Shown here: positions 1-64,000 of the stretch, piece by piece
Position numbering within the stretch: position 1 is the first letter of the stretch
How the letters are laid out: every line of letters begins with the position of its first letter
Assembly (NCBI RefSeq): GCF_012184415.1
Contig: NZ_VTOX01000003.1
Location: 372,001 to 436,000 of the forward strand
From: Ramlibacter lithotrophicus
Lineage (GTDB): Bacteria; Pseudomonadota; Gammaproteobacteria; Burkholderiales; Burkholderiaceae_C
Length of the DNA stretch: 64,000 bases
Direction: 5' to 3'
Translations under genes and position numbers: made by a program
Notes under the pieces: generated by a model
What the model saw: the letters and a program-made list of their open reading frames with translations, nothing else
Databases searched by the model: none
What the model was told of the DNA's origin: nothing

Positions 1-244
1 CGGGCATGCCGGCGTGGGCGGCCAGCGCCGCGCGCAGTTCGTTGATGCGCTCGCCCGGATAGCGATTCAGGGCCAGTTCGGCCAGCCGCTCGCCGAGCCG
101 GGCGCGCAGCTCGGCTGGCATCCGGTACGGGTTCTCCATCGCGTCGAGCTTGATCATTCCCGCCGACGGCTGGATCGCGTACGCGTGCAGTCCCTGCACG
201 TCGCGGCGGATCAGGTGCTGCAGGCGCTCGGGCAGGCCGCTCAT
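1..244 (-). CDS. hisC: Histidinol-phosphate aminotransferase, N-terminal part (cut by window edge)
   Basis: Only the first 81 codons are present and the gene continues beyond base 1. The protein starts [16 protein letters not shown] and contains [11 protein letters not shown], the substrate-loop region typical of HisC, followed by a helix rich in Arg and Leu. The enzyme is a PLP-dependent aminotransferase that converts imidazole acetol-phosphate and glutamate to histidinol phosphate. The ATG overlaps the hisD stop codon by four bases (ATGA), which implies translational coupling in a hisG-hisD-hisC run. The PLP lysine lies outside the window, so the call rests on the N-terminus and the context. 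Confidence 0.85.
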
Positions 245-1560
245 CGCTTCAACCTCATTTCGGCGGCGCGGGCGTGCGCCTGCAGGCCTTCGCCGTGCGC
301 GAGTTCCGAGGCGATCGCACCGAGCGCCTGCGCGCCCGCCTCGCTCACCTCGATCAGGCTGCTGCGTTTCTGGAAGTCGTACACGCCCAGCGGGCTGGAA
401 AAGCGCGCGGTGCCGCTGGTGGGCAGGACATGGTTGGGCCCGGCGCAGTAATCGCCCAGCGATTCGCTGGTGAAGGCGCCAAGGAAGATCGCGCCGGCAT
501 GGCGCAGCAGCGGCTCCCAACGGTGCGGATCGCGGCTGGCGATCTCGAGGTGCTCGGGGGCGATCCGGTTGCTGATCGCGCACGCCTCCTCCATGCTCCG
601 CGTCTGGATCAGCGCACCGCGGCCATTGAGCGATGCGGCGATGATCGCGGCGCGCGGCATCTCCGGCAGCAGCCGGTCGATGGCACCCTGCACCTGGTCG
701 ATGTATCCCGCGTCGGGGCACAACAGGATGCTCTGCGCCAGCTCGTCGTGCTCGGCCTGCGAGAACAGGTCCATCGCCACCCAGTCGGGCGGCGTGCTGC
801 CGTCGGCCAGCACCAGGATTTCGCTCGGGCCGGCGATCATGTCGATGCCGACTTGGCCGAACACGCGCCGCTTGGCGCTCGCGACGTAGGCGTTGCCGGG
901 GCCGGTGATCTTGTCCACGCGCGGCACCGTCTGCGTGCCGTAGGCCAGCGCCCCGACCGCCTGCGCCCCGCCGATGCGGAACACCCGGTGCACGCCGGCG
1001 ACGTGGGCCGCGGCCAGCACCAGCGGATTCTGCTCGCCGCGCGGGGTCGGCACGACCATGACGATCTCGGGCACCCCGGCCACATGCGCCGGAAGGGCGT
1101 TCATCAGCACCGAGGACGGGTAGGCCGCCTTGCCGCCCGGCACGTAGATGCCGACACGGTCCAGCGGCGTCACCTTCTGGCCCAGCAAGGTGCCGTCGGC
1201 GTCGCGGTAGCTCCAGCTCTCGCCGCTGGCGCGGCGCTGCGCCTCGTGGTAGCTGCGCACGCGCTTGGCCGCCGCCTCGAGCGCATCGCGCTGTGGCGAC
1301 GGCAGCCCGTCGAAGGCGTGCTTCAATTCGGCCGGCGTGAGTTCCAGTTCGGCCAGCGTGGCCGCCTCGAGCGCGTCGAAGCGCTTCGTGTATTCCAGCA
1401 CCGCGGCGTCGCCGCGCCGGCGCACGTCGGCCAGGATGGCGCCCACCGCCTGCTCCACCTGCGCGTCGGTCTCCGCCGACCAGTGCAGCCGCCGGGCGAA
1501 TTCGTCTTCGAAGCCGGCATCCGCGGTGGACAGCCGCAACGGAGTGGCGCTGGACGTCAT
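241..1560 (-). CDS. hisD: Histidinol dehydrogenase
   Basis: The 439-residue protein matches the usual HisD length of about 430-440. It is the zinc-dependent enzyme that oxidises L-histidinol to L-histidine with two NAD, the last two steps of histidine synthesis. Visible signatures are [22 protein letters not shown] with a probable zinc-ligand His, the catalytic Glu-His pair in [10 protein letters not shown], and [14 protein letters not shown] near the C-terminus. The chosen ATG at 1558-1560 overlaps the hisG stop codon (ATGA). The open frame continues upstream inside hisG, but that extension is only the hisG gene read in another frame. Confidence 0.97.
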
Positions 1561-2212
1561 GCCGTGGCCTTCGTGGCGGCGGCGAACGCGTCGATGACGG
1601 AGCGGATCGCCTGCTGCTTGAGTTTCAGCGCCGCCTGGTTCACCACCAGCCGCGAACTGATGTCCATGATGCGCTCGACCTCGACCAGCTGGTTGGCCTT
1701 GAGCGTGTTGCCGGTGGACACCAGGTCGACGATCGCATCGGCCAGGCCGGTCAGCGGCGCCAGCTCCATGCTGCCGTACAACTTGATCAGGTCGACGTGC
1801 ACGCCCTTGGCGGCGAAGAACTCGCGCGCGATGTTGACGTACTTGGTCGCGACGCGCAGCCGCGAGCCCTGGCGCACGGCACTGGCGTAGTCGAAGTCGG
1901 CGCGCACGGCCACGCTGACGCGGCACTTCGCGATACCGAGGTCCAGCGGCTGGTACAGCCCGGCTCCGCCGCCCCAGTCGGCGCCATGCTCGATCAGCGT
2001 GTCAAGGCCGGTCACGCCGACGTCGGCCCCGCCGTATTGCACGTAGGTGGGCACGTCGGTGGCGCGGACGATGACGACGCGGACCTCCGGCCGGTTGGTC
2101 GCGAGGATCAGCTTGCGCGACCGCTCCGGGTCGTCGAGCACCTCGATGCCGGCGCCCCGCAGCAGCGGCACGGTCTCCTCGAAGATCCGGCCCTTGGACA
2201 AGGCTAGCGTGA

Positions 2213-2216
<4 letters not shown>
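1557..2216 (-). CDS. hisG: ATP phosphoribosyltransferase, short form
   Basis: This enzyme catalyses the first committed step of histidine synthesis, joining ATP and PRPP to give phosphoribosyl-ATP. The start [16 protein letters not shown] and the segment [17 protein letters not shown] are typical. At 219 residues it is the short HisG_S form, which lacks the C-terminal ACT-like regulatory domain of the roughly 300-residue long form. In this family the short form needs the HisRS-like partner HisZ for activity and feedback inhibition. No hisZ is in the window, so it must be elsewhere. The gene overlaps murA upstream and hisD downstream by four bases each. Confidence 0.97.
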
Positions 2217-3481
<1,265 letters not shown>

Positions 3482-3488
3482 GCCGGTC

Positions 3489-3734
3489 TCAGGCCTGCTG
3501 CGCCGCCTGCCACTCGGCCGGCGTGAGGGCGTGGATGGACAAGGCGTGCACCTCGTCGGTCTTCATGCGGGCACCGAGTGTGGCAAACACCCGCTGGTGG
3601 CGCTGGATCGAGCGCTTGCCTTCGAACTCGGGCGAGACCACCAGCGCGGTCCAGTGGCGGCCGTCGCCGTCGACGTCGATGTAGTCGCAGCGCAGCGAGG
3701 CGCTGATGATGGATTTCAGTTCGTCGGCAGTCAT
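3489..3734 (-). CDS. ibaG: BolA/IbaG family protein
   Basis: This 81-residue protein has the BolA-like alpha-beta fold pattern: an N-terminal helix ([14 protein letters not shown]), then [19 protein letters not shown], and the conserved basic segment [15 protein letters not shown] with the His that BolA proteins use with monothiol glutaredoxins to bind [2Fe-2S] clusters. IbaG (YrbA) of E. coli sits next to murA and the mla genes in the same way, which supports the symbol over BolA itself. It starts 25 bases after the ABC permease stop codon and ends 7 bases before murA, so it is probably co-transcribed. Confidence 0.85.
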
Positions 3735-3759
3735 GGTGCGGAAGGGGCTGGAAATGGTC

Positions 3760-4515
3760 CTAGCTGCGGATTTTGTAGCCGATGCGCAGCAGGTGGACGG
3801 CCACGGCGCTCACGACGGCGAACGCCGTGGCCACGATGCCCAGGCTCAGCCACGGGGACACGTCGCTGACCCCGAAGAAGCCGTAGCGGAAGCCGTCGAT
3901 CATGTAGAAGAACGGGTTGAGGTGGCTCACGTCCTGCCAGAAGGCGGGCAGCGAATGGATGGAGTAGAACACGCCGGACAGGAAGGTCATCGGCATGATG
4001 ATGAAGTTCTGGAAGGCCGCCATCTGGTCGAATTTCTCCGCCCACAGCCCGGCAATGATGCCCAGGGCACCCAGCATGGACGCGCCGAGCACCGCGAACA
4101 CCAGGATCCACTGCGGCGCCACGAAGGCCGGCCGCCCGAACAGGAACGTGACGGCGAAGACGCCGAGCCCCACCGCGAGGCCGCGGGCGACCGACGAGGC
4201 CACGTACGCCACGAACCAGCCCCAGTGCGACAGCGGCGTCAGCAGCACGAACACCAGGCTGCCCATGATCTTGCTCTGGATCAGCGACGAGGAGCTGTTG
4301 GCGAAGGAGTTCTGCAGCACGCTCATCATCACCAGCCCGGGCACCAGGAAGGCGGTGTAACTGATCTGGTCGTACACCTTCACGTGATCCTGCAGCACGT
4401 GGCCGAAGATCAGCATGTAGAGCACGGCCGTCAGCACCGGCGCAGCGACGGTCTGGAAGCTCACCTTCCAGAAGCGCAGCACTTCCTTGTAGAACAGCGT
4501 CCGCCAGCCGGTCAT
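3760..4515 (-). CDS. ABC-2 type transporter permease
   Basis: The 251-residue integral membrane protein has about six hydrophobic segments and begins MTGWRTLFYKEVLRFWKVSF, with the cytoplasmic KEVLRFWK element of ABC-2 exporters of the YadH type. The segment LSGVFYSIHSLPAFWQ is a conserved ABC-2 feature. It overlaps the ATPase gene upstream by four bases, so the two form an exporter pair. In betaproteobacteria this pair commonly sits between mlaB and ibaG, and its substrate is not known from sequence. A link to envelope lipids is only suggested by the neighbourhood. Confidence 0.85.
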   Translation of the reverse strand: MTGWRTLFYKEVLRFWKVSFQTVAAPVLTAVLYMLIFGHVLQDHVKVYDQISYTAFLVPGLVMMSVLQNSFANSSSSLIQSKIMGSLVFVLLTPLSHWGWFVAYVASSVARGLAVGLGVFAVTFLFGRPAFVAPQWILVFAVLGASMLGALGIIAGLWAEKFDQMAAFQNFIIMPMTFLSGVFYSIHSLPAFWQDVSHLNPFFYMIDGFRYGFFGVSDVSPWLSLGIVATAFAVVSAVAVHLLRIGYKIRS

Positions 4516-5438
4516 GCGGCCTCCGCCGGCTGTCTGTTCTGCGACATCACGTCGAGGAACACGTCTTCGAGATCGGCCTTTCGGATCTCCACGTCCTCGA
4601 CGCGCAGGCCCGCCTCGCGGATCTCCGCGAGCCAGCGCTCGATCTCGAGGGCGTCATGGGCGGGCAGCTGCACGATGCGTCCCGTGACGCGCGCCCGTGC
4701 GGCGAACTGCGGCGGCAGCTCGCCGTCGACCTTGAAGCGCAGCACGTTGCTCGAAGCCGCGCGCAGCAACTCGCTGGTGCGCTCCAGGGCCACGACCCGG
4801 CCGGACTGCAGCATCGCAATGCGGCCGCACAGCGCCTCGGCTTCCTCCAGGTAGTGCGTCGTCAGCAGCACCGTGTGGCCTTCGCGGTTGAGGCGGGCAA
4901 TGAATTGCCACAGCGTCTGGCGCAATTCGACGTCGACGCCCGCCGTCGGCTCGTCGAGCACGATCACCGGGGGCTTGTGCACCAGCGCCTGCGCCACCAG
5001 CACGCGCCGCTTCATGCCGCCCGACAGCTGGCGCATGTTGGCGTCGGCCTTGTCGGCGAGTCCGAGGCTCTCCAGCAGTTCGTCGATCCAGGCGTCGTTG
5101 CGGGCCAGCCCGAAGTAGCCCGACTGGATGCGCAGCGCCTCGCGCACGTTGAAGAACGGATCGAAGACGAGTTCCTGCGGCACCACGCCCAACTGCCGGC
5201 GCGCGCTGGCGTACTGCGACTGCACGTCGAAACCGCGCACGGCGACGCGGCCGGAGGTCGGACGGGCAAGGCCGGCCAGGATGCTGATCAAGGTGGTCTT
5301 GCCGGCGCCGTTCGGGCCCAGCAGGCCGAAGAATTCGCCTTCCTCGATGTCGAAAGTGACGTCGGCGAGTGCCCGCAGCGCTCCGCCGCGGGCGACCTGG
5401 TAGGTCTTGGAGACGGACTGGAAGGAGATCGCGGGCAT
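4512..5438 (-). CDS. ABC transporter ATP-binding protein (YadG-like)
   Basis: A 308-residue ABC ATPase with Walker A GPNGAGKTT (residues 41-49), signature LSGGM (138-142) and Walker B VIVLDEP (158-164). The roughly 80-residue tail after the core is usual for ATPases that partner ABC-2 permeases. It powers the permease encoded immediately downstream with a four-base overlap. A start at 5438 gives MPAISFQSVSKTYQVARGG, aligned with the normal family N-terminus. A 58-base gap separates it from mlaB, but the direction is the same and read-through from the mla genes is likely. Confidence 0.9.
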   Translation of the reverse strand: MPAISFQSVSKTYQVARGGALRALADVTFDIEEGEFFGLLGPNGAGKTTLISILAGLARPTSGRVAVRGFDVQSQYASARRQLGVVPQELVFDPFFNVREALRIQSGYFGLARNDAWIDELLESLGLADKADANMRQLSGGMKRRVLVAQALVHKPPVIVLDEPTAGVDVELRQTLWQFIARLNREGHTVLLTTHYLEEAEALCGRIAMLQSGRVVALERTSELLRAASSNVLRFKVDGELPPQFAARARVTGRIVQLPAHDALEIERWLAEIREAGLRVEDVEIRKADLEDVFLDVMSQNRQPAEAA

Positions 5439-5496
5439 GGAAACCCACGATTCTAGCCAGCCGTACGCGCAGCCGCCGGGGCCGCGGAGAGAGGTC

Positions 5497-5775
5497 CTAC
5501 GGGGCGGCAGGCAGCAGTTCGCCCACCCCGTACAAGGTGGCGAGTTCGCGCAGCCGCGGCGGCAGGCGGCTCACCGAGAAGCTCTTGCCTTGCGCGAGTG
5601 CCTCGCGCCGGCACTCGAGCAGCACCGCGAGCGCCGAGGAGTCGAACTGCCCGAGCGGCCCGGCGTCGGCCACCACCGTGGACCCGGGTTGGGCCCGCAG
5701 CGCCTGCGCCAGCATCTGCATGCAGGGCCCGGCCTGTCCGTGCGTGAGGCGGGCGGGCAGGACGAGCATGTCCAT
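5497..5775 (-). CDS. mlaB: STAS-domain protein MlaB
   Basis: The 92-residue protein is a single STAS domain, the length expected of MlaB, the cytoplasmic subunit that binds MlaF in the MlaFEDB inner-membrane complex. The conserved loop DSSALAVLLECRREA (from residue 45) carries the Ser positions equivalent to the key Thr/Ser of other STAS proteins. Sequence similarity in STAS domains is low, so the name depends strongly on position: mlaB is the last gene of the mlaFEDACB series and starts five bases after mlaC. Confidence 0.85.
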   Translation of the reverse strand: MDMLVLPARLTHGQAGPCMQMLAQALRAQPGSTVVADAGPLGQFDSSALAVLLECRREALAQGKSFSVSRLPPRLRELATLYGVGELLPAAP

Positions 5776-5780
5776 GGGCG

Positions 5781-6440
5781 TCAGCCCTTCTTGCCGTTGG
5801 CGGCGGCGCTGGCGTTGGACCGGTTGCGTTCCTGCAAGGTCGCGATCAGCCCGTCGACGCCCTTGGCATTGATTTCAGGCCCGAACTGGCTGCGGTAGGT
5901 ATCGACCAGCCACACGCCGAGCACGTTGAGGTTGTAGATGCGCCAGCCGGCGCCCTGGCCCGGCGTCTTCTCCATGCGGTACTCGAGCTGGATCGGCTCG
6001 CCGCGGCCCCTGATCTCGCTGCGCACCACCACATCGGTGTCCGAGGGCGCGGCCCGGAACGGCTTCATGCTGATGGTCTGGTCGTCCACCTGGGACAGGG
6101 CGCCGGCGTAAGTGCGGATCAGCAGCGTCTTGAATTCGTCCTGCAGCCGCTTCTTCTGCTCGGGAGTGGCCTGGCGCCAGGCCGGCCCGACGGCCGCCGC
6201 GGTCATGCGCTGGAAGTTCACGTTGGGCATGATCTTGCTGTCCACCAGCGCCATGATCTTGGCCGTATCGCCGGCCTTGACGTCCTTGTCGGCCTTGATG
6301 GCGGCCATGACCTCGTCGGAGAGCCGCTTGATCAGCGCGTCCGGCGCCTCGTCGGCGGCCAGGGCAACTTTCGGCACGCCGGCGAACGCCGCCACCACGA
6401 ACATTGCGGCGGCAAGCCGCCCCAGGTCACGTCTTCTCAT
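5781..6440 (-). CDS. mlaC: Periplasmic phospholipid-binding protein MlaC
   Basis: MlaC shuttles phospholipids through the periplasm between the outer-membrane MlaA complex and inner-membrane MlaFEDB. The 219-residue precursor begins MRRRDLGRLAAAMFVV and has a signal peptide that probably ends at ALA-ADEAP. The mature part shows the family pattern MPNVNFQRMTAAAVGPAWRQ and a tail VLGVWLVDTYRSQF. A purine-rich AAAGGAAA lies upstream of the ATG. A 98-base gap to mlaA is the longest inside the mla genes and contains short GC-rich inverted repeats. Confidence 0.93.
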   Translation of the reverse strand: MRRRDLGRLAAAMFVVAAFAGVPKVALAADEAPDALIKRLSDEVMAAIKADKDVKAGDTAKIMALVDSKIMPNVNFQRMTAAAVGPAWRQATPEQKKRLQDEFKTLLIRTYAGALSQVDDQTISMKPFRAAPSDTDVVVRSEIRGRGEPIQLEYRMEKTPGQGAGWRIYNLNVLGVWLVDTYRSQFGPEINAKGVDGLIATLQERNRSNASAAANGKKG

Positions 6441-6538
6441 TCACATTTCCTTTCAACGGTCACAGACCGGATGTGGGTTGGAAGCGCCTTCGCGCTCCCG
6501 GTTCCAGCCCGGCCCATCCGGCGGGCAACAGCCTGAAA

Positions 6539-7363
6539 CTAGCGTGCCGGCGCGGCATCTTCCGCGGGCTCCGGCGGGACGTAGCCGTCAGAGGCCGGAC
6601 GCGCCGCGTCGCCCTCGGCGGCGGGCTCGCGGCCGTCGCTGGCGGAGCGCTTGCCCTCGAGGATTTCGGCGCGCCGGCGCTGCAGGTGCGCATCGCGGGT
6701 GAAACTGTACTTGTCCAGGGCCGCTTCTCCCAGCACCGAAGTGACGCGCAACAGGTTGGCCCGGGTGTCGACCGCTCGCAGCACATACAGCGACCAGCGC
6801 GCGTCCCAGCCCTCGACGGTGCCCAGCGGGTCGGCGCGGCGGTCCACCGGCAGGGCGAGCGCGTCGCGCACCGTCGACGGGCCGAAGATCGGCAGCATCA
6901 GGTACGGGCCGGCGGGCACGCCCCAGCGGCCCAGCGTCTGCCCGAAGTCCTCGGTGTGGCGTTCGATGTTCATTTCGCTCGCGATGTCGAGGAGGCCGCC
7001 GAGGCCGAACACCGTGTTGACCTCGAACCGGAGAATGTTTTCCGCCGCGTTGTGGAACTTGAACTGCAGCAGGCTGTTGACGCCCGACCAGAGGTCGCGC
7101 ATGTTGCCGAAGAAATTGCTGACGCCGGTGCGCACCAGCGGCGGAACCGCGTTGCGGTACGCGATCGCCGCCGGCTTGAGCGCGACCGAGTCCACCGCCT
7201 CGTTGAACTCCAGCATCTTGCGGTTGAAGGGCTCGAACGGATCGCGCGGGTTCGCGTTGGGGCCGCTCGCGCAGCCCGCGAGGCCGCCCAGAGCGAGCGC
7301 CAGGGCCGCGACGAGCGAGATCCGCCGCGCGGCAATCGCAGGGATGGGGAACATGGTGGTCAT
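6539..7363 (-). CDS. mlaA: Outer-membrane lipoprotein MlaA (VacJ)
   Basis: This 274-residue lipoprotein is the outer-membrane donut-shaped component that extracts mislocalised phospholipid from the outer leaflet. The signal peptide ends in the lipobox LAGC with the lipidated Cys at residue 31. The next residue is Ala, so outer-membrane sorting is expected. The VacJ hallmark DPFEPFNRKMLEFNEAVD follows, and later PVFG/LPIFGPSTVRDAL-type segments are present. The C-terminal 50 residues are Pro, Ala and charged-residue rich and longer than in E. coli MlaA. The ATG overlaps the mlaD stop codon by four bases. An internal ATG at 7354 is an alternative start. Confidence 0.95.
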   Translation of the reverse strand: MTTMFPIPAIAARRISLVAALALALGGLAGCASGPNANPRDPFEPFNRKMLEFNEAVDSVALKPAAIAYRNAVPPLVRTGVSNFFGNMRDLWSGVNSLLQFKFHNAAENILRFEVNTVFGLGGLLDIASEMNIERHTEDFGQTLGRWGVPAGPYLMLPIFGPSTVRDALALPVDRRADPLGTVEGWDARWSLYVLRAVDTRANLLRVTSVLGEAALDKYSFTRDAHLQRRRAEILEGKRSASDGREPAAEGDAARPASDGYVPPEPAEDAAPAR

Positions 7364-7839
7364 TTCTTCGCGGCCGGCGTGGACGCATCCGCGGCCCGGT
7401 TGTACAGGAACTGTCCGATCAGGTTCTCGAGCACGACCGCGGACTGCGTCGACGTGATCGTATCGCCGGCGGCAAGGTTCTTTTCGTCGGCCCCGGCCTG
7501 GATGCCGATGTACTGCTCGCCCAGCAGGCCGCTGGTGAGGATCTTGAGCGAACTGTCCTTCGGAAACACGTACCGGGTCTCGAGCGCGAGCGTCACCTGC
7601 GCCTGGTAGCTCTTGTCATCGAAGGCGATGGTGTCCACGCGGCCGACCACGACGCCGGCGCTCTTGACGGCCGCCTGGCGCTTCAGCCCGCCGATGTTGT
7701 CGAATTTCGCCACCACCCGGTAGGTGGGCTGGAAGCTCAGCGACAACAGGTTCGCCGATTGCAGCGCGAGGAACAGCATGGCGGCCGCGCCGACCAGCAC
7801 GAACAGGCCCACCCACACATCGCTCCGGGAGCGTTCCAT
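7360..7839 (-). CDS. mlaD: MCE-domain protein MlaD
   Basis: MlaD is the periplasm-facing substrate-binding subunit of the MlaFEDB complex and forms a hexameric MCE ring. The 159-residue protein has one N-terminal transmembrane helix (about residues 8-28, VWVGLFVLVGAAAMLFLAL) followed by a single MCE domain with FDNIGGLKRQAAVKSAGVVVG and GLLGEQYIGI. A GAGAAGG-like purine run precedes the ATG, and the gene follows mlaE after 12 bases. The tail after the MCE domain is short and ends in AADASTPAAKK. Confidence 0.95.
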   Translation of the reverse strand: MERSRSDVWVGLFVLVGAAAMLFLALQSANLLSLSFQPTYRVVAKFDNIGGLKRQAAVKSAGVVVGRVDTIAFDDKSYQAQVTLALETRYVFPKDSSLKILTSGLLGEQYIGIQAGADEKNLAAGDTITSTQSAVVLENLIGQFLYNRAADASTPAAKK

Positions 7840-7851
7840 CTCGCCTTCTCC

Positions 7852-8637
7852 TTAAATGCTGAACATCATGGCCGTCAGGACGAAATCGAGTCCCAGCACG
7901 GCCAGCGACGAGACCACCACGGTGCGCGTGGTCGCCCGGGAAACACCTTCCGGCGTGGGCTGCGCCTCGAACCCCTCGAGCACGGCGATGAAAGTCACCG
8001 TGACCCCGAAGACCACGCTCTTGACCACGCCGTTGCCCACGTCCTTCCAGATGTCGACGCCGCCCTGCATCTGGCCCCAGAAGGCGCCGGGGTCGACGCC
8101 GATCATGAGGACGCCCACCACCCAGCCGCCGAGGACGCCGACGGCGCTGAAGACCGCCGCCAGCAACGGCATCGCGATCACGCCGCCCCAGAAGCGCGGC
8201 GCCAGCACGCGGCGGACCGGGTCGACGGCCATCATCTCCATGGCGCTGAGCTGCTCGCCGGCCTTCATGAGCCCTATTTCCGCCGTCAGCGAAGTACCCG
8301 CCCGGCCGGCGAACAGCAGCGCGGTGATCACCGGACCGAGTTCGCGCAGCAGGCTGAGCGCCACCATCAGCCCGAGCGCCTCCGACGATCCGTAGCGCTG
8401 CAGGATGTAATAGCCCTGCAGCGCCAGCACGAAGCCGACGAACAGGCCGGAGACGGTGATGATCGCCAGCGAGTAATTGCCCAGGAAGTGCACCTGGTCG
8501 CGCACCAGCCCGAAGCGCCGCAAGCTGGCACCCGACAGCGCCACCAGGCGCAAGAGCAAGCGCGTGGCATGCCCGACGTCGGCCAGCTTGCGCCGCGTGG
8601 CCTGGCCGATCCTGGCGGGATGGAGCCAGTTCAGCAC
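7852..8637 (-). CDS. mlaE: Phospholipid ABC transporter permease MlaE
   Basis: The 261-residue protein carries the MlaE signature ELGPVITALLFAGRAGTSLTAEIG near the middle and about five hydrophobic helices. It is the membrane subunit of MlaFEDB in the inner membrane. The predicted start is a GTG at 8635-8637 giving (M)LNWLHPARIGQATRRKLAD, an amphipathic N-terminus as in the family. No better ATG exists nearby. It lies 31 bases downstream of mlaF and 12 bases before mlaD. Confidence 0.95.
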   Translation of the reverse strand: MLNWLHPARIGQATRRKLADVGHATRLLLRLVALSGASLRRFGLVRDQVHFLGNYSLAIITVSGLFVGFVLALQGYYILQRYGSSEALGLMVALSLLRELGPVITALLFAGRAGTSLTAEIGLMKAGEQLSAMEMMAVDPVRRVLAPRFWGGVIAMPLLAAVFSAVGVLGGWVVGVLMIGVDPGAFWGQMQGGVDIWKDVGNGVVKSVVFGVTVTFIAVLEGFEAQPTPEGVSRATTRTVVVSSLAVLGLDFVLTAMMFSI

Positions 8638-8668
8638 GCCGCGCTCCTCGCGGCCTGCGGCGCGCGCT

Positions 8669-9487
8669 TCACGAGCGGAACCCTCCGCCGAAATCCTCGG
8701 CCACGCTGGGGCCGGGGTAATGGAAATGCACCGGCCCTTCCGGCCGGGCGTGCACGAACTGGTCGACCAGCGGATCGGTTGACTTCATCACTTCGTCGGG
8801 CGTGCCTTGCGCGGCGATCCCGCCGTTGGCGAGCACGATCACCTGGTCGGCGATCGCGAAGACTTCCTCCAGATCGTGCGACACGACCAGGCTGGTGATG
8901 CCCAGGGTGTCGTTGAGGCGCCGGATCAGCTGAGCGGCGGTGCCGAGCGAAATCGGGTCCAGCCCGGCAAAGGGCTCGTCGTACATGATGAGGTCGGGAT
9001 CCAGGGCGATGGCCCGGGCCAGCGCCACCCGACGGGCCATGCCGCCCGAGATCTGCGACGGCATCAGGTCCCGGGCACCACGCAGGCCGACGGCGTTGAG
9101 CTTCATCAGCACGATGTCGCGCACCAGCACCTCGGGCAGGCCGGTGTGCTCGCGCAGGGGGAAGGCAACGTTGTCGAAAACGGTCAGGTCGGTGAACAGC
9201 GCGCCGAACTGGAACAACATGCCCATCCGCCGCCGTACGGCGTACAGCCCGGCCCGGTCGAGCCGGCCGACGTCCTGCCCGTCGAACAGCACCTCACCCC
9301 GGCGCGCCCTCACCTGGCCACCGATCAGCCGCAGGATCGTCGTCTTGCCGCCGCCCGAGGCGCCCATGAGCGCCGTGACCTTGCCACGCGGCACGGTCAG
9401 CGAGATGTCCGACAGGACGGTGCGCTCGCCATAGCCGAAGCTGAGATTGCGGCATTCCACGAGCGCCGTGGGATCGGGATCGGTCAT
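8669..9487 (-). CDS. mlaF: Phospholipid ABC transporter ATP-binding protein MlaF
   Basis: A 272-residue ABC ATPase with Walker [10 protein letters not shown] (residues 42-50), signature ISGGMARR and Walker [15 protein letters not shown]. The SGGMARR form is typical of MlaF. The ATG at 9487 gives [20 protein letters not shown], aligned with the family. The open frame runs further upstream but without family-like sequence. This is the first gene of a run that continues to hisC, so the promoter probably lies in 9488-9660. A TATCAT hexamer reading on the minus strand around 9536 is a weak -10 candidate. Confidence 0.95.
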
Positions 9488-9571
9488 CCGTCGGGAGCGG
9501 CCGGGCGGGTACCCGGCGGTGTATGGGGAAGGCCAGATGATACGGGTTTCCCCGCACACGCTCATCCGCGC

Positions 9572-9604
9572 ATTGGCTGACTCGGCTGTAGGCGTGCAGC
9601 CAAT
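9572..9604 (-). other. Hairpin between gltD and mlaF
   Basis: ATTGGCTG (9572-9579) is the reverse complement of CAGCCAAT (9597-9604), an eight-base-pair stem with a 17-base loop. It lies 57 bases downstream of the gltD stop codon and upstream of mlaF. No T-run follows it on the minus strand, so it is not a canonical intrinsic terminator. It could be a factor-dependent terminator stem or a protein-binding site. Confidence 0.35.
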
Positions 9605-9660
9605 TCGGACGCAAAGACGTTCGGCGGCGGGCCAGCCACCGAACCGGGCAGGACGGCCGC

Positions 9661-11127
9661 TCAGCGCGGCAGGTCGCTGAATCCCATCAGGTATTCGTCG
9701 ACGGCGCGGGCGGCCTGGCGGCCCTCCCTGATCGCCCACACGACGAGCGACTGGCCACGGCGCATGTCGCCGGCCGCGAAGACGCCCGGCACGCTGGTCG
9801 CGTAGCCGCCGTCGAAATCGGTCGTCGCCTTGGCGTTGCCACGGTTGTCCCGGTCCACGCCAAAGCCCTCCAGGATCGTCGCCACCGGGCTCACGAAGCC
9901 CATCGCCAGCAGCACCAGGTCGGCTTCGTACACCTTCTCGGTGCCCGGCACCTCGGCCATCTTGCCGTCCTTCCATTCCACCTGGACGGTCTTCAGGCCG
10001 GTGAGCTTTCCGTTCTCGCCGACGAACTCCTTGGTGGCGATCGCGAACTCGCGCTCGCAGCCTTCCTCGTGGCTGGAACTGGTGCGCATCTTGTACGGCC
10101 AGTACGGCCAGGTGAGCTCCTTGTTCTCCTGCTCGGGCGGCTGCGGCATCAGCTCGAACTGGATCACGCTCTTCGCGCCATGGCGGTTGCTGGTGCCCAC
10201 GCAGTCCGAGCCGGTGTCGCCGCCGCCGATGACGATGACGCGCTTGCCGTCGGCCCGGATCTGGCCCTTGACCTTGTCACCGGCATTCACCTTGTTCTGC
10301 TGCGGCAGGAACTCCATCGCGAAGTGGACGCCCTCGAGATCGCGGCCCGGGACCGGCAGGTCGCGCGACTGCTCCGCGCCGCCGGTGAGCACCACGGCAT
10401 CGAACTGCGCGCGCAGTTCCTCGGGCGAGATCGTCTCCTTGGCCCAGTTGGTCACGCGCGAGCCCTTGGGCAGCTTGCCCACCATGACGCCGGTGCGAAT
10501 GGTGACACCCTCGGCCTTCATCTGCTCCACCCGGCGGTCGATCTGGAACTTCTCCAGCTTGAAGTCGGGGATCCCGTAGCGCAGCAGCCCGCCGATGCGG
10601 TCGTTCTTCTCGAACAGCGTGACATCATGTCCGGCCCGCGCCAGTTGCTGGGCGGCCGCCATGCCGGCCGGGCCGGAACCGACGACGGCCACCTTCTTGC
10701 CCGTCTTGATCGTCGCGATCCGCGGCTGCACCCAGCCCTGCTCCCAGGCCTTGTCGGCGATCGCGTGCTCGATCGACTTGATCCCCACCGGATCGTCGTT
10801 CACGTTCAGCGTGCACGCCGCCTCGCACGGCGCCGGGCAGATGCGGCCGGTGAATTCCGGATAGTTGTTGGTCGAGTCCAGGACCGTGAAGGCGTCCTTC
10901 CAGTCCTGGCGGTACACCAGGTCGTTGAAGTCCGGAATGACGTTGTTGACCGGGCAGCCGCTGTTGCAGAACGGCGTGCCGCAGTCCATGCACCGGGCGC
11001 CCTGGACGCCGGCCTGCTCGTCGGTCAGACGGACCACGAATTCCTTGTAGTGCTTCAGGCGCTCGGGGACCGGGCGGTAGCCCTCCTCGAGCCGCTCGAA
11101 TTCCATGAAGCCGGTGATCTTTCCCAT
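9661..11127 (-). CDS. gltD: Glutamate synthase small subunit
   Basis: The 488-residue protein is the NADPH-binding subunit of glutamate synthase, passing electrons through FAD and [4Fe-4S] clusters to GltB. It shows the N-terminal cysteine clusters [14 protein letters not shown] and [11 protein letters not shown], the FAD-binding [18 protein letters not shown] and the NADPH-binding [12 protein letters not shown]. The ATG at 11127 ([18 protein letters not shown]) is the usual family start. The gene follows gltB after 59 bases and is almost certainly co-transcribed. The frame is open upstream into gltB, but a fusion is not supported. Confidence 0.97.
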
Positions 11128-11186
11128 GATGTTCCTCTGTGACGGGCCGGCGCGCGCCGGCCCTTCTCCTCTTGCGGTCGCGGCCC

Positions 11187-15917
<4,731 letters not shown>

Positions 15918-15948
15918 GGCGCACTCCTGCTGGTCTTGGGAACGCGCA

Positions 15949-15977
15949 AGAATACTGCGGCGCAGCAAATCTGCCAA
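15949..15977 (-). promoter_or_regulatory. Sigma-70-type promoter of gltBD
   Basis: On the minus strand TTGGCA (15977-15972) and TATTCT (15954-15949) are separated by exactly 17 bases, a good match to -35 and -10 consensus. Transcription would begin near 15942 and give a leader of about 25 bases ending at the gltB ATG with its AGGAG. The RAYT inverted repeat begins only eight bases upstream of the -35 hexamer, so any activator sites would have been displaced or replaced by the element. Confidence 0.65.
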
Positions 15978-15984
15978 GCCAAAC

Positions 15985-16005
15985 AATCGGGGTCAGATTC
16001 TAATT
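15985..16005 (+). repeat. Left terminal inverted repeat of the RAYT element
   Basis: The 21-base sequence AATCGGGGTCAGATTC(TAATT) is the reverse complement of 16768-16788 except for one base. It lies eight bases upstream of the gltB -35 hexamer. Confidence 0.85.
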
Positions 16006-16027
16006 AATTCATGCGTTGAGTTCGTTC

Positions 16028-16044
16028 CTGTCAATTGGGGACAG
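16028..16044 (+). repeat. REP-like hairpin at the RAYT 3' end
   Basis: CTGTC (16028-16032) pairs with GACAG (16040-16044) around AATTGGG. It ends just before the RAYT stop codon at 16046-16048. GGGG-ACAG next to a RAYT resembles the GT(A/G)G-headed hairpins these transposases recognise, though the exact REP family cannot be named. Confidence 0.5.
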
Positions 16045-16045
16045 A

Positions 16046-16747
16046 TCACTTGGTGCCCTTTGAGGCGGCGAAAGGTCGCCCCGCCCTGGACTTGGCTACC
16101 CGCCGCTCGGTGCGCCGCTGGAGGTCCGCCACATAGTCGGCTTCGCCGAGCGCCCACCCCCGCAGCGCCGAATCCGTCAGGGCGCGCTCCTGCGATGCGG
16201 AAAGTCCGGACTGCACCAGTTCGCGGTATGCAGCCTCGCGCGCGAACGGAGTGTTCCCCAACTCCCACCAGAGCGGATGCGGGGTCACCAGCCGGTCCGT
16301 CCGCTGCCCGACGTAGTGCGCGTGGCTCGACCACGGGTAATCGGCCGGCGCTTCGGCAATGCCCGCACGCACCGGATTCAGGTCGATGTAGACCATGCAG
16401 GCGAGCAGATAGCGTTCGGCCTGGATCAGCGTGGACCGGTACCGGCCTTCCCACAGCGTGCCGGTGCGGGCCTGGCGGTCGTTGAAGTAGCGCACATACC
16501 GCCGCCCCACCGCCTGCATCATCTGCGGGACGCCTTCCGCCGTCTCGGGCGTGGCGAGCAAATGAAAGTGATTGCTCATCAGCACATACCCATGGACCGC
16601 AACCTGGCTCTTGCGGGCGTGCTCGTCGAGCATCTCCAGCAAGGTGCGGTAGTCCTCAGGCCCGGCGAAGATCGCCTGCCGGTTGTTTCCGCGCTGGATG
16701 ATGTGATGAGGGTAACCGGCGACGGTCAGCCGGGGCAGACGAGCCAT
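16046..16747 (-). CDS. REP-associated tyrosine transposase (RAYT, Y1 family)
   Basis: The 233-residue protein is a Y1/HUH-fold single-strand nuclease of the IS200/IS605-related RAYT group. It begins MARLPRLTVAGYPHHIIQRG, carries the HUH-type histidine pair in LMSNHFHLLATPE, and has the catalytic-Tyr segment MVYIDLNPVRAGIAE. The family acts on hairpin REP sequences. GGAGG lies six bases upstream of the ATG but partly inside the TCCGC/GCGGA hairpin, which may limit translation. The reading frame is intact and all catalytic motifs are present, so the protein could be active. Confidence 0.93.
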   Translation of the reverse strand: MARLPRLTVAGYPHHIIQRGNNRQAIFAGPEDYRTLLEMLDEHARKSQVAVHGYVLMSNHFHLLATPETAEGVPQMMQAVGRRYVRYFNDRQARTGTLWEGRYRSTLIQAERYLLACMVYIDLNPVRAGIAEAPADYPWSSHAHYVGQRTDRLVTPHPLWWELGNTPFAREAAYRELVQSGLSASQERALTDSALRGWALGEADYVADLQRRTERRVAKSRAGRPFAASKGTK

Positions 16748-16767
16748 CGAGCCTCCGCGAAGCGGAT

Positions 16768-16788
16768 AATTGGAATCTGACCCCGATT
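16768..16788 (-). repeat. Right terminal inverted repeat of the RAYT element
   Basis: The 21 bases AATTGGAATCTGACCCCGATT are (bar one mismatch) the reverse complement of 15985-16005. The last two bases, with 16789, form the TAA stop codon of the minus-strand methyltransferase gene. Confidence 0.85.
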
Positions 16789-17623
16789 ATGGCAAGCCGG
16801 GGTAGCGCCGCGCCTCCAGCGACTCCAGCCCGAACTCGGCCAGGAGCGCCCGCAGCCGCTGCGCAGCCGAGTGCCGGCGCTGGCCCGTCCAGCGTGCCAG
16901 GATCAACTCGTTCTTCAGGCTGTGCTCCCACCCCACCAGTTCGGTCACCGTGACCTGATACCCGCTCGCCTCGAGGTACAGGCACCGCAGCACGTTCGTG
17001 ATCTGGCTGCCCAGCTCGCGGGTATGCAGGGGATGTCGCCACAGCTCGGCCAGCGGCGTGCGCGACAGCGACAGCGCCTTGTTCTGCCGCAGGCAGGCCG
17101 CCAGTTCCGCCTGGCAGCAGGGCACCAGCACCATGAATCGTGCCTTCTTGCGCAACCCGAACGCGATGGCGTCATCCGTCGCGGTGTCGCAGGCATGCAA
17201 GGCGGTGACGACGTCGATGGTGTCCGGCAGCGCCGTTTCGTCAGCCGCCGCCGCGGCGCTCAGGTTGAGGAACGACATCCGCTCGAATCCCAGGCGAGCT
17301 GCCAGCGCGCGCGAGCGCTCGACCAGCTCGCTGCGCGTTTCGACCCCGTAGATGTGGCCGCAGCCGCGCGGCCTGAAGAAGAGGTCGTACAGGATGAAGC
17401 CGAGGTAGGACTTGCCCGCCCCATGGTCCGCCAGCGTCGGCCGGTCCGGTGCGGCTGGCAACTCCAGCAGCAGCTTCTCGATGAACTGGTAGAGGTGATA
17501 GACCTGCTTGAGCTTGCGGCGCGAGTCCTGGTTGATGCGCCCTTCGCGGGTGAGGATGTGCAGTTCCTTGAGCAGTTCGGTGGACTGCCCTGGCCGCAGT
17601 TCGAGTGCGTCGTCTGGCTTCAT
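16787..17623 (-). CDS. SAM-dependent methyltransferase (Methyltransf_32-like)
   Basis: The 278-residue protein has a class I methyltransferase core: TLADHGAGKSYLGFILYDLF as the SAM-binding motif, an acidic beta-strand end in IYGVETRSELVERSR, and TALHACDTATDDAI followed by LVPCCQAEL. This DHxxGKG/ALHACD/PCC pattern is that of Methyltransf_32 proteins, whose substrates are mostly unknown. Its TAA stop codon is formed at the edge of the RAYT right inverted repeat, so the C-terminus (ARRYPGLP) may have been altered by the insertion. It lies 49 bases downstream of the 17673-18320 gene. Confidence 0.75.
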   Translation of the reverse strand: MKPDDALELRPGQSTELLKELHILTREGRINQDSRRKLKQVYHLYQFIEKLLLELPAAPDRPTLADHGAGKSYLGFILYDLFFRPRGCGHIYGVETRSELVERSRALAARLGFERMSFLNLSAAAAADETALPDTIDVVTALHACDTATDDAIAFGLRKKARFMVLVPCCQAELAACLRQNKALSLSRTPLAELWRHPLHTRELGSQITNVLRCLYLEASGYQVTVTELVGWEHSLKNELILARWTGQRRHSAAQRLRALLAEFGLESLEARRYPGLP

Positions 17624-17672
17624 GGTCGGGGCCCGGCCGCGGAGGACGTCCGGGTGCGCCGATGATGCACGA

Positions 17673-18320
17673 TCACGCGAAGCGATTGGGCTCGCAGACG
17701 AGGAGCTTCGCGAGTTCGTCCATCAGCTCGGCGGCCACCTGCACGGCGGGCACGCTGCGCTGGAGCACGCCGAACCCGCTGGCATTGAGGATGCGGAATG
17801 CGACTACGCCGCTGTCATGGTCCGGCGTGATCTGCACGCTGCCGCGCGTTTCGGTGAGGTACTCGAACTCGATCGCGGTGAGCGTGTTCTTCTCCGGATG
17901 GCGCAACTCGCGCCGCTCGTGCTTCACCGGGCCCATCATGATGCGCGACTCCACCCGCTGCAGGTCGGGCGGGAAGTTGACCCGCACGACGCCCGCCACG
18001 GGCTGGCCCACCTGCGGCACGATGCGCCACCCCATCGCGACGTAGTCGTACGCTTCGCGGCCTCGCAGCATCTTCTTGCGGGCGTCGACGCGGAACTCGC
18101 GCAGCTTCATCGCCGGCCAGGGCGTGCGCCCGTCCAGGCTGAAGCGCGGGCCCGCCGGCTGGATCACGTTCAGTTGACGCGCAAGATCGTCCAGGTAGTT
18201 GGAAGCGAAACGGCACGCCGCCTCGGTGCGCGCCGTGCTCTCTTCCAGGTCGCGCTGCTGCAGCCCGTGCTGGCTCTGCAGAGACTGTGCCTGCGATTTG
18301 AGTTGGTTGAGGAAGCTCAC
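17673..18320 (-). CDS. Conserved hypothetical protein, 215 aa
   Basis: I do not recognise a named family. The most plausible start is GTG at 18318-18320, giving VSFLNQLKSQAQSLQSQHGL, a Gln/Ser-rich helix. The rest is mixed alpha/beta with no signal peptide or membrane helix, so it is probably cytoplasmic. Features include TEAACRFASNYLDDLARQLN and a middle section with several beta strands (GSVQITPDHDSGVVAFRI). Similar proteins are common in Comamonadaceae without an assigned function. It follows the MFS gene after 32 bases and may be the penultimate gene of the pil-aro run. No strong Shine-Dalgarno site is visible. Confidence 0.6.
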   Translation of the reverse strand: MSFLNQLKSQAQSLQSQHGLQQRDLEESTARTEAACRFASNYLDDLARQLNVIQPAGPRFSLDGRTPWPAMKLREFRVDARKKMLRGREAYDYVAMGWRIVPQVGQPVAGVVRVNFPPDLQRVESRIMMGPVKHERRELRHPEKNTLTAIEFEYLTETRGSVQITPDHDSGVVAFRILNASGFGVLQRSVPAVQVAAELMDELAKLLVCEPNRFA

Positions 18321-18352
18321 GGGTCGCGACGGCGCAAAATTGCAACCGGATT

Positions 18353-19588
18353 TTACGTCCCGCGCCCGGCCGTCGTGCCGCCGGCAACGCGCCGGCGCAG
18401 CAAAGTGCCGGTGGCCCAGGCCAGCAGGATGCCGGCCAGGCTGCATCCGCCCGTCACCAGCCAGCTCCAGTGCCAGCCGCCCGCGCGTGCGGCGACCCAC
18501 CCGACCAGCGGCGGACCGGCAAACTGGCCCAGCGACGAGCACTGCTGCATCCAGCCCACCGTAGTGGAAACGGCGCGCTCCGCGGGTGCCAGCCGCACGG
18601 CCAGCGAAAACAGGGTGCCCGGAATGAGTCCGCCCACGGCCGAAAACAGCAGCACCGCCGCGTACCGCAGGGCGCCGGCGGTCGGAGGATCCAAGGCGTC
18701 CGCCAGCGGTGCGAAGGCGACAAAGGCGCCCAGGCCCATGGCCGCGAAGCCGAGGTACAGCAAGCATTGCGCCGGCACGCCGCGCTGCAGCAGTCGGCCG
18801 GACGCCACGTTGCCAGCCATGTTCACGACGGCCGCCAGCGCGGTGGCGGCGCCCGCGAGTGCGGTCCCGAGCCCGGCCTGGGCATACATGGTCGGCAGGA
18901 AGCCGATCACCGCGAGCCACTGGCTGGAATAGGCGGCAAAGGCCAGTGCCACCAGCCATGGACCGGGCGCGGACAGCGTCTGGCCCAATCGCGACTGCCG
19001 TGTCGCGGGGACGGGGCCGCCTCCCGCCGCGTGGCGCGGGTCGGCCGGCAACGCAACCCACAACCAGGCCGCCATTCCGGCCGAAACCAGGGCGAGCAGC
19101 CACCACCATCCGGGCCAACCGCTGGCAGCGATCACCATCGGCCCGATCAGCAAGGCAGCGGCCGTGCCGAGCGGCATGTAGGCGCCCCACAGGCCAAGCA
19201 TCGGGTTCACGCGCGAGGGATCCACCAACCGGCGGATGAGGCCGGGCGCCGGCATCGCCGCCAGCAGGAAGCCGGCACCCTCCACGGCACGCAGCGCCAT
19301 CAGGCTGTACGGGTCGCGCGCCCAGCCGCCCGCCACGCTGGCGAGCGACAGCAGCGCCAGGCCGCCGGCCATCGTGCGCTTCAGGCCGAGTCCGTCGGCC
19401 GCGAGTCCGGCCGCCACGCCCAGCGCCATGCCAGCCAGTTGCACGAGGGAGAGCAGGAACCCGGCCTGCACCAGCGTGACCCCCAGTTCCACCGACAGCA
19501 CCGGCAGCGCCGGTGCCAGCTTGCCCACGTGCAACGCGGCGGCCACGCCGGCCAGCACCACGATCAGCGCCGGCGGCGGAGTTCGCAT
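18353..19588 (-). CDS. MFS transporter (CynX/NimT-like)
   Basis: The 411-residue protein has about 12 hydrophobic helices and begins MRTPPPALIVVLAGVAAALH. The loop between helices 2 and 3 is AADGLGLKRTMAGGL, an MFS motif A variant (GxLaDrxGrkR). The pattern is closest to small-molecule MFS permeases of the CynX type. The substrate cannot be inferred. The ATG overlaps the dgt stop codon (TGATG), suggesting translational coupling with dgt, although a functional link is not evident. Confidence 0.8.
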   Translation of the reverse strand: MRTPPPALIVVLAGVAAALHVGKLAPALPVLSVELGVTLVQAGFLLSLVQLAGMALGVAAGLAADGLGLKRTMAGGLALLSLASVAGGWARDPYSLMALRAVEGAGFLLAAMPAPGLIRRLVDPSRVNPMLGLWGAYMPLGTAAALLIGPMVIAASGWPGWWWLLALVSAGMAAWLWVALPADPRHAAGGGPVPATRQSRLGQTLSAPGPWLVALAFAAYSSQWLAVIGFLPTMYAQAGLGTALAGAATALAAVVNMAGNVASGRLLQRGVPAQCLLYLGFAAMGLGAFVAFAPLADALDPPTAGALRYAAVLLFSAVGGLIPGTLFSLAVRLAPAERAVSTTVGWMQQCSSLGQFAGPPLVGWVAARAGGWHWSWLVTGGCSLAGILLAWATGTLLRRRVAGGTTAGRGT

Positions 19589-20718
19589 CAGGCAAGCAGC
19601 CGCTGCCCGGTGAGGCGCTCGTGTTCGCGCGCCGCGAACCGGTCCGTCATCCCGGCGATGTAGTCGGCGACGGCGCGGGGGCGGTGCTCGCGGGCCGCGA
19701 AATCGGCCGGCATCTGGTCGGGCTGCGCCAGGTATGCGGCAAAGAGCTCACGCACGACCCGCCTGGCCTGTCCCGTCGTCGCCACCACCTGCGGGTGGCG
19801 GTACAGGTTGTGGAGCAGGAAGGTCTTGAGCACGGCGGAGCGCTCTCGCATCGCCGCGCTGAAGCCCACCAGCGCGGCACCGCGCCTGGCCTCGTCGGCG
19901 CTGGCCGGCGCGGCCGCGGCGAGCGCGGCACTCGTGGCCTCGATGAGGTCGTACACCTGCGCGCTGAGCATGCGGCGGATCGACTCGTAGAGGACGCGGC
20001 GGCCCTGCAACTGCGGGTGCTCGCGCATGGCCTCGTCATGGAACCGCTGGAAAAGGTCCACCGCCTGCAGTTGCTCCATCGTGATCAGGCCGGACCGCAC
20101 GCCGTCGTCGATGTCGTGGGCGTTGTACGCGATCTCGTCGGCGAGGTTGCACAGTTGCGCCTCGAGGCCCGGCTGGGTGCGGTCCAGGAAACGTCGGCCG
20201 ACCCCGCCCGGCTCGGCCGCCTCGATGCGCTGCGCGTTGGAGCGCGAACAGTGCTTGAGGATGCCTTCCCGGGTCTCGAACGTCAGGTTCAGGCCGTTGA
20301 AGCCCGGATAGCGCTCCTCGAGTTCGTCCACGACCCGCAGGCTCTGCAGGTTGTGCTCGAAACCGCCGTGGCCCTTCATGCACTCGTCGAGCGAGTCCTG
20401 CCCGGCGTGACCGAACGGCGTGTGCCCCAGGTCGTGCGCCAGCGCGATCGCCTCGACCAGGTCCTCGTTCAGCGCCAGCGAACGCGCGACCGACCGTGCC
20501 AGCTGCGCGACTTCCAGCGAGTGGGTGAGGCGGGTGCGGAAAAGGTCGCCCTCGTGATTGAGGAACACCTGCGTCTTGTAGACGAGCCGGCGGAAGGCCG
20601 TGGAATGGACGATCCGGTCGCGGTCGCGCTGGTATTCGGTGCGCGTCGGCGCCGGCGCCTCCGGATGGCGGCGCCCGCGCGAGCGCCCGGGATCGCAGGC
20701 GTACGCGGCGAGATTCAT
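19588..20718 (-). CDS. dgt: Deoxyguanosinetriphosphate triphosphohydrolase-like protein
   Basis: An HD-domain phosphohydrolase of 376 residues, the length of the type 2 dGTPase-like proteins rather than the roughly 500-residue E. coli Dgt. The metal ligands are visible in RLTHSLEVAQLARS (H), LAHDLGHTPFGHAG (HD) and LADEIAYNAHDIDDG (D). The family hydrolyses dNTPs to deoxynucleoside and triphosphate. It lies one base after aroB, the standard betaproteobacterial aroK-aroB-dgt arrangement. Confidence 0.92.
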   Translation of the reverse strand: MNLAAYACDPGRSRGRRHPEAPAPTRTEYQRDRDRIVHSTAFRRLVYKTQVFLNHEGDLFRTRLTHSLEVAQLARSVARSLALNEDLVEAIALAHDLGHTPFGHAGQDSLDECMKGHGGFEHNLQSLRVVDELEERYPGFNGLNLTFETREGILKHCSRSNAQRIEAAEPGGVGRRFLDRTQPGLEAQLCNLADEIAYNAHDIDDGVRSGLITMEQLQAVDLFQRFHDEAMREHPQLQGRRVLYESIRRMLSAQVYDLIEATSAALAAAAPASADEARRGAALVGFSAAMRERSAVLKTFLLHNLYRHPQVVATTGQARRVVRELFAAYLAQPDQMPADFAAREHRPRAVADYIAGMTDRFAAREHERLTGQRLLA

Positions 20719-20719
20719 G

Positions 20720-21826
20720 TCACGACGGACGGCAGCAGTCCGCGATCACCTGCCGCACGAGGTCGTCGGGGGCGCCGCGCACGATGGCGGCGCCGGGGCG
20801 CTCGATGAGGACGAAGCGGATCTCGCCGGCCTCGGCCTTCTTGTCGACCCGCATCAGCTCCAGGTAGCGGTCGGGGCCCAGCGCGGGGCCGACCGTGGGC
20901 AGCCCGGCCCGCTGGAGCAGCGCCGTGACCCGCTGCACCCAGGCGCCGTCGACGTAGCCGAGGCGCTGCGACAGGTGCATGGCCATCACCATGCCGCAGC
21001 CAACCGCTTCCCCGTGCAGCCATTCGCCGTAGCCGAGGCCGGCCTCGATGGCGTGGCCGAACGTGTGGCCGAAGTTCAGGATCGCGCGCAGGCCCGATTC
21101 GCGCTCGTCCTGGCCGACGACGTCGGCCTTGATCTCGCAGCAGCGCTTCACCGCATGGGCCAGTGCCGCCGTGTCGCGCCGGGTGAGCGACGCCATGTTC
21201 TCCTCGATCCAGTCGAGGAAGGCGGTGTCGGCGATCGGACCGTACTTGATGACTTCGGCCATGCCGGCGCTGAATTCCCGGGCCGGCAACGTCTGCAGCG
21301 TGTCGAGGTCGCACACCACCAGCCGCGGCTGGTAGAAGGCGCCGATCATGTTCTTGCCCAGCGGATGGTTGATGCCGGTCTTGCCGCCCACCGACGAGTC
21401 CACCTGCGCCAGCAAGGTCGTGGGCACCTGCACGAAAGGCACGCCCCGCATGTAGCAGGCGGCCGCGAAGCCCGCCATGTCGCCGACCACGCCGCCCCCG
21501 AGCGCATAGATCACCGTCTTGCGGTCACACCCGTGCCCCAGCAGCGCATCAAAGACGAGGTTCAGCGTTTCCCAGTGCTTGTGCGCCTCCCCGTCCGGCA
21601 GGACCACCACGTGCACGTCCCGGTGGCGGCTGGCGATGGCGCCCTGCAGCCGCCTTGCGTACAGCGGGCCGACGGTCGTGTTGGTGACGACGACGCCTTG
21701 CGTCGCCGGCGGCGCGTCGGCCCAGGTCGCGGCGTCGCCGAGCAATCCGCAACCGATGACGATGGGATAGCTGCGGTCGCCAAGGGCGATCGGCACCTGG
21801 TGCAGGACGGAAGGAGCAGCGGCCAT
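20720..21826 (-). CDS. aroB: 3-Dehydroquinate synthase
   Basis: AroB closes DAHP to 3-dehydroquinate in the shikimate pathway using NAD and a divalent metal. The 368-residue length is normal. Visible motifs include [20 protein letters not shown] (NAD-binding Gly-rich loop), [19 protein letters not shown], and metal-ligand segments AEVIKYG and [11 protein letters not shown]. The gene starts nine bases after aroK and ends one base before dgt. Confidence 0.97.
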
Positions 21827-21835
21827 GCCGCCAGT

Positions 21836-22363
21836 TTAAGGGCGCGGCTGCAGCACGCCCGCCAGTTCCAGCTGCATCATCACCATGTTGACCAGGGTTG
21901 ACACCGAAGGCCGCCCGGTTTCGATGACGTAGTGGCAGGTCTCGCGATAGAGCGGATCGCGCTCCTCGTACAACGCGCGCAGCCGCTGCAGCGGGTCCGC
22001 CACCTGCAGCAGCGGACGCTGGCTGTCGTGGCGCAACCGCCGGAACAGCTCTTCGGGCGCCGAGCGCAGGTAGACGACGCAGCCGGTCCGGCGCAGCTGC
22101 TCGCGGTTGGCCGGCCGGAGCACGGCGCCGCCGCCGGTGGCCAGAACGCAGGGGCCGACCTGGGTCAGTTCGCGGATGACTTCTTGCTCGATGTCGCGGA
22201 AGGCGGCCTCGCCTTCGCGCTCGAAGAACTCGCGGATCGAACAGCCGATCCGCGCCTCGATGTCATGGTCGGAGTCGCGGAAGGGCAGCCCCAGCCGCCG
22301 GGCGAGTTGCCGCCCGACGGTGGACTTGCCGGAGCCGGGCAGGCCGACGAGGACGATCAGCAA
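21836..22363 (-). CDS. aroK: Shikimate kinase
   Basis: The 175-residue protein phosphorylates shikimate with ATP. It shows the P-loop [15 protein letters not shown], the shikimate-binding DSD in FRDSDHDIE, the conserved Arg in FRDIEQEVI, the Gly triplet ATGGGAVL and the adenine-side RDPLYRE. The best-placed start is TTG at 22361-22363, since no ATG or GTG lies in frame between the preceding stop and the P-loop. With TTG the N-terminus has the normal short length before the P-loop. It lies 10 bases after the Ig-like lipoprotein gene. Confidence 0.93.
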
Positions 22364-22373
22364 GCCGGGGCCG

Positions 22374-24368
22374 TCAGGGAACCACCACCGTTCCCAGCAA
22401 CGTAGTATTGCCCTTCGGCGTCGTCGCCTTGAGCGATATCTCCGCGCCGGAGCAAGTATCCGTCGGTTGCGAACCTTTCTTCACGATAGCCCGGTGAAGC
22501 GTCGGGTTCGTTCCGTTCGGGACGCTCGCCGGGATCACTTCCGCCAAGGCACAGTTGGTTCCGCCACTCACGACGGCCGAGACGGCGGTGCCCGACGGCA
22601 TGGCGTTGCCGTTCTGATCAGCGACCAGCACGGTCACCCCAGTAGACGAGACATCGGAAACCGGCGCAGGCGTTAGCGCAAAGCTCGTGGAGAACACCAC
22701 GACTGCCTGGGCTCGCACGCGGGTGCTGCCCCATGCGCCGTTGCAGGTGTTCGCCACATTGGCCGTCAAGTAACTGTGACTCTCACAAGCCACAGCGCCG
22801 ATACCCGCACCAGGGACCGAGGGATCTCCAATCTTCTGCTCACTCACCGGCGCAGTGTCGAAAACGCCGTTTTCGTTGATGTCGAGGAACGGCTGGCCCA
22901 TGTCGTAGAACGGCTCACCCTGGTCGTATCGGTTATTGCCGTTGGCATCGACGAACGCCTCTTCGCCCTCTGTATACGCCAGCACCGTGACGCGCCCATT
23001 GGCCGGCCGGAATGACTGGCTGACCAGACTGACGCTGCAGCCCGACTTGTTGTTGGCGTCGATGACGACCGAGCACGACGCTGTTACCTGCCCCCCTTCG
23101 GTGACGAAGGTGATCGGGGTACCGGCGGGCACCGGCTGGCCCAGGCGGTCGGCGACGAGCAGATTGATGCTCGTCGATTCGTTGTCATAGGTCCAACCTT
23201 CGATGTTGAACGTCGAAGCCGACAGCGAGAAGAAATTCTGGACCGGTTGACCCGAATTCACGGACAGGCCGGCCGACGCCGCGGTAATCAGCGGGTTGTT
23301 GACAAGCTGTGCGCTCAAACTCAGCGGCGTGGGAACGGCCCCCGATTGCACGATCGCGCTCACTTCGCCGTTTGCGTCAGTTGCGACCACCTTCGAGGCG
23401 GTGGAGTTCGTGTCGGCAAAAGTCACGCCGCTGGCGATGGCCGACTGCGAGAGCGCAAGCCGCACGTCCGTGGACGTCGTGATCGGACCGCCGCTGGCGT
23501 CCACGACCTTGAACTTGACCGTCGACTGCTTCACCCCGAAAGAAGCAACGGAGGTGTAAATGGTCCCCGGCGTCGCCGATACGAACAGCAGGTTCGTGGG
23601 CTGGGGCGCCTGGACCGTAACGGTGGTCTGCACCGGCGGCGCGCTGACGGCGGAGGCGACGAGCGTGACAGTGCCGCCGGCACAACCCGAAGCCTGGAAT
23701 GTGCTCACCGCCTTGCCGGCAGAATTTGACCGCACCTCGGCAGGGCTGAAGCTTCCGCAGTTCGCTGAGAAGCTGACGGGAACTGAGGTAGCCCCTGCCA
23801 CGCCATTCACCCGCACGTCAACCGAGACCGAGGTGGATTGAAAGGCCGACAACGTCGTCAGGCCGGCGACCAGGTTCGACAACTGCACATTCGCGGGTGC
23901 CGTCTGCACGTCCAGTGTCGCCGCGAGATTCGTCGTGCCGACCGTCGCGTTTGCGGTGAGCGTCTCGGCCCCGGCAGCCGTGAGAGAGGAGGGAATGAGT
24001 TGCACCTTCGCGACGCCAGCCGTATCGGTAAGCACCTGGCCCGACGCTGGCTGGAACTGGACCAGGTCGGACCCCGACGCGAAGACGACCAACTTGTTTG
24101 ACACGGGTGCCCCGCTGGCGTCCTTGAGCGTCGCCTTGGCATAGACGACGCTGCCGGAGGTCACCGAATTGTCGGCCACCGCAGCGCCGGCGGAATTCAC
24201 CAACGCCATGCTCAATGTTGGAACGGTCACCGTGCCCGTGGGCGTACTACCAGTCCCTCCGGTGCCGCCACCTCCGGGCGTAATTCCGGGGCTGCCGCCA
24301 CCGCCGCCGCAGGCGGTCATCAAAGCAGCGAGCAGCAGGCCCGCCAGCATTCGCATCAGGTACATCAT
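22374..24368 (-). CDS. Ig-like (Big_1-type) domain lipoprotein, 664 aa
   Basis: The protein has a lipoprotein signal [20 protein letters not shown] with the lipidated Cys at residue 20, followed by a Gly/Pro/Thr-rich linker. Several roughly 100-residue beta-rich repeats follow with Big_1/invasin-type phrases such as [19 protein letters not shown] and [17 protein letters not shown]. Around residues 465-500 are two Asp/Asn-rich loops ([12 protein letters not shown] and DINENGVFD) that look like calcium-binding motifs. It is inserted between pilQ and aroK, which are adjacent in many relatives. The DNA looks less GC-rich than its neighbours. A surface or periplasmic adhesin-like or pilus-associated role is an inference only. 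Confidence 0.8.
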
Positions 24369-24391
24369 GGCTCCTCTTCCAGACTCTTTCG

Positions 24392-26515
24392 TTAACGCGC
24401 GGCCGCCCGGTCGGCGATCATCTTGGGGGTGATGAACACCAGCATCTCCTGCTTGTTGGAGCTGCGCTGGCGGCTCTTGAACAGGTTGCCCACGGCCGGC
24501 AGGTCGCCGAGCACGGGCACTTTCGCCTCGTTCTCGCTTTCCGTCAGCTCGAAGATGCCGCCGATCACGACGGTGCCGCCGTTCTCGACCAGCACCTGGG
24601 TCTTGATGTGCTTGGTGTTGATGGCGATGCCGGCGGCCGTGGTCTCGCCCCGGCTGTCCTTGTTGATGTCCAGGTCCAGGATGATGTTGCCCTCGGGCGT
24701 GATCTGGGGCGTCACTTCGAGCTTCAGCGTGGCCCGGCGGAATGCGACCGCCGTGGCGCCGCTGGACGTGGCCTGCTGGTACGGGAACTCGGTGCCCTGC
24801 TCGATCATCGCCTTCGTCTGGTCGGCAGTGACGATCCGCGGGCTCGACACGAGCTTGCCCTTGCCGTCCGCTTCGAGCGCCGACAGCTCCAGGTTCAGGA
24901 AGCGGTTGGCGGCCGCGCTGAACAGCGAAATCGCGAAGGTGGAGGGACTGAAGCCGCCCTGACCGAGCGCCGGCAGGTTGACGAAGGTCGTGTTGGTCGT
25001 GTCCAGCTGGATGGCGCCTTCCCCGGTGGTGCCGGACACGGCGTCGTACGTGCCGCCGATCGCGATGCGGTTGTTGCCGCCCAGCGCATAGCCCGGGTCG
25101 CCGCCGCGCACCCCTCGCAGGTCGCTGCCGCCCAGGCGCACGCCGAGCGACTTGCCGAAGGTGTCCGAAGCCTCGACGATGCGCGCTTCGATGAGCACCT
25201 GGCGCACCGGAATGTCCAGTTTGGCGATCAGCTGCTGCACCGACTCCAGCTTGACCGGGATGTCCGTGACGAACAGCTGGTTGGTCCTCGGCTCCGCGAT
25301 GACGCTGCCGCGGGTGCTGAGAATCCGCGCCGCGCCCGTGCCGGCCGTGAGCTGCGCCGCGATGTCGGCGGCCTTGGTGTAATTGAGCTGGAACGACTGC
25401 GTGCGCAGCGGCTCCAGGTTCTGGATCGCGTTGCGCGACTCGAGGTCGAGCTTTTCCTTGGCCGCGATTTCGTCCTTTGGCGCGATCCACAGCACGTTGC
25501 CGCTCTTGCGCATGCCCAGGCCCTTGGCCTGCAGCACGATGTCCAGCGCCTGGTCCCACGGCACGTCCTTCAGGCGCAACGTGACGGAACCGGTCACCGA
25601 GTCCGAGGTCACCACGTTGAAGTTGGTGAAATCGGCGATCACCTGCAGCAGCGAGCGGACCTCGATGTTCTGGAAGTTCAGCGACAGCTTCTCGCCGGTG
25701 AAGCCCGGCCCCTGGCTGAGCTTGCCCGGGTCGACCTTCTGCTGCCGCACTTCGACCACGAACTGGTTGTCGCTCTGGTAGGCGGAGTGCTCCCAAGCGC
25801 CCTTGGGCTCGATCAGCACCCGCACCCGGTCACCGACCTGCGCGGTCGTGATGGTGCTCACCGGCGTGCCGAAGTCGGTCACGTCGAGGCGCCGGCGCAG
25901 TCCCTCGGGCAGCGACGACTTGAGGAATTCCACGACCAGGTTCTGCCCCTGCTGACGGATGTCCACGCCGATCTGGTTGTTCGGCAGGGCGACGATCACG
26001 CGGCCGGAGGCATCGGTGCCACGGCGGAAGTCGAGGTCGCGGATCGGCTGGGTCTCGAGGTTGCGGCTTTCCGCGAAAACCGGCGGGGCCGCCGGGGCCG
26101 GGCCGGCGGCCACGACCGGGTCGAACACCACCAGCAGCGATTTGCCTTGCAGCTGCGCGCGGTACGCCGCCGCTGTCTTGAGGTTGACGACGAGGCGGGT
26201 GCGCTCGCCGGCCTGCACCACGTTCACCGAGCGGATGTTGCCCTGGTTGATTTCCACCGTGTTGCGGCCCAGCCCGTTGGTCGCGCCCGGCACGTCGAGC
26301 GCCACCCGCGCGGGGGACTGGATCGTGAAGCCGTTGGGGACGGCCTGCAGCGGCTGCGAAAAATCGATCCGCACGACCTCGACGCCGCCCTGGATCTGGC
26401 TCGTGACCGACTCCACCACCTGGGCCTGCGCCGACGCCGGCAACCAGAGGCCGAGCGAGCACGCAAGGACGGCGAGCATCCATCCCCGGCTCGACGCGAT
26501 CAGTTTCTTGTTCAT
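24392..26515 (-). CDS. pilQ: Type IV pilus secretin PilQ
   Basis: PilQ forms the outer-membrane channel through which the type IV pilus is extruded and retracted. The 707-residue precursor has a signal peptide ending near PASAQAQ, an AMIN domain with VEVVRIDFSQPLQAVPNGF that probably binds peptidoglycan, a second AMIN-like region, a secretin N-domain (LNFQNIEVRSLLQVIADFTN) and the C-terminal secretin core with VPVLGDLPAVGNLFKSR. The ATG at 26515 gives MNKKLIASSRGWMLAVLACS. A longer in-frame extension overlaps pilP and is rejected. The ATG overlaps the pilP stop codon by four bases. Confidence 0.97.
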   Translation of the reverse strand: MNKKLIASSRGWMLAVLACSLGLWLPASAQAQVVESVTSQIQGGVEVVRIDFSQPLQAVPNGFTIQSPARVALDVPGATNGLGRNTVEINQGNIRSVNVVQAGERTRLVVNLKTAAAYRAQLQGKSLLVVFDPVVAAGPAPAAPPVFAESRNLETQPIRDLDFRRGTDASGRVIVALPNNQIGVDIRQQGQNLVVEFLKSSLPEGLRRRLDVTDFGTPVSTITTAQVGDRVRVLIEPKGAWEHSAYQSDNQFVVEVRQQKVDPGKLSQGPGFTGEKLSLNFQNIEVRSLLQVIADFTNFNVVTSDSVTGSVTLRLKDVPWDQALDIVLQAKGLGMRKSGNVLWIAPKDEIAAKEKLDLESRNAIQNLEPLRTQSFQLNYTKAADIAAQLTAGTGAARILSTRGSVIAEPRTNQLFVTDIPVKLESVQQLIAKLDIPVRQVLIEARIVEASDTFGKSLGVRLGGSDLRGVRGGDPGYALGGNNRIAIGGTYDAVSGTTGEGAIQLDTTNTTFVNLPALGQGGFSPSTFAISLFSAAANRFLNLELSALEADGKGKLVSSPRIVTADQTKAMIEQGTEFPYQQATSSGATAVAFRRATLKLEVTPQITPEGNIILDLDINKDSRGETTAAGIAINTKHIKTQVLVENGGTVVIGGIFELTESENEAKVPVLGDLPAVGNLFKSRQRSSNKQEMLVFITPKMIADRAAAR

Positions 26516-27054
26516 TTCGACCTCTCTTGCAGCTGCAATGTGGCGGTGCGCTCGATCCATTCGCCGGCGGAATCCTGGACGATCTCGCGCAGGACCACTT
26601 CGGTCTCGTCCACCTTCATGATCCGGCCGTAGTTCTGCCCCAGGTAGTTGCCCGGCCGCACCTGGTACAGCAGGTTGTCGACCCGGATCAGCGCCACCGG
26701 CTTGCCCTGCTTGATCAGGCTGCCGACCATGGTCATGGCGTCCAGCGGATACGCCTCCAGCGGTTCCTTGCGCCGCGCCAGTTCAGGCGCCACCAGCGAA
26801 GCCGTCGTGGTCGTCTGCGCCGACTCGCGCTTCAGTGCCTGCGTCAGCTTCTGGTTGCTGAAGGGGTCGCCCGCGCGCTCCTGCGTGTAGGCCTGGGGGC
26901 TGAATTTCTTCGGCTCGGGAATCGGCTCCACCTTGGGCCGGGTCTGGGCGCGCTGCTGGTTCATCCACTGCTGCAACTCCTCCTGTCCCGACTGGGTGCA
27001 GGCGGTGAGCGCCAGCGAGAGTGCCAGGAGGGCGGCTGCGGTCCGGCCCGTCAT
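26512..27054 (-). CDS. pilP: Type IV pilus assembly lipoprotein PilP
   Basis: The 180-residue lipoprotein has the signal MTGRTAAALLALSLALTAC with lipidated Cys at residue 19. PilP links the inner-membrane PilMNO platform to the PilQ secretin. The N-terminal part after the Cys is extended and Pro/Gln-rich (the segment that binds PilN/PilO). The C-terminal domain (KQGKPVALIRVDNLLYQVRPGNYLG) is the beta-sandwich homology region that contacts PilQ. Four-base overlaps join it to pilO and pilQ. Confidence 0.95.
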   Translation of the reverse strand: MTGRTAAALLALSLALTACTQSGQEELQQWMNQQRAQTRPKVEPIPEPKKFSPQAYTQERAGDPFSNQKLTQALKRESAQTTTTASLVAPELARRKEPLEAYPLDAMTMVGSLIKQGKPVALIRVDNLLYQVRPGNYLGQNYGRIMKVDETEVVLREIVQDSAGEWIERTATLQLQERSK

Positions 27055-27722
27055 TTCTTGTTCCCCGGTGCCGCCGATTTTCTCTGGGCGTTCACTTCCT
27101 CGGCGTCCAGGTAGCGGAAGGTCTTGGCCGTGGCGTCCATGGTCAGCGTGCCGTCCTTGGCCGGGGTCAGCGCCAGGTTGTTGAGGGTCACGATTCGCGA
27201 GAGGTTGGCCACGTCGGAGGTAAACGCGCCGACGTCGTGGAAGCGGCCGGTAACGCGGACCGCGATCGGCAACTCGGCGTAGTACTCCTTCACGCTCACC
27301 TGCCCCGGCCGGAACAACTCGAAGTTGAGGCTGCGGCCGAGCCCGGCCTGGTTGATGTCGGAGAGCAGGGCGTCCATCTCGGCCTTGCTGGGCAGTTGCT
27401 TTTCGAGCTGCGTCACGTACTGCTGCACCTGCTCGCGCTGTTTCCTCAGCGCGTCCAGGTTGACCGCCTGCGCCAGCTTCTTGGTGTAGTCCTGGCGCAA
27501 GGTCACTTCCCGCTTCTGCTCGGCCTCCAGCTCCTCGGCGGAGCCGGTCAGCCACACGAACCAGAGCACGACCACGATCGCGGCCATGAGGAACAGGCAC
27601 AACGCGGCCCGTGGCAGGACCGGCCACGAGCCGGGGTCGTTCGGGTTGAGCCCGCGGAACTGGCCCAGCACGGCCTGCTGGAGCTGCGCGAAGTCGATCT
27701 TGGGAGCGCTGACGGTGGCCAT
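27051..27722 (-). CDS. pilO: Type IV pilus inner-membrane protein PilO
   Basis: The 223-residue protein has one transmembrane helix at about residues 38-58 (ALCLFLMAAIVVVLWFVWL), a coiled-coil stretch rich in Glu, Lys and Gln (residues 60-115), and a C-terminal ferredoxin-like periplasmic domain containing KEYYAELPIAVRVTGRFHD. PilO dimerises with PilN in the alignment subcomplex. It starts three bases after pilN and overlaps pilP by four bases. Confidence 0.95.
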   Translation of the reverse strand: MATVSAPKIDFAQLQQAVLGQFRGLNPNDPGSWPVLPRAALCLFLMAAIVVVLWFVWLTGSAEELEAEQKREVTLRQDYTKKLAQAVNLDALRKQREQVQQYVTQLEKQLPSKAEMDALLSDINQAGLGRSLNFELFRPGQVSVKEYYAELPIAVRVTGRFHDVGAFTSDVANLSRIVTLNNLALTPAKDGTLTMDATAKTFRYLDAEEVNAQRKSAAPGNKK

Positions 27723-27725
27723 GCT

Positions 27726-28388
27726 TCAGGTTCTCCGCGCCGAGGCGCCCGTGGCCGCGGGAACGGCGGCGGCCGGGATCGAAGCCGCGCTCGCGGCGCC
27801 GCTGGCGGCTGCGGCCTTCTGCGCTTCGGCCGCCCGCAGCAGCTTCACGCGCATCGTGAAGTTCGACACCCGCCGCTGGTCGCGCGCGCTCAGCGTCACG
27901 CTGCCGGCGGTGATCTCGACGAGCTCCGGCCGGCTCAGCCACGGGCTGTTGTTGGCCAGGTTGCGCAGCAGCTCGGACACCCGCTCGTTCGACTGGGCGA
28001 TGCCGGAGAGGGCGATCGTCTGGTTGTCCTGCTTCAGGCCGGTCAGGTAGACGCCGTCGGGCGTCTGCTGCACCAGTTCGTTGAGCAGGTGCACTGGCAT
28101 GTTGCGGTCCGCCTGCAGGTCTTCCACCGCCTGCTGCCGTGCCCTGAGGGCGGCAATCTCGGCCTGCAGGGTCGCGATGTCCTTGATCTGGGCTTCCAGC
28201 CGCTTGATCTCGCCGGCCAGCACCAGGTTCTTGCCCTGCTGCTCGGAAATCTGCGCGGCATACCAGGCGTAAATGCCCCCGGCGATCACGACGCCGGCCA
28301 GCGCCGAGAGCACCAGCGTCGCGTAGAACGCCTCGCGCCGGCGCTTGCGGGCCGCCTCCCGGTGCGGCAGCAGGTTGATCAGGATCAC
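27726..28388 (-). CDS. pilN: Type IV pilus inner-membrane protein PilN
   Basis: The N-terminus ILINLLPHREAARKRRRE is the classic PilN motif that docks into the cytoplasmic groove of PilM. A transmembrane helix (about 24-44) and a coiled coil rich in Glu/Gln/Leu follow, then a periplasmic domain and an Ala-rich tail. The start is GTG at 28386-28388, overlapping the pilM stop codon (GTGA) with GGAGG eight bases upstream. This gives 220 residues beginning directly at the INLLP motif. An in-frame ATG at 28418 would only add residues encoded inside pilM. Confidence 0.94.
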   Translation of the reverse strand: MILINLLPHREAARKRRREAFYATLVLSALAGVVIAGGIYAWYAAQISEQQGKNLVLAGEIKRLEAQIKDIATLQAEIAALRARQQAVEDLQADRNMPVHLLNELVQQTPDGVYLTGLKQDNQTIALSGIAQSNERVSELLRNLANNSPWLSRPELVEITAGSVTLSARDQRRVSNFTMRVKLLRAAEAQKAAAASGAASAASIPAAAVPAATGASARRT

Positions 28389-29464
28389 TGCAGGAACCTC
28401 CGCATCGCCAGCCCGCACGACGTCAGGTACGACGGGGCCTCGCGGCGCATCTTCTTCTCCCGCACCGCGCCGCCGACCTGCATCCCTTCGAACGGATTGG
28501 CCAGGTTGCAGGGGAACGAGGTCTGGCTGGTGACGGCGTCGGTCAGTCCCGGCAGCGCCGCGGAACCGCCGGCGAGCATCACGTAGTCGACGCGGTTGTG
28601 CGGCGTGCTGGTGAAGAAGAACTGGAGCGCCCGGGCCACTTCCTGTGCCAGGCTGTCGACGAACGGCTTCAGGATGGCCGAGCCGTAGTCCTCCGGCAGG
28701 TCGCCGTTGCGCTTCTTGTTCTCGGCCTCCTCGGGCGAGAACCCGTACTGGCGCACGATCAGCTGCGTCAGCTGCGCGCCGCCAAACGCCTGGTCCCGGT
28801 CGTAGAGCACTTCCTCGTTGCGGATCACCTGCATGCTGGTGGTGAACGCGCCGACCTCGAACAGCGCGACCATCGTGTCCACGCCGCCGTTCGGCAGGGC
28901 CTGGATCAGGCGGCCGGCGGCCAGCCGCGACGCATACGACTCGACGTCGACGATCATCGGCTTGAGGCCGGCCGCTTCCGCGAGGCCCTGCCGGTCCTGC
29001 ACCTTTTCCCTGCGGGACGCGGCGATCAGAACCTCGACGTCGCCGGCGGAGGTGGTGCTCGGTCCCAGCACGCAGAAGTCGAGGCTCACCTCGTCCAGCG
29101 AAAACGGGATGTACTGGTTGGCCTCGGCTTCGACCTGGGCCTCCAGGTCCTGCTCGGACAGGCCCGCCGGCAGGATGATCTTCTTGGTGATGACGGCCGA
29201 CGGCGGCAGCGCCATCGCCACGTTCTTGGTCCGGGTGCCGCTCTTCTTGACGACCCGGCGCATGGCCTCGGCGACCTCCTCGAACTTCTCGACATTCCCG
29301 TCGACGACCCAGCCGCGCTCCAGCGGCTCGATGGCGCAGCGCTCCAGGACGAGCTCGCCGCCCTTGTCGCGGCCGAGCTCGACCAGCTTGACGCTGGACG
29401 AACTGATGTCCAGGCCAAGCAGAGGTGCCGGCTGACGGCTCAACAGAGACCCCAATAAGCTCAT
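28385..29464 (-). CDS. pilM: Type IV pilus assembly protein PilM
   Basis: PilM is the cytoplasmic actin-like (FtsA-like) protein that binds the N-terminus of PilN. The 359-residue sequence has LLGLDISSSSVKLVELGRD as the phosphate-binding 1 motif, VDVESYASRLA in the middle and YVMLAGGSAALPGLTDAV as the adenosine motif. It is the first gene of pilMNOPQ, divergent from mrcA, the widespread proteobacterial arrangement. AGGAG lies six bases upstream of the ATG. The upstream promoter was not clear by eye. Confidence 0.96.
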   Translation of the reverse strand: MSLLGSLLSRQPAPLLGLDISSSSVKLVELGRDKGGELVLERCAIEPLERGWVVDGNVEKFEEVAEAMRRVVKKSGTRTKNVAMALPPSAVITKKIILPAGLSEQDLEAQVEAEANQYIPFSLDEVSLDFCVLGPSTTSAGDVEVLIAASRREKVQDRQGLAEAAGLKPMIVDVESYASRLAAGRLIQALPNGGVDTMVALFEVGAFTTSMQVIRNEEVLYDRDQAFGGAQLTQLIVRQYGFSPEEAENKKRNGDLPEDYGSAILKPFVDSLAQEVARALQFFFTSTPHNRVDYVMLAGGSAALPGLTDAVTSQTSFPCNLANPFEGMQVGGAVREKKMRREAPSYLTSCGLAMRRFLQ

Positions 29465-29690
29465 TCAGGCTCCTGCAGCTGGGTATTTCAAGACGTAACA
29501 GACTTAAAGTTTCACTTGAATGCTAGCAGTAACATCCTTGTCGGCAAAAGACTTTTGGCCTTCCGGGCGCTGTCCGCGTTGCCAAAAGCCGACGCCGGCG
29601 AACTGCGATACTGCAGGGGTGGAACGGGCGTGAGCCGGTGCTCACATCCCTTCGTTTTTCCGCCCGCTGCGCTCGAGCAGGGGGCCAGGG

Positions 29691-29709
29691 GGTCATTTTT
29701 ATAATGACC
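29691..29709 (+). promoter_or_regulatory. Palindrome with embedded -10 box upstream of mrcA
   Basis: GGTCATT (29691-29697) pairs with AATGACC (29703-29709) around TTTAT. The perfect -10 hexamer TATAAT (29700-29705) lies inside the palindrome, 28 bases before the mrcA ATG. A -35 hexamer is not obvious. The symmetry around the -10 suggests an operator where a repressor would block polymerase. The binding factor is unknown. Confidence 0.5.
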
Positions 29710-29732
29710 GCTGCCATCTCACGTGGAGCCAT

Positions 29733-32204
29733 ATGCCGTCCGAACCGACCTCACAAGAGCACCGACCGCGGTGGCCGCGCTCCGTGCCGGGCTGGCGGGG
29801 GGCCGTGCTGCGCGGGCTGCTGTGGACGGCCGGCGCCGGAATCGCCGCCGTGGTGTCGGTGGCGATCATCGTGGGCGTGGCGCTGGCCGTCGCCTACCCC
29901 AACCTGCCGGAACTCACCGACCTCGCGGATTACCGGCCCAAGCTGCCGCTGCGGGTCTATTCCGCCGACGGCGTGCTGATCGGGGAGTTCGGCGAGGAGC
30001 GCCGCAGCCTCACGCCGATCGCCCAGATTCCCAAGGTCATGACCAACGCGGTGCTCGCGATCGAGGACGCGCGTTTCTATTCCCACGGCGGCGTCGACTA
30101 CCGGGGGCTGATGCGGGCGGCCATCGCCAACCTCGGCCGGGTCAAGAGCCAGGGCGCGTCGACCATCACCATGCAGGTGGCGCGCAACGTGTACCTGTCG
30201 TCCGAGAAGACCTTCACCCGCAAGCTCTACGAGGTGCTCCTCACCTTCAAGCTGGAACACCTGCTGACGAAGGACCAGATCCTCGAGATCTACATGAACC
30301 AGATCTTCCTGGGCAACCGCGCCTACGGGTTCGCGGCCGCTTCCGAGACCTACTTCGGCAAGCCCATGAAGGACCTCACGATCGCCGAGGCGGCCATGCT
30401 GGCCGGCCTGCCGAAATCCCCGTCCGCCAACAACCCGCTCACCAATCCGTCGCGCGCCCGCTCGCGCCAGCTGTACATCATCGAACGCATGGAGGAAAAC
30501 GGGTTCATCACCCCGGATGAGGCGCAGGCGGCGAAGAAACAGGAACTGAAGTTCCGCAGCACGACCGGGCAGACGCGGGTTCATGCCGAATACGTCGCCG
30601 AGACGGTGCGCCAGCTGGTGTACGCCCAGTACGGCGACGAGGCGTACACGCGCGGCCTGAACGTCTTCACCACCATCAACGCCGGCCAGCAGGAAACCGC
30701 CTATCGCGCCTTGCGCAAGGGCATCATGGACTACGAGCGGCGCCAGTACTACCGCGGCCCGGAGGAGTTCGTCGACCTGCCGGCCGACGACAAGGCGGCG
30801 GAGGACGACATCGACGACGCGCTGGCCGACCACCCCGACAACGGCGACGTGATGGCGGCGGTCGTGCTGGAGGCCGGCCCCAAGATGATCCGCGCCGTGC
30901 GCCAGAACGGCGAGCACATCGAGATCACCGGCGAGGGCCTGAAGCCGGCGCAGTCGGGGCTGTCGGAGAAGGCGCCGCCCAAGATCAGGATCCGCCGGGG
31001 CGCCGTCATCCGGGTGGCGCAGACGCCCAAGGACACCTGGGAGGTCACCCAGTTGCCGGAGGTGGAGGGCGCGTTCGTGGCGCTGGATCCCCGCGACGGG
31101 GCCATCCAGGCGCTGGTCGGCGGGTTCGACTTCAACAAGAACAAGTTCAACCACGTTACCCAGGCCTGGCGCCAGCCGGGCTCGGCGTTCAAGCCGTTCA
31201 TCTATTCCGCGGCGCTGGAAAAGGGCTTCACGCCGTCGACCATCGTCAACGACGCGCCGCTGTTCTTCGACGCGGCGACCACCGGCGGACAGCCCTGGGA
31301 GCCGAAGAACTACGACGGCAAGTTCGAGGGTCCGATGCCGCTGCACACCGCGCTCGCCAAGTCCAAGAACATGGTGTCGATCCGCGTGCTGCAGGCCGTC
31401 GGCACGCAGAACGCGCAGGACTGGGTCGCGCGCTTCGGCTTCGACGCCGAGAAGCATCCGCCGTATCTCACCATGGCGCTGGGCGCCGGCGCCGTGACGC
31501 CGATGCAGATGGCCACGGCCTACTCGGTGTTCGCCAACGGCGGCTACCGCGTCAACCCCTGGCTGATCTCGAAGATCTCGGACCAGCGCGGCAAGGTGCT
31601 GGTCGAGAGCCAGCCCCCGCTGCCGAACGAATCGATGCGGGCGGTGGACGCGCGCAACGCCTTCATCATGGGCCGGCTGCTGCAGGAGATCACCCGCGCC
31701 GGAACGGCGGCTCGCGCCCAGTCCAGCCTCAAGCGGGTCGACCTGTACGGCAAGACCGGCACCACCAACGATGCCATCGACACCTGGTTCGCCGGCTACC
31801 AGCCGACCCTCGCCGCCGTGGTCTGGATGGGGTACGACACCCCGCGCTCGCTGGGCGTGCGCGAGACCGGCGGCGGCCTGAGCCTGCCGATCTGGATCAC
31901 TTTCATGGACAAGGCGCTCAAGGGCGTGCCCGTGATGGAGCCGTCGGCCCCGGAGGGCGTCGTCAACGTCGGCGGCGAGTGGTATTACGAGGAATACGCC
32001 CGCGGCGGCGGCGTGGGCAGCGTCGGCGTCACCTCGCCGGCGCAGGAGAATGGCCCGGGGACGGCCACGCCGGCGACGGTGCCGGGTGCGCCCGGCGTGC
32101 CTTACGACAGGAGCCTCATGAACTCCGACGGGCTGCCGCCCAACCGGCCGGCCGTTTCGCCGTCCGAGGAGCGCCGCAGCATCCTCGACCTGTTCCGGAA
32201 CTAG
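29733..32204 (+). CDS. mrcA: Penicillin-binding protein 1A
   Basis: A bifunctional class A PBP of 823 residues that polymerises and cross-links peptidoglycan at the inner membrane. It has an N-terminal cytoplasmic tail, a transmembrane helix (about 31-54), the glycosyltransferase domain with catalytic E111 in AIEDARFYSHGGVDYRG, an OB-like insert, and the transpeptidase domain with S484-x-x-K487 in PGSAFKP, SKN in LAKSKNMVS and KTGT in YGKTGTTNDAI. The Pro/Gly-rich tail ends in ERRSILDLFRN. It is divergent from pilM. Its TAG stop and the cyaY stop lie together in the palindrome CTAGCCGCTAG. Confidence 0.97.
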   Translation: MPSEPTSQEHRPRWPRSVPGWRGAVLRGLLWTAGAGIAAVVSVAIIVGVALAVAYPNLPELTDLADYRPKLPLRVYSADGVLIGEFGEERRSLTPIAQIPKVMTNAVLAIEDARFYSHGGVDYRGLMRAAIANLGRVKSQGASTITMQVARNVYLSSEKTFTRKLYEVLLTFKLEHLLTKDQILEIYMNQIFLGNRAYGFAAASETYFGKPMKDLTIAEAAMLAGLPKSPSANNPLTNPSRARSRQLYIIERMEENGFITPDEAQAAKKQELKFRSTTGQTRVHAEYVAETVRQLVYAQYGDEAYTRGLNVFTTINAGQQETAYRALRKGIMDYERRQYYRGPEEFVDLPADDKAAEDDIDDALADHPDNGDVMAAVVLEAGPKMIRAVRQNGEHIEITGEGLKPAQSGLSEKAPPKIRIRRGAVIRVAQTPKDTWEVTQLPEVEGAFVALDPRDGAIQALVGGFDFNKNKFNHVTQAWRQPGSAFKPFIYSAALEKGFTPSTIVNDAPLFFDAATTGGQPWEPKNYDGKFEGPMPLHTALAKSKNMVSIRVLQAVGTQNAQDWVARFGFDAEKHPPYLTMALGAGAVTPMQMATAYSVFANGGYRVNPWLISKISDQRGKVLVESQPPLPNESMRAVDARNAFIMGRLLQEITRAGTAARAQSSLKRVDLYGKTGTTNDAIDTWFAGYQPTLAAVVWMGYDTPRSLGVRETGGGLSLPIWITFMDKALKGVPVMEPSAPEGVVNVGGEWYYEEYARGGGVGSVGVTSPAQENGPGTATPATVPGAPGVPYDRSLMNSDGLPPNRPAVSPSEERRSILDLFRN

Positions 32205-32207
32205 CCG

Positions 32208-32534
32208 CTAGGAGAACTCGAGCGGCAGCCCCGCCTGATCGCCGGCGTAGCGGCTCAGGTTGGCGAAGAACTCGCCCTGGCCCTTGGTGTCGACCCAGCG
32301 CGTGCCGTCGAACTTGTAGTGGAAGCCGCCGGCGCGCGCTGCCATCCAGACCTCGTGCAGCGGCTTTTGCAGGTTCACGACGATCTGGCTGCCGTTGCGA
32401 AAGGTGATCGTGACCATGCCGCCCACCCGCTGGTTGTCGATGTCGGCATCGGTCTGGTCGTTGATGCGGTCGCACGAGGCCTCGATGCGGCCCAACAGCG
32501 CCTCGGCCTGGTCCATGAATTCGAGGTCGGTCAT
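32208..32534 (-). CDS. cyaY: Frataxin-like iron-sulfur assembly protein CyaY
   Basis: The 108-residue protein has the frataxin fold pattern: an acidic helix 1 ([20 protein letters not shown]) with Asp/Glu residues that bind iron, then [35 protein letters not shown] and [13 protein letters not shown]. CyaY regulates cluster assembly on IscS/IscU. Only 12 bases separate its ATG from the divergent lptM ATG, the same neighbour relation as in many proteobacteria. Confidence 0.95.
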
Positions 32535-32540
32535 TACAAT
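32535..32540 (+). promoter_or_regulatory. -10 candidate directly before lptM
   Basis: TACAAT matches the -10 consensus at five of six bases and ends seven bases before the A of the lptM ATG. There is no Shine-Dalgarno sequence between them, so transcription from it would give a nearly or fully leaderless lptM-lysA mRNA. No good -35 is visible in the cyaY coding region opposite. Confidence 0.4.
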
Positions 32541-32546
32541 TTCACC

Positions 32547-32768
32547 ATGTTGAATGTTCCCGAAATTCTAGTCAGCACGGCCGCGCGGCGGCTTGTCCTG
32601 GCAGCAGTCGTGGTCGGCACGCTCGCCGGCTGCGGCCAGAGAGGGCCCTTGTTCCTGCCCACCGAACCGGCGGCGGCGCAACGCGCCACCCTGCCCCAGA
32701 CCCTCAGCCCGGCACGTGCCGCCTCCGCGCCGCCCTCAGGCACGGCCACACCCGCTCCCCGCCAATGA
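32547..32768 (+). CDS. lptM: LPS translocon maturation chaperone lipoprotein LptM (YifL)
   Basis: A 73-residue lipoprotein with a signal peptide ending LAGC, lipidated Cys at residue 29, followed immediately by the family motif [10 protein letters not shown] (E. coli YifL has a near-identical CGxKGPLYxP). LptM helps fold the LptD-LptE outer-membrane LPS translocon. The rest is Ala/Pro/Thr-rich and probably disordered. Position between cyaY (divergent) and lysA (four-base ATGA overlap) matches the conserved locus. Confidence 0.9.
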
Positions 32769-34051
32769 CCTCGCCCCACACCGCCGCGCTGCCCGGCCAG
32801 CCGCACTTCTCCCACCGCGACGGCGAGCTGTTCGTCGAGGACGTCGCGCTGCGCGAACTCGCGCGCGAACACGGCACGCCGCTGTTCGTGTACTCCAAGG
32901 CGGCCATGCTGTCGGCCCTGGCGGCCTACCAGCGCGGGTTCGCCGGGCGCAAGGCGCGCATCTGCTATGCGATGAAGGCGAACTCGTCGCTGGCCGTGCT
33001 GCAGGTGTTCGCGCAGGCAGGCTGCGGCTTCGACATCGTTTCGGGCGGCGAACTGCAGCGGGCGCTGGCCGCCGGCGGCCGGCCGGCCGACATCATCTTC
33101 TCGGGCGTCGGCAAGACCCGGGCCGAGATGCGCCAGGCGCTCGACAGCGGCATCGGCTGCTTCAACGTCGAGAGCGAAGCGGAACTGGAAGTGCTCAGCG
33201 AGGTCGCGACCGCGGCTGGCGCCGTCGCGCCGGTGAGCATCCGCGTGAATCCGGACGTGGACCCGAAGACCCACCCCTACATCTCCACCGGGCTGAAGGG
33301 CAACAAGTTCGGCGTGGCCCACGACCGCGCCCTCGCCGCCTACCGGCGGGCGGCCGCGCTGCCCGGACTGCGGGTGGTCGGCATCGACTGCCACATCGGC
33401 TCGCAGATCACCGCCGCCGCGCCCTACCTCGACGCAATGGACCGCATCCTGGATCTGGTGGAAAGCGTCGAGGCGGCGGGCATCGCGCTGCCGCACATCG
33501 ACTTCGGCGGCGGCCTGGGCATTGCCTACCAGGGCGAGCAGCCGCCCGCAGCCGACGCGCTGTGGGCCAGGTTGTTCGAGAAGCTGGACGCGCGCGGTTT
33601 CGGCGACCGCCAGTTCCTGATCGAGCCGGGCCGCTCGCTGGTGGGCAACGCGGGCGCGTGCCTCACCGAAGTGCTGTACCTGAAGCCGGGCGAACAGAAG
33701 AATTTCTGCGTGGTCGACGCCGCGATGAACGACCTGCCCCGCCCCGCCATGTACCAGGCCTGGCACGCCATCGTTCCGCTTGGAGCGAGCAGCGCGGCGG
33801 CCAGCACCTACGACATCGTCGGCCCGGTGTGCGAAAGCGGCGACTGGATCGCGCGCGACCGCGAACTCGCCGTGCGGCCGGGCGACGTCCTGGCGGTGCT
33901 GTCCGCCGGCGCCTATTGCATGAGCATGGCCAGCAACTACAACAGCCGCGGCCGCGCCGCGGAAGTGCTGGTGGACGGCGATCGCGCCGTGCTGATCCGT
34001 GCCCGCGAAACCGTCGCCGACCAGATGCGGATGGAGCGCCTGCTGCCCTGA
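32765..34051 (+). CDS. lysA: Diaminopimelate decarboxylase
   Basis: LysA decarboxylates meso-diaminopimelate to L-lysine with PLP. The 428-residue protein shows the PLP lysine K71 in CYAMKANSSLAVLQ, the HIGSQI motif, the phosphate-binding Gly-rich DFGGGLGI, the EPGRSLVGNAG segment and the C-terminal GAYCMSMASNYNSR with the tyrosine near the active site. The ATG overlaps the lptM stop codon. Its TGA and the convergent msrQ stop lie in the perfect palindrome CCTGACCGGTCAGG (34047-34060). Confidence 0.97.
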   Translation: MTSPHTAALPGQPHFSHRDGELFVEDVALRELAREHGTPLFVYSKAAMLSALAAYQRGFAGRKARICYAMKANSSLAVLQVFAQAGCGFDIVSGGELQRALAAGGRPADIIFSGVGKTRAEMRQALDSGIGCFNVESEAELEVLSEVATAAGAVAPVSIRVNPDVDPKTHPYISTGLKGNKFGVAHDRALAAYRRAAALPGLRVVGIDCHIGSQITAAAPYLDAMDRILDLVESVEAAGIALPHIDFGGGLGIAYQGEQPPAADALWARLFEKLDARGFGDRQFLIEPGRSLVGNAGACLTEVLYLKPGEQKNFCVVDAAMNDLPRPAMYQAWHAIVPLGASSAAASTYDIVGPVCESGDWIARDRELAVRPGDVLAVLSAGAYCMSMASNYNSRGRAAEVLVDGDRAVLIRARETVADQMRMERLLP

Positions 34052-34060
34052 CCGGTCAGG
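34047..34060. other. Perfect 14-bp palindrome spanning lysA and msrQ stop codons
   Basis: CCTGACCGGTCAGG contains the stop codons of both convergent genes, TGA at 34049-34051 and, on the minus strand, TGA at 34058-34056. The following DNA is very rich in GC hairpins but has no T-run, so it may act as a factor-dependent bidirectional terminator or simply reflect symmetric stop codons. Confidence 0.4.
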
Positions 34061-34694
34061 CGCGGCGCGCCGCGGCCGCGCCGGGGCCGCGCCGCTTGCG
34101 CACCGCCTGCACCAGCCGCCAGCCGAGCAGCAGCGCCAGGATGGCCGCGTACACCGCCACTTCGGCGAAGTCGTTCTTGCCGGCGCGCATCCAGAAGAAG
34201 TGCAGGATCGCCAGTCCGGCGACCAGGTACACGAGGCGATGCAGCGCCTGCCAGCGGCGCGCCCCCAGCGCCTTCACCGCGCGGTTGAACGACGTGGCGG
34301 CCAGCGGCGTCAGCAGCACGAACGCGAGAAATCCCACCAGGATGAACGGCCGCTTCGGGATGTCCTTCGCGATCTCCGCCAGGTCGAATCCCATGTCGAA
34401 CCAGGCGTAGGCCAGCAGGTGCAGCGCCGCGTAGAAATAGACGAACAGTCCCAGCATGCGGCGAAAGCGCGCCAGCGCCGCGGTGCCGGTGATCACGCGC
34501 AGGGGCGTCACGGCGAGCGTCAGGCAGAGGAAGCGCAGCGTCCAGTCGCCGAGCGAGCGCTCCAGGTACTCCGCGGGATTGGCGCCGAGCTTGTCGGCCG
34601 CCGCGCCCCACACCAGCCACGCCAGTGGCAGGAGCGCCAGCACGAACAGCGCCGGCTTGGCCAGCGGGTGCATGAAGGCCCTGCCGGCCGGCAT
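34056..34694 (-). CDS. msrQ: Heme-binding membrane subunit of methionine sulfoxide reductase
   Basis: The 212-residue protein has about six transmembrane helices of the ferric-reductase-like family and conserved His residues for b-type heme (YAALHLLAYAW, WQALHRLVYLV, LAILHFFWMR). MsrQ passes electrons from the quinone pool or flavin to periplasmic MsrP. Its ATG overlaps the msrP stop codon by one base (TGATG). An internal ATG at 34673 is an alternative start. The C-terminus is Arg/Gly/Ala-rich. Confidence 0.93.
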   Translation of the reverse strand: MPAGRAFMHPLAKPALFVLALLPLAWLVWGAAADKLGANPAEYLERSLGDWTLRFLCLTLAVTPLRVITGTAALARFRRMLGLFVYFYAALHLLAYAWFDMGFDLAEIAKDIPKRPFILVGFLAFVLLTPLAATSFNRAVKALGARRWQALHRLVYLVAGLAILHFFWMRAGKNDFAEVAVYAAILALLLGWRLVQAVRKRRGPGAAAARRA

Positions 34695-35689
34695 CAGTAG
34701 TTCTTCTTCAGGTCCATGCCGGCGTAGAGCTGCCCCACCTGGGCCTCGTAGCCGTTGAACATCAGCGTCTTGCGCTTTTTGGCGAACAGCCCGTCTTCCC
34801 CGATGCGCCGCTCGGTCGCCTGGGACCAGCGCGGATGGTCCACGTTCGGGTTCACGTTGGAATAGAAGCCGTATTCGTTGGCGGCCGCCTTGTTCCAGGC
34901 GGTCTTCGGCTCGCGGTCGGTGAAGCGGATCTTCACGAGGCTCTTCGCGCTCTTGAAACCGTACTTCCACGGCACGACGAGCCGCACGGGCGCGCCGTTC
35001 TGGTTCGGCAGCACTTCGCCGTACATGCCGAAGCTGAGCAAGGTGAGCGGATGCATCGCCTCGTCCATCCGCAGGCCTTCGACATAAGGCCAGTCAAGCA
35101 CGCGCGAGCCGACGCCCGGCATCGTCCTGGAATCCGCCAGCGTCACGAACTCGACGAACTTCGCGCCGCCCAGCGGCTCGACCCGCTCGACCAGCTTCGA
35201 CAGCGAATAGCCGACCCAGGGAATCACCATCGACCAGCCCTCGACGCAGCGCAGGCGGTAGATCCGTTCCTCCTGCGCGCCCAGCTTCAGCAGGTCCTCG
35301 ATGGCGTAGCGCGCGGGCTTCTTCACCAGCCCTTCGATTTCCACCGTCCACGGCGCCGTCCTGAGCGTCTTCGCGTTGCGGTACGGGTCGTCCTTGTCGG
35401 TGCCGAATTCGTAGAAGTTGTTGTAGCTGGTCGCGTCGTTGTACTCGGTGACCTTCTCCATGGTCATCGCACCCGCGACCCCGGACTTCACCGCCGGCAG
35501 CGCAGCCAGCTTCCCGGGCCGCTGGACTTGCGCCAGCGCATCGCGCGAAGCCCAGCCGGCCAGCACCGGGCCGGCCACCCCCGCGGCCAGCGCCTTCAGC
35601 AGGTCGCGCCGGCCGTGGTACACCGCCGCCGCCGTGATCTCGCTCGGCACCGGGTGGATGAAGCCGTCGTCGTCGCTTCTGATCAGCAT
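34694..35689 (-). CDS. msrP: Periplasmic methionine-sulfoxide reductase catalytic subunit
   Basis: A molybdopterin enzyme of 331 residues that repairs oxidised methionines in periplasmic proteins. A twin-arginine type signal, [15 protein letters not shown], starts near residue 26 and the cleavage site is probably near ASRDALA. The molybdenum-ligand cysteine is in [14 protein letters not shown], and [17 protein letters not shown] is a typical cofactor-binding segment. AGGGAG lies seven bases upstream of the ATG. It forms an operon with msrQ. Confidence 0.95.
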
Positions 35690-35792
35690 GTCGTCTCCCT
35701 GACGCCCGGCGAGGCCGGGCCACGCGACCATACAACATGGCGAAAAGCCCCGGCACCCGCAAGGCGGAGGGATCCTGACGGCGCATGGGACC

Positions 35793-35821
35793 AAAAAAAA
35801 ACGAGCCCGGCGGGGCTCGTT
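35793..35821 (-). terminator. Intrinsic terminator of the cytochrome c4 gene
   Basis: On the minus strand ACGAGCCC and GGGCTCGT form an eight-base-pair stem with a four-base loop, followed by nine T residues (the A-run at 35793-35801). It lies about 25 bases after the cytochrome gene stop codon and isolates it from msrP downstream. Confidence 0.9.
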
Positions 35822-35844
35822 CATGGTGGCCGGGGCGGGGCGGC

Positions 35845-36507
35845 TCAGCGCAGGCCGGCGATGTAATCGGCCACGGCCTTGATTTCGCGGTCGTTCATGC
35901 GAGCGGCGACCTGGTTCATCTGGACGCTGTTCTTGCGCACGCCGTCGCGGAAGCTGACCAGCTGGGCAGCGACGTAGTCGGCATGCTGGCCCGATACGCG
36001 GGGATACTGGGCCGGGATGCCGGCCCCGTTGGGGCTGTGGCAGCCGGAGCAGGCGGCGATCTGGCGGTCGGCCAGGCCGCCGCGGTAGATGCGCTCGCCC
36101 AGCGTCACCAGTTCCTTGTCCTTCGCGAAGGCCGGCTTGGCTTTCTGGCTGGCGGCCCAATACGCGATGTTCTTCATGTCGGCCTCGCTCAGCATGGCCG
36201 CAAAGCCCTGCATGACCGGGCTCACCCGCTTGCCGGCCTTGAATTCCTGCAGCTGCTTGACGATGTATTCCGGATGCTGCTGCGCCAGCTTCGGATTGGC
36301 GGGCACCGCCGAATTACCGTCCTGGCCGTGGCAGGCGGCGCAAACCGCCGCGTACTTGGCGCCGCCGGCGGCGATGTCGGGCTTGGCCGCCGCTGGCGCG
36401 GCCGGGGCAGGCGCAGCGCCGGCCGCCGGGGCCGCCTGCTGGGCGAACGAGACGGACGCGGACATCGCCAGGGCAGCGGCAATCAGCAAGGAGACGGTCG
36501 GCTTCAT
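35845..36507 (-). CDS. Di-heme cytochrome c4-type protein
   Basis: A periplasmic electron carrier of 220 residues with a signal peptide ending around SVSFAQ, an Ala/Pro-rich linker, and two heme c motifs: CAACH (residues 56-60) and CSGCH (153-157). Distal Met ligands are probably in [14 protein letters not shown] and [10 protein letters not shown]. The two-domain symmetry and spacing match cytochrome c4, which donates electrons to terminal oxidases. The gene is divergent from engB with 80 bases between starts. Confidence 0.92.
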
Positions 36508-36587
36508 TCTTGGAAACGTCTTTCGAGGCGCAAAACCGCGTAATTCTACAATGCCGCTCCCGGGCCTCCCCGAACCACAAGGCAAGC

Positions 36588-37271
36588 ATGACCTCCCCCC
36601 CGGCCCCCAGAGACGCCACCAGCACGGCCGCCGCGCTCGCCATGGGTTGGCTCCACACCGCCCGCTTTCTGACCACCGCGCCGAAACTGGAATTCCTGCC
36701 GGCGCTGGAAGTCCCGGAGATCGCCTTCGTCGGCCGCTCCAATGCCGGCAAGTCCACCTGCATCAACACCTTGACGCAGCAAAAGCGCCTGGCCTTCGCC
36801 TCGAAGACGCCGGGCCGCACCCAGAGCATCAACCTGTTCTCGCTCGGCAAGCAGGGCCAGACCGATGCGGTCCTGGCCGACCTGCCCGGCTACGGGTATG
36901 CCGCGGTGCCCAAGGCCGACAAGCTGCGCTGGCAGCAGGTGATGGCCAATTACCTGGTGACGCGCGAGAACCTGCGCGCCGTCGTCCTGCTGGTGGATCC
37001 GCGGCAGGGCGTCACCGAACTCGACGACATCCTGCTCGAAGTCATCCGGCCGCGCGTCGAACAGGGGCTGAAGTTCCTTCTGCTGCTGACCAAGGCCGAC
37101 AAGCTCAATCGCGCCGAAGCGGCCAAGGCGCTGTCGATCGCGCGCCTGCAGGCCGGCGGCGGCGAGGTCAAGCTGTTTTCGGCGCTCAAGAAGCAGGGCG
37201 TCGAGGAGACCGCCCTGCTGCTGTCGCATTGGGCCCATGGCGAGGAGCCACCGCGAGGAGAGCCGGGATGA
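36588..37271 (+). CDS. engB: Ribosome biogenesis GTPase EngB (YsxC/YihA)
   Basis: The 227-residue GTPase shows G1 GRSNAGKST, the G2 Thr in SKTPGRTQSIN, G3 DLPGYGYA and G4 TKADKLNR. EngB acts in late assembly of the 50S subunit. The N-terminal 25 residues (Ala/Thr-rich) precede the conserved WLHTARFLTTAPKLEFLP. The ATG at 36588 is chosen because further upstream the frame has no family similarity. A -10-like TACAAT is at 36547-36552. The divergent cytochrome c4 gene upstream is a common neighbour. Confidence 0.95.
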   Translation: MTSPPAPRDATSTAAALAMGWLHTARFLTTAPKLEFLPALEVPEIAFVGRSNAGKSTCINTLTQQKRLAFASKTPGRTQSINLFSLGKQGQTDAVLADLPGYGYAAVPKADKLRWQQVMANYLVTRENLRAVVLLVDPRQGVTELDDILLEVIRPRVEQGLKFLLLLTKADKLNRAEAAKALSIARLQAGGGEVKLFSALKKQGVEETALLLSHWAHGEEPPRGEPG

Positions 37272-38167
37272 TCGACCGCTACCTGGAGGTGCTGCCGCAC
37301 GGCATCACCCTGAGCTGCCGCGCCGCCGGCGCGCGCGGGCGACCGGTACTGATGTTCCTGCACGGTTTTCCGGAAGCGGCCTTCGTCTGGGACGAACTGC
37401 TGGAACACTTCGCCCGCCCCGAACACGGCGGCTACCGCTGCGTGGCGCCCAACCTGCGTGGCTACGAGCGCTCGTCGCAGCCCGAGGACGTCAAGGCGTA
37501 CCGCGCGAAACACCTGGTCGAGGACATCGCCGCGCTCGCGACCATCGAGGGTGCGCCGCTGGAATGCCTGGTCGCGCACGACTGGGGCGGCGCCGTCGCG
37601 TGGAGTCTCGCCAACCAGCGGCCGCAACTGACGAAGCGCCTGGCGATCCTCAATTCGCCGCATCCGGGCACCTTCCTGCGCGACCTGCAGTCCGACCCGA
37701 AGCAGCAGGCGGCCAGCGCGTACATGAACTTCCTGATCCGCCCGGACGCGGAGGCGCTGCTGCGCGAGGACGGCTACCGCCGGCTGTGGGGCTTCTTCAC
37801 GCAGTGGGGCGGCGCGCCATGGCTCACCGACGGGCTGCGGCAGCAATACCGCGACGTGTGGGACGCCAGCCTGACGGGCGGCCTCAATTACTACCGGGCC
37901 TCTCCGCTGCGCCCGCCGCGGCCTGAGGATCCCGCCGCGAGCACGATCGCCTTGCCGCGCGAGATGCTCACGATCGACCTGCCGACGCTGGTGCTGTGGG
38001 GCATGAAGGACGTCGCCCTGCTGCCCTCGCTGGTGGATGGCCTGGACCAGTACGTGCCCGACCTCACCCTGGAGAAAGTCGACGACGCCAGCCACTGGAT
38101 CTTCCACGAGCAGCCCCAGCTGGTCGCCGACCGGCTGGAGCGCTTCCTGGCCGGGACCGGCCGCTGA
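37268..38167 (+). CDS. Alpha/beta hydrolase, epoxide hydrolase-like
   Basis: The 299-residue protein has the alpha/beta hydrolase fold. The oxyanion motif is HGFPEA (32-37), the nucleophile is D105 in AHDWGGAVAW (Asp rather than Ser, as in epoxide hydrolases and haloalkane dehalogenases) and the catalytic His is in DDASHWIFHE near the end. LRGYERSS is also typical of epoxide hydrolases. The cap domain (about 140-220) is rich in Trp/Tyr. Its ATG overlaps the engB stop codon by four bases. The substrate is unknown. Confidence 0.82.
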   Translation: MIDRYLEVLPHGITLSCRAAGARGRPVLMFLHGFPEAAFVWDELLEHFARPEHGGYRCVAPNLRGYERSSQPEDVKAYRAKHLVEDIAALATIEGAPLECLVAHDWGGAVAWSLANQRPQLTKRLAILNSPHPGTFLRDLQSDPKQQAASAYMNFLIRPDAEALLREDGYRRLWGFFTQWGGAPWLTDGLRQQYRDVWDASLTGGLNYYRASPLRPPRPEDPAASTIALPREMLTIDLPTLVLWGMKDVALLPSLVDGLDQYVPDLTLEKVDDASHWIFHEQPQLVADRLERFLAGTGR

Positions 38168-38168
38168 C

Positions 38169-39032
38169 TCAGTAGACCGGCGGCTGGCCCGGCGGGCGCG
38201 TCTTGAAGCGCTTGTGGACCCAGTAGTACTGGTCCGGCATGGCGTCAATCCAGCCTTCCAGCCGCTGGTTCATGAGCGCCGTGTCGGCCGCGATGTCCTC
38301 GGTCGGAAAGTTCTGCCACGCCGGCAGCACGCGCACCTCGTAGCCTTCGCGGGTCAGTCGCGTCACGACCGGCACCACCTTGGCCCGTCCCAGCTTCGCG
38401 AAGCGCGACAGCGACGGCACCGTGGCGGCGGCCAGCCCGTAGAAAGGCACGAAGATCGATTCCTCGGGGCCGAAGTTCATGTCCGGCAGCAGGTACATCA
38501 CTTCGCCGCGCCGCAGCGACGAGACCAGTTCGCGCACGCCGTCCTCGCGTCCGAACGGCCGTCCGCCGGGGAAGCGGTGGCGGCCGCGCAGCACCCAGGC
38601 ATCGACCACCGGATTGCTCTGCTTCGTGTAGATGCCGACCCAGCGCCGCGGCACCTGCTGCGTCAGCGCTGTCCAGCCGGCGTCCATCCCGACGAAGTGC
38701 GGCGCAAAGACCAGCGTCGGCTGCTCGCCGGCGAACTCGTCGACGGCGCCGGTGAGCACCAGCCGGCGCCGCACCAGCGCCGGGGCGCCATGCCAGATCC
38801 AGCTGCGGTCGAGCCAGGCCTGCGCGAAGCGCAGGAACACGCGAAACACCAGCGCCTCGCGCCGGCGCGGGTCCAGCCCGGGAAAGCAGGCCGCGAGGTT
38901 GGCCCGAACCACCCGCCGCCGCGGCACCACCATGGCGTACAGCACGCACCCCAGCAACCAGCCCAGCGCGCGCACGACGGCCAGCGGCCACGGCGCCAGC
39001 AAGCGCATGAAGAGGATGCCCAACCGGCTCAT
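38169..39032 (-). CDS. Lysophospholipid/LPS acyltransferase (LpxL/HtrB family), first copy
   Basis: A 287-residue inner-membrane acyltransferase with an N-terminal hydrophobic anchor and the catalytic HX4D motif HFVGMD. Later family segments are VYTKQSN-like IYTKQSNPVVD, LPDMNFGPEESIFVPFYG and QYYWVHKRFK at the C-terminus. LpxL-type enzymes add secondary acyl chains to Kdo2-lipid IVA. The exact acyl specificity cannot be read from sequence. It overlaps the second copy upstream by four bases (ATGA). Confidence 0.88.
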   Translation of the reverse strand: MSRLGILFMRLLAPWPLAVVRALGWLLGCVLYAMVVPRRRVVRANLAACFPGLDPRRREALVFRVFLRFAQAWLDRSWIWHGAPALVRRRLVLTGAVDEFAGEQPTLVFAPHFVGMDAGWTALTQQVPRRWVGIYTKQSNPVVDAWVLRGRHRFPGGRPFGREDGVRELVSSLRRGEVMYLLPDMNFGPEESIFVPFYGLAAATVPSLSRFAKLGRAKVVPVVTRLTREGYEVRVLPAWQNFPTEDIAADTALMNQRLEGWIDAMPDQYYWVHKRFKTRPPGQPPVY

Positions 39033-39850
39033 ATCGCGCGTCCTGCCGGATGCTTGTACCGGGCGTAGCCCCAGAGGTACTGCTGCGGACATTCGCGGAT
39101 CAGTGCCTCCATGTGGGAATTCACGCCGGCCGCGGCTGCCACATCGTCGGCGGGCACCGGGCCCGGCCATGGCCGCACCCGCACCAGGTAGCCGCGGCCG
39201 CGCGGCAGCCGCTCGCCCCACGCCAGCAGCACGACGGCGCCGGCCTGCCGCGCCAGCCGGGCCGACAAGGTCATCGTGTAGGCGGAGCGGCCGAAGAACG
39301 GAGCCCACACGCCCATGCCTTGCGGCGGGACCTGGTCGGGCAGCAGGCCCACCGCTTCGCCGGCGCGGAGCGCCTTGAGCATCTGCCGCACTCCGGCCAG
39401 GGTGGTCGGGGCCGCCGCCAGGTTGCGTCGCGCGCGGGCGGTGTCCACCACCTCCCGCAGCCACTCCTTGCGTGCCGGGCGATACAGCACCGTGATGGCG
39501 CCGAAACGCTCCGCATAGCCTTGCGCCGTGGCCTCGAAGCAGCCCAGGTGCGGCGTCAGGAAGACGATGCCGCGACCCCGGTCCCGGGCCTCGACGATCA
39601 GCGAGGCGTTCTCCCAGTGAATGCGCACCGGGCGGCCGAACCACAGCCGCGGTACTTCCGTCACGAGCTTGCCGGCCTCGGCGACGGCCGCCCGCACCGT
39701 GGCCGGTCCGTACCCCGCCTGCGCGGCGTTCTCCAGGAAACGGCGCCGGTACGACGGCGAGGCCAGGAACGACGCCCACCCGACCAGCGCCCCCAGGGCG
39801 TGCAGGAGCGGCAGCGGCAGCAGCGCGAACGCGCGGAGGATGGTCTTCAC
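39029..39850 (-). CDS. Lysophospholipid/LPS acyltransferase (LpxL/HtrB family), second copy
   Basis: The 273-residue paralogue lies directly upstream of the first copy and carries the HX4E version of the catalytic motif (HLGCFE) plus LPDQVPPQGMGVWAPFFG and QYLWGYARYK. The start is a GTG at 39848-39850 giving (M)KTILRAFALLPLPLLHALG, a hydrophobic anchor. The alternative would truncate the anchor. The two enzymes differ enough to have separate acyl donors or acceptors. The gene is divergent from metK, whose promoter and leader fill the 126-base gap. Confidence 0.87.
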   Translation of the reverse strand: MKTILRAFALLPLPLLHALGALVGWASFLASPSYRRRFLENAAQAGYGPATVRAAVAEAGKLVTEVPRLWFGRPVRIHWENASLIVEARDRGRGIVFLTPHLGCFEATAQGYAERFGAITVLYRPARKEWLREVVDTARARRNLAAAPTTLAGVRQMLKALRAGEAVGLLPDQVPPQGMGVWAPFFGRSAYTMTLSARLARQAGAVVLLAWGERLPRGRGYLVRVRPWPGPVPADDVAAAAGVNSHMEALIRECPQQYLWGYARYKHPAGRAI

Positions 39851-39856
39851 AAACGG

Positions 39857-39862
39857 TAAAAT
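39857..39862 (+). promoter_or_regulatory. -10 candidate of metK
   Basis: TAAAAT matches the -10 consensus at five of six positions and would place the transcription start at about 39868-39869, exactly where the first stem of the riboswitch candidate begins. No convincing -35 hexamer is seen 17 bases upstream. Confidence 0.4.
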
Positions 39863-39867
39863 GAGCC

Positions 39868-39967
39868 GTCGCCGAGTTAATGAACTACTTGCAGGGCGAC
39901 CCAGAAATTCTGCTAAAGCGTTCGCCCAAGCTCCGGCAAAAGGCAACGCGCCTTCAAACCAACGGAG
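39868..39967 (+). promoter_or_regulatory. Putative SAM-II/SAM-V-like riboswitch with SD-sequestering stem in the metK leader
   Basis: Stem P1 is GTCGCC (39868-39873) with GGCGAC (39895-39900). Its loop pairs with downstream sequence to form an H-type pseudoknot: GCAG (39891-39894) with CTGC (39910-39913), and GAAC (39882-39885) with GTTC (39920-39923). The conserved-looking TTGCAG and GCTAAAG elements match what I recall of the SAM-II core. Downstream, CTCCG (39931-39935) can pair with CGGAG (39963-39967), covering the metK Shine-Dalgarno, with a nested AAGGC/GCCTT stem. GGGCGA (39894-39899) can alternatively pair with TCGCCC (39922-39927), giving a mutually exclusive fold. Placement before metK fits SAM sensing. 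Confidence 0.65.
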
Positions 39968-39976
39968 TTTATTCAA

Positions 39977-41158
<1,182 letters not shown>

Positions 41159-41279
41159 GACCGCGCAGGCGGGCTTGCTTCAGGGCCGAGCGCAGCGCGC
41201 TTGTCTGTTCTTCAGCGCAGGCTCATATCGCCGCAAGGCGATGTGAAGGCGCGCAGCGCCGGTGCCGGAGCTAAAAGGC

Positions 41280-41324
41280 ACCGATAAGGCAGCTGCGCTC
41301 CGCGCAGCTGCGGGTCTGAAGTAA
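41280..41324 (+). repeat. Second copy of the metK tail codons
   Basis: In frame these 45 bases read [14 protein letters not shown]-stop, identical to the end of MetK, but differ from 41114-41158 at seven bases, all third codon positions. CCGATAAG (41281-41288) pairs with CTTATCGG (41350-41357), replacing the AAGAACAGACAAG/CTTGTCTGTTCTT arms of unit 1. Confidence 0.9.
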
Positions 41325-41427
41325 CCTTCAGACCCCGAGCGCAAGCGAGCTTATCGGGCTTTCAGCGCAGGCTTACATCGCCGCAGGCGATGTAAAGGCG
41401 CGCAGCGCCGTGCCGGAGCTAAAAGGC

Positions 41428-41472
41428 ACGGACAAAGCAGCACCGCTCCGCGCGGCAGCGGGCCTGAAGTAA
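41428..41472 (+). repeat. Third copy of the metK tail codons
   Basis: In frame this reads [14 protein letters not shown]-stop. It differs from the metK end at five bases: four silent third positions and one first-position change (Ala to Pro). Its right arm CTTGTCTGTTCTT (41515-41527) matches the left arm in metK (41110-41122) rather than its own left flank. Confidence 0.88.
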
Positions 41473-41608
41473 GACCGCGCACGCGGGCTTGCTTCAGCGC
41501 CCGAGCGCAGCGAGCTTGTCTGTTCTTCAGCGCAGGCTCATATCGCCGCAGGCGATGTGAAGGCGCGCAAGCGCCGTGCCGGAGCTAAAGAACTGACGAT
41601 CAGCTCAC

Positions 41609-42526
41609 CTACGACCCCGCCGCGTGCTGCTGCCGCTCGTACTCGCTGCGCTTCATCGTCACGTAGGTGTCCCGGTCCATCTCGCGCAGCTGGCGCGGGT
41701 AGCGCTCGGTTTCGCGGAACCACGTCTCGATGCGTTTGTCCACCTGCTGCCCCGGCGGTGCGCCGAGTGCCGCCAGGTGCGCGTCGATCGCCAGGTAGTA
41801 ACGCATCGCGGTACGCTCGATCGCGCCGCGCACCCCTCCGATGTGGATCGGCTGCCCGGCGCCGTCGCGCCCGACGACGCTGAATCCGACCTTGTCCGCA
41901 CCCGCCGTCGCCAGGTAGCCCTGCATCGCCAGCTTGCCCGCGATCCCATAGGCGTAGGAGTAGCTGAAGTGCATGAAGGTGCGCTGCCCGTCGATCGGCA
42001 CCGCCGACACCGTGATTCGGTAGTCGCGCGTGCCGACCGGCCCGGTCGCCGCCGCCAGGCGGCTCTCGAAATAGTCGGGGCGCGCCGCCACCGGTTGCAG
42101 CGCGAAGTCGAGGCGGTAAGCGTCCTGCACCGGCTGGTCGTACTTGCGGCCGATCCGCACCTGGAGCATGGCGGCGCCGTTGTTGCGCTCCGCGGCGCGG
42201 CAGTACTTCGTGTTGAAGGGCAGCAGCAGCACGTCGCACCAGTCGTCGGGCTGGGCAAGCGCCCCGCTCACCTTGGAGAAAGGATGGTCGAGCACGGCAT
42301 ACACGTCGCCCTTGAGCGTGTCGCCGCGCTCGGACGAGTCGACGTGCAGCGCGCGCCGGAACGCGTTGTGGCGCAGTTCGTCGCGCAGTTCGTCGTATTT
42401 GGCGCGCAGCGCGCCCGGTCCGGCGTACGCGTGCGCGCTCGCCCAGCCGGCGGCCAGCGCCAGGACCAGTGCCAGCCTCAGCAGCAGGCGCTGCGTTCCG
42501 CGCGAGGGGTCCGGGTGGCTTCTCAT
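41609..42526 (-). CDS. Unknown secreted protein, 305 aa
   Basis: I do not recognise the family. A signal peptide is likely: MRSHPDPSRGTQRLLLRLALVLALAAGWASAHA with cleavage near ASAHAYA. The mature part has two cysteines (WCDVLLLPFNTKYCR) that could form a disulfide, a beta-rich middle (YRLDFALQPVAARPDYFESRLAA, TFMHFSYSYAYGIAGKLAMQG) and a charged C-terminal helix (RQLREMDRDTYVTMKRSEYERQ). The fold may be a lipid- or polyketide-binding START-like barrel, but this is a guess. It overlaps the upstream gene by four bases (ATGA), so the two are co-translated. The open frame upstream of the ATG has no coding character. Confidence 0.7.
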   Translation of the reverse strand: MRSHPDPSRGTQRLLLRLALVLALAAGWASAHAYAGPGALRAKYDELRDELRHNAFRRALHVDSSERGDTLKGDVYAVLDHPFSKVSGALAQPDDWCDVLLLPFNTKYCRAAERNNGAAMLQVRIGRKYDQPVQDAYRLDFALQPVAARPDYFESRLAAATGPVGTRDYRITVSAVPIDGQRTFMHFSYSYAYGIAGKLAMQGYLATAGADKVGFSVVGRDGAGQPIHIGGVRGAIERTAMRYYLAIDAHLAALGAPPGQQVDKRIETWFRETERYPRQLREMDRDTYVTMKRSEYERQQHAAGS

Positions 42527-42984
42527 GCGTGCTTCCCCTGCGTTTCGTAGGCCAGTTCCGGCGCATAGCCCTGGCCCGCCTGTTCCTCGACGAGTTCCTC
42601 GACGTCGAACTGGATCCCGCCCATGAACAGCGAGTGCGGCTGCACTGCGTAGATGTAGCGCCCGCGTTCCCCGAGGTCGAGGGCCAGCCGCAGCTGCGGC
42701 TGCTCCACCTGCTCCCAGGCCCGGATGAGGCGGGCCCGCACGAGGTTGTCCGTGCACTGCACCGAGCGCAGCTTGTGGTGGTTGTGCACGAGGTTGATCG
42801 CGTCGAGATAGGCCGCCGCGCTCTTGTTGCGGATGTGGAAGTTCGGCGTGACGTCGATGCCGACGGTGAGCACCTGGCCTTCGACCTCCAGCGTGAAGTT
42901 GCGTCCGGTGACGCCGTCGCTGCCTTCACCGTACTTGTACGTGAGGTGCAGGTGCGAAGGGGTCTTGCGCAAGGAGTACTTCAT
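42523..42984 (-). CDS. Unknown cytoplasmic protein, 153 aa
   Basis: No family is recognised. The sequence begins MKYSLRKTPSHLHLTYKYGEG and continues with beta-strand-like stretches (NFTLEVEGQVLTVGIDVTPNFHI) and a His-rich stretch (AINLVHNHHKLRSVQC). The C-terminal part is acidic (FDVEELVEEQAGQGYAPELAYE). No signal peptide is present. AAGGAG lies about six bases upstream of the ATG at 42984. It forms a two-gene unit with the secreted protein downstream and is divergent from the DUF2383 gene, with 277 bases between their starts. Confidence 0.7.
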   Translation of the reverse strand: MKYSLRKTPSHLHLTYKYGEGSDGVTGRNFTLEVEGQVLTVGIDVTPNFHIRNKSAAAYLDAINLVHNHHKLRSVQCTDNLVRARLIRAWEQVEQPQLRLALDLGERGRYIYAVQPHSLFMGGIQFDVEELVEEQAGQGYAPELAYETQGKHA

Positions 42985-43050
42985 GGTCGGTCGATGGTGC
43001 GCGGCCGGTGCGCGATGCGTGACAGATTGCGCGAGCCCCGTCGCGCACCC

Positions 43051-43122
43051 TGTAGGACAACACAGCATTCCCCTGTGAGCGCGGCAGGCACGGCCCGTGG
43101 CCCGCGTGGCTTCCTTCCTACA
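43051..43122. repeat. Spaced inverted repeat TGTAGGA...TCCTACA in a divergent promoter region
   Basis: TGTAGGA (43051-43057) and TCCTACA (43116-43122) are exact inverted copies 58 bases apart in the 277-base region between the divergent unknown pair and the DUF2383 gene. They could be two binding sites of one regulator, or the outer sequences of two promoters. No sigma-70 hexamers are convincing there. Confidence 0.4.
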
Positions 43123-43261
43123 ACCGGTCTCCCGCTTCGCTGACGATGGCCGCCCACCGCGCGCCGAAGATGAGATGTGGGCCTCGCGGCCGCCGCACCC
43201 GCCAGATGCGCGGGCGTTCAAGGGCGGCTTCGCACTTCATCCATCGTCACAGGAGCATCAC

Positions 43262-44431
43262 ATGGCAGCAGAAGACAGAGACCTCAACCGCGAAGACCGC
43301 GAGCTGAACCGCGACCTCGAGGACAAGCGCGACATGAACCGTGACCCGATCACCGACGCGCCGGGCGCGCACCCGATCGGGACCGGCATCGGCGCCACCG
43401 GCGGCGCCGTCGCGGGCGCCGCGGCGGGGGCCATCGGGGGACCGATCGGCCTGGCGGTGGGCGGCGTCGTCGGAGCCGTGGTCGGCGGACTGGCCGGCAA
43501 GGCGGCGGCCGAAGCCGTCAATCCGACGGCGGAAGAAGACCACTGGCGGCAGAACTACACCCGTGAGCCCTACTACGAGCAGGGCCGCAGCTTCGACGAC
43601 TACGGGCCGGCCTACCGCCTCGGCGCGACGGGGCGCACGAAGTACGAGCACGACTGGGACCAGGCCGAGCCGCGGCTGCGCTCGGAATGGGAATCCTCGC
43701 GCGGCACTTCGAGCCTGGACTGGGACAGGGCCCGTCCGGCCAGCCGCGCCGCCTGGGAGCGCGTGGACCGCAACCTGACGGGCGCCGATGACCGCATGGG
43801 CGTCGCCGGCGGCAACATGTACACGGCCGACAGCCGCATGCACATGGATCGCGATTCGATGGCTATGAGCGACGGCACCGGCAACCGGATGGAGATGTCG
43901 GGCGGCAGCATGGGTTCGACCGGGACGCAAGGCGTTGCCGCGAAGGTCGGCGAAATGCAGAGCGCCGGTGACAACAGCGCCGACCGCGACGACGTCATCG
44001 ACGTGCTGAAGGACCTCGTCGAAACCTGTTTCGACGGCGAATACGGCTTCCGCGCCTGCGCCGACCAGGCCAAGCGCGAGGACCTCAAGTCGCTGTTCCG
44101 CCAGCGGGCCGAGGACTGCCGCCGCGGCGCGCAGGAGCTCGCCGAGCAGATTCATGCCCTCGGTGGCAAGGTGTCGGAAGGCGGCAGCGCGCTGGGCGCG
44201 GTCGAGCGCGGCTGGGTCGCGGTGCGGGCGACGCTGTCGACCTACGACGACAAGGCGGTGCTCGAAGAGTGCGAGCGCGGCGAGGACAACGCACTGGCCC
44301 GCTACCGCAAGGCACTGCAGAAGCCCCTGCCGGCCAACCTCAAGCTGCTCGTGGAGCGCCAGCTCCAGGGGGTCCAGCGCAACCACGACCAGATCAGGAT
44401 GCTGCGCAATCAGTTCCGCGCGGCGTCGTGA
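43262..44431 (+). CDS. Glycine-zipper and DUF2383 (ferritin-like) domain protein
   Basis: The 389-residue protein has a charged N-terminus of NRED/NRD-type repeats, then a glycine-zipper membrane segment (about 38-85, with GATGGAVAGAAAGAIGGPIG and GGVVGAVVGGLAGKAAA). A hydrophilic Tyr/Trp/Arg-rich region follows, then a Met-rich linker with nine Met in about 40 residues, and a C-terminal four-helix bundle (about 245-389) of the DUF2383/PA2169 type with GAQELAEQIHALGGKVSEGGS. AGGAG lies six bases upstream of the chosen ATG. A longer in-frame start at 43097 lacks an SD. A stress-related role is likely by family, but unproven. Confidence 0.8.
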   Translation: MAAEDRDLNREDRELNRDLEDKRDMNRDPITDAPGAHPIGTGIGATGGAVAGAAAGAIGGPIGLAVGGVVGAVVGGLAGKAAAEAVNPTAEEDHWRQNYTREPYYEQGRSFDDYGPAYRLGATGRTKYEHDWDQAEPRLRSEWESSRGTSSLDWDRARPASRAAWERVDRNLTGADDRMGVAGGNMYTADSRMHMDRDSMAMSDGTGNRMEMSGGSMGSTGTQGVAAKVGEMQSAGDNSADRDDVIDVLKDLVETCFDGEYGFRACADQAKREDLKSLFRQRAEDCRRGAQELAEQIHALGGKVSEGGSALGAVERGWVAVRATLSTYDDKAVLEECERGEDNALARYRKALQKPLPANLKLLVERQLQGVQRNHDQIRMLRNQFRAAS

Positions 44432-44453
44432 CGGCGCCCTGACGCGCTGGGAG

Positions 44454-44479
44454 AGGGCCGGCATGCGCCGGCCCTTTTT
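44454..44479 (+). terminator. Intrinsic terminator after the DUF2383 gene
   Basis: GGGCCGG (44454-44460) pairs with CCGGCCC (44468-44474), followed at once by five T residues. It lies 22 bases after the stop codon of the DUF2383 gene and separates it from ligD. Confidence 0.9.
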
Positions 44480-44586
44480 CCTGGCCGCCGAATCGATGTC
44501 CAGCTCCGGCGCCGGCACAAAAGCGCCCTTTTCCTACAGCTGCGCTGCCGCGGCTTTCCGATGATCGGCGCAGAAAGGCTCCTGGC

Positions 44587-47154
44587 ATGGACGAGCGCTC
44601 ATCCGACGCCCTCAAGACCGACCGCGACAAGCGCAACTTCGACATCACGCCCGAGCCCGCCGCCGGCGGCGCGGCCAACGAGGAAGCGCGCGCGTTCGTG
44701 GTACAGAAGCACTGGGCCACCCGCCTGCACTACGACTTCCGGCTGGAGCTGGGCGGCACCATGAAGAGCTGGGCCGTGCCCAAGGGTCCCAGCTTCGATC
44801 CGGCGGACAAGCGGATGGCGGTGCACGTCGAAGACCACCCGATCTCCTACAACACCTTCGAAGGCACGATTCCGCCCAAGCAGTACGGCGCGGGCAAGGT
44901 CATCGTCTGGGACAAGGGCGTCTGGATCCCGCTGGAGGACCCGTACGAGGGCTTGCGGCAGGGACGGCTCAAGTTCGAGTTGCGCGGCCACAAGCTGCAT
45001 GGACGGTGGACGCTCGTGCGCATCAAGAACCGGCGCGACGAGCGCCAGGATCCCTGGCTCCTCATCAAGGAGCGCGACGAGCACGTCCGGGCGGCCGGCG
45101 AATACAGCGTCGTCGACGCCTTGCCCGACAGCGTGAAGCACTTGCCGGACCAGCCCGCGCCGAAGGGCGCCGCGGTGGCGCCGGCGACCGTCACCGGGGC
45201 TTCCGGGCCGCCTGCCGGGGCTCGCGCCGCGCCGCTGCCGGACAAGCTCCAGCCGCAACTCGCCACCCTGGTCGACGAGCCGCCCGGCGATCCGCAGCGT
45301 TGGGTGTTCGAGATCAAGTTCGACGGCTACCGCATGCTCGCGCGCGCCGAAGGCGGCCAGGTACGGCTGCTCACCCGCAACGGCAACGACTGGACGGCGA
45401 AGCTGCCGGAACTGGCGCGGTCGCTGGAGGCGATGGACCTGCCCGACGGCTGGTACGACGGCGAGATCATCATGCCGGGCACGCGGGTGCCGGCGGACTT
45501 CCAGGCGCTGCAAGGCGCCTTCGATTCGGCGCGCACCGCCGACATCGTCTACTACCTGTTCGACCTGCCGTATTGCGCCGGCCACGACCTGCGCGGCGTG
45601 CCGCTGGTCGAGCGGCGCGCGGTGCTGCAGCGCATCGTCGAGCGCAGGCCGCAGGACAAGGTCCGGTTCAGCGCGGTGTTCGACGCGCCGCCGCAGGAAA
45701 TCGTGGCGTCGGCCTGCCGGCTCGGACTGGAAGGCGTGATCGCCAAGCGCCGCGATTCGGCCTACGTGACGCGGCGATCGTCGGACTGGGTCAAACTCAA
45801 GTGCGGCCAGCGGCAGGAGTTCGTCGTCGGCGGGTATACCGATCCCAAGGGCTCGCGCACCGGGCTCGGCTCACTGCTGCTGGGCGTGCACGACGAACAG
45901 GGCGCGCTGCGCTACGCCGGCAACGTCGGCACCGGCTTCAACGAGCAGACCTTGCGCGAGCTGCGCGCGCGGCTGGGCGAGCTGCAGGCGGGCGCCAGTC
46001 CGTTCGCGCCCGACGCGAACCTGCCCAGGCAGGCGCACTGGGTGCGCCCGGAGCTGGTGTGCGAAGTGGCCTTCGGCGAGTGGACCCGCGACGGCCGCAT
46101 CCGCCATTCGGTGTTCCACGGGATCCGCGACGACAAGCCGGCCCAGGCGATCACGCGCGAAGCAGCCCGGCCGGCCGCGCCCGTGGACCGGCCGGCGAAG
46201 TCCGCGAGCCGTCGCAGGGCGGCCCCGTCGCCCGGCAAGGAGGCGGCGGTGCCGGCCGAAGTCGCACTCCCGGCCTCCCTGCGGGTGACCAACCCCGATC
46301 GCGTCATCGATGCGGCGAGCGGCGCCACCAAGCTCGACCTCGTGCGCTATTACGCGCTGGTGGCGCCGCTGATGATGGAGCACCTGCGCGACCGTCCGGT
46401 GGCGCTGGTGCGAGCCCCGACCGGCATCGGCGGCGAGCTGTTCTTCCAGAAGCACATGGAGCGATACAAGATGCCGGGGGTCGTTCAGCTGGATCGAGCC
46501 ATCGATCCGGACCATCCGCCGCTGCTGGCGGTGGCGCAGCCGGAGGGCCTGCTGTCCGCGGCGCAGATGAACGTCGTCGAATTCCACACCTGGAATGGCA
46601 TGACGCGCTCCATCCGCACGCCGGACCGCATGACCTTCGACCTCGACCCCGGCGAAGGCGTTGGCTGGCCGCAGATCCAGGAAGCGGCGCAACTGGTGCA
46701 TGGCTTCCTGCGGGAGCTGGGCCTCGCCGCGTTCCTCAAGACCAGCGGCGGCAAGGGCCTGCACATCGTCGTGCCGCTCGTGCCGAAGTTCGACTGGGAC
46801 ACGGTGAAGGACTTCTCGCAGGCGATCGTCCAGCACCTGGCGCGCACCATCCCGCAGCGCTTCGTCGCCAAGAGCGGCGGCGGCAACCGGGTCGGCCGCA
46901 TCTTCATCGACTACCTGCGCAACGGCTTCGGCGCGACCACCGCCGCGGCCTGGTCGGCCCGCTCGCGCCCGGGGCTCGGGATCTCGGTGCCCGTGCGCTG
47001 GGAAGAACTCGCGCAGTTGACCTCCGGCGCGCACTGGACCGTCGCCACCGTGCAGTCGCGCCTGGCGGACGGCAACGAGCCGTGGTCCGCGTACGAGGCG
47101 AGCCGCAATGGGCTAGCGGCCGCGATGAAGACGCTCGGCTTCAAGGCGAGGTGA
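44587..47154 (+). CDS. ligD: ATP-dependent DNA ligase D (LigD)
   Basis: The 855-residue protein is the multifunctional bacterial NHEJ enzyme, in the Pseudomonas domain order. The 3'-phosphoesterase domain (about 1-185) has HWATRLHYDFRLEL and HVEDHPISYNTFEGTIP. The ATP-dependent ligase domain (about 225-535) has nucleophile K244 in EIKFDGYR and GLEGVIAKRRDSAY. The primase-polymerase domain (about 560-855) has LDPGEGVGWPQIQ with the DxD-like metal ligands and KTSGGKGLHIVVPL. No ku gene is in the window. The stop codon overlaps the GTG start of the phosphatase gene. Confidence 0.96.
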   Translation: MDERSSDALKTDRDKRNFDITPEPAAGGAANEEARAFVVQKHWATRLHYDFRLELGGTMKSWAVPKGPSFDPADKRMAVHVEDHPISYNTFEGTIPPKQYGAGKVIVWDKGVWIPLEDPYEGLRQGRLKFELRGHKLHGRWTLVRIKNRRDERQDPWLLIKERDEHVRAAGEYSVVDALPDSVKHLPDQPAPKGAAVAPATVTGASGPPAGARAAPLPDKLQPQLATLVDEPPGDPQRWVFEIKFDGYRMLARAEGGQVRLLTRNGNDWTAKLPELARSLEAMDLPDGWYDGEIIMPGTRVPADFQALQGAFDSARTADIVYYLFDLPYCAGHDLRGVPLVERRAVLQRIVERRPQDKVRFSAVFDAPPQEIVASACRLGLEGVIAKRRDSAYVTRRSSDWVKLKCGQRQEFVVGGYTDPKGSRTGLGSLLLGVHDEQGALRYAGNVGTGFNEQTLRELRARLGELQAGASPFAPDANLPRQAHWVRPELVCEVAFGEWTRDGRIRHSVFHGIRDDKPAQAITREAARPAAPVDRPAKSASRRRAAPSPGKEAAVPAEVALPASLRVTNPDRVIDAASGATKLDLVRYYALVAPLMMEHLRDRPVALVRAPTGIGGELFFQKHMERYKMPGVVQLDRAIDPDHPPLLAVAQPEGLLSAAQMNVVEFHTWNGMTRSIRTPDRMTFDLDPGEGVGWPQIQEAAQLVHGFLRELGLAAFLKTSGGKGLHIVVPLVPKFDWDTVKDFSQAIVQHLARTIPQRFVAKSGGGNRVGRIFIDYLRNGFGATTAAAWSARSRPGLGISVPVRWEELAQLTSGAHWTVATVQSRLADGNEPWSAYEASRNGLAAAMKTLGFKAR

Positions 47155-47927
47155 CCGTGCGAGCCCCGAGAGGTACCCAGTGGCCACGCACGCTGTGGAT
47201 CGTGCGCCACGGCCAGAGTGCGGGCAACGTCGCGCGCGACTGCGCGGAAGCGGCCGGCCTGCCCGTCATCGACATTGCCGATCGCGACATCGACGTGCCG
47301 CTGTCGGAACTGGGACGACGGCAGGCGACGGCGCTCGGCCACTGGTTCGGCGAACTGCCGCCGGACCGGCGGCCCGACGTGCTGCTGTGCTCGCCGTACG
47401 TCCGGGCGCGGGAGACGGCGCGCCTGCTGCGCGAGAGCGCGGGACTGCCCGAGGACCAGTTGCGGCTGCGCGTCGACGAGCGGCTGCGCGAGAAGGAGTT
47501 CGGCATTCTCGACCGCCTCACCCGCTTCGGCATCCGCCAGAAGTACCCGGAGCTGAGCGACCAGCGGGTGCACGTGGGCAAGTTCTACTTCCGCCCGCCC
47601 GGCGGCGAGAGCTGGTGCGACGTGATCCTGCGGCTGCGCAGCCTGCTGGAGATGGTGACGCGCGAGCACGGCGGCGAGCGCGTGCTGGTGGTCGCCCACC
47701 AGGTGATCGTCAACTGCATGCGCTACCTGGTCGAGTGCCTCGACGAGGCGCAGATCCTCGCCATCGACCGTCGCGGCGACGTGCCCAACTGCGGCGTGAC
47801 CTCGTACGAGTACCAGCCCGCGCGCGACGCCCTGGTGCCGGACCTGGTGAACTTCGTCGCGCCGCTGCGCGAGGCGGGCGCGCCGGTGACGGTCGAACCG
47901 GACGCCCTGGCGGCGCCCAAGCCGTGA
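47151..47927 (+). CDS. Histidine phosphatase superfamily protein
   Basis: A 258-residue phosphatase of the phosphoglycerate-mutase-like fold, with the phospho-acceptor His in TLWIVRHGQSAGN (H18 from the GTG start), the second-site SPYVRARETARLL and a distal His in VLVVAHQVIVNCMRYLVE. The substrate is unknown. The GTG at 47151 overlaps the ligD stop codon (GTGA), and a second GTG in frame at 47157 is an alternative. Translational coupling suggests that it is made with LigD, though no DNA-repair role is known for this family. Confidence 0.88.
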   Translation: MTVRAPRGTQWPRTLWIVRHGQSAGNVARDCAEAAGLPVIDIADRDIDVPLSELGRRQATALGHWFGELPPDRRPDVLLCSPYVRARETARLLRESAGLPEDQLRLRVDERLREKEFGILDRLTRFGIRQKYPELSDQRVHVGKFYFRPPGGESWCDVILRLRSLLEMVTREHGGERVLVVAHQVIVNCMRYLVECLDEAQILAIDRRGDVPNCGVTSYEYQPARDALVPDLVNFVAPLREAGAPVTVEPDALAAPKP

Positions 47928-48835
47928 TGGCGGGCGAGCCGGGGTGGACATGCCTCGATGCGCGCCTGCTGCGGCACTGGCCGCTGCCGGCCGTCGCGCA
48001 GGACGCCGACAAGGAGGATCGCGGCCGGGTGCTGGTCGTTGCCGGCAGCCGCGAGATTCCCGGCGCGGCGCTGCTGGCCGGCATTGCCGCGTTGCGCGCC
48101 GGGGCCGGCAAGCTCGTGGTGGCGACGGCGCAGTCGGTGGCCCAGCCGCTGGCCCTGGCGCTGCCCGAAGCGCGAGTGATCGCGCTGCCGGAAAACGATC
48201 GCGGCGCCCTGGCGCCGGCCGCCCTCGAACTGCTCGCCGACAGCGCGAGCGGCACTCGGGCGGCGCTGCTCGGGCCGGGGCTGATGGACGACACCGGCAC
48301 CTGCGAACTTGTCGAGGGCCTGCTGCCGCTGCTGCGCCACGCGCCGGTGGTGCTCGATGCGCTCGCGATGGACGTCGCGCGCCAGGGCCGCCGCTTCGAC
48401 CAGCCGCTGCTGCTGACGCCGCACGCCGGCGAGATGGCCCACCTGCTCGGAGCGACCAAGGAGGAGATCGTCGCCGACCCGCTGCGGGCCGCCCGCGGCG
48501 CGGCGCACCGCTGGAACGCCGTCGTGGCCCTCAAGGGTGCGACCACGGTGATCGCGACGCCGCGTGGCGACTGCTGGCGCCACGAGGGCGGGCACCCGGG
48601 CCTCGCCACCTCGGGCTCGGGCGACGTGCTGGCAGGGCTGGTCGCGGGGCTGGCCGCGCGGCAGGCGCCACTGGAACAGGCCGGAGCATGGGGGGTGGTG
48701 CTCCACGCCGGAGCCGGCGCGGCACTGGCGCGGCGGCTGGGGCCGCTGGGGTTCCTGGCGCGCGAACTGGCGGCGGAAATTCCGCCCCTCGTCAGTCGCC
48801 TGCAGCGGCGGTCGGCGGCCGCCAGGGCAGCGTGA
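47927..48835 (+). CDS. nnrD: ADP/ATP-dependent NAD(P)H-hydrate dehydratase
   Basis: The 302-residue protein corresponds to the YjeF C-terminal (carbohydrate-kinase-like) domain that repairs S-NAD(P)HX. Signatures are DRGRVLVVAGSREIPGAALL near the N-terminus, LLTPHAGEMAHLLG, VALKGATTVIATP and LATSGSGDVLAGLVAG (catalytic Asp). The epimerase half (NnrE) is absent here. The ATG overlaps the phosphatase stop codon by one base (TGATG). The last 44 bases overlap the 3' end of the convergent gene at 48792. Confidence 0.93.
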   Translation: MAGEPGWTCLDARLLRHWPLPAVAQDADKEDRGRVLVVAGSREIPGAALLAGIAALRAGAGKLVVATAQSVAQPLALALPEARVIALPENDRGALAPAALELLADSASGTRAALLGPGLMDDTGTCELVEGLLPLLRHAPVVLDALAMDVARQGRRFDQPLLLTPHAGEMAHLLGATKEEIVADPLRAARGAAHRWNAVVALKGATTVIATPRGDCWRHEGGHPGLATSGSGDVLAGLVAGLAARQAPLEQAGAWGVVLHAGAGAALARRLGPLGFLARELAAEIPPLVSRLQRRSAAARAA

Positions 48836-49505
48836 GCTGCAAGACCAGCGGCGGGCCTTCCCGGGACACCGTCACGCCTTCGGCCGCCGCGAGGGCTTCG
48901 ACATCGGTCCACTCTAGCCGCCGGTAGGCCGGCTCGGCGACGAAGGAGGGCTCGCCCTGCGTCGGCCGCACGGTGAGCGTGAGCACCAGTGCGGGCCCGG
49001 TCGCGCGCGCCGCCAGCGTGAGATCGGCGGGGGCGAGCGTATGGTCGGTGGCGTGGATCAGCGCGGCCGTCACCACGCCGCGCATCGCCGAGCGCCGGAC
49101 CTCGCCGGCCAGGTCGCCGACCTCGCTGCGCAGGTTGTAGCCGCGGAACGTGAGGCTGGTGGCGACCAGCCCCAGGCATTCGCGCACGCCGGCTTCGGCG
49201 GTGGTGGCCACCTCATCGTCGGGCGCAAGCCAGGTCACCACGTCCAGGCAGGAATGAAGCGCGGCCTTGGCGAAGCTGTTGATCTTGTGCGCGCTCTCGT
49301 GCACGTCGCGCAGGTCGGGCTGGGGCGCCTTGAGGCGGCGGTCCATGACCTCGTAGATCATTCCGATCGGCTGCAGGTTCACCACCAGGTGGTGCCGCAT
49401 CGAGGGGGCCAGGCGGCGCAGCAGCGTGTAGCGCGCCGCCTCGGCCAGGCGGTCCGCCACGAAGCCCGGCACGGGCTCCTGGACCGAGGGCGGGGTGGGG
49501 CTCAT
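48792..49505 (-). CDS. Degenerate histidine-kinase-like protein, 237 aa
   Basis: No named family is certain. RRLAPSMRHHLVVNLQPIGM near residue 35 resembles the H-box of HisKA-type dimerisation domains, and the C-terminal half (VVTAALIHATDHTLAPADLTLAARATG, then VLTLTVRP) looks like the start of an HATPase-type beta sheet. The N/G boxes needed to bind ATP are not recognisable. There is no membrane helix or signal peptide. It could be a phosphotransfer or anti-sigma-like protein. Its 3' end overlaps nnrD by 44 bases on the opposite strand. Confidence 0.6.
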   Translation of the reverse strand: MSPTPPSVQEPVPGFVADRLAEAARYTLLRRLAPSMRHHLVVNLQPIGMIYEVMDRRLKAPQPDLRDVHESAHKINSFAKAALHSCLDVVTWLAPDDEVATTAEAGVRECLGLVATSLTFRGYNLRSEVGDLAGEVRRSAMRGVVTAALIHATDHTLAPADLTLAARATGPALVLTLTVRPTQGEPSFVAEPAYRRLEWTDVEALAAAEGVTVSREGPPLVLQLTLPWRPPTAAAGD

Positions 49506-49580
49506 CAGGTCAAGGGTATTTCACAGCGTCGACCCTTGTCAATGAAGAACCCCTGGCGTGCCGCGCGCGGCACGGCCGCG

Positions 49581-50585
49581 TCACTTGTCGGACCAGGGCA
49601 TCTCTTTCCAGAGCGCACGGAAGGTCGCGTCGCCGTTTTGCAGCTCGGCGGCATACTGCGCCGGCGGCAGGTAGCGCAGCGGAGCGAAGTACGACGCCGC
49701 CTGCGCCTGGAACTCCTTGTCCTGCACCGTCTTCTCCAGCGCCTTGACCAGCGCCTCGCGCACCGCCGGCGGCAGGCCCTTGGGCGCCGCGACGCCGCGC
49801 AGCGAAGCCATGACGATGTCGAAGCCCTGCTCCTTGAAGGTCGGCAGGCCGGGCGCCAGGTTGGTGCGCGCCACGCTCATCTGGCCCAGGTTGCGCAACG
49901 GCGTGCCGCCCTTGGCGTACTGCAGCGCCTCGCCGATGTTCATCGCGGCGACGACGATCTGCTTGGAGGCGATCGCCTTGTGCACCTCGGCCGCGCCCTT
50001 GAAGGGGATGTGGTTCATCTTCACACCCGCCGCCTTCTCGAACATCATGGTCGCGAGGTGGTCGTCCGAGCCGATGCCGGTGGTGCCGTAACTGACGGCG
50101 CCGGGATTCGCCTTGGCGTACGCGGCCAGTTCGCCCAGCGTCTTGTACGGGCTGTCGGCATGCACGCTGAAGTTGCCCGGATCGTCGACGACGTTGCCCA
50201 GCAGGTCGAAGCTTTCCCAGGTGAACGTGGCCTTGCGCTCGATCGGCACGGTGAGCACGTTGGGCGTGTTGATGAAGCCGATCGTGTAGCCGTCCGGCGC
50301 GGCGGCCGCCACGGCGCCGAAGCCGATCGCGCCGCCGGCGCCCGGCTTGTTCTGCACGACGATCGCGGCGTTGTTGCCCAGGTACTTTTCCATGTACTTG
50401 GCCAGCACGCGGGCGATGATGTCGGTGCCGCCGCCGGGTGCGTACGCGACGATCATGTTGATCGGGCGTTCCGGATAGGCGGCGCGCGCCGCGGTGGGCG
50501 CCATGCCGACCAGGGCGGCGCCGGCCAGGAACAGCGCAGGAAGGGCGCCGAGGATCTTGCGTCGCGGGGTTGCGTACTGCTGCAT
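49581..50585 (-). CDS. Bug-family (TctC) periplasmic solute-binding protein
   Basis: The 334-residue protein belongs to the tripartite tricarboxylate transporter receptor family, which is greatly expanded in Burkholderiales. It has a signal peptide (MQQYATPRRKILGALPALFL, cleavage near AARA) and the motifs YPERPINMIVAYAPGGGTDI and VVQNKPGAGGAIG. Bug proteins bind carboxylates or related solutes. The ligand is not predictable. AGGAG precedes the ATG. No TctA/TctB genes are nearby, so it is an orphan receptor, next to hydroxyacid genes. Confidence 0.92.
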   Translation of the reverse strand: MQQYATPRRKILGALPALFLAGAALVGMAPTAARAAYPERPINMIVAYAPGGGTDIIARVLAKYMEKYLGNNAAIVVQNKPGAGGAIGFGAVAAAAPDGYTIGFINTPNVLTVPIERKATFTWESFDLLGNVVDDPGNFSVHADSPYKTLGELAAYAKANPGAVSYGTTGIGSDDHLATMMFEKAAGVKMNHIPFKGAAEVHKAIASKQIVVAAMNIGEALQYAKGGTPLRNLGQMSVARTNLAPGLPTFKEQGFDIVMASLRGVAAPKGLPPAVREALVKALEKTVQDKEFQAQAASYFAPLRYLPPAQYAAELQNGDATFRALWKEMPWSDK

Positions 50586-50613
50586 TGTCGTCTCCTGTGA
50601 ATGAACCGGTGCG

Positions 50614-51678
50614 TCAGGCGGTCGCGGCCAGCGCCGTGCGGCCGCCCGCGCCGAGCGCCTGGAGGCGGGCCTGGAAGGCGGGCCACACCTCGGGATTGAT
50701 CAGCCGCGGCGGGCGGTGCCCGGCGAGCAGCTGCAGGATCTGCTCGGCCGCGATGACGGCCATGTTGCGGCGCGCCTCGTGGGTCACGCCGGCGGTGTGG
50801 AAGGTCGCGAACACGTTGTCCATCTGCAGCAGCGGATGGTCCAGCGGGGGCGGCTCCTGGTCCCAGACGTCGATGCCGGCGCCGGCAAGGTGGCCGCTGC
50901 GCAGCGCGTCGGTCAGCGCCGCCTCGTCGTGGATCCCGCCGCGGGCCGTCGTGATGAAGAGGGCGCCCTGCCTCATGCGGGCGAACGCGGCCGCGTCCAC
51001 CATCTTCAGAGTGGTCTTGTCGCGCGGGCAGTGAAGGGAAACCACGTCCGAGCGTTCCAGCAGTTCCTCGAACGTCACCGGGGCCGCGCCGCGCCGGACG
51101 ATCTCGGCCGGATCGAGCAGCGGATCGGTGGCGAGCACCTCCATGCCGAACGCGCGCGCCAGCGCCGCGACGCGGGTGCCCACGTGCCCGATGCCGACGA
51201 TGCCCAGCGTCTTGCCGCGGATCTCGTGGCCCATCACGTCCTCGCGGCCGAACCCCTGTTCGCGGCGCAGCCGGCGGTCGCATTCCAGCATGCGGCGCGA
51301 CACGCCGAGCAGGAGCCCGAACGTGTGCTCGGCCACCGAAGCGGCGTTGCCGCCGGCCTGGTTGACGACCGGAATGCCGGCCTTGGTGCACGCGGCGACG
51401 TCCACGGTGTCGTAGCCGGCGCCGGTCGACGACACGCACAGCAGCCCGGGACAGCGCTGCAGGAGCGAGTCGGTCACGAACCACTGCTTCGGCAACTCGT
51501 CCTTCGCGGCCGAGACGTGATAGACGTGCGCCTGCGCCAGCAGCGCCGCCGCGGCTTCGTCGGCGCCGCGCCGCGGGAAGACGTCGAGGACCACCCCCTC
51601 ACGCTCCCGGAAAAAGCGGTCGAAGGCCGGATCGATCCACAGGTCCGCGCGGACCACTCGCATCAGGGGTGCGGTCAT
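50614..51678 (-). CDS. D-isomer-specific 2-hydroxyacid dehydrogenase
   Basis: An NAD-dependent dehydrogenase of 354 residues that interconverts a D-2-hydroxyacid and its 2-oxo acid. Motifs are TLGIVGIGHVGTRVAALARAFG (Rossmann GxGxxG), VVSLHCPRDKTTLKMVD, TARGGIHDE with the substrate Arg, and the catalytic His in VFATFHTAGVTHEA. The ATG at 51678 (MTAPLMRVVRADLW) is chosen. MRVVRADLW at 51663 is an alternative. It lies between the Bug gene and the RraA-family gene on the same strand with short gaps. Confidence 0.88.
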   Translation of the reverse strand: MTAPLMRVVRADLWIDPAFDRFFREREGVVLDVFPRRGADEAAAALLAQAHVYHVSAAKDELPKQWFVTDSLLQRCPGLLCVSSTGAGYDTVDVAACTKAGIPVVNQAGGNAASVAEHTFGLLLGVSRRMLECDRRLRREQGFGREDVMGHEIRGKTLGIVGIGHVGTRVAALARAFGMEVLATDPLLDPAEIVRRGAAPVTFEELLERSDVVSLHCPRDKTTLKMVDAAAFARMRQGALFITTARGGIHDEAALTDALRSGHLAGAGIDVWDQEPPPLDHPLLQMDNVFATFHTAGVTHEARRNMAVIAAEQILQLLAGHRPPRLINPEVWPAFQARLQALGAGGRTALAATA

Positions 51679-51686
51679 CGCAGACC

Positions 51687-52364
51687 TCAGCGCGGCTCGG
51701 GATCGCAGCCGATGCGCTTGAGGGCCGCATCGATCCACGCGATGTCCAGGCGCCCTTCGTTGATGGCGGCCATGGTCTTCGTCTCCGCCGCCACCTTCTC
51801 GGTGGCGGCCCGCAGCACGGCCTCGGCGTCGTCGTAAGGCACGCAGAGGAAGCCGTCGGCGTCGCCGACGATCAGGTCGCCCGGATGGATGACCATCCCG
51901 TCGATGGCGATCGGCACGTTGATCTCGCCGGGACCGTCCTTGTACGGACCGCGGTGCGTGACGCCCGCGGCATACACCGGGAAGCTGCCCGCGGCGATCG
52001 TCTCGACGTCGCGGATGGCGCCGTTCATGACGAAGCCGGCGACGCCGCGCTGCGAAGCGTTGGTCACCATCAGCTCGCCGACCAGGGCATTGGTCAGGTC
52101 CCCGCCGCCGTCGACGACGATCACGTCGCCGGGCTGGGCCATGGCGATCGCCTTGTGGATCATCAGGTTGTCGCCGGGGCGCGTCTTGACCGTCAGCGCG
52201 GGGCCGGCGAGCCGGCCCGAGCCGTGCATCGGGCGCAGCCGCGCACCGCCGGCCGTCATGCGCGCCATGCAGTCGCTGATGTTGGCAACGGGGATGGCGC
52301 GGAAGCTGTCGACGAGGGACTCGCTCACTTGCCGCTGGCGCTTGCAGATCTGCAATCCAATCAT
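51687..52364 (-). CDS. RraA-family aldolase/decarboxylase
   Basis: The 225-residue protein is of the RraA/HMG-aldolase fold. The conserved Arg-Asp pair R118-D119 in MNGAIRDVE and the metal-region Asp in VGELMV and PGDVIVVDGGGD match enzymes that cleave 4-hydroxy-4-methyl-2-oxoglutarate or decarboxylate oxaloacetate, rather than only the RNase E inhibitor. The ATG at 52364 gives MIGLQICKRQRQVSES. A longer in-frame N-terminus (to 52436) is unsupported. It starts the minus-strand run that ends with the Bug gene and is divergent from a GntR regulator. Confidence 0.85.
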   Translation of the reverse strand: MIGLQICKRQRQVSESLVDSFRAIPVANISDCMARMTAGGARLRPMHGSGRLAGPALTVKTRPGDNLMIHKAIAMAQPGDVIVVDGGGDLTNALVGELMVTNASQRGVAGFVMNGAIRDVETIAAGSFPVYAAGVTHRGPYKDGPGEINVPIAIDGMVIHPGDLIVGDADGFLCVPYDDAEAVLRAATEKVAAETKTMAAINEGRLDIAWIDAALKRIGCDPEPR

Positions 52365-52507
52365 GTTCCGAAGGTTCCTGTTCGGCCGGCGAACCGCCGC
52401 CGGCTGCTCTGGCGCGACTGTACTCGAAAAAAACAATACGGCATCATTCCAAACCAGTGAGACGGCTCTTTAGAGGGAAGACCCCAATGAAGCGACGGGG
52501 CGAAATA

Positions 52508-52524
52508 CAATTTTTGAACAATTG
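52508..52524. promoter_or_regulatory. Operator candidate between the RraA-family and GntR genes
   Basis: CAATT (52508-52512) and AATTG (52520-52524) form an inverted repeat with a seven-base centre in the AT-rich middle of the 197-base divergent region. Location 38 bases upstream of the GntR start and about 145 bases upstream of the divergent gene fits autoregulation plus control of the catabolic genes. Confidence 0.45.
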
Positions 52525-52561
52525 AGGGACAATCCCGCTTCACCGCCCCGACCGAGTCCAC

Positions 52562-53260
52562 ATGCCCAGCGCCAGCGACACCGCCTACGAGCTCCTCAAG
52601 CAGCGCCTCGTTGCGGGCAGCTATCCGCCCGGCGCCCAGCTGAAGGAGGAACACGTCGCGCGCGAACTGGGCCTGTCGCGCACGCCGGTGCGCGCCGCGC
52701 TGAAGCGCCTCATCGACGACGGCCTCGCCACCGTCGACGCGCGCCGCGGGGTGCGTGCCGCCGAATGGACCGACGCCGACATCAGCGAGACCTACCACCT
52801 GCGCAGCCTGCTGGAAGCGCATGCGGCGCAGCGCGCCGCGCAGCGCCGCGATCCGGCGGTGGTCGCCGCGCTGGAGCGCCTGAACGACGAGATGGCCGCG
52901 GCGATCGCCCGTGGCGGGGACGACATGGCGCTGAACCTGCAGTCCATCAACAGCCGCTTCCACCGCACGGTGCTCGACGCGTCGGGATCGCCGCGCCTGA
53001 AGCTGCTGCTCGCGAGCATCATCGACATGCCGATCGTCGTGCGCTCCTTCTTCGTGAGCACCCGAGCCGACCTGGCGCAGAGCCTGCAGCACCACCGCGA
53101 CATCACCGCGGCCATCGCGGCCGGCGACGGCGAAGTGGCGGCGCAGACCATGCAGGTGCACCTGCGCCTGGCGACGCACCGCTTCTTCCAGCGGCGCGCC
53201 GACTTCGTGAAATCCCAGCACGCGGCCGCCGGCCGCGCTGCGCAGCAACCGACAACCTGA
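52562..53260 (+). CDS. GntR-family (FadR/FCD) transcriptional regulator
   Basis: The 232-residue protein has a winged helix N-terminus with SYPPGAQLKEEHVARELG and LSRTPVRAALKRLIDDGL (GntR signature) and a C-terminal FCD domain of helices (YHLRSLLEAHAAQRAAQRR and FHRTVLDASG) with His residues (FHRTVLD, HHRDITA) that bind metal or carboxylate effectors in this subfamily. It is divergent from the RraA/hydroxyacid/Bug genes and upstream of the FMN enzyme, so it probably controls both. Confidence 0.92.
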   Translation: MPSASDTAYELLKQRLVAGSYPPGAQLKEEHVARELGLSRTPVRAALKRLIDDGLATVDARRGVRAAEWTDADISETYHLRSLLEAHAAQRAAQRRDPAVVAALERLNDEMAAAIARGGDDMALNLQSINSRFHRTVLDASGSPRLKLLLASIIDMPIVVRSFFVSTRADLAQSLQHHRDITAAIAAGDGEVAAQTMQVHLRLATHRFFQRRADFVKSQHAAAGRAAQQPTT

Positions 53261-53289
53261 AGCAGCATGGCGCTGCACCGTTTTCCCGC

Positions 53290-54534
53290 ATGAGCACCCA
53301 CGACTCCTCCGCGCCGCTGTCCGGCGCCGCCCCAGGCACCACCTCCAGGCCCGCAACGGTGCGTGCGCCCGCGCCTCGGCTGGCCCGCATCCTGTCGCTT
53401 CACGACTTCGAGCTGGCCGCACGCGCCCACCTGCCGCGGCCGGTCTTCGGCTACATCAACGGCGCCGCCGAGGACAATCACTCCGAACGCGGCAACCGCA
53501 CCGCGTTCGACGCCTGGGACTTCGTCCCGCGCGTGCTGGTCGACATCTCCAGGCGCAGCACGGCCACCACCTTGTTCGGCGAGACCTACGCGGCGCCGTT
53601 CGGCATCGCGCCGGTCGGCCTGAGCGCCCTCTCCGCCTATCGCGGCGACATCGTGCTCGCGCAGGCAGCGGCGCGGGCCGGCGTGCCGATGATCATGAGC
53701 GGCTCGTCCCTGATCCGGCTGGAGGAAGTCGCCCAGGCGAGCCCTGCCGCCTGGTTCCAGGCCTACCTGCCGGGCGACGTCGCGAACATCACGGCGCTGA
53801 TCGAGCGTGTGGCACGGGCCGGCTTCACGAAACTGGTCATCACGGTGGATACACCCACGGCGGCCAATCGCGAGAACAACGTGCGGGCGGGCTTCTCCAC
53901 GCCGCTGCGGCCCACCGTGCGGCTGGCCTGGGACGGCATCACCCACCCGAGATGGCTGTTCGGCACCTTCCTCAAGACGATCGCGCGGCACGGGGTGCCG
54001 CATTTCGAGAACAACTACGCGCGGCGCGGCGCGCCCATCATCTCTCCGAACGTGGAGCGCGATTTCTCCGACCGAGGCCACCTGAGCTGGGAGCACTTCG
54101 CGCTGATCCGCCGCCTGTGGCAAGGCATCCTGGTGATCAAGGGGGTGCTGCATCCCGACGACGCGCGCCGCGCGCGCGACCACGGTGCCGACGGCGTCAT
54201 CGTGTCCAACCATGGCGGCCGCCAGCTCGATGGCGCGGTCGCGCCGCTGCGGGTGCTGCCGGAGATCGTCGCCGCCGTCCCCGAACTGCCGGTGATGATG
54301 GACAGCGGCGTGCGCCGCGGGGCCGACGTGCTGAAGGCGGTCGCGCTGGGGGCGAAGATGGTGTTCGCCGGCAGGCCGTTCGCCTATGCCGCCGCGGTGG
54401 GCGGGCCCGACGGCGTCGGCCACGCGATCGACATCCTGCAGACCGAGGTGTCGCGCAACATGGCGATGCTCGGGATCTCGCGGCTGGAGGAACTCGACCG
54501 CGAGCGGTTCCTGCGCCGGGCGGAAGCGCGCTGA
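53290..54534 (+). CDS. FMN-dependent L-2-hydroxyacid dehydrogenase/oxidase
   Basis: The 414-residue protein is of the LldD/glycolate-oxidase family. It oxidises an L-2-hydroxyacid to the 2-oxo acid using FMN. Visible motifs are PVFGYINGAAEDNHSE, PFGIAPVGLSAL, ITVDTPTAANRENNVRAGF and the catalytic His H308 in VSNHGGRQLDGA, followed by DSGVRRGADVLKA and GRPFAYAAAVGG. An N-terminal Ala/Pro/Thr-rich extension of about 30 residues precedes the core. The ATG at 53290 has no strong SD. It lies 29 bases after the GntR gene on the same strand. Confidence 0.9.
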   Translation: MSTHDSSAPLSGAAPGTTSRPATVRAPAPRLARILSLHDFELAARAHLPRPVFGYINGAAEDNHSERGNRTAFDAWDFVPRVLVDISRRSTATTLFGETYAAPFGIAPVGLSALSAYRGDIVLAQAAARAGVPMIMSGSSLIRLEEVAQASPAAWFQAYLPGDVANITALIERVARAGFTKLVITVDTPTAANRENNVRAGFSTPLRPTVRLAWDGITHPRWLFGTFLKTIARHGVPHFENNYARRGAPIISPNVERDFSDRGHLSWEHFALIRRLWQGILVIKGVLHPDDARRARDHGADGVIVSNHGGRQLDGAVAPLRVLPEIVAAVPELPVMMDSGVRRGADVLKAVALGAKMVFAGRPFAYAAAVGGPDGVGHAIDILQTEVSRNMAMLGISRLEELDRERFLRRAEAR

Positions 54535-54540
54535 GGCGCT

Positions 54541-55452
54541 TCAGTCCCCGTCGTAGCGCACCGGCGTGCTGTAGCGCGGGTCGGCGTGCCAGTCCCAGTA
54601 GGTCTTCGCCAGCTGGCGGGTGAGCGGGCCGACGCCCCCGCTGCCGACAGCCTGTCCGTCGACCCGCGTCACCGGCAGGACGCCGCCGCCCGAGGTGCTG
54701 AGAAACACCTCCTGCGCGGCCCGCGCTTCGGCGGCCGGCAGCGCGCGCACTTCGCACGGAATGCCGAGCGCGTGCGCCATCTCGAGCACCGTGCGGCGCG
54801 TGACTCCCTCCAGCACGCCTTCGGCGGGCGTGACGAGCCGGCCGCCGGTGACGGCGAACACGTTGAAGCCAGGCCCTTCCACCACGTTGCCGGCCGCATC
54901 CGTGAGCACCACCGTGTCGGCGCCGGCGTCGAGCGCGCCCAGCAGGCCCATGGTGAGGTCGTTCCAGTGGTAGTTCTTGGCGCGCGGATCGACGCTGGCG
55001 GCCGGGATCCGCTGCACCTCGCTGATGCGCAGGTGCAGCCCGCGCTGCCGCTGCTCGTCGTTCGCGATCCACACATAAGGCACCGCGAACGCGTAGAACT
55101 GGTTGACCGCCTGGCGCGGGTCGCGTGAGCCCCATGGCGGCTGGCCCCGCGTGACGATCATCTCCACGTACGAGCGGCGCAGCCGCGCCAGGCTGACGCA
55201 GCGCTCCAGGACGGCAGTGATCTCGTCGCGGCTGCGGCCCGGGTCCAGCCGGAAGCGCCCGCAACTGGCCAGGAAGCGATCGAGGTGCGCATCGAGCCGG
55301 AAGAAGGCGCCCTCCCACACCGTCACGACGTCGTAGGTCGCATCCGAGCGCAGGAAGCCCCAGTCGGTGATCGGCACGCAGGCCTGGCCGATCGGGACGA
55401 ATTCGCCGCGCACGAAGGCGGCGCCCTGGGAGAAATCGCAAGCGGCGGTCAT
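54541..55452 (-). CDS. Class IV (branched-chain/D-amino acid) aminotransferase-like protein
   Basis: A 303-residue PLP enzyme of fold type IV. The PLP Lys is K159 in DPRAKNYHWNDLTMG, with the conserved Glu-containing VVEGPGFNVFAV and TRRTVLEMAHALG. The sequence begins MTAACDFSQGAAFVRGEFVP, and DWGFLRSDATYDVVTVWEG aligns with DAT/BCAT proteins. Whether it acts on D-amino acids, branched-chain amino acids or (R)-amines cannot be decided. It converges on the FMN enzyme with six bases between the stop codons. Confidence 0.85.
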   Translation of the reverse strand: MTAACDFSQGAAFVRGEFVPIGQACVPITDWGFLRSDATYDVVTVWEGAFFRLDAHLDRFLASCGRFRLDPGRSRDEITAVLERCVSLARLRRSYVEMIVTRGQPPWGSRDPRQAVNQFYAFAVPYVWIANDEQRQRGLHLRISEVQRIPAASVDPRAKNYHWNDLTMGLLGALDAGADTVVLTDAAGNVVEGPGFNVFAVTGGRLVTPAEGVLEGVTRRTVLEMAHALGIPCEVRALPAAEARAAQEVFLSTSGGGVLPVTRVDGQAVGSGGVGPLTRQLAKTYWDWHADPRYSTPVRYDGD

Positions 55453-55532
55453 CCGCTCATTCTGGGCATGCCGGCCCGGGCCCGCAAGGCCGGGCGCTGT
55501 CGGCTCTGCGTCCGGCTGTCCGCTTGCTGATT

Positions 55533-55706
55533 TCAGCTGCCGCCCTTGTGGGTGCGCTTGCCGGGGTTCTTCTTGTTGCGGGTGGCGCGGCCGCGCTCCA
55601 GGCTCTGCCGCTGGCCGCAGCCCTCGCGGCGGATCTGGTAGCCCTCCGCGCACTTGGGCGCGGGGGTGCGCTTGCGGTCGGCTTCGGTGACGATCTTGTT
55701 GCCCAT
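55533..55706 (-). CDS. Small basic protein, 57 aa, unknown function
   Basis: MGNKIVTEADRKRTPAPKCA starts a 57-residue protein ending NKKNPGKRTHKGGS. It is strongly basic (many Lys and Arg) and has two cysteines (KCA and GCG). GAGG lies six bases upstream of the ATG, and the codon use is normal. The reading frame extends upstream but the preceding residues look like an unrelated frame. A nucleic-acid- or ribosome-binding role is possible from charge alone. It lies between the aminotransferase and the MDR oxidoreductase. Confidence 0.6.
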   Translation of the reverse strand: MGNKIVTEADRKRTPAPKCAEGYQIRREGCGQRQSLERGRATRNKKNPGKRTHKGGS

Positions 55707-55788
55707 GGCTGCCTCTTCGAAAAGGGCGGATTGGGCCATGGACCGGCCGCGAGCGCGTTGCGCCCCGTCAAGTTTTGCGCGAACTGGT

Positions 55789-56769
55789 TCAGCCGGCGCT
55801 GCTCGCAAGCACGATCTTGCCGAGGTGCCGGTCGGCTCGCATGTGCTCGCGCGCCGCCTCCAGCTGCTCGAAGGGGAAGGCGCGGTCGACGAGCGGCGTG
55901 ATGCGCCCATCCGCGACGGCCGGCATGAGGTCGCGCACGAACCCCGGGACGTCGGCAGCCCGCTGCTCGGGGGTGCGCATCTTGTTCGACACGCCGAACA
56001 GGATCAGCCGGCGCGCGTGGAGGGCCTCGATATCGATCGGCGCCTTCAGCGTGCCGTCGACGTAACCCACCATCCCGAGCTTGCCTTCGAACGCCAGGCA
56101 GCGGATCTCCTCGGCGAACACCGAGCCGCCGACGTTGTTCACGACCATGTTCACGCCGGCGCCGCCGGTGGCCTGCATGACGGCGTCGTGGAAATCGGGC
56201 TCGCGGGTGCACAGCGCCACGTCGAGCCCCTGTTCGCGCAGGCGGGCCAGCTTGTCGGCAGCGCCGGAAGTCCCGATCACCTTGGCGCCGAACGCCTTGG
56301 CGACCTGCAGGCTCGCCACGCCGACGCCGGACGAGACGCCGTTGACGAGCACCCAGTCCGACGCGGCGACGCGCCCGTGCAGCAGCAACAGGTCGTAGGC
56401 GACCTGGTAGACGACCGGAATGGCGGCCGCCTGCTCCCACGACAGGCGCTGGGGCACGGCCATCGCCTCGCGTACGTCCATGACCGCGTACGTGGCGAAG
56501 GCAGCCGGGCAGCGGCCCATGACGCGCTGCCCCGGCTGCCAGCCGGTGACGCCGGCGCCGGCGGCGACCACCTCGCCGGCCGCCTCGAAGCCGATGGCGC
56601 GCGCCCCCGGGCTGGCGTGCAGCCCGTGCCCCGTGATGAACTCGCCCCGGTTGAGCCCGGCCGCGTGCACGCGCACCAGCAGTTGCCCGGGACCGGGCTG
56701 CGGCTGCGGGCCCTCGCGCAGTTGCAGCACGGCGCTGTCGCCGTTCACGTCCATCCACCAGGTCTGCAT
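55789..56769 (-). CDS. Quinone oxidoreductase-like MDR protein
   Basis: A 326-residue medium-chain dehydrogenase/reductase without the catalytic or structural zinc cysteine cluster. It shows HAAGLNRGEFITGHG, the NADP-binding segment LVNGVSSGVGVASLQVAKAFG and GYVDGTLKAPIDIEAL. These proteins reduce quinones or enones with NADPH. AGGAGA is upstream of the ATG. It starts 15 bases after the crotonase gene on the same strand and may share its transcript. Confidence 0.85.
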   Translation of the reverse strand: MQTWWMDVNGDSAVLQLREGPQPQPGPGQLLVRVHAAGLNRGEFITGHGLHASPGARAIGFEAAGEVVAAGAGVTGWQPGQRVMGRCPAAFATYAVMDVREAMAVPQRLSWEQAAAIPVVYQVAYDLLLLHGRVAASDWVLVNGVSSGVGVASLQVAKAFGAKVIGTSGAADKLARLREQGLDVALCTREPDFHDAVMQATGGAGVNMVVNNVGGSVFAEEIRCLAFEGKLGMVGYVDGTLKAPIDIEALHARRLILFGVSNKMRTPEQRAADVPGFVRDLMPAVADGRITPLVDRAFPFEQLEAAREHMRADRHLGKIVLASSAG

Positions 56770-56784
56770 GATGTCTCCTTGTTC

Positions 56785-57597
56785 TCAGCGGCCCGTGAAC
56801 ACGGGCCTGCGTTTTTCCATGAAGGCGCGCCGGCCTTCGGTGTAGTCCTCGCTTTCGAAGCAGCCGAGGATCATGGAACGGCACTGGTCCATGTCGAGGT
56901 CCGGCGAGGGCTTGAGGATTTCGCGCGTGATCGCCTTGGCGGTGCGGATCGTCAGCGGCGCATTCTGGTCCATGGCCGTGGTGTATTCGGCCAGCAGCTG
57001 CGGCAGTTGGTCGGGCTCGCAGACCCGGGTCAGCAGGCCGAGGGCCTTCGCCTCCTGCGCATCGATCCGGCGAGCCGTGAAGAACAGATCCTTGGCCGCG
57101 CCGGGGCCGATCAGGTCCACCAGGTTCTTCATCGCGGAATAGCGGTAGCCGAGCCCGAGGCGGGCGGCGGGAATGGCGAACACCGAGTCGGTCGCGGCAA
57201 TGCGGATGTCGCAGGCGATCGCGACGTTGACGCCGCCGCCGATGCAATACCCGCGGATGCAGGAGAGCGTGGGCTTCCCGAAGTCGTGGATGCTGGCGAG
57301 GGCCTCCTCGGCCAGCACTTCGTACTTCGCCACGGCCTCCCTGGCGGCGCGCATGTCCTCGAACTGCGAGATGTCGGCGCCGGACACGAAGGCCTTTTCG
57401 CCCGCGCCGGAAAACACGACCAGCCGCACGCCGTCGTCCCCCGCCGCCTGCTGCAGCAGCGGCGGTACGGCGGCCCACATGTCCACCGACAGCGCGTTGT
57501 GCTTCGCCGGATTGTTGAAGCGGATGTGGAGGGCGGATCCCTCCAGCCAGGTCTGGACCCGGTCGGTGGGCGAGCGGTAGGGCGCGGGAGAGGACAT
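56785..57597 (-). CDS. Enoyl-CoA hydratase/isomerase (crotonase) family protein
   Basis: The 270-residue protein has the crotonase fold with the oxyanion-hole sequences KAFVSGADISQF and IRGYCIGGGVNVAIACDIR. At the two positions where canonical enoyl-CoA hydratases carry catalytic Glu (GGGCEL and PEIxLG in the rat enzyme), this protein has Asn (GGGVNV) and Ala (IPAARLGLG). It is therefore unlikely to be a standard hydratase and may be a CoA-ester lyase, isomerase, hydrolase or decarboxylase. The ATG at 57597 (MSSPAPYRSPTDRVQ) is chosen over a longer extension. Confidence 0.85.
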   Translation of the reverse strand: MSSPAPYRSPTDRVQTWLEGSALHIRFNNPAKHNALSVDMWAAVPPLLQQAAGDDGVRLVVFSGAGEKAFVSGADISQFEDMRAAREAVAKYEVLAEEALASIHDFGKPTLSCIRGYCIGGGVNVAIACDIRIAATDSVFAIPAARLGLGYRYSAMKNLVDLIGPGAAKDLFFTARRIDAQEAKALGLLTRVCEPDQLPQLLAEYTTAMDQNAPLTIRTAKAITREILKPSPDLDMDQCRSMILGCFESEDYTEGRRAFMEKRRPVFTGR

Positions 57598-57803
57598 CGG
57601 TGGACTCCGCAAGGTGGTCAGGCACGGGGAGCAAGCCCGCTCACGAGGGCCCGGCCCGGGACCGGTTCGTCGAAGGGCGCAGTGTGCCCGAGCCGGCCCG
57701 CGGGCGGCCGTCGGGTTTGCCCTCGTTGCTTGCGCCTGCACGCTCGAGCTTCGGGCAATTGCACCCCGTCCTGGCGCGCATGCCCGCGCCGTCGTATACT
57801 GGC

Positions 57804-57819
57804 AAGTATTCAATTACTT
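57804..57819. promoter_or_regulatory. Operator candidate upstream of the TetR gene
   Basis: AAGTA (57804-57808) and TACTT (57815-57819) form an inverted repeat around TTCAAT, 12 bases upstream of the ATG. A -10-like TATACT (57795-57800) lies just before it, so a repressor bound here would cover the transcription start. This fits autoregulation by the TetR protein. Confidence 0.5.
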
Positions 57820-57831
57820 ACCAAGATCACC

Positions 57832-58440
57832 ATGAGCACCGCGCCCGCCAGGCTGCCGACCGAGGAACGGCAGGCCGAGATCGTCACCGCCGCGCTGGAA
57901 CTCGCGAAGGAAACCAGCCCGGGACTGATCACCACCAGCGACATCGCCGCCGGCGTCGGCGTGAGCCAGGGGGCGCTGTTCAAGCACTTTCCGACGAAGG
58001 ACGCGATCTGGCTGGCTGCGATGGGCTGGGTGCGCGGCCAGTTGCTCGCCCGACTGGAGAAGGCGGCGGACCAGGCCGCATCGCCGATGGATGCGCTCGC
58101 GGGCATGTTCAAGGCGCACGTCGGCTTCGTCGCGAGCCATCCGGGCGTTCCGCGCTTCATCTTCCACGAGCTGCAGCGCGCGGCGGATTCGCCGGTCAAG
58201 CAGGAAGTGCGCAAGCTGCTGCAGGCCTACCGCAAGCTGCTGCGCCGGCAGCTGGACGCGGCCGTGGCGCGGGGCCAGGTATCGCCCAAGGTGGACCTGG
58301 AAGCGGCCGCCACCTTGTTCGTCGGGGTCGTGCAGGGCCTGGTGATGCAGTCCATGCTGAGCGGCAACGCCGCGGCCATCAAGGGCCAGGCCGACGCCGT
58401 CTTCGCCATCTACCGCCGCGGCATCGAGGAGCTCGCATGA
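57832..58440 (+). CDS. TetR-family transcriptional regulator
   Basis: The 202-residue protein has an N-terminal helix-turn-helix with ITTSDIAAGVGVSQGALFKHFPTKDAIW (within about residues 34-62) and an all-helical ligand-binding domain. It is the first gene of an operon with the HlyD, FtsX-like and ABC genes and overlaps the HlyD ATG by four bases. A palindromic operator candidate precedes it. It probably represses the efflux operon in response to an unknown ligand. Confidence 0.9.
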   Translation: MSTAPARLPTEERQAEIVTAALELAKETSPGLITTSDIAAGVGVSQGALFKHFPTKDAIWLAAMGWVRGQLLARLEKAADQAASPMDALAGMFKAHVGFVASHPGVPRFIFHELQRAADSPVKQEVRKLLQAYRKLLRRQLDAAVARGQVSPKVDLEAAATLFVGVVQGLVMQSMLSGNAAAIKGQADAVFAIYRRGIEELA

Positions 58441-59627
58441 AGATCGCCAGCCTGTTCTCGCGGCGAGTGGCGCTGGCCGCCGTGGCCCTCCTGCTGGTGG
58501 GCGCGCTCGGTTTCGTCATGCTGCGCTCCGGCCCGCTCGCGCCGACCCGCGTCACGGTGCAGCAGGCGCAGACCGGCGTCGTCCAGCCCGCACTGTTCGG
58601 GCTCGGCACGGTGGAGGCGCGGCGTACCTACCTGGCGGGTCCCACGGTCGCCGGCCGGGTGGCGCGCGTGCTGGTCGACGTCGGCGACAGCGTGAAGGCC
58701 GGGCAGTTGCTGGCCGAAATGGACCCGGTCGATCTCGACCAGCGTGCCACCGCCCTCGAAGCGTCCGTCGCCCGTGCCGGCAGTGCCGCGGCGGCCGCCG
58801 AAGCACAGCGGCGCGACGCCCTCGCCCGCCGCGAACTGGCTGCGGCGAACGCGCAGCGCTACATCGAGCTGGGGGCGAAGAACTTCATCAGCGCCAGCGC
58901 CGTCGAGGCCAAGCGGCAGGAGCAGGCGTCGGCCGAAGCGGCGGTGGCCGCCGCCGAGGCCAACCTCGCGGCGGCCCGGCAGGACCGGCAGCGCCTGGCC
59001 GCCGAACGCGCGGCCCTGCGCCAGCAGCGCGACAACGTGCGCCTGCTGGCGCCGGTCGACGCGCTGGTGATCGGCCGCGACGCCGAACCGGGCTCCACGG
59101 TGGTGGCCGGGCAAGCGGTGGTCAAGCTGGTGGACCCGCGGTCGATCTGGGTGAAGACCCGCTTCGACCAGGGCCGCTCCGGTGGCCTGGCCCCGGGCCT
59201 TCCCGCCTCGATCGCGCTGCGGTCCGATCCCACGCGGGCGCTCGCCGGCCGCATCGCCCGCGTGGAGTCGGTCAGCGACAGCGTCACCGAGGAGCGGCTG
59301 GCGCAGGTCGCCTTCGACCAGCTGCCACCCGGCATCGCGATCGGCGACCTGGCCGAAGTGACGGTGACGCTGCCGGGGAATTCGCCGGCGGTGCTGGTGC
59401 CGAACGCGGCGATCCGCCAGCTCTCCGACCGCACCGGCGTGTGGGTCGCCGATGCCGACGGCCTGCGCTTCGTGCCGGTGCGCCTGGGCCACGCCGGACT
59501 CGACGGGCGCGTCGAGGTGCTGGCCGGGCTGAAGACCGGCGACCCGGTGGTGGTGCACAGCGAGCGCGAGCTCGGCTCGCGCAGCCGCATCAAGATCGTC
59601 GACACCATCGTGGGACAGCGCTCATGA
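58437..59627 (+). CDS. HlyD/MacA-type membrane-fusion protein
   Basis: The 396-residue periplasmic adaptor has an N-terminal membrane anchor (RRVALAAVALLLVGALGFVM), a lipoyl-like half-motif (AGRVARVLVDVGDSVKAGQL), a long Ala/Glu/Arg-rich coiled-coil hairpin (about 98-200) and a beta-barrel region (APVDALVIGRDAEPG and on). It couples an inner-membrane ABC pump to an outer-membrane channel. No TolC-type gene is in the window. The ATG overlaps the TetR stop codon, and the gene's own stop overlaps the permease ATG. Confidence 0.9.
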   Translation: MKIASLFSRRVALAAVALLLVGALGFVMLRSGPLAPTRVTVQQAQTGVVQPALFGLGTVEARRTYLAGPTVAGRVARVLVDVGDSVKAGQLLAEMDPVDLDQRATALEASVARAGSAAAAAEAQRRDALARRELAAANAQRYIELGAKNFISASAVEAKRQEQASAEAAVAAAEANLAAARQDRQRLAAERAALRQQRDNVRLLAPVDALVIGRDAEPGSTVVAGQAVVKLVDPRSIWVKTRFDQGRSGGLAPGLPASIALRSDPTRALAGRIARVESVSDSVTEERLAQVAFDQLPPGIAIGDLAEVTVTLPGNSPAVLVPNAAIRQLSDRTGVWVADADGLRFVPVRLGHAGLDGRVEVLAGLKTGDPVVVHSERELGSRSRIKIVDTIVGQRS

Positions 59628-60817
59628 TCAGCCTGGCGGGTCGCGACATCCTGCATTCGGCGGGCAAGTTCGTTCTCACCGGCATCGGGCTGGGTCTGCT
59701 GATCGGCGTCACGCTGACGATGGCCGGCCTGTACCGCGGCATGGTGGAGGACGCCCGCGTGCTCCTGGACAACAGCCGGGCCGACCTGTGGGTGGTGCAG
59801 CAGGACACGCAAGGCCCGTACGCGGAATCCTCGAGCCTGCGCGACGACGTGGTGCGCACCGTGCGCGGCTTGCCGGGCGTCGCCCGCGCGGCCAACGTCA
59901 CCTACTTCACGATGCAGGTGGGCCGCGGCAGCACCGAGGTGCGCGCCATGGTGGTCGGCTTCGAACCGGGCGGGCCGGGCAGCCCGGGCGCGCTGGTGGC
60001 GGGGCGCCAGGTCACCCGCAGCCACTACGAGGCCGTCGCTGACGTGAAGACCGGCTTCGCCGTCGGCGACCGCATCCGCATCCGTCGCCAGGAGTACACC
60101 GTGGTGGGCCTGACCCGGCGCGCCGTGTCCTCCGGCGGCGACCCGATGGTGTTCATCCCGCTCAAGGACGCCCAGGAAGCGCAGTTCCTCAAGGACAACG
60201 ACGCGATCGTGAACGAGCGGGCGCGCACCGCGGCCAACCCCGCGTTCAACCGCCCCGGCGTGCCGGGGCTGCTGGACGCCGTGCAGGCGGCGCAGAGCAG
60301 CAACCACAACGTGAACGCGGTGCTGGTGCAGGTGGCGCCGGGCTGGGATGTCGAGCAGGTGGCGCAACCGATCCGGCGCTGGAAGCACCTCGGCGCCTTC
60401 ACGCGGGCGCAGATGGAGGAGATCCTGGTCGCGAAACTGATCGCCACTTCGGCGAAGCAGATCGGCATGTTCCTGGTGATCCTGGCGATCGTCAGCGCCG
60501 CCATCGTCGCGTTCATCATCTACACCATGACGCTCGGCAAGATCCGCGAGATCGCCGTGCTGAAGCTGATCGGCACGCGCAACCGGACGATCGCCGGCAT
60601 GATCCTGCAGCAGGCGCTGGGCCTGGGCGTCATCGGCTTTGCCGTGGGCAAGATCTCGGCCACCTTCTGGGCACCGCTCTTCCCCAAGTACGTGCTGCTG
60701 GAGCCCGGCGACGCCGTGCGCGGGCTGCTGGCGGTGATGGTGATCTGCGCGGTGGCGAGCACGCTCGCGATCCGCACGGCGCTGCGCGTCGATCCGGCCG
60801 CGGCGATCGGAGGCTGA
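59624..60817 (+). CDS. ABC transporter permease, FtsX/MacB (DevC) type
   Basis: The 397-residue permease has an N-terminal TM (LTGIGLGLLIGVTLTMAGLY), a large periplasmic domain of about 200 residues (WVVQQDTQGPYAESSS and on) and three further TM helices in the C-terminal FtsX domain (KIREIAVLKLIGTRNRTI is the coupling-helix signature). With the ATPase at 60901 it forms a DevBCA-like or MacB-like exporter. It overlaps the HlyD gene by four bases. Confidence 0.88.
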   Translation: MISLAGRDILHSAGKFVLTGIGLGLLIGVTLTMAGLYRGMVEDARVLLDNSRADLWVVQQDTQGPYAESSSLRDDVVRTVRGLPGVARAANVTYFTMQVGRGSTEVRAMVVGFEPGGPGSPGALVAGRQVTRSHYEAVADVKTGFAVGDRIRIRRQEYTVVGLTRRAVSSGGDPMVFIPLKDAQEAQFLKDNDAIVNERARTAANPAFNRPGVPGLLDAVQAAQSSNHNVNAVLVQVAPGWDVEQVAQPIRRWKHLGAFTRAQMEEILVAKLIATSAKQIGMFLVILAIVSAAIVAFIIYTMTLGKIREIAVLKLIGTRNRTIAGMILQQALGLGVIGFAVGKISATFWAPLFPKYVLLEPGDAVRGLLAVMVICAVASTLAIRTALRVDPAAAIGG

Positions 60818-60900
60818 AGAAATGTGCCCCCACGCTCACTCGCGTTCGCTGCCCCCCGAGGGGGCTTCAGCCTCCTTGAGGCGGCTCGGCGGAGGCTGAC
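60818..60900. repeat. Comamonadaceae-type intergenic repeat inside the ABC operon
   Basis: The 83-base gap between the permease and ATPase genes consists of hairpins: GCCCCC (60851-60856) with GGGGGC (60860-60865), and CAGCCTCC (60868-60875) with GGAGGCTG (60891-60898). The second arm contains the GGAGG that is the only plausible SD of the ATPase gene. The sequence resembles a repeat I recall as widespread between genes in Comamonadaceae genomes. A search would be needed to confirm. Confidence 0.65.
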
Positions 60901-61620
60901 ATGGAGGGCATCCGCATCGAGGGCCTGCGCAAGCGCTACGGCGCCGGCGACACCGCAGTGGACGCGCTCAAGGACGTGAACCTCACCGTCGCCGCGGGCG
61001 AGGTGGTGGGCCTGATCGGCCCGTCCGGCTCCGGCAAGAGCACGCTCCTGAAATGCCTGGGCGCGGTCGTCGAGCCCAGCGGCGGGCGCATGACGCTGGG
61101 CGGCCAGGTGATCTACGACGATGGCTGGAAGCTCGCCGACCTGCGCGCGCTGCGGCGCGACAGCATCGGCTTCGTGTTCCAGGCGCCGTACCTGATCCCG
61201 TTCCTGGACGTCACCGACAACGTGGCGCTGCTGCCGATGCTCGCCGGGCGGCCCAACGGCGAGGCGCGCCGGCGCGCCCTCGAGCTGCTGCAGGCGCTGG
61301 ACGTCGGCCATCGCGCGAAGGCGCAGCCGTCGGAGCTGTCCGGCGGCGAACAGCAGCGCGTGTCGATCGCGCGGGCGCTGGCCAACCGGCCGCCGGTGAT
61401 CCTCGCCGACGAACCGACGGCGCCACTCGACAGCGAACGCGCCCTGGCGGTCGTGCGGATCCTCGAGGACATGGCCGCGCGGCACCGCACGGCAATCATC
61501 GTCGTCACGCACGACGAAAAGATCATCCCGACCTTCAAGCGCATCTACCACATCCGGGATGGGCGCACCTACGAAGAGGCGGGCGAAGGCCGCCGCCTCG
61601 AGGAAGGAGTTCCCTCATGA
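60901..61620 (+). CDS. ABC transporter ATP-binding protein (LolD/DevA-like)
   Basis: A 239-residue ABC ATPase with Walker A GPSGSGKST, Q-loop VFQAPYLIPF, signature LSGGEQQR and Walker B VILADEPTAPLD. It belongs to the LolD/MacB subfamily that pairs with FtsX-type permeases, fitting the upstream gene. The unusual spacing of 83 bases to the permease is occupied by the hairpin repeat. It overlaps the following membrane-protein gene by four bases. Confidence 0.92.
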   Translation: MEGIRIEGLRKRYGAGDTAVDALKDVNLTVAAGEVVGLIGPSGSGKSTLLKCLGAVVEPSGGRMTLGGQVIYDDGWKLADLRALRRDSIGFVFQAPYLIPFLDVTDNVALLPMLAGRPNGEARRRALELLQALDVGHRAKAQPSELSGGEQQRVSIARALANRPPVILADEPTAPLDSERALAVVRILEDMAARHRTAIIVVTHDEKIIPTFKRIYHIRDGRTYEEAGEGRRLEEGVPS

Positions 61621-62015
61621 CCGCGGCCCCGCCCGATCGCTTCCTGCGCGCCGCCGCCATCGTGGCCGCGCTGTTCGGCCTCGCGACGATCGCCTCCGGC
61701 GGCAACGCGCTGTCCGGCGGGCCGGCGGCGCGGCAGGCTGCCGGGGCCTACGTCCCGTTCGTCCTCTGGTTCAACTTCCTGGCCGGCTTTGCCTACGTCG
61801 CCGCCGGCGCCGGGTTGTGGCTGCGACGGCGCTGGGCCGCGATGCTGGCGCTGGTGATCGCCGGTACCACGCTGCTGGTGTTCGCCGCGTTCGGCGTGCA
61901 CGTGCTGAACGGCGGCGCCTACGAGGTGCGCACCGCCGGCGCCATGACCTTGCGCTCGCTGGTGTGGATCGCGATCGGCTGGCTGGCCTGGCGCCGGATC
62001 GCGCGCCTCGGTTGA
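61617..62015 (+). CDS. Four-helix integral membrane protein, 132 aa
   Basis: No family name is certain. The sequence has four hydrophobic helices (AAAIVAALFGLATIASGG, FVLWFNFLAGFAYVAAGAGL, AMLALVIAGTTLLVFAAFGV and SLVWIAIGWLAW). It is the last gene of the TetR-HlyD-FtsX-ABC operon (ATGA overlap) and could be an accessory subunit or an unrelated passenger. Small proteins of this shape often follow transporter genes in Burkholderiales. Confidence 0.75.
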   Translation: MTAAPPDRFLRAAAIVAALFGLATIASGGNALSGGPAARQAAGAYVPFVLWFNFLAGFAYVAAGAGLWLRRRWAAMLALVIAGTTLLVFAAFGVHVLNGGAYEVRTAGAMTLRSLVWIAIGWLAWRRIARLG

Positions 62016-62018
62016 TCG

Positions 62019-63194
62019 TCAGGAGCGCTCGACGGCGAACGCCGAGCGCTTGCGCGCGAAGGCCCCGCCCGATGCCAGCACGGTGGCGCCGGCCCAGAAC
62101 ACCGCTCCCACCCCGACCGCCGATCCCAGCGCACCGAACACCAGCGGAAAGAAGGTCTGGCTCGCGCTGACGATCGAGGTGCGCATGCCGACGGCTTCGC
62201 CGGCGCGCGCCGGCGGCGCCGTCAGGTGCAGCAGGCTCATGGCCATCGGCGTGCCGCAGCCGACGCTGAGGCCCATGGCAAACGCCGCCGCGACCATCAG
62301 CGGGAAGGTGCCGGCGAGCGGGAATACCGTGTAGCAGACGGCGGCCACGAACAGCGCCCAGCTCATGATGCGCCACTCGCTCATGCGGGCATGAATGATC
62401 GGCAGCAACAACCGGATCGCGAAGGTGCCGGCGCCGAACGCGCCCATCAGCGTGCCGGTCAGGGTGGCGCTCAGGCCGGCACGGGCCCCTTGCAGGGGCG
62501 CGAGGAACTGGAACATGTCCCAGGCCATGGTCAGCAGGCCGCTCACGATCAGCACCGCCCGCAGCGGCGGGTGCCGCAGCAGGTCCAGCACCGGGCCGGG
62601 TGTCGCGGGCAGCCCGGCGACCGGGGCGCGGGCCCCCGCCCGCAGGAAGGGCCACAACAGGCCGAACGAGACGGCGGCGAACGCCAGCATGGCCAGGAAA
62701 GCCGCCGCGTAGCCCAGTTGGTCGATCACGAAGCCGGCCACCAGCGGGCCGCTCATGCCGGAGATCGAGAACCCCATCGCCAGCACGGAGAACGAGTGCG
62801 TGAGCTGGCGCGCCGGCGTGAGCTGGCCCACGGCGTTCTGCACCGCCACGTGGGCCAGCGTGTAGCCGGTGCCGATCAGGACGCTGGCGACGTACAGGGC
62901 CGGCATGGTCCGCAGGCCCGCCGAGATCAGGCTGCCCAGCGCCAGTGATGCCAGGCCCACCGCCGCGGGCCGTGCGAATCCCAGGCGATCGGCCCAGCGC
63001 CCCATGTGGATGGAGAGGACCATCGGCACGACCATCAGCAGGCTCATGAGCAGGCCGATGGCGAACGGGGACGCGTCGAGCGCGACGGCCTGCAGCGTGA
63101 GGGTGAAACGGTTGCCGGCGAATGCGATGTGGCCGAGGACGAGCAGGCAGATCAGCCTGAATGGAACCGCATGGACTGCTTCACGGAATGGCAC
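62019..63194 (-). CDS. MFS transporter
   Basis: The 391-residue protein has about 12 TM helices and MFS motif A-type loops (MGRWADRLGFARPAA). The predicted start is GTG (63192-63194) giving (M)PFREAVHAVPFRLICLLVLGHI; no in-frame ATG gives a better N-terminus. It converges on the 132-aa gene with three bases between stop codons. The substrate is unknown. Confidence 0.8.
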   Translation of the reverse strand: MPFREAVHAVPFRLICLLVLGHIAFAGNRFTLTLQAVALDASPFAIGLLMSLLMVVPMVLSIHMGRWADRLGFARPAAVGLASLALGSLISAGLRTMPALYVASVLIGTGYTLAHVAVQNAVGQLTPARQLTHSFSVLAMGFSISGMSGPLVAGFVIDQLGYAAAFLAMLAFAAVSFGLLWPFLRAGARAPVAGLPATPGPVLDLLRHPPLRAVLIVSGLLTMAWDMFQFLAPLQGARAGLSATLTGTLMGAFGAGTFAIRLLLPIIHARMSEWRIMSWALFVAAVCYTVFPLAGTFPLMVAAAFAMGLSVGCGTPMAMSLLHLTAPPARAGEAVGMRTSIVSASQTFFPLVFGALGSAVGVGAVFWAGATVLASGGAFARKRSAFAVERS

Positions 63195-63269
63195 CGCGGG
63201 AGTGTAAAGGTGGCACGATGTCCCCGCCCAGGCGTGGAACGCTGCAAAGCTTTCGTCTGACAGCGGACT

Positions 63270-64000
63270 TCACGCCGTCTCCGGCAGCAGTGGCAGCGGA
63301 TCGAATTGCGCCGCCAGCGGCGGCGGCAGCGGCGTGTCGATCAGCAGGCAAAGGCAGCGCAGCGCGTCGTGCGTGCGTTGCGGCCAGCCGGCCAATGGCT
63401 GCCCGGCGATCCACTGCTTGACGAGCGCCGGCCGCTCCATCCGCCCCAGCAGCACGAGGCGGTCGAGCGCCGCCGCGAGCTCGCCGGCGGACGGCATCGG
63501 CAACTCGCCGGCTGGCGGCAGGCGCAGGCCCGCATGCACGGCCCGCAGCCATCGCGCGCGTTCCTCGACCGACAGCGACGCCGCCAGCGCGCGGCTGACG
63601 AGCGCGACCGGATGCGCCAGTTCGGCCAGTGCGAGCCCGCGCCGCTCCGCCGAGAGCCGTTCGCCGTGCATCCCGAGCTGGCGCTGCAGCACCAGCCCCT
63701 CCAGGTATTCGGCGAGCGAGACGCGGCCATCGGCCTGCGCCACCGCGCGTGCGCCGCCCACCAGCGCCGCACGGTCCGGCGCCGGCAAGGCCGCCGCCAG
63801 CCGCAGCAGGCGCTCGAACCACGGCAACCGGCGGCGCGGCGGCAGGGACTGCACCGACTGCAACAGCCGTTCGTGCGCGGCCTGGTCCGGCACCGCCCGG
63901 CGCCAGGCCTGCATTTCCGCCGCGGACTGCGGCGGCACCAGGCAGGCAAGCACGGCGGCGTGCACCGGCCCGGGCATGGTGGTGGCTGACAACTCGAAGA
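63270..64000 (-). CDS. C-terminal part of a larger protein, probably an M48-type peptidase
   Basis: The frame is open to the window edge, so this is a 3' fragment of at least 243 codons. It is all helical and Leu/Ala/Arg-rich. ERLLRLAAALPAPDRAALVGG and ARAVAQADGRVSLAEYLEGL resemble the TerB-like tail found after the membrane region in a group of large M48 metalloproteases. No HExxH motif is in the visible part. A TTG or ATG near 63977-63992 could also start a free-standing protein. It lies upstream of the MFS gene with a 75-base gap. Confidence 0.5.
   Translation of the reverse strand, partial: FELSATTMPGPVHAAVLACLVPPQSAAEMQAWRRAVPDQAAHERLLQSVQSLPPRRRLPWFERLLRLAAALPAPDRAALVGGARAVAQADGRVSLAEYLEGLVLQRQLGMHGERLSAERRGLALAELAHPVALVSRALAASLSVEERARWLRAVHAGLRLPPAGELPMPSAGELAAALDRLVLLGRMERPALVKQWIAGQPLAGWPQRTHDALRCLCLLIDTPLPPPLAAQFDPLPLLPETA

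Follow-up and report, generated by a model that had tools for sequence, protein, structure and literature searches.

A SAM-II/SAM-V-like pseudoknot in the metK leader of Ramlibacter lithotrophicus and related Burkholderiales, with a predicted role in translational control

Layout of the metK leader

The window, a stretch of 64,000 nucleotides from the genome of Ramlibacter lithotrophicus (contig NZ_VTOX01000003.1, positions 372,001 to 436,000), carries on its forward strand the gene metK for S-adenosylmethionine (SAM) synthetase. The gene product matches TIGR01034 (E 2.3e-175) as well as the N, M and C domains of the Pfam S-AdoMet_synt series, and it is 95 and 94% identical to the MetK proteins of the two top-ranked named relatives, both Ramlibacter. 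Within positions 39857-39990 a -10 box is followed by an H-type pseudoknot and then by the start of metK. The features of this region, in window coordinates, are as follows.

39857 to 39862, plus strand: -10 box TAAAAT, 5 nt upstream of P1
39868 to 39900, plus strand: stem P1, GTCGCC (39868-39873) with GGCGAC (39895-39900), enclosing L1
39874 to 39878, plus strand: third strand GAGUU (GAUUU in canonical SAM-II), the putative pocket positions 8-10 in SAM-V numbering, with U8 replaced by G
39882 to 39923, plus strand: helix P2a, GAAC (39882-39885) with GUUC (39920-39923)
39891 to 39913, plus strand: pseudoknot helix P2, GCAG (39891-39894) with CUGC (39910-39913), and UU (U19, U20) just 5' of it
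39894 to 39927, plus strand: alternative pairing of GGGCGA (39894-39899) with TCGCCC (39922-39927)
39912 to 39918, plus strand: 3' core GCUAAAG with the equivalents of U47, A48, A49 and A50, in register with the RF00521 consensus
39918 to 39949, plus strand: antisequestor, GCGUUCGCC (39918-39926) with GGCAACGC (39942-39949), mutually exclusive with P2a and with the Shine-Dalgarno sequestor
39919 to 39986, plus strand: tail-to-start-codon pairing, CGUUCGCC (39919-39926) with GGCGAACG (39979-39986), part of the lowest-energy fold
39928 to 39970, plus strand: Shine-Dalgarno sequestor, AAGCUCCG (39928-39935) with CGGAGUUU (39963-39970), around the hairpin AAGGC-AACGC-GCCUU (39940-39954)
39964 to 39967, plus strand: Shine-Dalgarno sequence (SD) GGAG
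39977 to 41158, plus strand: metK

The letters of P1, P2, P2a, the CTCCG/CGGAG pairing and the GGGCGA/TCGCCC pairing were checked in the window. At the DNA level, the CTCCG/CGGAG pairing of the sequestor lies within AAGCTCCG (39928-39935) and CGGAGTTT (39963-39970). The junction between P1 and P2 is 9 nt long (39901-39909) and a P3-like hairpin is absent there.

A consensus scan that required a -35 box did not find a promoter in the window leader. A match to TATAAT in at least five of the six positions was present within 30 nt upstream of P1 in 65 of 76 leaders; in control windows placed further upstream, 5 of 304 reached this level. Hexamers of the -10 type scoring at least 4 occurred in 73 leaders, 60 of them at 6-7 nt from P1, and the TAAAAT of the window lies at 5 nt. 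Judged from these signals, the metK transcript probably begins with this leader, the expected start being close to the first aptamer base. The search for terminator-like sites near the window leader found none, and a transcription terminator within the leader was rejected on this result.

Conservation of the pseudoknot among metK leaders

With the MetK protein as query, 80 metK loci were fetched from other genomes; since they were taken as the best-scoring 80 of 592 relatives (at least 86% identity, mostly titled Burkholderiales), they represent close kin. The whole motif was present in 78 of these loci and no readable leader lacked it: one exception (L037) is cut by the end of its contig, with the 3' part visible, and the other (L061) has no leader. 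With the window counted, pattern parsing covered 77 of 81 sequences. The parse of L067 was misplaced, the motif being further on, and L007 and L030 remained unparsed yet contain the motif.

Alignment A1 was made from 45 of the 77 parsed leaders, with junctions of at most 11 nt and with L067 left out. Over P1, P2 and P2a together, 98.2% of its cells were paired against 91.3% in shuffles, and 48 cells were double-changed against 13.4; none of 500 shuffles, which ignore relatedness, reached either value. Six pairs were altered on both sides, and slid registers paired at only 27-50%. Separated by helix, the paired fraction was 98.1% for P1, with double changes in three of its six pairs, 99.4% for P2, with double changes in two of four, and 97.1% for P2a, in which one pair changed from A-U to G-C in five leaders of a GUC type that simultaneously are without the outermost P2a pair.

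Alignment A2 comprised 14 of 21 metK-linked elements fetched from other families, with four long-junction elements and three partial matches omitted. Here 95.1% of the cells were paired, compared to 89.9% in shuffles that likewise ignore relatedness, and four pairs were double-changed, none of them in P2a. P1 was 97.1% paired with double changes in two of five pairs, P2 was 92.3% paired with its third pair open in 4 of 14 elements, and P2a had the form GAC/GUC, paired at 95.2% with zero double changes. The segments UUGC and GCUAAAG were invariant in A1 as well as in A2. The GTCGCC/GGCGAC, GCAG/CTGC and GAAC/GTTC pairs named in the initial annotation all exist letter for letter, and the alignments bear them out, with double changes in P1, P2 and P2a in A1 and in P1 and P2 in A2.

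Because the shuffles of A1 and A2 ignore relatedness, a stronger test was given by model R2, which was built from the 14 metK leaders of A2 with the window's family excluded. In the 64-kb window R2 found a single match at E ≤ 10, located at 39867-39932 (56.8 bits, E 2.7e-15), and in the whole genome of 5.26 Mb it found at E ≤ 1 the metK and metX leaders only. The signal from the single sequence was weak: the window leader had a fold z of -2.13, with 7 of 200 shuffles folding equally well, and its antisequestor duplex taken alone was unremarkable, as 23 of 100 shuffles reached it. The ordinary antisequestor would suit a chance resemblance in one GC-rich leader, whereas R2, built without the window's family, finds this leader with an E value that leaves a chance origin a negligible probability.

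The strong sequence conservation, taken by itself, would also suit a site for an autoregulatory protein or a DNA operator, and an ATG at 39880 raised the question of a leader peptide. The leader peptide was rejected: an ATG in L1 occurs in just 21 of 76 leaders and the frames are not conserved, with variable lengths and all three phases relative to metK. Against any non-riboswitch leader stand the double changes in the helices, the position of the motif downstream of the -10 box, and junctions whose length varies among leaders between 7 and 105 nt. The junction measured at least 20 nt and was folded in 37 of 97 leaders (mean fold z -2.67 versus their own shuffles, 33 of the 37 below -1), with the pocket kept. 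We consider it very improbable that the conservation reflects a protein site, an operator or a peptide. As far as can be judged from these alignments, a fold consisting of P1, the pseudoknot P2 and P2a is conserved before metK across the relatives.

Ligand pocket, relation to known SAM riboswitches and distribution

In excerpts of the structural work on SAM-V (Huang and Lilley 2018, PMC6061858), U47 forms pairs with both U8 and the adenine of SAM, the sulfonium is surrounded by U20:A48.U9, and the amino acid end of the ligand is held by A50 in a pair with A18. The O4 atoms of U9 and U20 face the sulfonium and are said there to discriminate against SAH. On the basis of our own alignment to RF00521 and the text of that paper, the third strand GAGUU of the metK leader would be the equivalent of U8-U10. 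A pocket census covered 97 of 102 leaders that could be parsed with UUGC and GCUAAAG as anchors, so that the constancy of these two segments is partly built in. Position 8 was G in 94 of the 97 leaders and U in three. Positions 9 and 10 were U in 95 leaders each and U20 was found in all 97, the latter partly built in by the UUGC anchor. Position 18 was C in 91 leaders, where SAM-V has A and the Rfam SAM_alpha consensus likewise has C.

All 17 fetched elements preceding metZ, metX or metH have GAUUU; in alignment A3, which holds non-metK elements selected for GATTT, this segment is present by choice. A G at position 8 was also seen in some non-metK elements (L098, L104, L106 and L109). Since these elements have G and three metK leaders keep U, the change from U8 to G is not strictly bound to the gene. 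It affects the equivalent of the base that hydrogen-bonds U47, the partner of the SAM adenine (PMC6061858), and could point to a real aptamer of the same fold for another ligand, be it SAH, a SAM analogue, or SAM and SAH together. The loose coupling of the change to the gene, the retention of the SAH-discriminating U9 and U20 (with the above reservation for U20) and the nature of the gene, metK, argue against this, and we judge a different ligand unlikely.

At gathering thresholds, Rfam gave zero matches in the window. The SAM_alpha model (RF00521) aligned to a 101-nt piece of the window over its full length and in register, with 10.5 bits against a cut-off of 36. It scored L011 at 24.2 bits (E 6e-4), again in register, and in a 67-kb scan of 14 loci at E ≤ 10 it recovered 4 of the 13 metK leaders included, at 19.6-24.2 bits. 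No match to SAM-V, which we take to be Rfam RF01826, was obtained at E ≤ 10 in either the window stretch or the 14 loci, and the window gave no rows for SAM/SAH (RF01727), SAM-I, SAM-III, SAM-IV or SAM-VI. Because of the low SAM_alpha score and the missing SAM-V row, the element is not a registered member of SAM-II or SAM-V. The Rfam comparison thus went against the SAM-II cut-off and against SAM-V, while the alignment in register stood, and the TTGCAG and GCTAAAG core recognized in the initial annotation is present in register with RF00521.

The metK element shares with SAM-II the H-type pseudoknot, the UUGC and GCUAAAG core, the third strand in L1, P2a and the association with methionine/SAM genes. 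It differs from SAM-II, besides the score and the G for U8, in a P2 of four contiguous Watson-Crick pairs (among 18 canonical elements of the order, the third position is paired in 8), in having an SD switch and no terminator-like site, in the gene, metK, and in a P1/P2 hairpin in some relatives. SAM-V, in the available text of Huang and Lilley 2018 (PMC6061858), acts on translation through the Shine-Dalgarno sequence and has four Watson-Crick P2 pairs beyond U20:A48 and a hairpin P3. The metK element resembles it in a nearly identical predicted pocket, in four Watson-Crick P2 pairs and in predicted SD-based control, and the hairpin of the 37 long-junction leaders would sit where SAM-V is taken to have P3. 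In contrast to SAM-V, P2a has 4 bp (closer to SAM-II) rather than 2 bp, and the SD (39964-39967) lies outside P2a and is accompanied by a downstream antisequestor and an anti-SD, whereas in SAM-V it lies inside P2a. Furthermore, position 18 is C instead of A, and the hosts are Burkholderiales rather than marine alpha-proteobacteria and Bacteroidetes. The proposed SAM-II/SAM-V-like pseudoknot holds up in fold, core and metK context, and R2 finds the window leader with the high score given above. By its sequence the metK leader element is probably a divergent SAM-II/SAM-V subtype with a translational platform, which looks like the known members and probably works like them.

Small SAM/SAH aptamers have been found before metK in Rhodobacterales, according to the part of Weinberg et al. 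2010 available, and PMC7367207 and PMC10516623 describe the SAM/SAH riboswitch (RF01727) as an H-type pseudoknot acting on translation. The likeness to the present element lies in the small size, the position before metK, the fold and the level of control; the difference lies in the lack of an Rfam match of the metK leader to RF01727 and in the bacterial order. Separately, L067 carries an SAH riboswitch at 4603-4679 (63.4 bits), about 1.4 kb past the end of metK.

For beta-proteobacteria, excerpts of Leyn et al. 2014 (PMC4239095) state that SAM_alpha was found only in Rhizobiales and Rhodobacterales, describe a pseudoknot before metXZ, and report that metK is not under known regulators, attempts to find one being unsuccessful. 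As described there, the metXZ element resembles ours in being a pseudoknot at methionine genes of the same bacteria; it differs in being located before metX/metZ with a terminator, and metK is not covered. In the R. lithotrophicus genome itself, the metX leader (L081; G000:C4, minus strand, about 104341-104417) contains a canonical-looking SAM-II (27.2 bits, E 9e-4), followed by what by eye is a GC-rich hairpin and a T run. Because this leader matches SAM_alpha at that score, the pseudoknot that Leyn et al. 2014 described before metXZ probably belongs to SAM-II.

A footnote in Korniakova et al. 2022 (PMC8814607) mentions, as unpublished data, that suspected regulatory elements in the metK, metX and metZ 5'UTRs of B. 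thailandensis were confirmed. The likeness is a regulatory element before metK; sequence, structure, class and ligand are not given in the footnote. SAM-II in beta-proteobacteria was already known, as parts of Barrick and Breaker 2007 indicate, and a passage of a 2009 paper (PMC2704228) names Alpha-, Beta- and Gammaproteobacteria for SAM-II. The initial annotation had regarded a beta-proteobacterial metK version as an extension of the class. The presence of SAM-II in this group is not new, while a metK-type translational variant was not found described in beta-proteobacteria in the accessible portions of open-licence PubMed Central papers.

The distribution was followed with model R1, which was derived from A1 and consequently from metK leaders only; the genome scans, for R1 and RF00521 alike, used stricter filters that lose weak matches. 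When 120 genomes sampled evenly across the order were scanned at E ≤ 0.01, R1 matched 83 of them, with chance matches among the weakest. RF00521 at the same threshold matched 55 of these genomes, 20 of them above its cut-off; none of the 14 control genomes gave a match. R1 located an element at most 450 nt upstream of 34 of the 123 metK genes in the 120 genomes, and RF00521 detects one of these 34. Contexts were read for 60 of 142 R1 matches, the weakest of which include chance (L154): 23 were before metK, 13 before metZ-type genes (one called by profile, the rest by BLAST cluster), two before metH and two before metX. A model made from metK leaders alone thus recovers SAM-II elements upstream of metZ, metX and metH as well. 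Canonical SAM-II-like elements lie directly upstream of metH at L132 and L152, with one metH called by NCBIfam and the other by BLAST cluster. Among 299 genomes from the phylum, 26 were matched at E ≤ 0.001, 18 in the order, four elsewhere in the class and four in other classes. None of the nine places outside the order, where genes were named by eye, was before metK, and two (L173 and L175) resemble chance matches in coding sequence. One SAM-II match over the Rfam cut-off (G106:C28:29105-29177, 41.7 bits) lies 46 nt before metK and is a possible intermediate between the two types.

Tandem pairs of SAM-II-type elements were observed at nine loci (L104, L106, L113, L116, L119, L120, L121, L130 and L134). 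Inspection by eye places a terminator-like hairpin after the first element and the second element near an SD. Downstream are a small protein of ~95-112 aa, mostly starting with MYDC or MFDC, for which Pfam gave no match in four searched and NCBIfam none in three, and then a MATE-like transporter, identified by Pfam at two loci and by eye at seven. R1 pairs less than 300 nt apart numbered 13 in the 120 genomes. At L109 the tandem pair is followed at +169 by a 347-aa protein that by eye is HD/RelA-like and at about +1215 by a second, divergent MetK-like gene (53% identity), and at L105 (349-415) a tandem pair recognized by eye precedes a 167-aa protein that has no Pfam match.

Competing pairings and predicted control of metK translation

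Three partners compete for the 3' tail of the aptamer: P2a, the antisequestor and the coding region. The antisequestor GCGUU.CGCC/GGCAACGC, or an equivalent of it, was present in all families looked at, with strands that vary from family to family. Matched strands gave -13.65 kcal/mol versus -12.11 kcal/mol for permuted ones (n = 28), a value reached in 0 of 10000 permutations from which relatedness was not removed. When the spacer was shuffled, the antisequestors of 34 of 80 main-set leaders and of 5 of 21 leaders from other families beat 95% of the shuffles.

The CTCCG/CGGAG helix proposed over the metK SD is present, and the SD is less exposed than with a shuffled spacer: with the aptamer tail held, the mean probability of an unpaired SD was 0.15 versus 0.27 (n = 79, L062 having no SD). 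In the window its partner, AAGCUCCG, is flanked by the two antisequestor strands. SD exposure was 0.31 with the antisequestor enforced versus 0.16 with P2a held (n = 80), and 0.30 versus 0.13 in other families (n = 20; L108 was omitted and a rule was used to shift some start codons). This gap is partly a consequence of the constraint, since enforcing the antisequestor rules out the sequestor, and it was opposite by more than 0.2 in 7 of 80 and 1 of 20 leaders. Among single leaders the clearest case is L141, whose CGCTTCAGACTCCAA complements exactly, over 15 bases, the segment running from the SD into the start codon; the antisequestor of this leader uses the CGCTT part. Unconstrained and tail-held exposure were 0.142 and 0.151, which is no difference.

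As to the third partner, the unconstrained lowest-energy fold already hides the SD and the start codon by pairing the GUUC region of P2a with codons 1-4. The GCC/GGC part of this pairing (39924-39926 with 39979-39981) is compatible with P2a and the remainder competes with it. Tail pairing over codons 1-4 was rejected as a general switch because it is strong chiefly in the wider family of the window, most other families showing it only weakly. The GGGCGA/TCGCCC pairing put forward earlier as the disruptor of the pseudoknot is present, its GGCGA/UCGCC core being paired in 88.4% of A1 cells; one of the five pairs is double-changed, in five cells. Given these A1 values and the sharing of both strands with other helices, it was rejected as the main switch; the alternative found across families is the antisequestor.

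The codon usage at the start of metK bears on the sense of the switch. Where alanine is codon 2 after an GCGTTCGCC tail, it is encoded by GCG in 48 of 52 leaders versus 14.0 expected from the alanine codons of the same genes; in the comparison with neighbouring ORFs GCG was counted in 17 of 39. The bias is only suggestive because the leaders are related. Read from the sequence, it suggests a tail/start-region pairing that either coexists with a P2a shortened to three pairs, the form seen in the GUC-type leaders, or competes with P2a. The third base of codon 2 (39982) pairs with C39923, the outermost P2a base, and since it does so the bias favours a pairing that competes with the full P2a. This latter reading would favour a SAM-binding element of opposite sense, in which SAM pulls GUUC out of CGUUCGCC/GGCGAACG and frees the start codon; action via Rho or RNA decay belongs to the same alternative. 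The lowest-energy fold, with the tail on codons 1-4, is in line with it as well. However, the coding-region pairing is weak in most of the 21 leaders from other families and a long antisequestor is present in all of them, and P2a leaves room for what remains of the clamp, GCC/GGC. Activation of metK by its product would also be unusual in view of what is generally known of SAM feedback. We therefore see an opposite sense or another level of control as improbable, if less so than a change of ligand.

We prefer, with a probability of roughly three in four, to read the element as a translational OFF riboswitch of the SAM-II/SAM-V fold that senses SAM and controls metK in cis; both SAM binding and the sign of the response are predictions. 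Without SAM, the aptamer tail would be free, GCGUU.CGCC would pair with GGCAACGC once both have been transcribed, and the CUCCG anti-SD would be caught in the loop of the antisequestor hairpin, leaving the ribosome site open. With SAM, the tail GUUC would be held in P2a, making the antisequestor unable to form; GGC-AACGC-GCC would then fold alone, CUCCG would pair with the SD and MetK synthesis would stop. Overall, this would constitute a negative feedback loop on SAM. Since free and tail-held SD exposure do not differ, an OFF response requires the antisequestor to form co-transcriptionally, and because the unconstrained minimum-energy fold hides the ribosome site, the ON state would need to be reached during transcription. 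Counted against the OFF switch are that lowest-energy fold, the low SAM_alpha score, the pocket residue changed in nearly all parsed leaders, and detection of the element at only the minority of metK genes found in the 120-genome sample.

If the metK leader acts as such a switch, it offers an answer to the gap stated in the excerpts of Leyn et al. 2014 (PMC4239095), that of a beta-proteobacterial metK without a known regulator. The scans point to a large population of SAM-II-type RNAs mostly missed by the Rfam model, and the replacement of U8 by G, a naturally occurring alteration of a ligand pocket that has been studied in detail, can be tested directly. The tandem loci extend the predicted SAM regulon to an unassigned transporter operon. 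More tentatively, and with the odds against it, the Burkholderiales may hold a further member of the SAM-II/SAM-V superfamily, characterized by G8, a four-pair P2, an optional P3-like hairpin and an antisequestor platform. It would occur alone on metK and, after a terminator-type SAM-II, as the second, translational half of the tandems, forming a two-layer SAM gate on the MATE-transporter operon. The MATE transporter of this operon would then be methionine- or SAM-related.
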